Positions 1 through 32,428 of a stretch of 32,428 nucleotides of DNA are shown one piece after another. Location: positions 1 through 32,428 of IMG/VR virus record IMGVR_UViG_3300042924_005081. One strand, given 5' to 3'. The stretch is from a virus. The translations under genes were made by a program, and so were the position numbers. The first letter of the stretch is position 1, and every line of letters starts with the position of its first letter. The notes under the pieces are model-generated. The model was not told where the DNA came from. It worked only from the letters and a program-made list of their open reading frames with translations, and searched no databases.

Positions 1-464
1 GGCAGGGAAAACATCGTTGGCTCCTGTGCCGAGGGCGGCGTTTCGCTCACGCTTAAAGCGCAAGAAACAAACTGGTCGCTCGCGTTGGTTTGGCCCGTCA
101 AAATGACGTAGTTCAATTCGTTCGACGGAATCGGAAACTGCCGCAGCGCGTTTTCTTCAAACAAGTTTGTCGGCATGAGGTTGTTGAGCGTGCCGGGGCG
201 CACGGTGACAACGTATTGGTTTTCGGATTCTGGGGCGGTGCTGCTGGAGATTTGGAAGGGGTGGACGGTTGTGCCGCCGCCTCCACCACCGCCGCGAGGA
301 GAGACAATAATTTCAGTGCCGCCCGGTAGTTTGCGAAACGTCCCGTTGACCACGCGGGTAATTCGCAGGCTTTCCAGTTCGCGCAGGATTTGGTTAAGGG
401 TTGTGGCGCTTAACTGACGATCAAGCGGCTGACGCGGCTGAAACTCTCGGATGCCGTTACGCAT
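1..464 (-). CDS. Tail fibre / receptor-binding protein, N-terminal part (continues at 32428)
   Basis: The frame opens with ATG at 464 and is still open at position 1, encoding 154 complete codons plus two bases. Carried round to 32428 it stays in frame without a stop and joins the gene ending at 30661, giving a 743-residue protein. The N-terminus (MRNGIREFQPRQPLDRQLSA) is followed by a short helical segment and a Gly-rich run (about residues 58-65), as in fibre proteins that attach to a tail tip and then extend. It lies 6 nt after the upstream tail gene, in the same direction. The receptor role is inferred from position and from the C-terminal part. No strong ribosome-binding site is visible. 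Confidence 0.8.
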   Translation of the reverse strand, partial: MRNGIREFQPRQPLDRQLSATTLNQILRELESLRITRVVNGTFRKLPGGTEIIVSPRGGGGGGGTTVHPFQISSSTAPESENQYVVTVRPGTLNNLMPTNLFEENALRQFPIPSNELNYVILTGQTNASDQFVSCALSVSETPPSAQEPTMFSL

Positions 465-470
465 GGCGCG

Positions 471-1160
471 TTATTTGTAAATGTCGAAGTCGGCGTTCCA
501 ACCACGAGGGCCGCTGGCAAGCCATTCGCGTGTTACGCGCCAAAAGCTGCCGCCGCTTTCTGGTTGGTAAAGTTTTTGAGCACGGATGCCAATCATTAGC
601 CAGTTTGATCCGCCGCGAATCGTTGGGGCGTCGGGCGGCGGTCGGTCAACAGTGCAAAGCTCGCTTAAATTTGGCTTTACCGTTTCATCGAATGTCTCGG
701 AGTAAGTAATGCCGCTGGGCGTGAAGTAATGCGTCACCCCTTTAAGCATAAGGTTGTAAAGGCCTTGAGCGGCTGTTAGTTCAGCGCCCGTGCCTGTAAA
801 TTGTGGAGCCTGCCCGCTGCTCAAAGACGCCTTTATAGCGGCCAAGTCGGTATCGCTCACGGTGCCGCCGCCTTGCTGCCCGTTAAATGCTGGATGCGTC
901 TCGATGGGTTCCTGCGCGGCTTGACCGTTGATCTGGATCTGCGCGTCACCGGGGGCGCTGCCTGCGCTTTCGTAGGTAAAAACATAGTCGCGCCCGCCAT
1001 CGGGGCGAATTGTGTATTCGTTGCTGACAAGGCGCATCCCGCCCGGAGGACTGGGGGGCGAGGCAGACGAATCATTGTCAACGCTAACAGGAATCTGAAC
1101 AATCTTTCGCCCTTCGGGTGTGATTGTGCTGCGGTATCCTGCTGTGAGAAATTGAGCCAT
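471..1160 (-). CDS. Hypothetical tail-tip protein
   Basis: A 229-residue protein encoded directly after the tape-measure gene (3-nt gap) and just before the fibre gene. I do not recognise a family. The sequence has a Pro/Ser-rich stretch near residues 30-42, then a segment rich in Tyr, Phe and Gly with alternating polar and hydrophobic residues, as in beta-rich structural proteins. No signal peptide or membrane segment is seen. Its position between tape measure and fibre fits a distal-tail or baseplate-hub component, but that is context only. The start is the first ATG, next to the upstream stop. Confidence 0.8.
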   Translation of the reverse strand: MAQFLTAGYRSTITPEGRKIVQIPVSVDNDSSASPPSPPGGMRLVSNEYTIRPDGGRDYVFTYESAGSAPGDAQIQINGQAAQEPIETHPAFNGQQGGGTVSDTDLAAIKASLSSGQAPQFTGTGAELTAAQGLYNLMLKGVTHYFTPSGITYSETFDETVKPNLSELCTVDRPPPDAPTIRGGSNWLMIGIRAQKLYQPESGGSFWRVTREWLASGPRGWNADFDIYK

Positions 1161-1163
1161 ATA

Positions 1164-2756
1164 TTAGTTGGGCATGAGCGCCATTTGTGGCGTCAGTTTT
1201 TGTTCGATGCGGGCGAGGAATCCGTTAGATTTTTGCTGCTCGCGTAGCTGCTGCGCGGCGGGGTTGGCCGCGTCGGAGAATCGGGCGAAGGCTGCACCGC
1301 CGCCGACCTTTTGCAGCGATTGGGCGATGATGCCCGTGTTGCTCCCGCGCTGCATCCCGCCTTCGCCGTCCATGCCGGGGATCATGGTTTTGCTGGCTTC
1401 AAAGCGGGCGCGGGCGGCTTCTTGGTTTGCGCGCATTTGCTCGCTGATCGAGTTCGTTATCTCGTCGCGCTGTTGAGCAAACGCGCCAGTATCAATCTGG
1501 CTTGCGCCAGCCATTGCCTTGCTGGCGGCTTCTGCCGCATTGTTGAAACTTTGAGCGGCCTGCGCCCGTATTTGCTCAAGAGGCCCGGCTAATTGTTCTT
1601 GCGCGGCGTTTTGCCTGCGTAGCTGTTCCTCTCCCATCGAGTCCATTGCGCCAATGACTGAAGACATTGGGCCTTCCAGCATTGATTTAAGTCGCGGAAC
1701 TTCTGACAGAACTCCCATCACATCCGCGACTGTTCCCATTATTGCGCGCCCGAATGCCAATGCAGCGGCAATTAATGCGTTGCCCATCCCCTGCCAAAAT
1801 GCGGGCTGCTTTACTATTTCAAGAACCTTCAAAAAATCGGAAGGAGCATCGACCATGCGCTGCACTAAAAACGCCATCGCGCCGACAATGCCTTTATACA
1901 TGGTGTTGGCAAACTCGGCCCCGGACAGCTTGAGTTGCGCTGTGAGAAGGTTGCCGATTTGGCCGCTCGTAATGGCTGTCAGCGCAAAGGCAATTCCCTC
2001 GCCCAAAGATTGACCGATTCCCGCGAAGTCCAACCCATCCGCCGCTTCCAAAAGCGGCAAAATGGCAGGCACCACTTGATCGGCCACGCCGACAAAGAAA
2101 CCCTCCAGCTTGGAGCCGATGGTGTTGAGGATGTCGGAAGCGCGGTCAAAGAGGTTGGCGTTGCGAGTGAGCAAGTCGGCTTGCGAACCGATGGCGCGGG
2201 CGGCGTCACCGAGCGCGCCTGAGTCTTTAAACAAGGCCAGCATTTCGCCGCCAGAGCGTCCAAAGATTTGCATAGCGGCGGCGGCTTGGGCGGCGGGGTT
2301 GGAAATTCCGTTAATTGCTTGGCCGATGGCTTCAAATTGTTTGTCGGGCGACAGCCCGGATAGTTGCTCAACGGACAGGCCAAGGTTTGCCAGCGCATCC
2401 TGCGCGGTCTTGCTGCCCTGCCCCGCCTCGATGATGGCGCGCTGCATCTTGTTAATCGCGGGGCCAACTTTGTCCGCGCTCAACCCCGCCCGCTCAAAGG
2501 CCATTTGCAGGACGCGAAGCTCTCCAGCGGCTACGCCTGTGCGGGCGGATAGCTCGGAAAGCGCCCCGCCAATATCCACGGCTTTTTTGATGCCAACGGC
2601 CAATCCTGCGGCTGCGGCTGCGGCTGCGGCGAATCCTGCGGCCATGACAGGAACGCCAATGGCCCCCAGCTTGCCGAGTGCGGCCTGCGCCCTTGTGAGT
2701 CCTGCGGTAAACCCGGAGGAATCAAGCGCGAGTTTGGCTGTTACGGTTGCGGCCAT
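1164..2756 (-). CDS. Tail tape measure protein
   Basis: 530 residues. The start (MAATVTAKLALDSSGFTAGL) matches the usual opening of tape-measure proteins: a short strand, then a long Ala-rich helix with an Ala/Gly hydrophobic segment at about residues 37-57. Further hydrophobic helices lie in the middle (about 230-350), and a Gln/Ala-rich coiled-coil-like region follows (about 375-460). In this family the protein sets tail length and occupies the tube. At about 1.5 angstrom per residue it predicts a tail near 80 nm; that ratio is general knowledge, not measured here. The gene starts 3 nt after the preceding gene. It is short for a tape measure. Confidence 0.9.
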   Translation of the reverse strand: MAATVTAKLALDSSGFTAGLTRAQAALGKLGAIGVPVMAAGFAAAAAAAAGLAVGIKKAVDIGGALSELSARTGVAAGELRVLQMAFERAGLSADKVGPAINKMQRAIIEAGQGSKTAQDALANLGLSVEQLSGLSPDKQFEAIGQAINGISNPAAQAAAAMQIFGRSGGEMLALFKDSGALGDAARAIGSQADLLTRNANLFDRASDILNTIGSKLEGFFVGVADQVVPAILPLLEAADGLDFAGIGQSLGEGIAFALTAITSGQIGNLLTAQLKLSGAEFANTMYKGIVGAMAFLVQRMVDAPSDFLKVLEIVKQPAFWQGMGNALIAAALAFGRAIMGTVADVMGVLSEVPRLKSMLEGPMSSVIGAMDSMGEEQLRRQNAAQEQLAGPLEQIRAQAAQSFNNAAEAASKAMAGASQIDTGAFAQQRDEITNSISEQMRANQEAARARFEASKTMIPGMDGEGGMQRGSNTGIIAQSLQKVGGGAAFARFSDAANPAAQQLREQQKSNGFLARIEQKLTPQMALMPN

Positions 2757-2758
2757 GA

Positions 2759-3544
2759 TTAGCGGACGCCAAAGCCCGAAGCCTTGGCGTTTTGTTTGAG
2801 AAAGTAGTCTACGCGGCGATTGATAGCCCCAGCGCGTTTAGCCAGAACAGCGTTTAGACGGCGCTCAATGCTGCCCCGTGCGCGGGCATAGACCCCGGCA
2901 TTGGCAAGCTCTAAGACGCCACGGCTGCCTTGCTGCTTGTAGTTGATGTAGCCAGCGCGGTCGTGGCGCGTGATCCATGCGGGCAGCTTGGCCCCAAGTT
3001 TTACGGCGGCGGCTTTCCAGCCTGCGGCCTGCTTGCCGACCATCTTGACTGCCTTCTTGATGTAAGCGGTTTTCTTGGCCTCGGTCGTGACGCCCCGGTT
3101 GTAGGACTTGGAGCGGCCAATGTTTCGGTCGCCCGTTTGCCCTGCGCTGGTCACTCGTCCGTTGCGAGTCCTCTGGCTGCGGTGCCATTGAGCAAGGTTG
3201 CTCACGGCAACGTCATTGTCGGACACATAGACAGTTCCATCTTTGCGGCGAAGCTCGCGGCGATTGATGGAGCCGCCGAAGATTTCGACAAATTGCTCGT
3301 AAAGCCCCGGAGCAAGGCCGATGAGGATTTTGTTGATGTCGTTTGTGACGGCAATTTCGCCGCCTTTTTTATTCCACTTCGCGCCCTTGTTTGGTGGCGT
3401 GATCTTTGCGGCCTCGACCACAATGATCTTACCCTGCTCGTTAAGCAGTTCTTTGGTCGTGCGCTTGCTGGTGGCAATAAGTCGCTGTGCCGCCTTGTTG
3501 AACTCGGCAGAATCAATCGTAACACTTTTGGCGCGGCGTCCCAT
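2759..3544 (-). CDS. Basic phage morphogenesis protein, HK97 gp10-like candidate
   Basis: 261 residues, strongly basic, with Lys/Arg scattered throughout. The N-terminal part (MGRRAKSVTIDSAEFNKAAQ) followed by a helix that includes KRTTKELLNEQG resembles the opening of small neck/tail-completion proteins of the HK97 gp10 type, but the protein is longer than that family usually is, and I am not certain. Its ATG shares one base with the TAA that ends the frameshift-extended tail chaperone. It sits between chaperone and tape measure, where siphoviruses usually have nothing. It could also be a tape-measure-associated minor tail protein. Confidence 0.75.
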   Translation of the reverse strand: MGRRAKSVTIDSAEFNKAAQRLIATSKRTTKELLNEQGKIIVVEAAKITPPNKGAKWNKKGGEIAVTNDINKILIGLAPGLYEQFVEIFGGSINRRELRRKDGTVYVSDNDVAVSNLAQWHRSQRTRNGRVTSAGQTGDRNIGRSKSYNRGVTTEAKKTAYIKKAVKMVGKQAAGWKAAAVKLGAKLPAWITRHDRAGYINYKQQGSRGVLELANAGVYARARGSIERRLNAVLAKRAGAINRRVDYFLKQNAKASGFGVR

Positions 3545-3774
3545 TACTCTGCTGAAAACCTCTCTGTCAAAGCCGCCATGCGCTCAAAGGCATCCACCGT
3601 CTCGCCTGTCGGCGGGCCGGGCGGCACTGTCCACACATCATTAGCGCGCAAGGCGCAGTGCTGATATTGCAGAAGTCGGGCGAGCGGCAGCTCCCAAATG
3701 ATGTAGTGTTCAGGCCAGCCTGTCTCTCGCGCCAGCGTGAAAGCGAAGGTCGCAATCCACGCTGGCTCTGTCAG
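3544..3774 (-). CDS. GT-type extension of the tail assembly chaperone, reached by -1 frameshift
   Basis: After a one-base slip at 3774 the -1 frame is open for 76 codons to a TAA at 3546-3544. It starts LTEPAWIATFAF and contains WELPLARLLQYQH and RANDVW, the look of tail-chaperone T domains. It has no credible start codon of its own in this frame near the 5' end, so it should be made only as a 215-residue fusion (139 + 76). The stop overlaps the ATG of the next gene by one base, showing that the frame is used up to that point. The fusion would link tape measure and tube, as GT does in lambda. Confidence 0.85.
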   Translation of the reverse strand: MTEPAWIATFAFTLARETGWPEHYIIWELPLARLLQYQHCALRANDVWTVPPGPPTGETVDAFERMAALTERFSAE

Positions 3775-4190
3775 TTTCCCGGTGGCGAGGCTTGGGATGC
3801 GCCCGGTGCGGCGGGCTTTTCGACAATCTCCACGGAGGCAGCGCCCGTCATGTCGCCCACGCGCTGAATCTCATCCATGACCTGCGGCACGATGGAGAGC
3901 GGGATCTGCAACTGGTAGCGAAGCAGTTCGTCCTCAAGGTGCTGCTTGTCGCGGACGGCGCGCAGCACTTTCTCGACGGGTTCGCAATGAATGAAAAGGA
4001 AGCCCGCCACTTGGCGTAGCTGCTCGACTTGATCCATCGGCTCGTCGAACTTCTCGCCCGTGAACTGCGACAGGCCGAGCTTCTTGCAAAGGGTGACGCT
4101 GCCAAGGGTGAAGGGACGCAGCTTGAAGTCGCCAATCTGCTTGAGCGAGGGTTCTAAAAACGCTTCTTCGGTTAGAGTAGTTTGAGCCAT
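3771..4190 (-). CDS. Tail assembly chaperone, gpG-type (0 frame)
   Basis: 139 residues, soluble, with no membrane segment: an N-terminal region (MAQTTLTEEAFLEPSLKQIG) and a helical body. It lies immediately upstream of the tail-measure region, as lambda gpG does, and ends at a slippery heptamer, which is the family hallmark. The stop TGA follows directly after the heptamer GGGAAAC (minus strand, 3780-3774). In phages of this plan the short product and its frameshifted GT form coat the tape measure before tube polymerisation. The gene overlaps the upstream gene by 19 nt. The chaperone call rests mainly on gene order and the frameshift signal. Confidence 0.85.
   Translation of the reverse strand: MAQTTLTEEAFLEPSLKQIGDFKLRPFTLGSVTLCKKLGLSQFTGEKFDEPMDQVEQLRQVAGFLFIHCEPVEKVLRAVRDKQHLEDELLRYQLQIPLSIVPQVMDEIQRVGDMTGAASVEIVEKPAAPGASQASPPGN
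3774..3780 (-). promoter_or_regulatory. Programmed -1 ribosomal frameshift site (G GGA AAC)
   Basis: In the zero frame the codons read CCG GGA AAC TGA. The heptamer G-GGA-AAC fits the X-XXY-YYZ rule exactly and is followed at once by the zero-frame stop. Slipping back one base gives GGG AAA and then the open -1 frame. The site sits at the same place in the gene order as the lambda G/GT signal (GGGAAAG). Confidence 0.85.
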
Positions 4191-4618
4191 TTTGCTTTCT
4201 CCTCAGGAGTCAAATCGGGGCGGATCTTCAGCGTGCGTTGGCCCTTGCGAAGCAGGATCATAGGGCGGTGCTTGCGGAAGTGATCGCGGAACTTGGAAAG
4301 GTTCTCGTGCGCGTGGCGCAGGTAGGCAATCGGATGTTCCGGGTTGGCCTTGCACCACTCCAAGTCACGAAACTTGATAAAGAACGCTTCAAGCGGCAGG
4401 CGCTCGCCCGCAATCTCGGCAACGTGCGCGTCATCAAAGACCCACACGGTTTCACGGATCGTCGTGCCGTCTGCTTGGGTTTCGATGTAGTCCTCGAAAT
4501 TCTTGATCTGCTTGCCGTCGATAAGCGGATAGCCCGCCGTCATCGCGGCCACGGCTGACGCGCCTTCCAGCGAAGCGAGGGGCTGATCGTCCCTCGATTT
4601 AACCACTCGCACCTGCAT
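4172..4618 (-). CDS. Hypothetical tail-region protein
   Basis: 148 residues, not recognised. It has two parts: an N-terminal segment with a short acidic region (about residues 38-70), and a C-terminal half rich in Lys/Arg/His with several helices (about 85-148) that ends in KAKWLKLL. No membrane segment or catalytic motif is evident. It lies between the two small tail-tube candidates and the chaperone and overlaps the chaperone start by 19 nt, so the two are probably translated together. By position it could be a tail completion or tube-associated factor. Confidence 0.75.
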   Translation of the reverse strand: MQVRVVKSRDDQPLASLEGASAVAAMTAGYPLIDGKQIKNFEDYIETQADGTTIRETVWVFDDAHVAEIAGERLPLEAFFIKFRDLEWCKANPEHPIAYLRHAHENLSKFRDHFRKHRPMILLRKGQRTLKIRPDLTPEEKAKWLKLL

Positions 4619-4625
4619 GAGCTAT

Positions 4626-4955
4626 TTAGCTCAACGTGGCACCCGGCCAGTTTCGCATCGTGAAGCTCCAGTCGGGGAAGTCCTCGTTGCGCTCGGTGAT
4701 CGAAATGTTGGTGACAACGGAAGCCCCGCCGCTAACGCCTGTAATGGAGGCCGTTCCGCCCACGTCAACGGCACTGGGGAAATCGCCGCGTCCGCTGACT
4801 TGAACTTCAAAGGTCGGGTCAAAGGCTTTGCCTTGTCCGTAAGTGCCGTCTTTCTCGGCAATGTGAAGCTCTTCGACAGTCTTGGTGATCTGCACGGATT
4901 GCGTCAGGTTTTCGCTGTAAGCGGTGACGCCGATGTCTGCGACGGTGGAGGCCAT
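4626..4955 (-). CDS. Small beta-rich tail protein, tail-tube candidate (copy 1)
   Basis: 109 residues dominated by Thr, Val, Ser and Gly in alternating patterns, as expected of a beta-sandwich. It aligns end to end with the protein encoded immediately upstream (4959-5270): both share an IG[VI]T-type start, a central GRG motif, a GVSGGAS / GAISEGSA segment and a C-terminal DFP[DS]-W/Y strand. A small beta-rich protein just before the chaperone is where the tail-tube subunit normally lies. The tube assignment is inference from position and composition. 3 nt separate the two copies. Confidence 0.8.
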   Translation of the reverse strand: MASTVADIGVTAYSENLTQSVQITKTVEELHIAEKDGTYGQGKAFDPTFEVQVSGRGDFPSAVDVGGTASITGVSGGASVVTNISITERNEDFPDWSFTMRNWPGATLS

Positions 4956-4958
4956 AGG

Positions 4959-5270
4959 TTAGATGTCGTCTTTGCGGACGGCGGTAATTTCGTAGGATGG
5001 GAAATCGTCAGCGGTCTGCGTGTTGGAAACGGAAATAATTCTGGCAGAGCCCTCGGAAATAGCTCCAGCAGCGACACCAGAAAGGTCGCCCACGCCGCGT
5101 CCGCGACGAGTGAAGTTGGTGGTGGAATAGCCGAGTTTGGCAACGTGCTTGGTCACGCCCGTTTTGTCGCGGATCGTGGCGACTTCAACCGTGCTGTCGG
5201 TCGTGAACTCCTCGGTCGTGGAGTTTCCGGGTTCGGCAATGTCAGTGCTGGTGATTCCGATGGAAGGCAT
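4959..5270 (-). CDS. Small beta-rich tail protein, tail-tube candidate (copy 2)
   Basis: 103 residues, a diverged tandem paralogue of the next gene (4626-4955), sharing the central GRG and the C-terminal DFPSYEIT/DFPDWSFT strand. Thr/Ser-rich N-terminus with no hydrophobic stretch. Two consecutive related genes suggest one major tube subunit and one specialised ring, or a two-protein tube. Which copy is the major subunit cannot be told from sequence. Confidence 0.8.
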   Translation of the reverse strand: MPSIGITSTDIAEPGNSTTEEFTTDSTVEVATIRDKTGVTKHVAKLGYSTTNFTRRGRGVGDLSGVAAGAISEGSARIISVSNTQTADDFPSYEITAVRKDDI

Positions 5271-5276
5271 GGCGTT

Positions 5277-5375
5277 TTATTTGGCAGGCTTTTTGGCGAG
5301 GCGCGCTTCGACGGCTGCGCCACGCGGGCCAGTAACGGCGGCGGCTTTGGGCTGCTCTTTGGCGGCTTCGCTCAT
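5277..5375 (-). CDS. Small basic Ala/Lys-rich protein (32 aa)
   Basis: A short frame between two well-supported tail genes: MSEAAKEQPKAAAVTGPRG, then a basic tail ending in AKKPAK. It fills an otherwise empty 120-nt gap, runs in the same direction, and its stop is 6 nt from the next start. Composition (Ala, Lys, Pro) suggests a disordered, nucleic-acid- or protein-binding peptide. No family is recognised and no Shine-Dalgarno sequence is visible. Confidence 0.5.
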   Translation of the reverse strand: MSEAAKEQPKAAAVTGPRGAAVEARLAKKPAK

Positions 5376-5391
5376 ACGCTGCGCGCAGGTG

Positions 5392-5805
5392 TCAAACGGT
5401 CACGCCAAGGGCGACTTGCAAAGTGTTGACCCATGCGCGGTCTTGAAAATCTGGCCCCGGCACGCTGGTGATGTAGCTGCCTGCAAAATCCACGCCTGAC
5501 GCGGCGGCATCAAAGGCCGTGCGGAAGGAGCTTTGCGCCTCGATGGCGGTAACGAGTGTGGCAAAAAGCCCGCTGTGGTCGGAGAGGCTGACAGCCATTG
5601 AGGGCGAGCGCAGGCTGACGGTGAGATTGACCAAGAACGCGCCCGGCCCCCGGTGCTCGGCATCGCTGACTTCGACCACCACGGCCTGCTTCTCAAAGTC
5701 CAAGTTGGCGGCAGTAACCGATTCGTGAACCTGTGTGCCTGCGGGAAGGTTGTTTAATGCGCGCAGGTAGGCCGCTACGCCCTTTTCTACTTCAAGCGGG
5801 TTCAC
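5392..5805 (-). CDS. Head-tail or tail-terminator-type protein
   Basis: About 137 residues from a GTG at 5805 that overlaps the upstream TGA (GTGA), with GGAGG about 10 nt before it. An ATG at 5829 would add eight residues but has no spaced ribosome-binding site. The protein begins VNPLEVEKGVAAYLRAL, then alternating strands (residues about 35-70) and a mixed C-terminal half. The pattern and position between head-completion and tail-tube genes fit a tail terminator, but I do not recognise the family with certainty. Confidence 0.75.
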   Translation of the reverse strand: MNPLEVEKGVAAYLRALNNLPAGTQVHESVTAANLDFEKQAVVVEVSDAEHRGPGAFLVNLTVSLRSPSMAVSLSDHSGLFATLVTAIEAQSSFRTAFDAAASGVDFAGSYITSVPGPDFQDRAWVNTLQVALGVTV

Positions 5806-6137
5806 GGGTTGCCAACCTCCACGATCCATTCCTGCGCGAGCGGGGAGTAGTTAAAGCGAACGGAGAGGACGCGATAGGTTTTGCCTTGGATCTTGACCTC
5901 GCTTTTGAGGGCGGGCGCTTCGGGCATATCGGTCTTGGTCACACGCACCACAAAATCAACGGGGCTTTGGAATCCGCCCGACTCAAGGTTCAGTTCGGGC
6001 GTGCCTGTCGAGACGGCACAGGTGAAATTGCGGGGCGCTCCGTTCCACGCTTCGCCAAAGGTTACGGTCGTGCCGAAGGCGGATTTCATCTGCGCGGCAG
6101 CTTGGCGGGCAAAGGCGGCTACGGAGGCGGCGTCCAT
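5802..6137 (-). CDS. Head-completion / head-tail joining candidate
   Basis: 111 residues from ATG at 6137 (MDAASVAAFARQAAAQMKSA). A longer reading would need TTG at 6185, inside the loop of a hairpin, and is unlikely. An N-terminal helix is followed by a beta-rich body ending in NYSPLAQEWIVEVG, a layout seen in small head-tail connector proteins. It is the first gene after the coat protein and hairpin and is coupled to the next gene by a GTGA overlap. The assignment is by position; the family is not recognised. Confidence 0.7.
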   Translation of the reverse strand: MDAASVAAFARQAAAQMKSAFGTTVTFGEAWNGAPRNFTCAVSTGTPELNLESGGFQSPVDFVVRVTKTDMPEAPALKSEVKIQGKTYRVLSVRFNYSPLAQEWIVEVGNP

Positions 6138-6164
6138 GACCAATCGCAGACTGTCAAAACAGAA

Positions 6165-6194
6165 TGGCCCCGGCTGAATTAACAACCGGGGCCA
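6165..6194 (-). terminator. Hairpin downstream of the coat gene, possible attenuating terminator
   Basis: Perfect 9-bp inverted repeat, arms TGGCCCCGG and CCGGGGCCA, with a 12-nt loop, 33 nt after the coat-protein stop. On the minus strand it is followed by a weak T-rich stretch (ATTCTGTTTTGAC). A partial terminator here would make coat mRNA more abundant than tail mRNA. The T-run is poor, so it could instead be an mRNA-stabilising hairpin. Confidence 0.5.
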
Positions 6195-6227
6195 CGCAGT
6201 TATGGGAACAACACGAACAGAACAGAC

Positions 6228-7412
6228 TTAGGCGATGATGGTCGAGACGAAGTCGCTCTTCCAAACCTTGACGCCGTAGAAGGCGGTCACATCGAACATC
6301 GCCATTCCGTAGCCCTTGTATTGGGCGACTTCGAAGGTCAGTCCGGTGCGGTCATCGCTCAAGGTGATGCGGTCAACTGCTGCATCGCCGCCGTAAGGCT
6401 GCGCGGGGGCGCGCATGGCGAGTTCAGCCGCCTGCCTGTGGAACGCCACAAGCGGGGTGTAGTTGGACTCCAGCGTAAGAGCGCGGGTGCTTGCTCCGGT
6501 CGCCTTGCGAAGACCCGGGGCGTTGAGAACAACCGTGCCGCCGCCAGAAACATCGGCGTCGCCAGTCTTGACGATGTAGATGTTGTTTGAGTCGTTGGCA
6601 ATGTTGAGGGCGTCACCTTCGACAATCGTGCCAGTGCCAGCCGAGCTAAGAGTCAGCGAAGTAGCGCCGACAGCGAAGTTTGCATTGGTGATCGTCGGGG
6701 AACCAGCGAGGGTGCCCTTGGTGTGAAGCGGAACGCCAGCGGACTCCTTGAGCGAGAAGCCCAAGAGGTTGAGCAATTCGCCTTGGCGAAGCAGATCGCT
6801 GCTGCCGCTTTCGTTGACCTTGTAAAGCTCGGACAACTGGCGAAGCGCAGCGCCGTTCGCGGAGTCAAGGATGACCGAAAGCTGTCCGTCGTTAAGCGGG
6901 CAACCGTTGTCGGCCAAGACCTGACGAGCGCGGGCGAGGATGCTGAACTTGTTGGTCGAATCAAAGGTCGAGCCGCTGGAGACTTTGACGCCCCGCGAGC
7001 TTGCCTTGTAGATCGTCGAAACAACTTCGCTCTCAATCGCATTGACCACGCGGCGGATCGCCTGCGTGAACATATCGGACAGAACGACTTCCATGCCGAA
7101 GCTGTTGTCCAGCTTGCGGGCGGTTTCCCCGGTCAGGGGGATGCGGACGTTGGCGATTTTGTTAAGGGTAAAATCGTCAGCGGCAACGGTCTGGTCGTCG
7201 CCGTCCGGGATGGTCATCGCGGGCGTGTAGCTGGTGTTCAGCGTGGGCGCGGCGGTGGCAAAAGATTGAATTTTGTCGCCATAAGCAGCGGTCGTGGAAC
7301 CGTCGCGGTTGATGGTGACAGAGGTGACGGCTCCGGTAAGCTCGCGAGCCACAATATCCCGCGCTTTGTAAATGCTCGGCGCGAGTGACGTTAGGGTCAG
7401 TGTATTAGGCAT
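6228..7412 (-). CDS. Major capsid protein, P22 coat-like
   Basis: 394 residues. The order of segments matches P22-type coat proteins: an N-terminal arm (MPNTLTLTSLAPSIYKARDI), then RELTGAVTSV, a long central helix region that includes DNSFGMEVVLSDMFTQAIRR (about residues 102-121), an inserted beta-rich region (about 230-300), and the C-terminal strand set with TGLTFEVAQYKGYGMAMFDV followed by YGVKVWKSDFV. It forms the HK97-fold icosahedral shell. It lies directly after the protease/scaffold gene. The leader before ATG is CA-rich (ACAAACAAAAACACAATC) without a Shine-Dalgarno sequence, which is notable for what should be the most expressed gene. Confidence 0.93.
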   Translation of the reverse strand: MPNTLTLTSLAPSIYKARDIVARELTGAVTSVTINRDGSTTAAYGDKIQSFATAAPTLNTSYTPAMTIPDGDDQTVAADDFTLNKIANVRIPLTGETARKLDNSFGMEVVLSDMFTQAIRRVVNAIESEVVSTIYKASSRGVKVSSGSTFDSTNKFSILARARQVLADNGCPLNDGQLSVILDSANGAALRQLSELYKVNESGSSDLLRQGELLNLLGFSLKESAGVPLHTKGTLAGSPTITNANFAVGATSLTLSSAGTGTIVEGDALNIANDSNNIYIVKTGDADVSGGGTVVLNAPGLRKATGASTRALTLESNYTPLVAFHRQAAELAMRAPAQPYGGDAAVDRITLSDDRTGLTFEVAQYKGYGMAMFDVTAFYGVKVWKSDFVSTIIA

Positions 7413-7436
7413 GATTGTGTTTTTGTTTGTTGGCTC

Positions 7437-8498
7437 TTAGTCCTCAAGACGCCCGCCCTTTTGGAAGAACGCGGCTCGGTCGGAGTGGGAGAGTTTTTCA
7501 AAATTTTCACGGGACAGCGCGGCAGTCCCTTCGTCGGATGCGCCAAGCGCCGGGACAACAGACGCCGAGGCAACGCCGTTGGCTTTTTCTAAAGCAAGCA
7601 AGGCTTCGCTAACCTTGCTCAGTTCCGTTTCGGCTTTTTCGGCGCGAGCTACGGCAACCGCGCGCTCTTCAGCCAGCGCGGCGATCTTGGCGACAAAAGC
7701 ATCGGCACTGATTGCGGCTTGCGGCTGTTCAAGAACGGGCTGTTCAACAGCGGCGGGGGAAACTTCCTCCGCTTCGTTTTTCTCAACAACAGGCGCGTCG
7801 GTTACAGACTCGGCAGCCTCAGTCACCACGGGAGTTTCTTCAACTACGGGTTCAGCGGCAGGCGCGGAAATCTCGGCATCGGAGATAGCGTTGTTTTGCA
7901 TCTTGGCCTTTGCAAAGTTGTCAAATCGTGCGCGCAAATCTTTGGCGCTGGCGGCGGCTGGGATGCCGTCTTCAATGGCATCGACAAAGCCAAGGGCCAC
8001 GGCTTCGACTGCATCCAGCCAAGTTTCTTCGTCCATCAGCTTGGCAATTTCTTTTTCCTCCATGCCGCTTTTCTTTTGGTAAGCGCGCACAAGGTTCGAC
8101 TTCATTGTGTCGAGCAAGTCGGCCTGCTTGCGCAGGTCTTTAGCTTCGCCAGCAGCGAGCGTCCAAGGGTTATGGATCATCAGCAGGGCGTTGTCGGCCA
8201 TATAGACCGGGTTGCCTGACATGGCGATGACGCTCGCCATGCTTGCCGCCAAAGCGTCAATGTGAACAGTCAGCCCGCCTTCGTGACGGGCAAGAGCGTT
8301 GTAGATTGCGCTGCCTTCGACAATTTCGCCTCCGGGCGAGTTAATACGGAGGTGGATGTGTTGACCTTTGTATTTTTTGAGGTCGGCAATAAACTCTTTT
8401 GCGCCGATGCCAAAAGCACCGATCTCGTCGTAGAGAGAAAGCTCAACCTCGTTGCCTTGGTTGACGGTTGCTTTAAATGCATACCATTTTTGGGCCAT
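7437..8498 (-). CDS. ClpP-type prohead protease with C-terminal scaffold-like region
   Basis: 353 residues. Residues 1-200 are a ClpP/S14-like serine protease: substrate-binding strand INSPGG (52-57), catalytic Ser86 in AASMAS, catalytic His109 in MIHNPW. The remainder (about 205-353) is a Pro/Glu/Val-rich linker followed by a coiled-coil-like helix (AEERAVAVARAEKAETELSK) and a short C-terminal domain, as in phages where protease and scaffold are one polypeptide. Such proteins fill the prohead, cut themselves and the scaffold, and leave. It lies between portal and coat genes, the standard place. Confidence 0.93.
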   Translation of the reverse strand: MAQKWYAFKATVNQGNEVELSLYDEIGAFGIGAKEFIADLKKYKGQHIHLRINSPGGEIVEGSAIYNALARHEGGLTVHIDALAASMASVIAMSGNPVYMADNALLMIHNPWTLAAGEAKDLRKQADLLDTMKSNLVRAYQKKSGMEEKEIAKLMDEETWLDAVEAVALGFVDAIEDGIPAAASAKDLRARFDNFAKAKMQNNAISDAEISAPAAEPVVEETPVVTEAAESVTDAPVVEKNEAEEVSPAAVEQPVLEQPQAAISADAFVAKIAALAEERAVAVARAEKAETELSKVSEALLALEKANGVASASVVPALGASDEGTAALSRENFEKLSHSDRAAFFQKGGRLED

Positions 8499-8513
8499 GC
8501 TTGGCCCTTAGTG

Positions 8514-10070
8514 TCAAAGCGCGTTGGAGTCGGGTGGAGTCGAACCACCGTCCGCTTCGTCCTCGTCATCGTCATTCGATGTATCGCCCGAAGCGTCGAT
8601 GCCAGATTGCGACCCCGAAGGAATAGGCGCGGGCGATCCCGGCGCGGGAGGAAATACGTCCGTGACGGTTAATCCTGCCGCCTCGCACTTTTCTTTGCGG
8701 CGAAGATAGGAGGCAATCGCCGCATCTTCTTCCTGCTCTTCGTCCATGCCGTGCATTTCGGAAAAACGGCGACCGCTCATTGCGCCCGTGCGGACGATTT
8801 CCAGCATGGCCTTGGTGTCGCGGCCATAGTCAACGGTGATGCGGGCGGGCGTGATAAACTCAACCTTCCACCAATCATCAACCATCGGCAGGCGTCCTGC
8901 GCGGATCTCTGACCAAACCCAGTATTTGTAGAAGCGGCGGCAGAATGAGTTGATGAGCCAATCCTGCAACTCGGAGAAAAAGACCTGTGCATCGGCTAAA
9001 ACAAAACGAGTGTTTGCGCCGCCGATTTTGGAAACGTCCCAAAGCAGTTCGGGCGATACTCCAATGCCCCATGAAATGTCGCGGGCGAGGAAGTCCAAGA
9101 ACTGCTGAAAGTTGTTGCCGGGATGCTCGTTCTTGAATTGCTGCAATTCCGCTCCGGGCGGAAGCTGAATTACCCCGCTCCCGGCGTAGAGCTTGTCCAG
9201 CGTTACCTTATTGCCGTCTCCAGCGTCTTGCCGCTTGAGGGCCGCGCCCATGCCGATCTGCATCGCATCCGGGCTTTTAATGATATAGGCGGGTTGCGAA
9301 GCCAGCTTGAAGGTCGTTTTGGTAAAGCGCACGATATCGGCCATGTCGTGCAAATGCAGGGCCGCACGGGCCAGCCATGACGGGGCGCGGGTATAGCCGA
9401 CTCGCTGCGGGCGGTAGAAGTGACAAATATCGTCGCTGCTGACATCTTGAAATTGCGTGCCGAGATAGTTGGTCAAGACCCGGTATTGCGTTGGCTTGCC
9501 CATCGCATCAACGCGCACACCGTCCCGCCATTCGTCTTGCTGTAATCCGGTAACGGCGTTGGCAACTTTTTCCGCCCCGAAAAAGCGCATCATGGCGCGA
9601 CCGTCTTTGCTTTGCACCAACTGCCCAAAGAAATCGCCATCCACGGCGGCGTGACGAATGATTGCGGCCTGCGCGGTGTAAAAGTTGAATTGCCCCGCCG
9701 CATCAAAGCCAAAAGCCTCGCGGCCTACGGCATCTTCAAAGCGTTGCTCCGTTTCCTTGTTCCACGCGGAACTTGAAGATCGGGCCTGCGGAATAATGCC
9801 CGTGCCGCAAGCATAGCGGGCGATCCCGTCCACGGCGCGAGCGGCCAGCCCCACGTTGTTGTAAAGCCAGCGCGCTTTCTTGAGAATGTCCGTGCGCGTC
9901 CGGGCGGTAAACTCTTCGACCGGGTTGAGCGTGGGCAAGTAAATGTAAGTGCGCTCGTTGCCGACTACTTCTGCCGCCTCATAAGCCGCGTTCTTTGCCC
10001 CGCTTGTGCGCGGTCTTCCTGCCCCGGTGCGCTTGCCGCCCCAACTTGATTTTTTGATTTCTGCCGCCAC
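8514..10070 (-). CDS. Portal protein, lambda family
   Basis: 518 residues from a GTG at 10070. Features of lambda-type portals: RARWLYNNVG-like helix (here KKARWLYNNVGLAARAVDGI), then ACGTGI, an FDAAGQFNFYTAQAAIIRHA segment, VDGDFF, and the region with DLLWDVS-like sequence (SPELLWDVSKIGGANTRFV) near residue 345. The C-terminal 50 residues are acidic and Asp/Ser-rich. It forms the dodecameric DNA-entry vertex. The N-terminus has a GGKRTGAGRP motif typical of phage DNA-associated proteins. A 6-bp inverted repeat (GCCGCC/GGCGGC) places the GTG in its loop. Confidence 0.93.
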   Translation of the reverse strand: MAAEIKKSSWGGKRTGAGRPRTSGAKNAAYEAAEVVGNERTYIYLPTLNPVEEFTARTRTDILKKARWLYNNVGLAARAVDGIARYACGTGIIPQARSSSSAWNKETEQRFEDAVGREAFGFDAAGQFNFYTAQAAIIRHAAVDGDFFGQLVQSKDGRAMMRFFGAEKVANAVTGLQQDEWRDGVRVDAMGKPTQYRVLTNYLGTQFQDVSSDDICHFYRPQRVGYTRAPSWLARAALHLHDMADIVRFTKTTFKLASQPAYIIKSPDAMQIGMGAALKRQDAGDGNKVTLDKLYAGSGVIQLPPGAELQQFKNEHPGNNFQQFLDFLARDISWGIGVSPELLWDVSKIGGANTRFVLADAQVFFSELQDWLINSFCRRFYKYWVWSEIRAGRLPMVDDWWKVEFITPARITVDYGRDTKAMLEIVRTGAMSGRRFSEMHGMDEEQEEDAAIASYLRRKEKCEAAGLTVTDVFPPAPGSPAPIPSGSQSGIDASGDTSNDDDEDEADGGSTPPDSNAL

Positions 10071-10101
10071 GCAGGCGGCGGAAATGTCAAACAGTTATTC
10101 G

Positions 10102-10174
10102 TTGCAGGGGGCGGATTTGAACCGCCGCATGGTAGGGTATGAGCCTACTGACTTAACCGCTTGTCGACCCTGCA
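10102..10174 (-). tRNA. tRNA with anticodon CAU (Met, or Ile if the C is modified)
   Basis: A full 73-nt cloverleaf reads on the minus strand: acceptor TGCAGGG/CCCTGCA (7 bp), D stem GAC/GTC with loop containing GCGGTTA, anticodon stem GTAGG/CCTAC with loop CTCATAC (anticodon CAT), 5-nt variable loop, T stem GGCGG/CCGCC with loop TTCAAAT, discriminator A. CCA is not encoded. U1-A72 is paired, unlike the initiator tRNA mismatch, so an elongator Met or a tRNA-Ile2 is more likely. It sits in the 105-nt gap between the gpW-like gene and the portal gene and would be cut from the structural transcript. Confidence 0.88.
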
Positions 10175-10175
10175 A

Positions 10176-10475
10176 TTAAACGCTCGCCAGATTGGAGGAA
10201 TAGTCTGCATAGACCATGCCCGCGCTGCGGACTTTCGCGGGCTCGGCAGAGGGAGCGAGGTCTTCGATCAAGTCCTCGACCAGATTCAGAATGTCGGCCT
10301 TGCTATATTTGCGCGCCTGCCCCGATGTGCTGCCACCCTCAAAGCCCGTCGAGGTAATAGTGACCTCCGAATCAGCGATGGAATACAGCTCGTCAGCAAG
10401 AGTCTGAAGCTGAGCCAGAGACTTGGTGCGTTTTAGATATTTTCTGATTCCTGCCAATTCGGAGGTCATGCCCAT
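10176..10475 (-). CDS. gpW-like head-tail joining protein candidate
   Basis: 99 residues from ATG at 10475, or 97 from ATG at 10469. Layout: a long N-terminal helix (ELAGIRKYLKRTKSLAQLQT), a short two-strand segment (SEVTITSTGFEGG), a Ser/Gly turn, and a helix (KADILNLVEDLIEDL). This helix-hairpin-helix order resembles gpW, and the gene lies immediately before the portal, where lambda has W. It is longer than lambda gpW (68 residues). The assignment is moderate, from structure pattern and gene order. Confidence 0.7.
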   Translation of the reverse strand: MGMTSELAGIRKYLKRTKSLAQLQTLADELYSIADSEVTITSTGFEGGSTSGQARKYSKADILNLVEDLIEDLAPSAEPAKVRSAGMVYADYSSNLASV

Positions 10476-10499
10476 TCTTTCAATGTCAATGCGCGCCCG

Positions 10500-10610
10500 C
10501 TACCAACCAAGCCACACGCGAAAGGTTCGCGCCACCACTTCCAGCGACCAGACAAAGCCAATTGCCGCGAAGCAAAACAGCAAGACGGGCATTGCGCGAT
10601 CCGCGCTCAC
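10500..10610 (-). CDS. Small single-span membrane protein (36 aa)
   Basis: Frame starting with GTG at 10610, which overlaps the upstream TGA as GTGA; an internal ATG at codon 7 is an alternative. Residues about 8-22 (PVLLFCFAAIGFVWSL) form one membrane helix, followed by a short basic tail ending in VWLGW. It fills the gap between the DUF3102-like and gpW-like genes. No function is recognised. Confidence 0.5.
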   Translation of the reverse strand: MSADRAMPVLLFCFAAIGFVWSLEVVARTFRVWLGW

Positions 10611-11149
10611 AGGCCGAACTCCGTTTTCAACTGCACGGCCAAACGCGCGAGACGGTCGAACTCATAAAGGAAGTCTTTTGCCGCATCGCGGCTCCACTCG
10701 GACGGGAGGCGATAGACCGTGCGAAAAGACAGCGAGAATGGCGGCTTGTCCTTGTCGCCCTCGCCGTCTTCTTGCTTTGGTTCGCCCTCTGGCAGCACGC
10801 CTGCCGTTTTGTATGCGTCCTGCAAGCCCTTCGGATTGGATTGCAAAAGTTGATTTAAATCTACTTTTGCGAGCTTCATCCATTTCAGCATCGTGTGGTA
10901 TCCGCGATCCCCGGAGTTTTCCTCCAGCCAATCCTTGAATGTTCCATGCGGAACAATTTCCTTCGCGTGGTTGCAGATTGCCCCGGCGTTCCACGCATGG
11001 CGGATTGCGATTTCCGCGCAGCCCTGCGCCATCGCCGCGCACTTGTCGGCCTCCTCCGCGCAGCGTTTTAGCTCTGCGGCACAAGTGTCTGCATCAATGC
11101 AGATCGCAAGGTCGAGAGACGGCTGTATGAGTTGTAGTTCGTTTTGCAT
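10607..11149 (-). CDS. DUF3102-like phage protein
   Basis: 180 residues. The central part (about residues 45-95) with WNAGAICNHAKEIVPHGTF, then WLEENSG and YHTMLKWMKLAK resembles DUF3102-type proteins, which share a short helical region with growth-inhibition and ParB-like contexts. An N-terminal Cys-rich helix (CAAELKRCAEEADKCAAMA) precedes it. The C-terminal half has an acidic linker (PEGEPKQEDGEG) and a helix. The start codon follows a copy of the recurring leader element (11152-11162). It overlaps the upstream HTH gene by 82 nt. Function unknown; likely DNA-associated or regulatory. Confidence 0.75.
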   Translation of the reverse strand: MQNELQLIQPSLDLAICIDADTCAAELKRCAEEADKCAAMAQGCAEIAIRHAWNAGAICNHAKEIVPHGTFKDWLEENSGDRGYHTMLKWMKLAKVDLNQLLQSNPKGLQDAYKTAGVLPEGEPKQEDGEGDKDKPPFSLSFRTVYRLPSEWSRDAAKDFLYEFDRLARLAVQLKTEFGL

Positions 11150-11766
11150 TTGTTCTGTGTTTCTTTTCTTTGGTTGTGGACTTGTGTTGCCCGTTGTCTA
11201 TAGACCTCGACCGCGCGGTCTGACTTCATTCCGCGCGACTGCCGCAGGTCAAATTTGCGTTTGTATTGCCGCACCGTGGCGCTGACGTTTGCTCTCGTGT
11301 AGCCGAACTTCTCGGCAATCTGCGTCTCGGTCATGCGCGTGCGGCCAAGGGCAAACAGGAGCGCGTAGCCATGCATGGCAATTTGCCGCGCCGAGGCCCG
11401 CACATATCCCCCCTCGCCCATAAGCGTCCCGGTCACGGTCTGCAAAATGATGAGCGCGGCATCCTCGCCCCGCGCGCAGGAACCCGGATCGTTTTCCTGC
11501 TCCATCCATTCGGCGGCTCCGATTTCCACGCCGCTGCGAATGACCCCTTGCAGGTAAATCAAGATGGTGTCGATGCCCGCGCCTTTGGCAATTAGCGCGG
11601 CCATGTCACCGCGCATCTGCTCGCGGAATTGTCCAATCCCGTCGAGGCAGTAATCCGACAGCGCATCCTTCGGCAACTCTGGCCCAACGCGGTAATCGTC
11701 GAGCGGGTTGGCGTGATGCGCGAGTTGATCGTCTATGCGTTTAGCGTCTGGTGAATCGTGGCCCAT
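11068..11766 (-). CDS. HTH protein upstream of the head operon
   Basis: About 232 residues from ATG at 11766; a GTG at 11775 would add three. A C-terminal helix-turn-helix is clear: MTETQIAEKFGYTRANVSAT, followed by a basic segment with SRGMKS, as in sigma-like or terminase-small-subunit-like DNA-binding proteins. The N-terminal and middle regions are mixed helical. It is the first gene after a strong terminator and its own promoter candidate, at the head of the portal-capsid-tail transcript, so an activator of late genes or a DNA-packaging accessory protein are both possible. No Shine-Dalgarno sequence. Confidence 0.75.
   Translation of the reverse strand: MGHDSPDAKRIDDQLAHHANPLDDYRVGPELPKDALSDYCLDGIGQFREQMRGDMAALIAKGAGIDTILIYLQGVIRSGVEIGAAEWMEQENDPGSCARGEDAALIILQTVTGTLMGEGGYVRASARQIAMHGYALLFALGRTRMTETQIAEKFGYTRANVSATVRQYKRKFDLRQSRGMKSDRAVEVYRQRATQVHNQRKETQNKCKTNYNSYSRLSTLRSALMQTLVPQS
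11152..11162 (-). repeat. Start-associated element, variant copy
   Basis: Minus-strand AAACACAGAAC, one mismatch to GAACACAGAAC, ending two bases before the ATG of the DUF3102-like gene (11149). Confidence 0.8.
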
Positions 11767-11805
11767 TACGGCCACGCGGGCGAGGCGTGAATCTCATCGG
11801 TGCGG

Positions 11806-11833
11806 AGATTAACACAAATGAAAAATCGGTCAA
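11806..11833 (-). promoter_or_regulatory. Promoter candidate for the head genes
   Basis: Minus strand: TTGACC (11833-11828), 16-bp spacer, TAATCT (11811-11806). It lies between the terminator at 11841-11867 and the HTH gene start, so it is the natural place to begin the portal/capsid/tail transcript. The -10 is only a partial match. Confidence 0.45.
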
Positions 11834-11840
11834 ATGGGGC

Positions 11841-11867
11841 AAAAGAAAACCCCGCCTTTCGGCGGGG
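11841..11867 (-). terminator. Rho-independent terminator of the accessory island
   Basis: Minus strand: stem CCCCGCC/GGCGGGG (7 bp) with a GAAA tetraloop, followed immediately by TTTTCTTTT. It lies 21 nt after the stop of the last island gene (11888). A canonical intrinsic terminator. Confidence 0.9.
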
Positions 11868-11887
11868 CTTCTTTGAGCGGCGTGGCG

Positions 11888-12298
11888 TTAGAAGTTCATG
11901 CGGCACTCGATGCCCGCCTCGTTGAACTTGCGCTCAAGTGCGCTGGCAGAGCGCATGAGCGCGTTTAGTTTCTGATGCGTCCAATGCCCTTCCGCCACGG
12001 CGTCTTCGCAGTCGTTGAAGAACGTGCTGCCGTCGAGGCAGTCCGCGAGGATGAACTTGTCGAGGTCGGTCAGCTTGTCGCTGTCGATCTGCCGTGTTCT
12101 GCTGATGTCGCAGTTGAGGCGGTGGCCTGCCTCGTCTGCCGCATCGTATGCCGCCTTGTGTTGCGCGGTGGTCATCTTCTCCCCGCGCCCCTCGGCCTCC
12201 GAATACATCGTGTCGGCGTAGCACTCCGCGATGCAGTCGTGAATGTCGAGGCGATGCTCAAGGATGCCCCACTCGTTGTCGGTTAGCTTGATGGTCAT
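11888..12298 (-). CDS. Hypothetical island protein (136 aa)
   Basis: An acidic, His/Cys-containing soluble protein (MTIKLTDNEWGILEHRLDIH) with many Asp/Glu and several Cys (CIAECYADTM, CDISRTRQ, ADCLDG, CEDAVAEG). No family is recognised. It has one of the few good Shine-Dalgarno sequences in the window (GGAGG, 8 nt before ATG). Last gene of the accessory island, with a strong terminator just after it. No membrane segment. Confidence 0.75.
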   Translation of the reverse strand: MTIKLTDNEWGILEHRLDIHDCIAECYADTMYSEAEGRGEKMTTAQHKAAYDAADEAGHRLNCDISRTRQIDSDKLTDLDKFILADCLDGSTFFNDCEDAVAEGHWTHQKLNALMRSASALERKFNEAGIECRMNF

Positions 12299-12312
12299 TT
12301 TGCGTCCTCCGG

Positions 12313-12657
12313 TTATTTAACGATTAAGCGAACGCGGCCATACTCGTCGATGACCGTTCCGGTTTGCCGCTCGTAGGCCGCGATGAGTCGCTGCGCCGAG
12401 CGCGCGTAGCGCATGACGCTATCATCCCACCCGCCAGCACCGCACATCGTCTCGCTGGCGTAATGAGCCGCATCGGAAAGCAACTCGCCCATGTGTTGAT
12501 CGTCGGCGCGCATCCAATAGAAGCGGCTGTTTTCTTTGATGATTGTGGGCGTGTCGCAATCGCGCTCGATGTGATCGTCGATGAACAAGCGCGGGAGGCG
12601 AATGACTTGCGCGGCGGTGGTGTTCCCCGCGCCCGTTGGTGTGTTCTGTGTTCTCAT
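12313..12657 (-). CDS. Hypothetical island protein (114 aa)
   Basis: Starts MRTQNTPTGAGNTTAAQVIR, and its first codons contain the repeated GAACACAGAAC element. The body is mixed helical with Trp/Met (WMRADDQHMGELLSDA, CGAGGWDDSVMRYARSAQ), and the C-terminus is strand-like (DEYGRVRLIV). No family is recognised. It is driven by its own promoter/operator (12667-12695), whose -10 box ends only 9 nt before the ATG, so the mRNA should be nearly leaderless. The next gene follows after 14 nt. Confidence 0.75.
   Translation of the reverse strand: MRTQNTPTGAGNTTAAQVIRLPRLFIDDHIERDCDTPTIIKENSRFYWMRADDQHMGELLSDAAHYASETMCGAGGWDDSVMRYARSAQRLIAAYERQTGTVIDEYGRVRLIVK
12643..12653 (-). repeat. Start-associated element, copy inside codons 2-5
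   Basis: Exact GAACACAGAAC on the minus strand, beginning one base after the ATG of the 114-residue island gene. Confidence 0.85.
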
Positions 12658-12666
12658 TACGCGTTT

Positions 12667-12695
12667 AATTTAAGGCAACCGCTTGTGTTTGTAAA
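12667..12695 (-). promoter_or_regulatory. Promoter with palindromic operator (island promoter 3)
   Basis: Minus strand: -35 TTTACA (12695-12690), 17-bp spacer, -10 TAAATT (12672-12667). The spacer contains CACAAGCGGTTGCC (12687-12674), a degenerate copy of the palindrome found at 14962-14975. A-tracts (runs of A interrupted by GATG) lie upstream, like UP elements. The ATG of the downstream gene is 10 nt from the -10. Confidence 0.7.
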
Positions 12696-12759
12696 GGGAA
12701 AAATTCATCTTTTTTTCATCTTTTTTTTAGCCCCTTTTAACCCCTTAAAAACAGGGTAT

Positions 12760-12927
12760 TTACCTTGTCGCCCCCTTGCGCTGAAGCGCCTTGAGGCGGC
12801 GAACCTCTCCGCTTTTCTTCCCCGCTTCGCTGTAATGCTTTTTGCTGCGGGCCTTGGCCTTGCCTGTGCCTGCCGCCCCGCCCTTTTTGCCGAGGGCGGC
12901 GGCGGCTTTGCTGATGTCGGTTTTCAT
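12760..12927 (-). CDS. Small highly basic protein (55 aa)
   Basis: MKTDISKAAAALGKKGGAAG, then a Lys/Arg/Gly-rich chain with HYSEAGKKSGEV and KALQRKG. It resembles general KGG-type or HMG-tail-like basic peptides that bind nucleic acid, but no family can be fixed. The ATG at 12927 is chosen because upstream in-frame codons run through the terminator hairpin. That hairpin's T-run ends four bases before the ATG, so expression would need read-through or another promoter. Confidence 0.7.
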   Translation of the reverse strand: MKTDISKAAAALGKKGGAAGTGKAKARSKKHYSEAGKKSGEVRRLKALQRKGATR

Positions 12928-12930
12928 AGG

Positions 12931-12963
12931 AAAAATGCCGGGGCGAGCGATCCCCGCCCCGGC
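12931..12963 (-). terminator. Rho-independent terminator after the DUF932 gene
   Basis: Minus strand: 9-bp perfect stem GCCGGGGCG/CGCCCCGGC with a 9-nt loop, followed by ATTTTT. It begins 11 nt after the stop of the DUF932 gene. Confidence 0.85.
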
Positions 12964-12973
12964 GCGTTTTGTT

Positions 12974-13723
12974 TTAGTTGTTAAGATAGACAGCCGCAAG
13001 GTTCCAAAGGTCGCGGTTGATTTCAACATCCTTGGCCGCGCTGGTAATGCGGCGCACACGGTAGCCGCCCCGAATGATGTTTTCCTGCACGCGGTTGAAG
13101 ACTTGCCACAGGTTATTCGTTCCGTCCTCGTAGCGGCGTTTGCGGCCCAAGGCCCATGTCACCTCGTTAATCTTCCGCTCGTCATCCCAACGCAGCGCGG
13201 CAGCGTCACGAACAAACTTGCCGACTTCTGGCTCGCTCAACGTGCGCTCTTTCATCCCGGCAATGCGGGCCTGCAACTGCGGCACCATCTTGGTCAGTCC
13301 GATAGCCGCCTCGTTCACGCGATCCGTGGTAATGTCCCGGTGAATGAAGCGGGTGCTGAACGCCATTTCGCCGCTGATGATTCCGTTCATGCAAACGAAT
13401 CGGATAACTCCCAAGGCGAGCTTGAGGCTGCTCCGGGCATCGTGCGAATTGATTAGCACGATTTCGGGCTGATGGTCATTGCCGATGCTCGGCATGAGGG
13501 AATCATGCTTGAGGCGGATGATGTGTTTCTGGAATCCCTGCCGCTCGGACTTGTTCACGCGGGCGATCTGAATGTCGCGCGGCGTGAATCCTTCGGCTTG
13601 GAGGTTATCCAGCAACGTGCGGGTTGAGACAAACCCGTAGCGATCGCTGACTGTCGATGCGCCGTGTTCGGCGGTGAGAGGATCGCGGTTAAGTGATCCG
13701 GTGGTTTCGAGTGTGCTTATCAT
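12974..13723 (-). CDS. DUF932 domain protein
   Basis: 249 residues with the features of DUF932: an N-terminal part that sets up VSDRYGFVSTRTLLDNL, a central strand region (EIVLINSHDARSSLKLALGV), the conserved FVCMNG (about residues 108-113), and a C-terminal helix region with RWDDERKINEVTWALG. DUF932 proteins are common on phages and plasmids; their role is not established. The gene has the leader element one base before its ATG and ends at a terminator, making it a self-contained unit within the island. Confidence 0.88.
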   Translation of the reverse strand: MISTLETTGSLNRDPLTAEHGASTVSDRYGFVSTRTLLDNLQAEGFTPRDIQIARVNKSERQGFQKHIIRLKHDSLMPSIGNDHQPEIVLINSHDARSSLKLALGVIRFVCMNGIISGEMAFSTRFIHRDITTDRVNEAAIGLTKMVPQLQARIAGMKERTLSEPEVGKFVRDAAALRWDDERKINEVTWALGRKRRYEDGTNNLWQVFNRVQENIIRGGYRVRRITSAAKDVEINRDLWNLAAVYLNN

Positions 13724-13724
13724 T

Positions 13725-13735
13725 GTTCTGTGTTC
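13725..13735 (-). repeat. Start-associated element, copy before the DUF932 gene
   Basis: Exact GAACACAGAAC on the minus strand, one base before ATG (13723). Confidence 0.88.
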
Positions 13736-13825
13736 TTTCTTTTTATTTGAGCGGTTGCCGCCGCTGATCGTGGTTCGCCGTCTGGCGTCCCATGCCGCCC
13801 CCGGCGTGCGGGAGCGGGAGGGAGG

Positions 13826-14215
13826 TCAGGCTGCGCGGGTGAAGTGAATCGGGTCGCTGTATTGCGATCCAGCCAGACGCACCGTGAACGTCTCGCCTTC
13901 GATGACTACTTGCTGGCCGTTGTGCAGGATGACGGAGGCGTCGATCTCGGCAAGAACCTTGGCGTGCGCCTCGGCTTTGCCCGGATAGTCAGCGGATAGC
14001 ACCGCGCAATCTTGATTCGTCCAAGCCGTAACGTGACCGCGCTCGACCGCAAGCCGATGAGCTTTTTCGGGATCGACTTGTTGTTTGTATTTCTCGCCAT
14101 GCTCGGTTTCGTAGCCGCGCACGGTTCCGACCGTGATGCGCTGCGTGTATTTGCCGAAGCCTTCGCCGCGAACGGTCTGGCCGTGGTTTAGTTTGATGAT
14201 GTGTGTGTTGGTCAT
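13826..14215 (-). CDS. Hypothetical island protein (129 aa)
   Basis: MTNTHIIKLNHGQTVRGEGF, then a mixed alpha/beta body with a helix (EKAHRLAVERGHVTAW) and a C-terminal beta-rich part (NGQQVVIEGETFTVRLAGSQ). No family is recognised and no membrane segment is seen. It lies 20 nt after the 59-residue gene and carries a variant leader element just before its ATG. The 102 nt between this gene and the DUF932 gene hold only that gene's leader element and a GC-rich stretch. Confidence 0.75.
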   Translation of the reverse strand: MTNTHIIKLNHGQTVRGEGFGKYTQRITVGTVRGYETEHGEKYKQQVDPEKAHRLAVERGHVTAWTNQDCAVLSADYPGKAEAHAKVLAEIDASVILHNGQQVVIEGETFTVRLAGSQYSDPIHFTRAA

Positions 14216-14216
14216 G

Positions 14217-14227
14217 GTTCTGTGTGT
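14217..14227 (-). repeat. Start-associated element, variant copy
   Basis: Minus-strand ACACACAGAAC, one mismatch to GAACACAGAAC within the core, ending one base before ATG (14215). Confidence 0.78.
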
Positions 14228-14235
14228 GTTGCTGA

Positions 14236-14415
14236 TTAAAATTTGCTGCAGAAACGAACGAAGTCGGCTTCGGGCATTTTGGATTCAAGCACCTTGAGCG
14301 CGGCGTCCAAAACGATTGCGGCTTCGTCGCGCACATCGAGGAAGGAGCGGTTCACGATCTCGACGATTTGGTCGATGTTCATTTCAGAGATTCGGTTGGT
14401 TAGTTCGTTTGTCAT
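14236..14415 (-). CDS. Small acidic helical protein (59 aa)
   Basis: MTNELTNRISEMNIDQIVEI followed by NRSFLDVRDEAAIVLDAALK and a C-terminal FVRFCSKF: almost entirely amphipathic helix, soluble, likely oligomeric. Not recognised. The ATG lies 7 nt from the -10 box of its promoter (14422-14450), so transcription should start at or next to the A of ATG: a leaderless message. Small acidic helical proteins encoded in phage islands include inhibitors of host systems, but nothing in the sequence proves that here. Confidence 0.75.
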   Translation of the reverse strand: MTNELTNRISEMNIDQIVEIVNRSFLDVRDEAAIVLDAALKVLESKMPEADFVRFCSKF

Positions 14416-14421
14416 GTTGGC

Positions 14422-14450
14422 AATTTAAGACAAACGCTTGCCTTTGTCAA
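14422..14450 (-). promoter_or_regulatory. Promoter with palindromic operator (island promoter 2)
   Basis: Minus strand: -35 TTGACA (14450-14445, consensus), 17-bp spacer, -10 TAAATT (14427-14422). The spacer holds GGCAAGCGTTTGTC (14442-14429). A-tracts lie upstream. It overlaps the 3' end of the preceding gene. Confidence 0.75.
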
Positions 14451-14646
14451 TGGATTTTTTTTGGCTTTTTTCGGGGGTCTGTCCGGGCTTGATCCCCAAG
14501 CAGTAATCCCCGAAGGGCGTGTGCTGCGTGGTTACTTCGACGAGCGATTCGTCGGTGAGTCCTGCGGTTGCCTTCTCCATCCAATCAACCCAAATGACTT
14601 GACGGGCTTTGACGGCGGCGAGGGTTTCGGTTTTGGTCGTGGTCAT
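14425..14646 (-). CDS. Hypothetical island protein (73 aa)
   Basis: MTTTKTETLAAVKARQVIWV, then a helix, and a basic Lys-rich tail (KSQKKSIDKGKRLS). The ATG at 14646 has GGAG 10 nt upstream; earlier in-frame codons have no start with a site and would cross the neighbouring gene. The last codons run through the next promoter's -35 and operator. No family recognised. Confidence 0.7.
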   Translation of the reverse strand: MTTTKTETLAAVKARQVIWVDWMEKATAGLTDESLVEVTTQHTPFGDYCLGIKPGQTPEKSQKKSIDKGKRLS

Positions 14647-14660
14647 TGTTCGTTCTCCGG

Positions 14661-14945
14661 TTAGGCGTTTTGCAAATACATCGCCCGGTATTTTTCCAAC
14701 CGTGCGGGAATTGTTTTTGCGCGTTCGACCCAAAAGCCCGAATTGGCGGCGACTTTATTAAGGTTGCCGAGCATCGCAGTAATTGCATCGGCCTTGGCTT
14801 GAAGCTCGATGATTGCGTGCGGTGCTTGGCGGCGAATTTCTTCAGCCGTTCCGCCCGTGACCCAATCCATCGTGTAACGGAAAGAATCGAGAGCGTTAAG
14901 CAGTTCGGTTTTGGTGGTCTTGCGTTTGGTGTTCTGTGTTCTCAT
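14661..14945 (-). CDS. Hypothetical island protein (94 aa)
   Basis: MRTQNTKRKTTKTELLNALD, a basic start then helices (HAIIELQAKADAITAMLGNL, ARLEKYRAMYLQ-like end). It shares the first six residues (MRTQNT) with the 114-residue island protein, because both genes begin with the same repeated DNA element. The rest is unrelated. First gene of the island, 10 nt from the -10 box of its promoter. No family recognised. Confidence 0.75.
   Translation of the reverse strand: MRTQNTKRKTTKTELLNALDSFRYTMDWVTGGTAEEIRRQAPHAIIELQAKADAITAMLGNLNKVAANSGFWVERAKTIPARLEKYRAMYLQNA
14931..14941 (-). repeat. Start-associated element, copy inside codons 2-5
   Basis: Exact GAACACAGAAC on the minus strand, one base after the ATG at 14945. 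Together with the 12643 copy it forms the shared start TAATGAGAACACAGAACAC. Confidence 0.88.
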
Positions 14946-14954
14946 TACCCCGAC

Positions 14955-14983
14955 AAGTTAAGACAAGCGCTTGTCTTTGTAAA
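14955..14983 (-). promoter_or_regulatory. Promoter with perfect palindromic operator (island promoter 1)
   Basis: Minus strand: -35 TTTACA (14983-14978), 17-bp spacer, -10 TAACTT (14960-14955). The spacer contains the perfect 14-bp palindrome GACAAGCGCTTGTC (14975-14962). An A-rich stretch lies upstream, and the whole block is related to that at 12667-12760. Binding of a repressor here would block RNA polymerase directly. Confidence 0.78.
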
Positions 14984-15045
14984 GGGAAAAGTTTCACCCT
15001 TTTTCATCTTTTTTTCCACCTCCTACCCCCTTGAAAATAGAGGGT

Positions 15046-16827
15046 TTACGGGGTCACTTCTTCTGACGGGGCCGCGCCCGCGTCGAAATTTCCCCGGAGA
15101 ATTTGCCAACTTACCACGGCCAGCTTGCAGCAATCGCCGTAGTGATCGTTCGGCAACTTCTTCCACGTTTGTAACGTCCCGCCCGCCGTGCGCTTCGTCA
15201 TGAGTTGCTGCCCGCTGAGTCCCGCGATGAGCGAGTCGGGTGCATCAATCGGTAAACGGAAAAGCGGAACGCGGCGGCGATTGATTCGCCAATCATAGAA
15301 CTCCGTCTTGAGTGTTTGGTCGATGTAGGTGTAAAGCCCCAAGCCTTCGGGCTGTTGCAAGCGAGTGTATCGCACCGGGTCTTTGCCGAAGGCTGCGTCA
15401 CTTCCCTTGCTCGGCCACAGCACGGGGGCCGTGGCATAGCACACGTTGTAAACTCGCTCGGTGAGGTATCCACTATCGACAAGCCCACGCTGAATGAAAA
15501 CCGCATTGCCCGCCGCGTCGAGGTAACGAAGGCGCGCGGGGTTATCTTCCTGCACGAAGGCAATAAGGTCTTCGGGCGACAAAACCGTGCCGCAATCAAT
15601 CGGGGTAATTTCTCCCGTGATGCTGATCGCGGAAACAACCCAATGCGTCTGATTTTGTCCGGGGTCAGCGCCGAGGAATAAATAAGCCAAGCGATCCCCG
15701 GAACAATGCGGCGGGATCTTTTGCCACTCGCACGAAACGTCCCGGCATTGCCTTACTTTTTCCTCGCGCACGTTTACGTCGATCGGCGCGTAAGGAATCG
15801 CCAGCGTTGAGTTGTTGAAGTCCTGCAAATCGGCGGGCGTATCCTTCCCCTGCAAAAACTTTGCCGCCAGTTCGCCAAAGCCGCAGGATCGCCACGGCGC
15901 ATAAAGCGAGTTGAGGTGATAGCTGCGGCGTCCCGCAGAGGCGGCAGGATTCGTTGCGCGCCATTCCCCTTCGCGGAGCATCTTGGTTTTGTGGCCGTCC
16001 GTGATCTTGCCTTGGCAAGCCGCGCACTCGTAGTAAGCCGAAGCGCGCACAGCGTCCTCGTTCCATTTGCCGTCGATCTTGGCTTCCTTGTCCCATTTGA
16101 CCTGTGAAAACTCAAGCCGTTGCTTGTCGCCGCAATGCGGGCACGGGACGTAGTAATACCGCTGATCGCCCGATTGAAATGCCGTCCAAATTTCGCCGTC
16201 TGGCGTGGTCGGCGTTGAAGTCTTGACCCGTAGCGCGTTCGTGTAGCTCTTGGTGCGGTTCTCGGCCAAGGCTACGGCAGAGGATTCCTTTTCCGTGGCC
16301 TCGGCAAACTTGTCCGTTTCGTCCATGACCAACAACCCGGCAGGACGCGAAGCCAGATTTGAGGGCGAGTTAGACCCGACGAAGGTCAGCGTGGCGTCTT
16401 TGAATTGCTGCTCCAGCGTCTTGTAGCGATGCGTGTTGTGCGGCTTGAGCGCGGCCAATGGGCGGCAGTCATCAACCATCGGCTGCCAACGATTCTCGGA
16501 GAATGAGCGCGCCATGCTTTCCGTGGGCATGACCCAAAGGGTAGGGAAAGGATTGTTGCTCATGCGCCATGCTGTTCCGATCATGACAATGGTCGTTTTG
16601 CTGGTCTGGGTTCCAAAGCAAAGCGCAAGGTCGGTTACTCGCGGATCGCTGAAACATTCCAACGGCTCGCGGACGTAAGGGGTGAGCAGGGTTGAATACG
16701 GCCCCGGCGTCTCGGTCTGACGGCGGGACAGCACGATCTCGTCCTCTGCCCATTGCCAGACGCTGCGCGTGTCGATGGGTGCGAACACATCGCGCAGGCT
16801 GCGGTCAAGTTGTGCGGTGAGCGTCAT
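15046..16827 (-). CDS. terL: Terminase large subunit, GpA-type
   Basis: 593 residues. N-terminal ATPase: Walker A-like GTQTSKTT (72-79), Walker B LLVMDE (165-170). A Cys-rich zinc-binding pair follows (CPHCG and CAACQ, about residues 229-270), as in the lambda gpA family, then the nuclease domain with GADPGQNQTHWVV (acidic metal site) at about 390-405. It packages DNA into proheads together with the small terminase. The ATG lies within the 3' end of a small upstream gene (23-nt overlap). The accessory island follows it instead of the portal. Confidence 0.95.
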   Translation of the reverse strand: MTLTAQLDRSLRDVFAPIDTRSVWQWAEDEIVLSRRQTETPGPYSTLLTPYVREPLECFSDPRVTDLALCFGTQTSKTTIVMIGTAWRMSNNPFPTLWVMPTESMARSFSENRWQPMVDDCRPLAALKPHNTHRYKTLEQQFKDATLTFVGSNSPSNLASRPAGLLVMDETDKFAEATEKESSAVALAENRTKSYTNALRVKTSTPTTPDGEIWTAFQSGDQRYYYVPCPHCGDKQRLEFSQVKWDKEAKIDGKWNEDAVRASAYYECAACQGKITDGHKTKMLREGEWRATNPAASAGRRSYHLNSLYAPWRSCGFGELAAKFLQGKDTPADLQDFNNSTLAIPYAPIDVNVREEKVRQCRDVSCEWQKIPPHCSGDRLAYLFLGADPGQNQTHWVVSAISITGEITPIDCGTVLSPEDLIAFVQEDNPARLRYLDAAGNAVFIQRGLVDSGYLTERVYNVCYATAPVLWPSKGSDAAFGKDPVRYTRLQQPEGLGLYTYIDQTLKTEFYDWRINRRRVPLFRLPIDAPDSLIAGLSGQQLMTKRTAGGTLQTWKKLPNDHYGDCCKLAVVSWQILRGNFDAGAAPSEEVTP

Positions 16828-16957
16828 GGCTTAACAAATCGCGCAGTGCGTTGCGCTGGCGTTCCAGTTCGCGCGCAAAGTCGGCGTCAACCACTTCGCC
16901 GCCTTGCCCGGCAAAAGGTTCAAAAGCAACGGCATCAGTGTCGGGCGTGTCCGTCAT
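16805..16957 (-). CDS. Small acidic protein upstream of terL (50 aa)
   Basis: MTDTPDTDAVAFEPFAGQGG, then a helix (ADFARELERQRNALRDLLSH). The ATG overlaps the stop of the Mom-like gene (ATGA), and the frame overlaps the terL start by 23 nt, so it is locked into the packaging operon. Acidic N-terminus and a single helix suggest a small partner of terminase or of the modification proteins. Family not recognised. Confidence 0.65.
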   Translation of the reverse strand: MTDTPDTDAVAFEPFAGQGGEVVDADFARELERQRNALRDLLSHDAHRTT

Positions 16958-17646
16958 GTCGCTTGAGAGTGGAGCGCCAGGGTCGGTGTCGAGCCGCCCT
17001 CTCCGGGATGGAATCCCGGCGTGTCCTTGGTGTCACTTCTGGCGCGTTTTGGGTATGGCCGCGCGAGCGGCAAAATCTTGCTTCGCATTTCAGTGTCAAA
17101 CGGCATGAGGTAACGATGTTTTCCGGGCATTAACACGGCAGTCGCTCTTGGGTCAATTTGCCGGGCTCCGCTCAAGTTTTGCACGTAGCCCGCTGATCCA
17201 ATAGTGCGCGGATGCGTCATCTTGCCTTTGATTTTGTAAAACGTGGCGGGTTGTCCGCTTCCGGTATATATCCAGTTGCCAGCTTGATAAATGCCTCCGT
17301 GATGACCTTGCGATTGATCCGCGAATGACACTACCAGCCGCAAACGCGGGTTGCTTTTCTTTAGAAATTTTATGGACAGCGCAACAATCCGCGACACCGG
17401 GGCGATGTGTCGCGTAAGGGCTACCCGCACCAATTCACAGCACGCGTCTTGGTTTAGTCCGTATGGTTTTCCAAGGTTTGGTGTTGCGCCTCTGGCAAAT
17501 AAAACTGCGCCAATAAATTTATCATTTTCCCACGCCCCCACTTTGACCAGTTTCCCCGCTGGTAAGCATTTGCTGTAATGCCAATTCAGCACTGCATACT
17601 TTGCAGCTTCATGTGTCGCCCAATCAACGCGCAAAATTGACTTCAT
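16954..17646 (-). CDS. mom: Mom-type adenine modification protein (copy 2)
   Basis: 230 residues. It contains the features I recognise from phage Mu Mom-like proteins: VDWATHEAAKYAVLNWHYSK (7-26), then LPAGKLVKVGAWENDKFIGA, LFARGA, CELVRVALTRHIAPVSRIVA, FLKK, VVSFADQSQGHHGGIYQAGN and WIYTG. Mom proteins (GNAT-like fold) convert adenine in DNA to N6-carbamoylmethyl-adenine and so block restriction enzymes. It is about 60% identical, by eye, to the gene just upstream, with a different C-terminal tail (SDTKDTPGFHPGEGGS). ATGA overlap with both neighbours. Confidence 0.88.
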   Translation of the reverse strand: MKSILRVDWATHEAAKYAVLNWHYSKCLPAGKLVKVGAWENDKFIGAVLFARGATPNLGKPYGLNQDACCELVRVALTRHIAPVSRIVALSIKFLKKSNPRLRLVVSFADQSQGHHGGIYQAGNWIYTGSGQPATFYKIKGKMTHPRTIGSAGYVQNLSGARQIDPRATAVLMPGKHRYLMPFDTEMRSKILPLARPYPKRARSDTKDTPGFHPGEGGSTPTLALHSQAT

Positions 17647-18275
17647 GCTGTGGCGTCTTTTTTAGGATACGGCTTTTGCAATGGCGCAACGCGCTTTCGC
17701 ATTTCAGCGCACAAGGGCATGAGGTAAATGTGCTTCCACTCAACCGGGGCCCAATCAACGCGAAGCCCCGTCTTTGCTGCGATGATTTGAGGTGATGCTG
17801 TTCCCCATTTTGCGTGTGCGCTTCGCTTGTGTGTAAAGACGCCGTTGACAATAAGCTCACGCTGCGCCTGTGATCTGCCAGCGTATGTCCAGTTGCCAGC
17901 TTGATAAATTCCCCCGTGGTGGCCTTGCTTGGGGTCTGCATAACTTACAATGAGGCGAAGACCGTCACTCATGCGCTTCAGAAACTTTATTGCGAGCGCA
18001 ACAATCCGTGACACCGGGGCCGCGTGCTTACATAGGGCAACGCGCACAAGCTCGGCGGCCTGATCTTGGCGCAGCCCGTAGGCTTGTGCCATGCGGTTGT
18101 TTGCGCCCCGTCCAAACAGAACAGCGCCGATAAACTTGCCGTTTTCCCACGCACCAACTTTTACCAATTTGCCAGCTGGTAAGCATTCGCTGTAATGCCA
18201 ATGCTCACACGCATAGCGCGCAGCGTCATGCGTTGCCCAATCAATCTTGAGGTCACATTTGCTCACGGGCATCAA
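17643..18275 (-). CDS. mom: Mom-type adenine modification protein (copy 1)
   Basis: 210 residues, tandem paralogue of the next gene. Shared segments include WHYSECLPAGKLVKVGAWEN, AVLFGRGA, AELVRVALCKHAAPVSRIVA, IKFLKR, VSYADPKQGHHGGIYQAGNW and the C-terminal YLMPLCAEMRKRVAPLQKPY. The region after about residue 140 differs strongly between the two, which could give different sequence preference. It overlaps the ParB-like gene by 23 nt and the second Mom gene by ATGA. Two adjacent starts (ATG ATG at 18275). Confidence 0.88.
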   Translation of the reverse strand: MMPVSKCDLKIDWATHDAARYACEHWHYSECLPAGKLVKVGAWENGKFIGAVLFGRGANNRMAQAYGLRQDQAAELVRVALCKHAAPVSRIVALAIKFLKRMSDGLRLIVSYADPKQGHHGGIYQAGNWTYAGRSQAQRELIVNGVFTHKRSAHAKWGTASPQIIAAKTGLRVDWAPVEWKHIYLMPLCAEMRKRVAPLQKPYPKKDATA

Positions 18276-18765
18276 ACTCTTGCGCGCAGTGCGGACACTT
18301 TACCATTTTGGGTTCCAACTGATCGAGCTTGCCTTGGTCATTTTCGGTTCCTGGCTGAAAGTCGATAGCCGCGCCGACACCAAGATCAGCAAGCGCGTTG
18401 TCATCAAAGCCCACGGCATCAAGCCCAATCCCTTCCGCCGCCAGCCCCTCAAGCTCCGCGCTCAATAGCTCGGCGTCCCACTCGGCTAGTTCGGCCATGC
18501 GGTTAATGCTAATCCGCAGCGCCTTGATGTCGGCCTCACTTAAATCGTCGCACAGCACGACTGGAACCTCCTTCATGCCGAGATGCTTCGCCGCCTTCAC
18601 GCGCAGATGCCCGTCAATCAGCGAGCCGTCAGACTTTGCCAAGACCGGGACGCGAAAGCCGAAGCGTTTGATGGCAGAAGCTACGGCCTCGACGGCGTGA
18701 TCGTTCTTTCGCGGGTTGCCCGCGTAGGCAATGAGTTTAGTCAGTGGCAGTGTTACGGTTTTCAT
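18253..18765 (-). CDS. ParB/Srx-domain protein with C-terminal Cys-pair motif
   Basis: 170 residues from ATG at 18765. It has the ParB-N fold signature: MKTVTLPLTKLIAYAGNPRK, then VEAVASAIKRFGFRVPVLAK, the DG-H motif LIDGHLRVKAAKHLGMKEV, PVVLCDDLSEADIKALRISI and NRMAELAEWD. The C-terminus ends with CPHCAQEF, one half of a zinc-ribbon-like motif. In phages such proteins often sit next to DNA-modifying enzymes or terminases and bind or nick DNA. It overlaps the small-terminase gene (29 nt) and the first Mom gene. Confidence 0.85.
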   Translation of the reverse strand: MKTVTLPLTKLIAYAGNPRKNDHAVEAVASAIKRFGFRVPVLAKSDGSLIDGHLRVKAAKHLGMKEVPVVLCDDLSEADIKALRISINRMAELAEWDAELLSAELEGLAAEGIGLDAVGFDDNALADLGVGAAIDFQPGTENDQGKLDQLEPKMVKCPHCAQEFDAREQM

Positions 18766-19390
18766 TTGGTCGGTTGGTTTCTTTAAAAAGCATTCTGATC
18801 CAGTTCTCCATGATCCCTTGAGCGTGGATCGGATCGTTCGGGTTAAGTTGCGCCGAGAGGGATGCGGGAGCGGCCACCAGCTTTTGCCGCAGATCGCTAA
18901 AGACTTGCCGATATGTCCGCTCGGCGTCCTCGACTTGCATCGTCTTGCCGTCCCGCTCCATAAGGTCACGAAGCTGTCGTTCATAGGCGACTTGCTTGGC
19001 GATGTATTGCTGATGCGTTTGCGCCCATCGGCGGGAGGCTTCGATATCCCCGGAGTGGTGCAGGCGCGCGACTTGGGCGGCGGCGTGTTTGCGTAGCTGC
19101 CTTTGCTCGTTTAGCGCCTCCCGGCAGTTGTCGGTATCGGTGAAGGTCTTGGTCGGTTCCGCGACGGGTTCGGCTTCGGCGGGTTCGGGAGCTTCTTCGT
19201 TCTCGGCGGAACTTTCTGCAGGAGTCGGGCTCGGTGCTGGCCGGGGTTGGCTCGCTATGCGGCTGCGACCATTGCGCTGATACCAAGATTGAGCGGCCTC
19301 AATGCTGTCAATGGGCATCCCGCGCTTGATGCACTTATGCGCCCCAGCCCCGGTAATTCCGAGGGCGGCAGCAAGAGCGCGGACAGTCAT
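18737..19390 (-). CDS. terS: Terminase small subunit candidate
   Basis: 217 residues. An N-terminal helix-turn-helix (VRALAAALGITGAGAHKCIK) resembles Nu1-type DNA recognition. A Pro/Ala/Glu-rich linker (about 50-85) follows, then a helical region (about 95-200) with TYRQVFSDLRQKLVAAPASL followed by SAQLNPNDPIHAQGIMENWI, a pattern I associate with phage small terminases. It recognises the packaging start and loads the large subunit. It is the first gene of the packaging operon, preceded by 180 nt without genes that hold repeated GTYAAC sites. Confidence 0.8.
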   Translation of the reverse strand: MTVRALAAALGITGAGAHKCIKRGMPIDSIEAAQSWYQRNGRSRIASQPRPAPSPTPAESSAENEEAPEPAEAEPVAEPTKTFTDTDNCREALNEQRQLRKHAAAQVARLHHSGDIEASRRWAQTHQQYIAKQVAYERQLRDLMERDGKTMQVEDAERTYRQVFSDLRQKLVAAPASLSAQLNPNDPIHAQGIMENWIRMLFKETNRPNENRNTATD

Positions 19391-19454
19391 GTCAACCTCG
19401 CCCGTGTCAACTTCGTGTTAACTTTTACAACGGCCAGTTAACACTCAAATTAAC
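19391..19454. repeat. Cluster of five GT(C/T)AAC-type sites before the small terminase gene
   Basis: Plus-strand GTCAAC at 19391 and 19406, GTTAAC at 19417 and 19437, ATTAAC at 19449, spaced 11-20 bp. All lie in the gene-free stretch before terS. Terminase small subunits often bind repeated sites near their own gene, so this is a candidate packaging or operator site. The rest of the 180-nt gap (19455-19571) shows only a GC-rich run and no gene. Confidence 0.55.
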
Positions 19455-19571
19455 ACCAAATGACGCCTAAACCCCGTTCCGTCCCCCGTTTTAAAAGATT
19501 CCTTACCGGGGGGGTGGGCCAAAACCCCATTTCCTCACGCCCAAATGCCCCTGTAAGGCGCTTTCCCTGCG

Positions 19572-19766
19572 TCAGCATGGCATCATGCCCTCCCGCTCCT
19601 TTTCCCGTCTCTTGCGGGCATCCTCGCGCATCACCTCATCAATCAAGGCGAGTGAGGCAATCCCTTTGAGCGCCTTCAAGACCTTTGACCTTTGCCGCGA
19701 TCCCCTGCCTTCCGAGTCGCCGCGGTAGATGTGACCCACGCCACCCGTCTTGTAAGCCTCGCTCAT
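19572..19766 (-). CDS. Small basic protein (64 aa)
   Basis: MSEAYKTGGVGHIYRGDSEG, then a helical basic part (KVLKALKGIASLALIDEVMR) and a Arg/Lys/Glu-rich tail. Not recognised. It begins within an ATGA overlap with the upstream gene, so it belongs to the early transcript; it is the last early gene before the packaging operon. Charged, soluble, no membrane segment. Confidence 0.65.
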   Translation of the reverse strand: MSEAYKTGGVGHIYRGDSEGRGSRQRSKVLKALKGIASLALIDEVMREDARKRREKEREGMMPC

Positions 19767-20008
19767 TCCTTCCCCTCCGTAGGCCAGACGCTGGTGTGAT
19801 GGTATCCGTCACAATGCTCGCATCGGTAAATAAAGTATTCGGGCGTCCTTTGCTTTGCGTCTCTCCATGTCTCATAGCGTCTCTTGTTGACGCATCCCCG
19901 CCGCAGGCTGTAGTCGCGCGCCCGGTTCATAACGGTTGATCTCCCCTCAAAGCGCATCGCCCATCCTTCCCGCAGCGCAAGGATCTTTGCCGTTAGCGTC
20001 TCGCTCAC
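19763..20008 (-). CDS. Small protein with zinc-finger-like CxxC (81 aa)
   Basis: Starts at GTG 20008, overlapping the upstream TGA (GTGA); ATGs at codons 17 and 26 are alternatives. Body: TLTAKILALREGW, a basic region, then YRCEHCDGYHHTSVW, a Cys-x-x-Cys followed by His-His that could bind zinc. Short proteins of this kind in phages are often annotated as zinc-binding adaptors. Coupled to both neighbours. Confidence 0.65.
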   Translation of the reverse strand: MSETLTAKILALREGWAMRFEGRSTVMNRARDYSLRRGCVNKRRYETWRDAKQRTPEYFIYRCEHCDGYHHTSVWPTEGKE

Positions 20009-20193
20009 TTCCCTGCCCTCCGATACTCCCGCACATCCCGCCCCAATAACCACCGCAAGCACTCGCCCCCATTGCCTACGTCCTCGACCTCGACGCACAG
20101 GTCAGAGCATTTGCCGTTATCTTGGAGCGCGTTCATGACAAGGCGCGGGTCAAGGTTGTTGGCCGTGATCCAATGCATAAGCGTCTGGCTCAC
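20005..20193 (-). CDS. Small acidic Cys-containing protein (62 aa)
   Basis: VSQTLMHWITANNLDPRLVM from GTG at 20193 (GTGA overlap), then a Cys-containing stretch (NGKCSDLCVEVEDVGNGGEC) and a short basic end. Not recognised. Soluble. It lies in a tightly coupled run of small early genes. Confidence 0.6.
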   Translation of the reverse strand: MSQTLMHWITANNLDPRLVMNALQDNGKCSDLCVEVEDVGNGGECLRWLLGRDVREYRRAGK

Positions 20194-20711
20194 CACCGAT
20201 GCTCCGGTTGCATCTGCGCATCCTTCGGCCTTTCCAGCGTCAACGTCTCAAAGGGTCGCAGCGCCCCCCGGTATCTCCAATGCGGCCTGCCCTCTCCCGC
20301 GACCTTCCACTCGTCGCGCATAACCTCGTAGCCGTAAGCCCACCCCCTCACGGCAAAGCCCAACATTGCCTCGCAGACCACCAGAACATACCGCCGCGCG
20401 GGGTCATCATTGTCCCTCAGGATCAGCGAGCCGTTGAGGTGATGCGTTGACCGCACCTCGATGTCTTGCCCTACATCCGCCTGCTTGTGAAAAGTGTTGC
20501 AGCTTGGCAGATAAGCCCTGTCGAACTTCCTGCCGACAACAAGCTCGGCCAAGATGCCGTTGACGTTGCGCGTAAGAAACTCGGCAAGGTCGCTTTTGTA
20601 GGTCGTGCTGGCGTTGCACCCCAATGCGCTGCCCTCCAGATTCCGAAGCTCGGCCAACTTGACTGCTTCCAAGAGCGTAATGAGGCGAAACGGACGAAGG
20701 GTTTCGCTCAC
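20190..20711 (-). CDS. Putative PD-(D/E)XK-like nuclease-fold protein
   Basis: 173 residues from GTG at 20711 (GTGA overlap). A helix with Glu55 (NGILAELVVGRKFDRAY) is followed by D83-I-E85-V-R87 (QDIEVRST), the spacing of a PD-(D/E)XK nuclease, but with Arg where Lys is usual. So catalysis may be altered, or the fold may be used without cutting. The C-terminal part has Tyr/Trp-rich strands (YVLVVCEAML, GWAYGYEVMRDEW). Exact family unknown. Confidence 0.6.
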   Translation of the reverse strand: MSETLRPFRLITLLEAVKLAELRNLEGSALGCNASTTYKSDLAEFLTRNVNGILAELVVGRKFDRAYLPSCNTFHKQADVGQDIEVRSTHHLNGSLILRDNDDPARRYVLVVCEAMLGFAVRGWAYGYEVMRDEWKVAGEGRPHWRYRGALRPFETLTLERPKDAQMQPEHRW

Positions 20712-21586
20712 GCCGCCTCCTTTTCCGAAAGCGCAAGTTTGCGGTTCAACTCTTGCGCTGTTGCCCGCAGCGTCTTAACTCTCGCCGCCGCGTTCGGGGC
20801 CATTGTGCTTTCCCAAGGTTTCTCCGGGTCAGGAATCCGATTCCGTCTGTCCGCTCGGATGCCCTCTATTTCGCGCGTAATGGCCTCCAGACGCTGTTTG
20901 ATTGCCCAAGGAGTCTCGGTCTTCCCGTTTGGCCCGTTGTGCGTCTTGGTGATGACGCCGCCCCGGCGACTTTTCATCTGCAAGGCGCGGGCGCTCATGT
21001 TCGCCTGCCATTTCGCAATCGGGTTGCCGCGATAGTCCGTCCATCGTCCATCCGGGGCGATGGGCCTGCTTTCGTTGTCGTGCCAGATTTCCTCGGCAAT
21101 CTCCCGCTCAATCCCTGCTTGCCTCCCCGTCTCTATAAATTCCTCCAAGGTGGGGGTCTGGAAAACCATATGGTTTCCATTTGGTTTGCATATAGGTGAA
21201 GAGGAAGAGGAAGAGGATGTATTAATAAGGTTAGTAGAAGAAGGGGCGGCGTCTTTCGTGGGCCTGCCTCCCTTTCTCCCGATTTCCCAAAGGCGGATAA
21301 TCTGCGCTTGGTGCTCGGCGTATCCGTGCAGCGACCACGTTCCATCCTCTGCCCCGTCCAGCCACGGCGCGGTGGAGTCGGTCATCGTCTGCCACAGCAA
21401 GGACTCGTCGCCCGGATATTCCATTACGGCGGCGAGCTTGGGCGGGTTAAGGACAAGGCCTGTGTATTGCCGCTTGATCTTGGCCTGCCCCCACAAGCGG
21501 AGCAGGCCCAAGACCGCCTCGGCCCCGCAAATGCGGTGCAGGCGCTTTGTTTTCCAGTGATCGCAGAAGCTTGGCTCAATCTTCAT
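20708..21586 (-). CDS. Putative phage replication initiation protein
   Basis: 292 residues from ATG at 21586 (ATGA overlap). The N-terminal domain (MKIEPSFCDHWKTKRLHRIC, VLGLLRLWGQAKIKRQYTG, WSLHGYAEHQAQIIRLWEIG) is a winged-helix-like region seen in phage replisome organisers. Then comes a Thr/Ser-rich linker (poly-Ser near residue 125-140) and a C-terminal region with IWHDNESRPIAPDGRWTDYR and WQANMSARALQ, a typical end for proteins recruiting helicase loaders. No helicase gene is seen nearby, so it would use the host helicase. Assignment by pattern, moderate. Confidence 0.65.
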   Translation of the reverse strand: MKIEPSFCDHWKTKRLHRICGAEAVLGLLRLWGQAKIKRQYTGLVLNPPKLAAVMEYPGDESLLWQTMTDSTAPWLDGAEDGTWSLHGYAEHQAQIIRLWEIGRKGGRPTKDAAPSSTNLINTSSSSSSSPICKPNGNHMVFQTPTLEEFIETGRQAGIEREIAEEIWHDNESRPIAPDGRWTDYRGNPIAKWQANMSARALQMKSRRGGVITKTHNGPNGKTETPWAIKQRLEAITREIEGIRADRRNRIPDPEKPWESTMAPNAAARVKTLRATAQELNRKLALSEKEAA

Positions 21587-21825
21587 AGCGAGTATTCGGC
21601 GATCCGCTTGCCGCTGGCCGTCTCGACCGTGCGCTCCACGATTGCCCAACCTTCCCGCCGCAACTCATGGACGCGCGCAGCCAGACGGAAGCATCCGAAT
21701 AGCTCCAGCGCGTCGAGCGGGGTAAGCCGATGACCCTCCTGCAAGAAACGCAGGATGCGGCCCGCTTGTGTCGGGCGCTTGTGCGTCTCGGCAGGCGCAA
21801 ACGTCAGTTCGGGTTGCCATGTCAC
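21583..21825 (-). CDS. Helix-turn-helix protein of the HTH_39 type
   Basis: 80 residues from GTG at 21825, which has GGGAGGG about 4 nt upstream and overlaps the upstream stop. Sequence THKRPTQAGRILRFLQEGHR, LTPLDALELFGCFRLAARVH, ELRREGWAI matches the short winged-HTH domain found in many phages (HTH_39-like). Likely a DNA-binding regulator or replication accessory, encoded just before the replication protein. Confidence 0.75.
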   Translation of the reverse strand: MTWQPELTFAPAETHKRPTQAGRILRFLQEGHRLTPLDALELFGCFRLAARVHELRREGWAIVERTVETASGKRIAEYSL

Positions 21826-22001
21826 GGTTCCCTCCCTCCTGCCCGCAGTTTTTCGGTTGCCTCGATCAGCGCGCGGCTGGTCGATTCCAGTTCCCACGCC
21901 AACCGCTCGCAATGCTCCTTGAGCCAATCCATGTGCGAGGCAATGCGTGTGTCATCCTCCGGGGCAAGGCCGTCACAGATGCGGCGTTGAGTTGCGTTCA
22001 T
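21822..22001 (-). CDS. Small hypothetical early protein (59 aa)
   Basis: MNATQRRICDGLAPEDDTRI followed by a helical region (MDWLKEHCERLAWELESTSR, ALIEATEKLRAG) of coiled-coil type. Overlaps both neighbours by 4 nt (ATGA and GTGA). Not recognised; likely a structural or partner peptide. Confidence 0.65.
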   Translation of the reverse strand: MNATQRRICDGLAPEDDTRIASHMDWLKEHCERLAWELESTSRALIEATEKLRAGGREP

Positions 22002-22219
22002 AACAGTTCAACCTCCTTTGCGGCTGTTTTGAGTGATTCCCTGCTTTTGCAGCGGCCTTCCAACTCGGCCATGAACTCCATGACCAAGCCGTCATTGCCG
22101 AGCCGATCCGTCAGCGTGTCGATCCATTGAAGCGCCCAAACCAAATCAAGCATAAGGTTGCTCAATTCAATGCAGGCCGTGACGATGGGATCGTTGTTGC
22201 TTTCTTGCGCGGTGGTCAT
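21998..22219 (-). CDS. Small hypothetical early protein (73 aa)
   Basis: From ATG at 22219 (MTTAQESNNDPIVTACIELS): a long amphipathic helix (NLMLDLVWALQWIDTLTDRL) and a second helix with charged residues. Coiled-coil-like, soluble. ATGA overlaps at both ends. Not recognised. Confidence 0.65.
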   Translation of the reverse strand: MTTAQESNNDPIVTACIELSNLMLDLVWALQWIDTLTDRLGNDGLVMEFMAELEGRCKSRESLKTAAKEVELL

Positions 22220-23010
22220 TTCGCTTCCTCCGCTTGCTTGTAAGCCCAACCCGGAAGGTCGAGCGTCTGTTCATCCACGCTGTATGCGGGCCAAAGACCC
22301 GCCTCGGTGCATAGCGCGATGGTTTCCAGCGCGTAGTTGAGCGAGTTAAGCCCGACCTGCAACGCCTTGGGCGATAGCGTATAGACCGCCACCGCAAAGG
22401 GTGGGGTCTTTTCCACGGCGATGAAGCTAAACCGCTCCACCCCGGCCAACTGGCAATACATCGCCGCTTGCACGTGGTAGCCGTAGCGGAAGACCGCCGC
22501 CGCGAAGTTCTGCGTGTCGCCATCCACGGCGGTCTTAACGTCCGCGACGAACCCATTGCCCAAAACGTCGATCCGTCCTTTGAGCTTGAGTCCGGTGCGA
22601 TGCTCGGAGAACAGGCTTACCTCGCGCTTGCTGCCGTCGAGCAACTTGCGGGCGACCGGATGGGCGGCGACTGCCGCGCTCATCCCGTCAAGCATCGCTG
22701 CTTCCTCGCCGTCGAGGAGTGGCTTGTCGCCTTGCGCTTCCTTCCACGCCTTGCCGTCCTTCGTGCGAAGGTCGAGGCCGTCCGGTCGTAGGGCGAATGC
22801 CGTAGCCAGCTTGTCCGGTTCCAGCACTGCCAAGTGGCAGAGCGTGCCGATGACCAAGGCGCGAGTTTCCTCGCGCTTGATCTGGCCCGTCTTGTAAGCA
22901 TAATAGTGCGCCGGGGTTTTTGGCGGCAGTATCCACTTGATGTCGCTCGCGCTGATTGCTTCGTGCGAGCGGTATTGCTCCGTGGGTAGGTCGAAGACTT
23001 GTGTAGGCAT
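22216..23010 (-). CDS. RecE-like exonuclease, PD-(D/E)XK fold
   Basis: 264 residues. Motifs of the RecE/exodeoxyribonuclease VIII C-terminal nuclease family: an N-terminal HEAISASDIKWI segment, G55-x-x-x-H59 (IGTLCHLAVL), E130, G145-R-I-D148, D157-V-K159-T with the metal-site aspartate and catalytic lysine, and Y177-x-x-x-Q181 (YGYHVQAAMYCQL). It degrades the 5' strand of double-stranded ends to leave 3' tails for the annealing protein. It lies downstream of the ERF and SSB-like genes in the same transcript, a standard recombination cassette. Confidence 0.9.
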   Translation of the reverse strand: MPTQVFDLPTEQYRSHEAISASDIKWILPPKTPAHYYAYKTGQIKREETRALVIGTLCHLAVLEPDKLATAFALRPDGLDLRTKDGKAWKEAQGDKPLLDGEEAAMLDGMSAAVAAHPVARKLLDGSKREVSLFSEHRTGLKLKGRIDVLGNGFVADVKTAVDGDTQNFAAAVFRYGYHVQAAMYCQLAGVERFSFIAVEKTPPFAVAVYTLSPKALQVGLNSLNYALETIALCTEAGLWPAYSVDEQTLDLPGWAYKQAEEAK

Positions 23011-23013
23011 GGC

Positions 23014-23289
23014 TTAGAACGGGACGTTATCGTCCTCGACCTCCTGCTTGGGTTTGCTGTTGCCGCCCGTTGCGCCTTGGCCGATGTAGCGCCAGTTGCC
23101 AACGATCGGGCCGCGCGTTCCCGCCTCGCGGGATTCTTTGCTTACGCCTTGCACGGCGAATCCGTCATCGCCGTATTGGCCCTTGCCGTCCTTGTTCTCA
23201 AAGAGGACAACGGAAAGGATTTTTCCGTTTTTGCCTTCGATGAGGTGCTGCTTTTCTATTTTTTCCGTTTTGATGCTGAGACTAATCAT
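23014..23289 (-). CDS. Phage single-stranded DNA-binding-like protein
   Basis: 91 residues from ATG at 23289; a TTG upstream would cross the neighbouring gene. Beta-rich body (SLSIKTEKIEKQHLIEGKNG, ILSVVLFENKDGKGQYGDDG, KESREAGTRGPIVGNWRYIG) and an acidic end EVEDDNVPF that matches the C-terminal tip by which SSB proteins contact partners. It is smaller than host SSB and lacks a recognisable standard OB motif, but sits between the ERF and exonuclease genes. Preceded by the GAACACAGAAC element. Confidence 0.75.
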   Translation of the reverse strand: MISLSIKTEKIEKQHLIEGKNGKILSVVLFENKDGKGQYGDDGFAVQGVSKESREAGTRGPIVGNWRYIGQGATGGNSKPKQEVEDDNVPF

Positions 23290-23292
23290 GGT

Positions 23293-23303
23293 GTTCTGTG
23301 TTC
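23293..23303 (-). repeat. Start-associated element, copy before the SSB-like gene
   Basis: Exact GAACACAGAAC on the minus strand, ending three bases before ATG (23289). Confidence 0.85.
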
Positions 23304-23318
23304 GTGTGTTTGTGTTGA

Positions 23319-23864
23319 TTACCAAGGCAGCGCTTCGTCTGCCTCGTTCGTAGCGACCGCCGCTTTTGCCGAGCGTTGGCCGTTAGATTTTTCTGCCGCC
23401 TCATCCGTCATGCGCGGGGCGGGCTTGCTTGGTTTTGCGTAGCCGACCCAAGGCTTCGCCGCCGCGTTTCCGTCATCATCCTCCGGGGCGATCCCGCAGG
23501 CGGACATGAGGCTGTATCGACGCGCATAGGTCAGCGCGCTTCCGTAACCCTGTGGGTCTTGCTTGCTCGCGGGAACGTGCAACGGGCCGCTGGTCAGCGT
23601 CTCGCCGCTGGCGTGGACGAATACCGTTTCGACCGTGACGCCGCTTTCGCAAGGCAAGTTGCGCTGAATAAGCGCAATGCCGTTTTGATTGAGCGCGTCG
23701 AGGACGGCTTCCACGCAAGCCGCCAAGTCGGCGTATTTGCTTTTGAAATGACCGTTGTCGCTGGTTTTAAGCGCGGGGCCAAAAGCCGTCTGCGCCTTGA
23801 CAAATGCAGAAGCAATAGCCTTACCTATTGGCTGCACTGAGTTGGATGCTTGTTCTGTGTTCAT
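23319..23864 (-). CDS. erf: ERF-family single-strand annealing protein
   Basis: 181 residues. Features of the ERF family: N-terminal helix (AIASAFVKAQTAF), KYADLAACVEAVLDALNQNG, IALIQ, then the hallmark GSALTYARRYSLMSACGI and EDDDGNAA (about residues 107-133). The C-terminus is flexible and ends in acidic DEALPW. It anneals complementary single strands during recombination and genome circularisation. The first codons carry a copy of the GAACACAGAAC element (ATGAACACAGAAC). Confidence 0.93.
   Translation of the reverse strand: MNTEQASNSVQPIGKAIASAFVKAQTAFGPALKTSDNGHFKSKYADLAACVEAVLDALNQNGIALIQRNLPCESGVTVETVFVHASGETLTSGPLHVPASKQDPQGYGSALTYARRYSLMSACGIAPEDDDGNAAAKPWVGYAKPSKPAPRMTDEAAEKSNGQRSAKAAVATNEADEALPW
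23852..23862 (-). repeat. Start-associated element overlapping the erf start
   Basis: Exact GAACACAGAAC on the minus strand; its first base is the G of the ATG at 23864. Confidence 0.85.
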
Positions 23865-23876
23865 TCGTGCTAATCG

Positions 23877-23900
23877 CGCCGGGGGTTGCCGCCCCCGGCG
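23877..23900. other. Hairpin between nuclease gene and erf
   Basis: Perfect 9-bp stem CGCCGGGGG/CCCCCGGCG with a 6-nt loop. On the plus strand it is followed by TCTTTGTTTG, so it would terminate antisense transcription better than the sense transcript. Confidence 0.55.
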
Positions 23901-23913
23901 TCTTTGTTTGTGT

Positions 23914-24279
23914 TCATGCGGGCGGCGGTGCGTCCGGTGACTCCACCAAGTCGCTGCGCCTGCAAATTCCGAAAAAGTCTTGAGCGGATAGGGTCACAAG
24001 CCACGGCCTCGCGCTTGTCTTGTGAAACACGGCAGGGGTCTTACCGATTGCCGCCGCTTTTTCTGCCTGCTCGTAGGCTGCGCGGACGTTTAACTTCTCC
24101 ACAAATTTAACTTCGGGCCAAAGGGTAGGCATTTCGGGAATCGTCACATCCGCCGCCGCATCCCCCGCAAATGATTGATGCCAGCCCGTGCGCTCAGTCT
24201 TTACGAATCCTTGCTCGCGGCATAGATCGCGGAACATTCGTTCGCCCCGCTTGCCCTTGTCTCTCGCCGCGCGGCTCAT
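23914..24279 (-). CDS. Holliday-junction-resolvase-like / PD-(D/E)XK nuclease
   Basis: 121 residues. MSRAARDKGKRGERMFRDLC, then ERTGWHQSFAGDAAADVTIP, EMPTLWPEVKF: E13, D44 and E56-x-K58 spaced as in Hjc-like resolvases and related endonucleases. A helix (RAAYEQAEKAAAIGKTPAVF) and strand end follow. Likely cuts branched DNA during recombination or before packaging. ATGA overlap with the upstream small gene; separated from erf by a strong hairpin. Confidence 0.85.
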   Translation of the reverse strand: MSRAARDKGKRGERMFRDLCREQGFVKTERTGWHQSFAGDAAADVTIPEMPTLWPEVKFVEKLNVRAAYEQAEKAAAIGKTPAVFHKTSARPWLVTLSAQDFFGICRRSDLVESPDAPPPA

Positions 24280-24461
24280 TTCTTCCGCCTCCCCTTGGCG
24301 AGCTTGCTTGCTGCCGCTTTGTAAAAATCGCGCTCTGCTTCGACTTCAGCCATACGCATAAGCAAATCCACAATGCTCTCAGCCATTGCATCAATGACGG
24401 CAGGAGCATGAGCGGGGGCGCAAATCACGCTCCCCAAAACGTAATCCTTGCCCCCGCTCAT
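24276..24461 (-). CDS. Small coiled-coil-like protein (61 aa)
   Basis: MSGGKDYVLGSVICAPAHAP, then a helix (MAEVEAERDFYKAAASKLAK) with a basic end. Coupled by ATGA to both neighbours. Not recognised; pairs with the next small coiled-coil gene. Confidence 0.65.
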   Translation of the reverse strand: MSGGKDYVLGSVICAPAHAPAVIDAMAESIVDLLMRMAEVEAERDFYKAAASKLAKGRRKK

Positions 24462-24652
24462 AATTCGTGCGCCTCCTCCTTCATGCCGGGATGTGCTTCG
24501 CGGCGGTATTGGCGAGCCAGCGCCAGCGCATCATCAAGCGCCAGCGTGAGTCGGCTGTTCTGCTCGCGTAGAAGCTGGTTCTGCTCCTCGACCACCGCCA
24601 GCTTGCGGCGAACGTCCAAGTAGAAATCCTCCATTTCCATCTCCGCGCTCAT
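24458..24652 (-). CDS. Small coiled-coil protein (64 aa)
   Basis: From ATG at 24652: MSAEMEMEDFYLDVRRKLAV, then VEEQNQLLREQNSRLTLALD, a clear heptad-like coiled coil. ATG overlaps the upstream stop by one base (TAATG). No family recognised. Confidence 0.65.
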   Translation of the reverse strand: MSAEMEMEDFYLDVRRKLAVVEEQNQLLREQNSRLTLALDDALALARQYRREAHPGMKEEAHEL

Positions 24653-25044
24653 TAGTTCAGCCCTCCGTGATGCCGAATGGTTTGCGTGAAGATGTCCCGC
24701 GCTGGCATTTTGCAATCGAGGAGGTCGCAATAGGCTTGCGCTTCGGGCGACATGAACCACGCCGCAAGTTGCTTGTGGTCATTCGGGCCGTGCGAGGAAG
24801 CAATCGTGCGAGGAACGCGATGCCAATAAGTGCCAAGCCGCCCGGTCGGGCCATACTTGGTAATTTCTTGCATGGTTGTAGGCCACGGCAGGCACTTCCC
24901 CTGCGGCGTGATAATTCCGTAACGAGCGAACAGCGCGAGGTCGCTGACAGCCTGTTCCAAAACGGCCCACGCGAGCAATTCCCACGGACTACGCTCCGGG
25001 CGCTGCTGCGTCCATGACGCGGGGGTAAGCGCGTGTATTTTCAT
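24652..25044 (-). CDS. Hypothetical early protein (130 aa)
   Basis: From ATG at 25044 (MKIHALTPASWTQQRPERSP), coupled by ATGA. The centre (ELLAWAVLEQAVSDLALFAR) is a helix; then GIITPQGKCLPWPTTMQEIT and HGPNDHKQLAAWFMSPEAQ. I recall similar sequences as unnamed phage proteins only. A conserved Trp/His pattern suggests a defined fold, function unknown. Confidence 0.7.
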   Translation of the reverse strand: MKIHALTPASWTQQRPERSPWELLAWAVLEQAVSDLALFARYGIITPQGKCLPWPTTMQEITKYGPTGRLGTYWHRVPRTIASSHGPNDHKQLAAWFMSPEAQAYCDLLDCKMPARDIFTQTIRHHGGLN

Positions 25045-25148
25045 CGCAGTAGGTTCGCTACCCAATCCGCGACCAATACGAGCAAGACGGCGAGCGCGGT
25101 TAAAAGCGCCATCGCGCCTATAGCGTTGTCGGGGGGTGTCGGTGTCAT
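25041..25148 (-). CDS. Small single-span membrane protein (35 aa)
   Basis: MTPTPPDNAIGAMALLTALA, then LLVLVADWV: a Pro-rich N-terminus and one membrane helix. ATGA overlaps on both sides. Too short to assign a role. Confidence 0.6.
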   Translation of the reverse strand: MTPTPPDNAIGAMALLTALAVLLVLVADWVANLLR

Positions 25149-25309
25149 TTCGCGAGACGTTTGCGGAGTTGAGCGAGCGCCTTGCGGACGCGATCCGCCA
25201 ATGACGGCGCGTGACCTTCTGCCGCTCGGCGCATTGCCATGAGCAATGCGGTTTGCGGGATGCACGGGTTATTGCCGTTGCGGTCAATGATTGTCGGGCG
25301 AATGCTCAT
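25145..25309 (-). CDS. Small basic protein (54 aa)
   Basis: MSIRPTIIDRNGNNPCIPQT, then a helix (LLMAMRRAAEGHAPSLADRV) and a Lys/Arg-rich end. ATGA coupling to both neighbours. Not recognised. Confidence 0.65.
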   Translation of the reverse strand: MSIRPTIIDRNGNNPCIPQTALLMAMRRAAEGHAPSLADRVRKALAQLRKRLAK

Positions 25310-25497
25310 TTGCTTTTCCTCCGCGTGCGGGGTTTGCGTTTGTTTTCCTGCGCGAGCAGGCCAGCTATGCGCCGATCCGCGAGTTCGCGTTCGGTGCTGA
25401 TTCCGTTCGACTGACCCAACTCGTAACCTCCGAGCCAAGCCAATCCGACAACACTGATTGCCGCCAGCGTGCCGAGGATGATCGTCATGTATTCCAT
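25306..25497 (-). CDS. Small membrane protein with basic tail (63 aa)
   Basis: MEYMTIILGTLAAISVVGLA (one N-terminal membrane helix), then GGYELGQSNGISTERELADR and a strongly basic end (KRKPRTRRKSK). Probably N-in/C-out or reverse with a positively charged tail. The leader before it contains a GAACACAGAAC element 13 nt upstream of the ATG. Second gene of the early minus transcript. Confidence 0.7.
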   Translation of the reverse strand: MEYMTIILGTLAAISVVGLAWLGGYELGQSNGISTERELADRRIAGLLAQENKRKPRTRRKSK

Positions 25498-25510
25498 GTT
25501 GTTTTTGTTT

Positions 25511-25521
25511 GTTCTGTGTTC
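25511..25521 (-). repeat. Start-associated element between the early genes
   Basis: Exact GAACACAGAAC on the minus strand, overlapping the stop of the ribbon-helix-helix gene (25520-25522) and 13 nt before the next ATG. Confidence 0.8.
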
Positions 25522-25690
25522 ACTGCTCTGCCGCGCCGTTAAGGCGTTGCATGAGCAAAAGACGGACGAAAAGCGAAAGGCTCATCCCCTGCGCGAAAGC
25601 GACCTTGCGAGCTTCGCGGATGATGTCCGGGGGGAGGGAAATGCCAGCGGGTTTGCTGTGCTTGTGCTGTGGGATTTTACGGCGCGCCAT
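25520..25690 (-). CDS. Ribbon-helix-helix regulator, first early gene (56 aa)
   Basis: MARRKIPQHKHSKPAGISLP, then PDIIREARKVAFAQGMSLSL and FVRLLLMQRL. Layout of Arc/CopG proteins: a short beta strand (GISLP), helix A (PDIIREARKVAFAQ), a turn with Gly35, helix B (SLSLFVRLLLMQRL). It aligns with the divergent plus-strand protein: KPAGISLPPDII against QPAGIALPRDLI, and helix B SLSLFVRLLLMQRL against LSGLTRHLLTTYL. It should bind DNA as a dimer through the strands. First gene of the early minus transcript, opposite its paralogue. Confidence 0.85.
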   Translation of the reverse strand: MARRKIPQHKHSKPAGISLPPDIIREARKVAFAQGMSLSLFVRLLLMQRLNGAAEQ

Positions 25691-25712
25691 AGGTAATATG
25701 GGCGCATCTTCT

Positions 25713-25729
25713 AAAGTTTAACAAACTTT
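25713..25729. promoter_or_regulatory. Palindrome in the switch region
   Basis: AAAGTTT-AAC-AAACTTT, 7-bp perfect arms, between the two divergent regulator genes. It overlaps a minus-strand TTTACA (25734-25729) that could be the -35 of the early promoter. The natural operator candidate for either ribbon-helix-helix protein. Confidence 0.65.
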
Positions 25730-25742
25730 GTAAAGGACAAAA

Positions 25743-25760
25743 ATGGGGTATTCCCCCCAT
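25743..25760. promoter_or_regulatory. Second inverted repeat in the switch region
   Basis: ATGGGG-TATTCC-CCCCAT, 6-bp arms. Part of it (GGGGTATTC, 25745-25753) recurs ahead of the integrase and, with one change, ahead of the metallophosphoesterase operon, suggesting a shared control site for plus-strand genes. Confidence 0.55.
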
Positions 25761-25770
25761 ACAAATAAAA

Positions 25771-25800
25771 TTGTTAAGAATTGCAAAAGTGTGCTATTTT
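25771..25800 (+). promoter_or_regulatory. Promoter candidate for the plus-strand regulator
   Basis: TTGTTA (25771-25776), 18-bp spacer, TATTTT (25795-25800), 22 nt before the ATG at 25823. AT-rich surroundings in a GC-rich genome support it. Confidence 0.5.
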
Positions 25801-25822
25801 ACCGGGGTAGCTCACTACGCAC

Positions 25823-26086
25823 ATGAACACACGAAAGACGGACGGGGAGAAGTCTCAGCCCGCAGGCATTGCCCTGCCCCGCGACTTAATCGAGGTCGGG
25901 CGGGAATACGCCAAGCGGCACGGGTATGGTGGCCTTAGCGGCCTTACGCGCCATTTGCTGACCACTTACTTGGCAAAGGCTGCACAGGCTGCGGAGGACG
26001 CGAGCCAAGCAACCAAGACCAAGGGCAAGAGAAAGGTAAGCAACGCCCGCCGCAAACTCGGCAAAGCCCGAAAGAATGAGGAATGA
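25823..26086 (+). CDS. Ribbon-helix-helix regulator, plus-strand (87 aa)
   Basis: MNTRKTDGEKSQPAGIALPR, then DLIEVGREYAKRHGYGGLSG and LTRHLLTTYLAKAAQ, the strand-helix-turn-helix pattern of Arc/CopG-type proteins and a paralogue of the divergent minus-strand protein. A basic C-terminal tail (KGKRKVSNARRKLGKARKN) is extra and could add nonspecific DNA contact. In the place where a lysogeny repressor would be, facing the early genes and just before the integrase. Its role as the lysogeny repressor is inference. Confidence 0.85.
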   Translation: MNTRKTDGEKSQPAGIALPRDLIEVGREYAKRHGYGGLSGLTRHLLTTYLAKAAQAAEDASQATKTKGKRKVSNARRKLGKARKNEE

Positions 26087-26097
26087 TTTTTTCATGT

Positions 26098-26116
26098 GGG
26101 GTATTCATATTGAGCG
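26098..26116 (+). repeat. 19-bp element, copy 1 (before integrase)
   Basis: GGGGTATTCATATTGAGCG, 51 nt before the integrase ATG. 18 of 19 bases match the copy at 27345-27363. The remaining bases of the 26087-26167 gap show no gene. Confidence 0.85.
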
Positions 26117-26167
26117 GCGTAGGACATCGGCGGTTCTACCCCCCCCGCAAGCAACAATGAATAAAAA

Positions 26168-27229
26168 ATGAATATCGAGACGGTCAAGGTGGGCGGAATG
26201 TCCTGCCGCCTTTGGCAGTCTCCCGGTGACGGACGGTGGCGGTGGCACTCCCGCCGTGGTGGCAAGCGGGTTCTTAATGCGGCGAAGGATTTGACCAAGG
26301 CCAAGGCCAAGGCTCGCGAACAACTCGCCCTCCTGCGAGACGGGCGCAGCCAGTTGGGCAGCCTTGACCCCGCCCTGCTCTCCGAGTTCCTTGCGTGGAA
26401 AGGCCAGCGCGCCGATAGCCCCCCGACCGCCGAGGCCGCACGCAATTACGTCCGTCACCTCATCGAGCGAAAGGTTCAGACCCGCACCATCGAGGGCGAC
26501 CTTGCACACTTTACCGCGAAGCACCCCGGCCCGATTGCCGATGTGACCGCCGCGCAAGTCAAGCTGCACCTTGACTCACTGGGGGTCGGGCCTCGTCGCT
26601 ACAACAACGTCCGGGCAACCCTTGTCTCGTGGTTTGTCTGGGCGCGCAAGCAGTCTTACTTGCCCGACACGATGACCGCACCGCAACGCACTCATGCCTT
26701 GCCCGTTCCGAAAAAGCGTCCCGCCATTTATTCCCCCGCCGAGTTCCGCGCCTTGCTTGCCGCCGTTGCCCCGGAATGGCGGCTCCCGCTGGCGATCTGC
26801 GGTTTGGCGGGGCTGCGGACTTGCGAGGCGGAAAGGTTGCTGTGGCGCGAAGTGAAGCTCGGTAAGAAGTTGCTTGAGGTTCTACCGGAAAACGCAAAGA
26901 ACACGGGTCGCCGCAGGCTTGTGCCGATCCATCCCGCCTTGATGACTTGGCTCCGCAAAGCGGACTTCGCCCCGAACGATCACGTTTGCCCGCAGGGGTT
27001 GAGGATCGACAACCTCGCCAAGCGCGTAAAGCGCAAGGGGGTTAAATGGGTTAAGAACGGGCTGCGACATTCTTACGGCTCCTATCGCTGCGCGGTCGTG
27101 AAGTCCGCCGCGCAAGTCGCTTTGGAGATGGGCAATAGCGAGTCGATCGTGCGGTCAAATTACCTCGATTACGTCGAAAGAACGGCGGCAACAAAGTGGT
27201 TTCAATGTGGTTACTTTCCGTCCTCCTAA
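26168..27229 (+). CDS. int: Tyrosine integrase
   Basis: 353 residues. N-terminal arm-type/core-binding region (to about 175) and catalytic domain: Arg217 (GLAGLRTCEAERL), Lys244 (ENAKNTGRRRLVPIHP), Arg300 with His301 (KNGLRHSYGSYR), Asn323 (ALEMGNSESI) and nucleophile Tyr332 (SNYLDYV). The usual HxxR His is Asn297, and the usual second His/Trp is Asn323; both substitutions I remember from Verrucomicrobia-type integrases. It recombines attP with a host tRNA gene; the attP candidate lies just downstream. The ATG is 51 nt past a 19-bp element. Confidence 0.93.
   Translation: MNIETVKVGGMSCRLWQSPGDGRWRWHSRRGGKRVLNAAKDLTKAKAKAREQLALLRDGRSQLGSLDPALLSEFLAWKGQRADSPPTAEAARNYVRHLIERKVQTRTIEGDLAHFTAKHPGPIADVTAAQVKLHLDSLGVGPRRYNNVRATLVSWFVWARKQSYLPDTMTAPQRTHALPVPKKRPAIYSPAEFRALLAAVAPEWRLPLAICGLAGLRTCEAERLLWREVKLGKKLLEVLPENAKNTGRRRLVPIHPALMTWLRKADFAPNDHVCPQGLRIDNLAKRVKRKGVKWVKNGLRHSYGSYRCAVVKSAAQVALEMGNSESIVRSNYLDYVERTAATKWFQCGYFPSS
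27207..27218 (+). repeat. attP arm-site candidate, left
   Basis: GTGGTTACTTTC within the last codons of int, 47 nt from the tRNA-Leu segment. An identical 12-mer is at 27372-27383; a shorter copy (TGGTTACTA) follows it at 27384. Confidence 0.65.
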
Positions 27230-27233
27230 AAAC

Positions 27234-27260
27234 TTAACCCCCTGATTTACAGGGGGTTAA
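27234..27260. terminator. Hairpin after the integrase
   Basis: TTAACCCCCTG/CAGGGGGTTAA, 11-bp perfect stem, ATTTA loop, 4 nt after the int stop. No long T-run on the plus strand; on the minus strand it is followed by AGTTTTTAGG. Works best as a barrier to both directions. Confidence 0.7.
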
Positions 27261-27264
27261 ATAA

Positions 27265-27325
27265 TACCGGCGGAGGGGGTCGAACCCACACTCCCTTGCG
27301 GGAAACGGATTTTGAGTCCGTCGCG
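27265..27325 (-). other. attP core candidate: 3' part of a tRNA-Leu(CAA) gene
   Basis: Minus strand: anticodon stem-loop ACGGA-CTCAAAA-TCCGT (27321-27305, anticodon CAA), variable arm CCC-GCAA-GGG, T arm GTGGG-TTCGACC-CCCTC, acceptor half CGCCGGT with A73 at 27265. The 5' half of a tRNA is missing. One T-stem pair is broken (T against T), which suggests that identity to the host gene ends nearby. Temperate phages use such fragments to rebuild the tRNA on integration, and this lies 36 nt after int. Confidence 0.8.
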
Positions 27326-27344
27326 GACAGAGGAAAGTAGTTAA

Positions 27345-27363
27345 GGGGTTTTCATATTGAGCG
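27345..27363 (+). repeat. 19-bp element, copy 2 (before the plus-strand operon)
   Basis: GGGGTTTTCATATTGAGCG, 74 nt before the metallophosphoesterase ATG; one mismatch to the copy at 26098-26116. Confidence 0.85.
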
Positions 27364-27371
27364 AAAGCAAG

Positions 27372-27383
27372 GTGGTTACTTTC
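27372..27383 (+). repeat. attP arm-site candidate, right
   Basis: GTGGTTACTTTC, identical to 27207-27218, on the other side of the tRNA segment, followed by TGGTTACTA. A weaker inverted copy (GGAAAGTAGTTAA) lies at 27332-27344. Confidence 0.65.
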
Positions 27384-27437
27384 TGGTTACTATTTGACCC
27401 ATAAAGCGCCCCGTCTTTGACATACGCCGCGCTTTCA

Positions 27438-28178
27438 ATGGCAGCGATTACGCGGCGGTGGAAAAAGTGGATGGCGGTCAGTTGCACGCACGGTCATTTA
27501 GCAGACCCAAGGGCCACCGGGGCAATGCTCAAATTCCGCGAGGCATACAAGCCCGCAACCGTCCTGCATCTCGGCGACTTTACCGATATGGCTGCGCTTC
27601 GTGCCGGGGCAAGGCGTGATCCCGATGACCCCGACCGCGCGGAAAGCATGGCCGATGACCTGCTTGCGGGATTGAGCTTCTTGCGAGAGTTGGCACCTTC
27701 CGTGATTCACCTCGGAAATCACGAGGACAGGCTTTGCGGCCTCGCGCATAGCGGCAACGCGGTCGTGAGCTACGCGGCGGGACAAGTGCTTGGGAAGATC
27801 GAAGACGCTGCTAAGAAAATGAAAGCGAAGGTCGTTCCTTATGCTGGCCTGCGCCCGGAGGCTTGCACGCAGTTGGGCGATACGCTGTTTCTGCATGGCG
27901 TCCTTTACAACGTGTCCGCTGCCCGCGATCACGCGGAAGCCCTCGGCATGAATTGCGTGTTCGGGCATACGCATCGCGTGATGCAGGAGGCTGGCCGATG
28001 CCAGCGCCCCGTTGTCGGTTACAACATCGGCTGCGGCGTTGATCTGGCTGTCGGGTATGCAAAATCTCGACGCGCCACCTTGGGATGGGCGCACGGCTTC
28101 GCCTACGGCGAATACTGCGACAACGCCTGCACGGTCAACCTCGTCACACTTTCTCCCCATTACAGGCTCCCGCTATGA
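27438..28178 (+). CDS. Calcineurin-like metallophosphoesterase
   Basis: 246 residues from ATG at 27438. Metal-site motifs: THGH (17-20), GDFTD (46-50), GNHEDR (93-98), FLHG (His153), GHTHR (176-180). The first motif has Cys16 (SCTHGH) where an Asp is usual, so metal binding may be altered. Families with this pattern occur on many phages as unnamed phosphoesterases. Substrate unknown (nucleotide, nucleic acid end or phosphoprotein). First gene of a coupled plus-strand operon next to attP. Confidence 0.88.
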   Translation: MAAITRRWKKWMAVSCTHGHLADPRATGAMLKFREAYKPATVLHLGDFTDMAALRAGARRDPDDPDRAESMADDLLAGLSFLRELAPSVIHLGNHEDRLCGLAHSGNAVVSYAAGQVLGKIEDAAKKMKAKVVPYAGLRPEACTQLGDTLFLHGVLYNVSAARDHAEALGMNCVFGHTHRVMQEAGRCQRPVVGYNIGCGVDLAVGYAKSRRATLGWAHGFAYGEYCDNACTVNLVTLSPHYRLPL

Positions 28179-28459
28179 AGTCGCGGCTCTCAACCACAAA
28201 GGGTGGCGGCAATTTGCCCCCCTCCCTTGATCCCGATCTCGCCAAGTGGTGCGCGGCCCTTGCCTCGCCTGCCGTGACGGACGTAGTTCCGCCCGGCTGG
28301 TTCACCACCAAACAACTTGCCGACAAACTAAACCGGACGCGCCCCACAATGGCCCGACTGCTTGCTGATGCCGTAGCGGCTGGCCGCTGCGAGGTTCAGA
28401 AATTTCGCGTTAGCGTGGGCAGTTTTTCGCGTGCGACTCCGCACTACCGACCGCGATGA
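28175..28459 (+). CDS. Winged-helix-type DNA-binding protein (94 aa)
   Basis: From ATG at 28175 (ATGA overlap): MKSRLSTTKGGGNLPPSLDP, then a helix-turn-helix (GWFTTKQLADKLNRTRPTMA, RLLADAVAAGRCEVQKFRV) and a strand end. The first 20 residues coincide with a GC-rich imperfect hairpin in the DNA (28199-28228) resembling the terminator at 28948-28977. Likely regulator of this operon or of the prophage. Confidence 0.8.
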   Translation: MKSRLSTTKGGGNLPPSLDPDLAKWCAALASPAVTDVVPPGWFTTKQLADKLNRTRPTMARLLADAVAAGRCEVQKFRVSVGSFSRATPHYRPR

Positions 28460-28800
28460 AAAAGCCCGCCAAAGGCCAACGTCGGCGCAAGAAACCCGCT
28501 CCGACCATGCGCTTCAAGCTCGACGGCCAATGGTGGCGCGTCCGGGTGGAGCGTCCACCCGACAAGGAAAAGCTCGACGGCCTGTGCCACTACAAGAAGC
28601 GCACCGTGTGGCTGAATCCCGAAGCGGTCAAAGGCGACCTTCTCGGCATCGTGACGCACGAATTAACGCACGCCTGCATCCCGCCGACTGACGAGACGCA
28701 CGTTCGGGATTTGGAGCGGCTGGTCTGTGCGGTGGTTCGATGGGCGGCGACTCGATGCAATGACGGAAAGATCAGCATCGGGAGGCACAAAGCATCGTGA
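28456..28800 (+). CDS. HExxH zinc-protease-like protein, SprT type candidate
   Basis: 114 residues (ATGA overlap). Basic N-terminus, strand pair (FKLDGQWWRVRVERP, GLCHYKKRTVWLNPEAV), then helix with H68-E69-L70-T71-H72 (GIVTHELTHACIPPTDETHV), the HExxH zinc motif, with His82 or Glu80 as possible third ligand. Size and layout fit small SprT-like metallopeptidases. Its target is unknown. Confidence 0.82.
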   Translation: MKKPAKGQRRRKKPAPTMRFKLDGQWWRVRVERPPDKEKLDGLCHYKKRTVWLNPEAVKGDLLGIVTHELTHACIPPTDETHVRDLERLVCAVVRWAATRCNDGKISIGRHKAS

Positions 28801-28949
28801 CTTTCTGGCCGCTCGTCATCACCACCGTCTGCTATCTCTGGACGGCTTACGGATTCTGGAGCCAAGGACAGCCAGCCCTCGGAACGTGCTTCTTGTTCTA
28901 TGCCTGCGCCAATGCGGGGTTCATGGCGATTGCTTTGGGGTGGCGCTAA
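28797..28949 (+). CDS. Small two-span membrane protein (50 aa)
   Basis: Starts at GTG 28797, overlapping the upstream stop (GTGA): VTFWPLVITTVCYLWTAYGF, short polar turn (WSQGQPA), CFLFYACANAGFMAIALGWR. Two hydrophobic helices. Last gene of the operon. Its pairing with phosphoesterase, regulator and protease genes suggests a membrane-linked system, but no family is known to me. Confidence 0.65.
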   Translation: MTFWPLVITTVCYLWTAYGFWSQGQPALGTCFLFYACANAGFMAIALGWR

Positions 28950-28977
28950 GGGAGGGGGCAAATCGCCCCCTCCCTTT
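28948..28977 (+). terminator. Terminator of the plus-strand operon
   Basis: 12-bp stem AAGGGAGGGGGC/GCCCCCTCCCTT with loop AAATC, then TTG. Right after the last stop (28949). Also a barrier to the oncoming lysis transcript. Confidence 0.8.
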
Positions 28978-29030
28978 GTGAACTTCGCTTTACGCAATGC
29001 GCGCTTGTGTATAGCAAACGGCGCTTTTCT

Positions 29031-29162
29031 TTACGCAAACAGCTTCACAAACCAACGCAACGCCGCGAAAAAGTCCGCAGACTTCCTCGCTTCGATGCGC
29101 TGGACAAAGCCGATGCCGCCGTAGGGGCTGTAAACCAAGCCCAATTCGGTTGATCGGTGCAT
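29031..29162 (-). CDS. Small protein downstream of the lysis genes (43 aa)
   Basis: MHRSTELGLVYSPYGGIGFV, then a helix (ARKSADFFAALRWFVKLFA). The best ribosome-binding site in the window (AAAGGAGG, 9 nt before ATG) supports it. The C-terminal amphipathic helix may touch membrane. Not recognised. 28978-29030 holds nothing recognisable. Confidence 0.75.
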   Translation of the reverse strand: MHRSTELGLVYSPYGGIGFVQRIEARKSADFFAALRWFVKLFA

Positions 29163-29227
29163 TGTTGGAGTCCTCCTTTCATTTTTTGTGCAGTAGTTCA
29201 AACCACGCTTGAACTATTGAGCAGAAG

Positions 29228-29869
29228 CTATGCCAACCGCGCAGCCAGATACTTTTTGAAGCGCGCCAGTTCGACCGGGTTCAAATCGTCTTTGCGCCCC
29301 GGCGAAACGGTGCGGTGGTCGGTAACATCGCCCAAGGCAAGGTTGTATTGCTTCATCAGCGGCAGCAGATATTCCGCCATGCTCGCCATCTCGTCCTCGC
29401 TAAGTGGCCGCTTGTAGGTCTCGCCTTCAAAGGCAGCGCCGATGCTCCACGAGTTAAGGTCACGCTTGCCGCGCCATTCGCTGCGCCCAGCGTGCCAAGT
29501 TCTCTCGTCTGGATCGGCCAAGGTAGAGCGCCTGCCGTCGCGGGCCACGATGCAATGGTAGCTGACCTTGCTCGCCGGGTTCATGCACCATGCCACTGAC
29601 CCCCCATAGGTGCCGCTCGTGTGGTGCAAGACAATGGCCTGTGGCTTGATGCGCTTGCCCTTCGACACGTTCGGCGTGTTGAGCAGTTTTTCGGGGTAGC
29701 TCTTAGGGCTTTTCGCCTTTGTGCTTGGGGCGCTTTTTGACGGCGCGCTCGGCTTCTTTGGCTCGCTTGGCAAGGATGACTTGGATGGCGTGGATAAGTT
29801 CCGCGAGATCGACAGTGGGCCAGCGCGAAAGACCGCGAATAAATGATTGAACCATTTGAGCGGGTTCAC
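29228..29869 (-). CDS. Endolysin: N-acetylmuramoyl-L-alanine amidase (Amidase_2/PGRP)
   Basis: 213 residues if started at GTG 29869, which overlaps the lipoprotein stop (GTGA). The catalytic domain covers about residues 75-213: HH (82-83) in AIVLHHTSGTYGG, WHAGRSEWRG (124-133), NSWSIGAAFEGE, and H184...K192-D193 (TDHRTVSPGRKDD) forming the zinc site. It cleaves the amide bond between sugar and peptide of peptidoglycan. The first 70 residues are a hydrophobic start and a Ser/Pro/Lys-rich linker; a shorter form from GTG 29668 (VSKGKRIKP) is possible because another frame is open there. Confidence 0.9.
   Translation of the reverse strand: MNPLKWFNHLFAVFRAGPLSISRNLSTPSKSSLPSEPKKPSAPSKSAPSTKAKSPKSYPEKLLNTPNVSKGKRIKPQAIVLHHTSGTYGGSVAWCMNPASKVSYHCIVARDGRRSTLADPDERTWHAGRSEWRGKRDLNSWSIGAAFEGETYKRPLSEDEMASMAEYLLPLMKQYNLALGDVTDHRTVSPGRKDDLNPVELARFKKYLAARLA
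29703..29855 (-). CDS. Alternative-frame small ORF inside the amidase 5' region (50 aa)
   Basis: MVQSFIRGLSRWPTVDLAEL, then IHAIQVILAKRAKEAERAVK and a basic end. It reads as a plausible helical, basic protein and ends before the amidase domain. Either it is a real overlapping lysis-cassette gene and the amidase starts later, or it is a shadow of the Ser/Pro/Lys-rich linker; base composition at third positions does not decide. Confidence 0.4.
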   Translation of the reverse strand: MVQSFIRGLSRWPTVDLAELIHAIQVILAKRAKEAERAVKKRPKHKGEKP

Positions 29870-30006
29870 TTTTTGTGGCCGCTCTCAAGCGGCTTTTCCA
29901 AATTCACAAAAAACTGTTTCGTCTCAAAATTGTAGCCGCCGCCCAGCTTCATTCCCGCGCAGCCCGTGAGGCAGAGCGCGGCCAGCGCCAATAGTGCGAG
30001 GCGCAT
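29866..30006 (-). CDS. Small lipoprotein of the lysis cassette (46 aa)
   Basis: MRLALLALAALCLTGCAGMK: signal helix followed by lipobox LTGC (Cys16), then GGGYNFETKQFFVNLEKPLE. It should be lipid-anchored in the outer membrane. Between holin and amidase, such small lipoproteins act like Rz1-type spanin parts. No separate Rz-like partner is certain; the alternative-frame ORF in the amidase gene could be one. This implies a Gram-negative host. Confidence 0.8.
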   Translation of the reverse strand: MRLALLALAALCLTGCAGMKLGGGYNFETKQFFVNLEKPLESGHKK

Positions 30007-30009
30007 GGA

Positions 30010-30177
30010 TTACTTCTGCCGACGAAAGACGTTGATTAGGCCCACCAGCGCCAACCCGGCAGCAATGATGGCGTTGCTTTGCGCGGGATCAACTTGCACA
30101 CCCACGGCGGTCAGAAGCATCACCAAGCCGCGCCACGTTGAGTTTTCTGCGAGCCGATCGAGGATGTATTTCGTCAT
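30010..30177 (-). CDS. Holin (55 aa)
   Basis: MTKYILDRLAENSTWRGLVM, then LLTAVGVQVDPAQSNAIIAA and GLALVGLINVFRRQK: a short amphipathic N-terminus, two membrane helices with a turn (VQVDPAQS) and a basic end, the plan of small phage holins. Forms holes that release the endolysin. A small hairpin (CCCCG-CTT-CGGGG) ends one base before the ATG and may limit its translation. Confidence 0.85.
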   Translation of the reverse strand: MTKYILDRLAENSTWRGLVMLLTAVGVQVDPAQSNAIIAAGLALVGLINVFRRQK

Positions 30178-30200
30178 GCCCCGAAGCGGGGTGTCAAAGC

Positions 30201-30668
30201 CTACGCTGCGAGGTCGGTGACGGCCTCCGCGCTAGCCGCCTCGTAGCTGCAAGGAGCCGCATCAAACGTGCGTGGAGTCGGGTCAACGCTCGCCAACATC
30301 ATGGCCTCCAGCCAACCTTTGAGCGCGGCCATATTCGTGCCGAGCGGCAAGCTCGCTTGAAGCAGGGCCATTTCCAGACGTTGCAGGGAAAGAATTTGCA
30401 GGCTGGTTAGGTGCTGGCCGACCCATTGTTCAGGAGTGTAAGTCGCCACAGGCGCAGGCGTTCCCTCCACCCACTGCCGCTCGACGCGATCCGCGAACCA
30501 GACCAGATTCGGCTCCCATGCGCCTTCGGGCTTCGGGATTTTAACCAGCGGCACTACGGATTCGCCCTCTGGCACATCGCGCCAGTTGCCTTCGTCATCG
30601 GTAAGTAGGCTGACGAGTTGCTGACTCGGCACAAGGCCGACCGTAATCATTGTATTAGGCTCAACCAT
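30201..30668 (-). CDS. Fibre-associated protein, possible assembly chaperone
   Basis: 155 residues from ATG at 30668, overlapping the fibre stop by 8 nt; ATG at 30650 is an alternative. Start MVEPNTMITVGLVPSQQLVS with EGNWRDVPEGESVVPLVKIP, then WVGQHLTSLQILSLQRLEMA (helix) and an Ala-rich end. Small genes immediately after a fibre gene are often its assembly chaperones, but the family is not recognised. Confidence 0.75.
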   Translation of the reverse strand: MVEPNTMITVGLVPSQQLVSLLTDDEGNWRDVPEGESVVPLVKIPKPEGAWEPNLVWFADRVERQWVEGTPAPVATYTPEQWVGQHLTSLQILSLQRLEMALLQASLPLGTNMAALKGWLEAMMLASVDPTPRTFDAAPCSYEAASAEAVTDLAA

Positions 30669-32428
30669 AAGACATCTCTATTGCCGACACATGGGCAGAC
30701 CACCGAATTGTGGTAGCCGACAAGCCCGTGCATTCAATTTTTAAAGTGTCGTTCGCATCATCGGCAGAAAGCGCAATCGTTGTAGACGCAGCGTTGTCTG
30801 TCCCAATAGTCACTGGAGCAAAAACCTCAGAAGTGGTGCCGCTCACATTTTTGATGGCATATTGACGCTCAAAGGTGGCAACAGTTCCGCCCCCGTTGAC
30901 GATGCCGAGAATTTTTACATTCATAAACATCGCCTTGCCGCTTGGGCAGCGAAGTCTGTTGCCGCCAGTTCCACCCAAAAGCTCTACTGCCGAATTTGTC
31001 GTGGTTGTCCCGCGAAGATTAAACCGAATATGTTGGGCGGCGAATCCACCGTTACCCTCTGCAATCATGTTGGCCAAGTTTGAAACGGCTTCTCGCCCAA
31101 TAGCCAATGCGCCTTCAGCCGTTGCGCTGGAATCGCGTCCGCAAATAACAGCCGTTTGTTCGCCTGATGCGGTTGAAGAAAAACTTGCAATGACAGTAGT
31201 TCTATTAGAAGTCGCATTTCCACTCCAGCTACCAACCACACAAGAACTTGTGCCGCTGGCAACACTGTCGTTGCAACCGCCAATAAAGGAATTTGTGCCG
31301 CTGGCTCTGTTATTCACTCCTCCAGCAATAAATGACCTTTCTCCAGAAGCGACTTGGTTGGCATTGCCTCGCACACGCTGAAAGTCTGTGGCATTTACAC
31401 CTCTAGCATCGCCTCCCGCTGTAGTTGCGTCTGGAACTTGCGCCGAAATGCTGCCTGTCCCTTTCGGCGTCAGCACTAAAGCCGAGTTGGTATCACTGGC
31501 CGCATTGCTGATCTGCACCAATGCTTGCACTGCATGGCCTGTGAGCAGGGTTCCCGCCGTGATGTTAGTCGTGAAGAGCGAGGCCGATCCGCCATTCGTG
31601 GTGGACAACTGGAAGGTCGCCCCGCTGGCGTTGATGACGAAGTAGTTGGTTGTGGTGTTAAGGCCCGCGCCTCCCGTCAGGGCCGTAAAGCGCACTCGCT
31701 GGCCGTTGGCGAAGGTCGAGCCTGTGGCCGTGATAATGTCGGTGCCCGCATCGCCCGTGACGCTGGTGAAGGCGGTCACTGTGTCTTCGATGACGAGGCC
31801 ACTGGCCTGCAACGTGCTGCCGCCCGTGCCGTCACTCCGCAAAATAGAATTGTCGGTGGAGCCTGTGCCGCCCGACACTCCCGCCGCGACAGTCTGCCAG
31901 CTACCATCCCCGCGCAAAAAGTTCGACGCACTCGGCGTCCCGCTGCCCATTCTCGCCACAGCCAGTGTCCCGCTGGAAATGTTGCTGGCGTTGGTCGTGT
32001 CCGTGGTGGCCGAGGCGGCGAGGCCGAGGGTCGTGCGCTGTGCCGCTGCGTCGGCGTCATCGAGGAGAGCCTTGCCCGCCGTCGTAATGTCGCCGCCGAG
32101 CTTGGATGTCCCTACTGCGCCCGAATCAATCGTCCATGTCGCGCCCGATGCGCTGACGGTGATGTCGCCTTTGTCGCCATCGGTGACGCCCGATCCCGTA
32201 GCCGACAACTCCCCCGCCGACAGCGAAAGGCCCGATCCGATTTGGATTTCCTCGATGGAGCCTGTGCTGCTGCTCGTCCTTCCCAAAATTCTTGCGGTGG
32301 CTTGGGTGAGGCCAGAGGTGGTGATGGAGCCGCTGGCGGCTGCGCCTGTTACGTCTGCGACAACGTGGGTGTGGGTATCGACGGCAACAAGAATCCAATC
32401 TTCAGCGACAGACCTGTAGTTGAAACGA
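30661..32428 (-). CDS. Tail fibre / receptor-binding protein, main part (joins 464-1)
   Basis: Open from the window edge (32428) to TGA at 30661. With the part at 464-1 it makes 743 residues. After the join the chain reads RFNYRSVAEDWILVAVDTHT, ILGRTSSSTGSIEEIQIGSG: a fibre-type linker. Full-length residues about 514-604 (31353-31081) are repeats of about 15 residues (VASGERSFIAGGVNNRASGT, NSFIGG, SVASGTSS) like the left-handed head repeats of YadA-type trimeric adhesins. The C-terminus (about 610-743) is a beta-rich tip. Homotrimer that binds the host. Confidence 0.9.
   Translation of the reverse strand, partial: RFNYRSVAEDWILVAVDTHTHVVADVTGAAASGSITTSGLTQATARILGRTSSSTGSIEEIQIGSGLSLSAGELSATGSGVTDGDKGDITVSASGATWTIDSGAVGTSKLGGDITTAGKALLDDADAAAQRTTLGLAASATTDTTNASNISSGTLAVARMGSGTPSASNFLRGDGSWQTVAAGVSGGTGSTDNSILRSDGTGGSTLQASGLVIEDTVTAFTSVTGDAGTDIITATGSTFANGQRVRFTALTGGAGLNTTTNYFVINASGATFQLSTTNGGSASLFTTNITAGTLLTGHAVQALVQISNAASDTNSALVLTPKGTGSISAQVPDATTAGGDARGVNATDFQRVRGNANQVASGERSFIAGGVNNRASGTNSFIGGCNDSVASGTSSCVVGSWSGNATSNRTTVIASFSSTASGEQTAVICGRDSSATAEGALAIGREAVSNLANMIAEGNGGFAAQHIRFNLRGTTTTNSAVELLGGTGGNRLRCPSGKAMFMNVKILGIVNGGGTVATFERQYAIKNVSGTTSEVFAPVTIGTDNAASTTIALSADDANDTLKIECTGLSATTIRWSAHVSAIEMSYG

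Follow-up and report, generated by a model that had tools for sequence, protein, structure and literature searches.

A candidate lysis-lysogeny switch formed by two divergent ribbon-helix-helix paralogs in a group of uncultured temperate phages

The divergent gene pair and its surroundings

The window analysed here comprises all 32,428 bases of one IMG/VR virus record (IMGVR_UViG_3300042924_005081), and the locus under study is a pair of short divergent genes, A and B (Table 1). Structural genes, the terminase, and replication and recombination genes lie to the left of A; to its right follow, in order, B, a tyrosine integrase and a tRNA-Leu-like core. The integrase with the core behind it marks a phage equipped for integration. 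As an earlier note on this DNA had described, A heads the early transcript and B faces the integrase side: the leftward operon under A carries Erf, a RecE-like exonuclease, a RusA-like resolvase and replication genes, and B runs towards int. The immediate neighbours are int beyond B and a small membrane-type ORF beyond A. The 132-bp spacer between the two genes is AT-rich and located as claimed, with 38% GC against 58% for the window, and this AT-richness was reached by just 0.2% of 132-bp stretches.

Two further features of the window were observed outside this locus. Two adjoining Mom-like genes occupy 16954-18275; the one at 16957-17646 matched Pfam Mom with E = 5e-46 and the second resembles a copy, which may represent a DNA-modification gene in tandem duplicate. 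A tRNA-Met gene lies amid late genes at 10101-10174.

The Akkermansia phage Moulinsart was the only isolate matching the integrase, and it also gave the best terminase match, so that a host in the phylum Verrucomicrobiota may be named as a lead only. When genome contigs were scanned for an integrated prophage in a named host, one weak unrelated match was obtained.

Table 1. Genes, sites and predicted signals of the A-B locus (window coordinates)
Feature	Position	Strand	Description
A	25520-25690	-	56-aa ribbon-helix-helix (RHH) protein; first gene of the leftward early operon; proposed Cro-like regulator
Putative A promoter	25706-25734	-	-35 TTTACA (25734-25729), 17-bp spacer, weak -10 GAAGAT (25711-25706); read from sequence
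O_A (predicted)	25712-25730		tandem TAAAGTTTA-A-CAAACTTTG: two YAANNNTTR dyads repeating every 10 bp, which take up the spacer between the -35 and -10 of the putative A promoter
Terminator-like hairpin	25739-25760	-	stem 25760-25743, then T5
Putative B promoter	25771-25800	+	-35 TTGTTA (25771-25776), 18-bp spacer, -10 TATTTT (25795-25800)
O_B (predicted)	25775-25783		TAAGAATTG: one perfect YAANNNTTR dyad overlapping the putative B -35
B	25823-26086	+	RHH protein of 87 aa whose C-terminal tail is rich in Lys/Arg; lies ahead of int; proposed as the immunity repressor
Tyrosine integrase (int)	26168-27229	+	downstream of B; phrog_1 E = 7e-27
attP core	27267-27323		similar to a tRNA-Leu gene (3' part); follows int; almost identical among relatives

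Fold, paralogy and conservation of A and B

The two open reading frames had been taken for divergent, paralogous RHH proteins, and this description held. A and B shared 43% identity over 51 aa (BLASTP, E = 5e-8), and profiles of the two families aligned with an hhalign probability of 99.2 (E = 1e-19). A profile built from B alone matched A in all 23 pair-carrying records searched (E from 1e-14 to 1e-17), always at exactly two places per record, B and A; in five sister records, some with other RHH genes, it found no match. Since this profile is silent on other RHH genes, the likeness between A and B is closer than that among RHH proteins at large. Neither protein scored above cut-off against curated RHH families, where sub-threshold Pfam matches only (DUF6364, CopG_antitoxin, NikA-like, RHH_1) were seen, and phage and plasmid collections yielded no convincing relative of either.

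Structure prediction agreed with the assignment. The A profile matched Arc (E = 1e-3) and a CopG-family protein, and among solved structures in the PDB the A model matched Arc best and also CopG, FitA, AmrZ and PutA, all of them RHH; the best match of the B model, a weak one, was NikR. Helices were predicted at residues 21-33 and 38-55 of A and at 20-32 and 38-86 of B, each pair with an extended segment ahead. The extended N-terminus and two helices of an RHH protein were thus seen in both, whereas the short N-terminal strand itself is absent from the single-chain models; as the RHH strand pairs only in the dimer, it is expected to be missing from a monomer model. In the tail of B, 11 K/R face 4 D/E within 35 aa. 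The profile comparison, which might have revealed unrelated folds, instead placed A and B in the same fold and family, with A nearest to Arc.

Scans gave 35 A loci in viral records. A paralogous RHH gene is divergent from A in 34 related IMG/VR records, and the pair-carrying relatives fall into three diverged groups (window-like, L037-L045 and L046-L061). At one further A locus, L008 (IMGVR_UViG_3300042452_000558), the B-int segment is inverted: within positions 1-1700 the B promoter, B and a truncated int are turned round relative to all other relatives, and the junctions, in the spacer and at the int 3' end, carry an 8-bp inverted repeat (TTGGAACC/GGTTCCAA). This inversion may be a real event or an assembly join.

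In the phylogenetic tree, for which few columns were available, the A sequences formed one clade (support 80/73) and a single B clade was not rejected (p-AU 0.36). The simplest reading of the tree favours a single old duplication, kept since as a divergent pair. A recent tandem duplication was rejected, because A forms one clade, and B possibly one, across all lineages.

Predicted control sites and their covariation with the proteins

The perfect palindrome reported at 25713-25729 is present as 7+3+7, and we found it to be the visible part of the 19-bp tandem O_A. A perfect tandem YAANNNTTR pair occurs once in the window, at O_A, where 0.01 are expected. With a motif refined on the same data on which it was scored, 18 of the 19 distinct lineages had an A-side tandem that agreed at 11 or more of the 12 fixed positions. 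The mean score was 11.5, whereas dinucleotide shuffles averaged 7.7 and never exceeded a mean of 8.3; a dyad offset of 10 scored above 9 and 11-15. The A-side operator of L014 fits the rule poorly, its best score being 10/12 and at another place. On the B side, YAANNNTTR lies over the -35 in all 19 lineages; 10 bp further upstream, at 25765-25773, the window has a degenerate second dyad, which is perfect in many relatives. Hence the proposal of related operators for both proteins gained support, as predicted sites, from the unit present at both promoters, and the dyad symmetry would suit an RHH dimer placing its two-stranded sheet in the major groove. A role of the 25713-25729 palindrome as an RNA stem-loop was rejected, its folding being no better than that of shuffles.

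The putative A promoter is weak by consensus and was missed by a sigma-70 scan of the window; every window-type relative retains its TTTACA. The B promoter can be recognised more clearly across lineages (TTGACA/TTGTYA, 16-18 bp, TAnnTT), with TTGACA as its -35 in the more distant groups. Its distance to the start codon is usually 6-10 nt, against 22 nt in the window, so that the B mRNA is predicted to be leaderless in most lineages, a likeness to lambda, where the cI mRNA from PRM is leaderless.

Between the promoters, the other inverted repeat reported earlier, 25743-25760, exists with its 6-bp arms, and an operator role for it did not stand. It shows no variation with A or B, and its T-run is always on one strand: TGGGG...CCCCA with a minus-strand T-run is kept in all groups. 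We regard it as probably a leftward terminator and not an operator; the fold in the window was no better than shuffles (z = -0.5). As a separate observation, TGGGGTATTC of this stem (25744-25753) reappears between B and int at 26097-26106 and is retained in several close relatives.

Covariation of sites and proteins was assessed in 17 related lineages by partial correlation with within-group permutation. O_A followed B when A was held constant (partial r = 0.58, permutation p = 0.0014), and the correlation survived dropping any group (0.57-0.80); with A, given B, it was weaker (r = 0.38, p = 0.10). Two natural experiments gave the same picture. In the pair L037/L042, A is 95% alike, B 42%, O_A 58% and O_B 100%, and in L007/L014, A is 66% alike, B 98% and O_A 84%. 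Linkage alone would tie O_A to the neighbouring A; since O_A follows B instead, B is the likely reader of O_A. The correlation of O_B with A given B (r = 0.69, p = 0.08) was not significant within groups; most of it comes from the second group, the window's own group shows none of it, and for A as the reader of O_B it is suggestive only. That O_A tracks the sequence of B rather than of A suggests that B is probably the immunity repressor; A may, less surely, be its Cro-like partner. The idea that both copies compete for related operators therefore stood in part: the sites are related, and in place of plain competition the covariation suggests a division of labour.

The roles could also be reversed, with A as the maintenance repressor at both promoters and B as an anti-repressor or Cro-like protein that also aids integrase expression, and we consider this unlikely. 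Of the two proteins A is indeed the better conserved, as one might expect of a master regulator, its weak correlation with O_A points the same way, and autoregulation by A at O_A would be Arc-like. However, it is A that heads the early lytic operon and B that lies with or towards int, O_A goes with B and not A in both natural experiments, and the fast evolution usual for immunity determinants is seen in B.

Comparison of L014 with the window revealed 92-94% identity just left of A and 99% over the B tail, whereas from A through the spacer into the N-terminal half of B it fell to 55-66%. Such a profile points to exchange of A-spacer-B as an immunity cassette, a crossover having fallen within B. 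The sister phages L017, L019 and L022 (also L113 and the joined L024) have integrases 86-93% identical, and in the same slot L017, L019, L022, L024/L108 and L113 carry a FitA-like and a NikA/TacA-like RHH gene that face apart. The slot thus holds two divergent RHH genes even without recognisable protein kinship. This other pair was seen across the circular join of L024; the circular join of L016 was not trusted. The spacer of L019 has a palindrome of its own, TTTACCT...GGTTAACC...AGGTAAA. The L016/L107 (G027) contig stops at the Erf gene on one side and immediately upstream of int on the other, and has no switch region: either the assembly broke where the genomes vary, or the switch was deleted.

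The proposed switch, its rivals and known systems

On balance we think it likely that the locus is the lysis-lysogeny switch of a temperate phage, made of two RHH paralogs from an old duplication, with B CI-like and A Cro-like. The paralogy, the conserved divergent layout, the operator rule, the covariation of O_A with B and the cassette swap were observed computationally; from these we infer dimer binding, repression, the two roles and bistability. Dimers of A and of B would both recognise the 9-bp dyad YAANNNTTR, and on tandem dyads 10 bp apart one dimer would lie next to another. B would bind O_A inside the A promoter and silence A together with the early lytic operon, as a CI-like repressor; A would probably bind O_B over the B -35 and silence B in the manner of Cro. 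The winner of this contest would keep the other gene off, and the leftward terminator between the promoters would stop stray read-through into the lytic operon. The suggestion that a lysogeny switch arose by duplication of one RHH protein is in this way supported computationally, with the duplication old rather than recent.

An HTH repressor gene controlling lysogeny from elsewhere would have spoken against this. Neither the CI-type HTH_3 family nor S24 rose above cut-off in any of 27 records (the window and 26 relatives), with positive controls. We hold it for somewhat less probable still than reversed roles that A and B are accessory regulators, like immI of P22, or an antitoxin-like pair, and that an unrecognised repressor, for example a winged-helix-like protein, acts from elsewhere. 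Arc and Mnt of P22 are exactly such an accessory pair, and winged-helix-like genes are present in the window at 11068-11775, 21583-21927 and 28085-28459; these are less likely lysogeny regulators, as they are located in other clusters (structural, replication or late). Moreover, no toxin family match was found among the near neighbours scanned, and scans of genes within the operon and next to it revealed no recognisable antirepressor gene. A and B occupy the usual CI/Cro place between int and the early operon, and it is A-spacer-B that cassette swapping targets.

It is most improbable that B serves chiefly as a recombination directionality factor or integrase cofactor and not as a repressor: B does precede int, with which it shares a strand, and its tail is basic, but in L043 and the third group A and B are unchanged beside a different integrase on the opposite strand, transcribed towards B, a Xis-like HTH gene adjoins A in L043 and L059, and the YAANNNTTR tandem sites stand at promoters. 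As A and B stay constant beside different integrases, the pair belongs to the switch and not to one integrase.

The lysogeny switches of textbooks use HTH repressors. In P22, two dimers of Arc or Mnt sit on half-sites about one helical turn apart, and work by Sauer in 1983 and Vershon in 1985-87 is reported to have found the arc and mnt genes divergent, with a shared control region. Arc and Mnt are two short RHH repressors about 40% alike (PMC7549136), and the antirepressor that they regulate belongs to a secondary immunity region situated as an insertion within the late operon (PMC2629481, PMC7549136). A and B are likewise paralogous divergent RHH proteins with related predicted operators, and given also the match of A to Arc, in profile and in structure, the earlier choice of Arc/Mnt as the nearest model was apt: they are the nearest pair by design. 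In contrast to A and B, for which no CI-type repressor was recognised in the records scanned, P22 has another repressor, c2, that holds lysogeny, and the position of A and B between int and the early operon is that of a primary switch. The RHH protein F55 of SSV1 has been described as a CI-like lysogeny repressor whose targets are tandem repeats lying over the early promoters and over the promoter of its own gene (PMC5569661). Unlike A and B, it is a single protein without a divergent paralogous opponent, and it works with archaeal promoters and another binding sequence. A primary switch of two RHH paralogs is covered by neither Arc/Mnt nor F55, and in the open-access literature we found no bacterial phage with an RHH pair as its primary switch.

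With lambda CI/Cro the predicted switch shares two divergent regulators of one fold, a shared operator region between the int side and the early operon, and immunity-cassette swapping. It differs in that A and B are RHH and not HTH proteins, and in its two-dyad operators against the three-site operators of lambda. As A and B contain no S24 domain, RecA-driven cleavage is not expected, and the induction of such a prophage becomes a testable question.

Collectively, and with rather less confidence than for the window itself, we lean towards an uncultured group of temperate phages that place the primary lysogeny decision on RHH-RHH switches: one lineage would use an ancient duplication sharing an operator rule, its sisters an unrelated pair, and the cassette would be exchanged as a unit to change immunity. 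If this is true, annotators could locate the switch in phages listed with an integrase but without a repressor. Such a switch, whose opponents would have diverged from a common fold of 50 residues and whose simple operator rule can be read in some 19 lineages, would be a compact and convenient system in which to study how the copies of one repressor come to act on each other after duplication, and how immunity alters its specificity.
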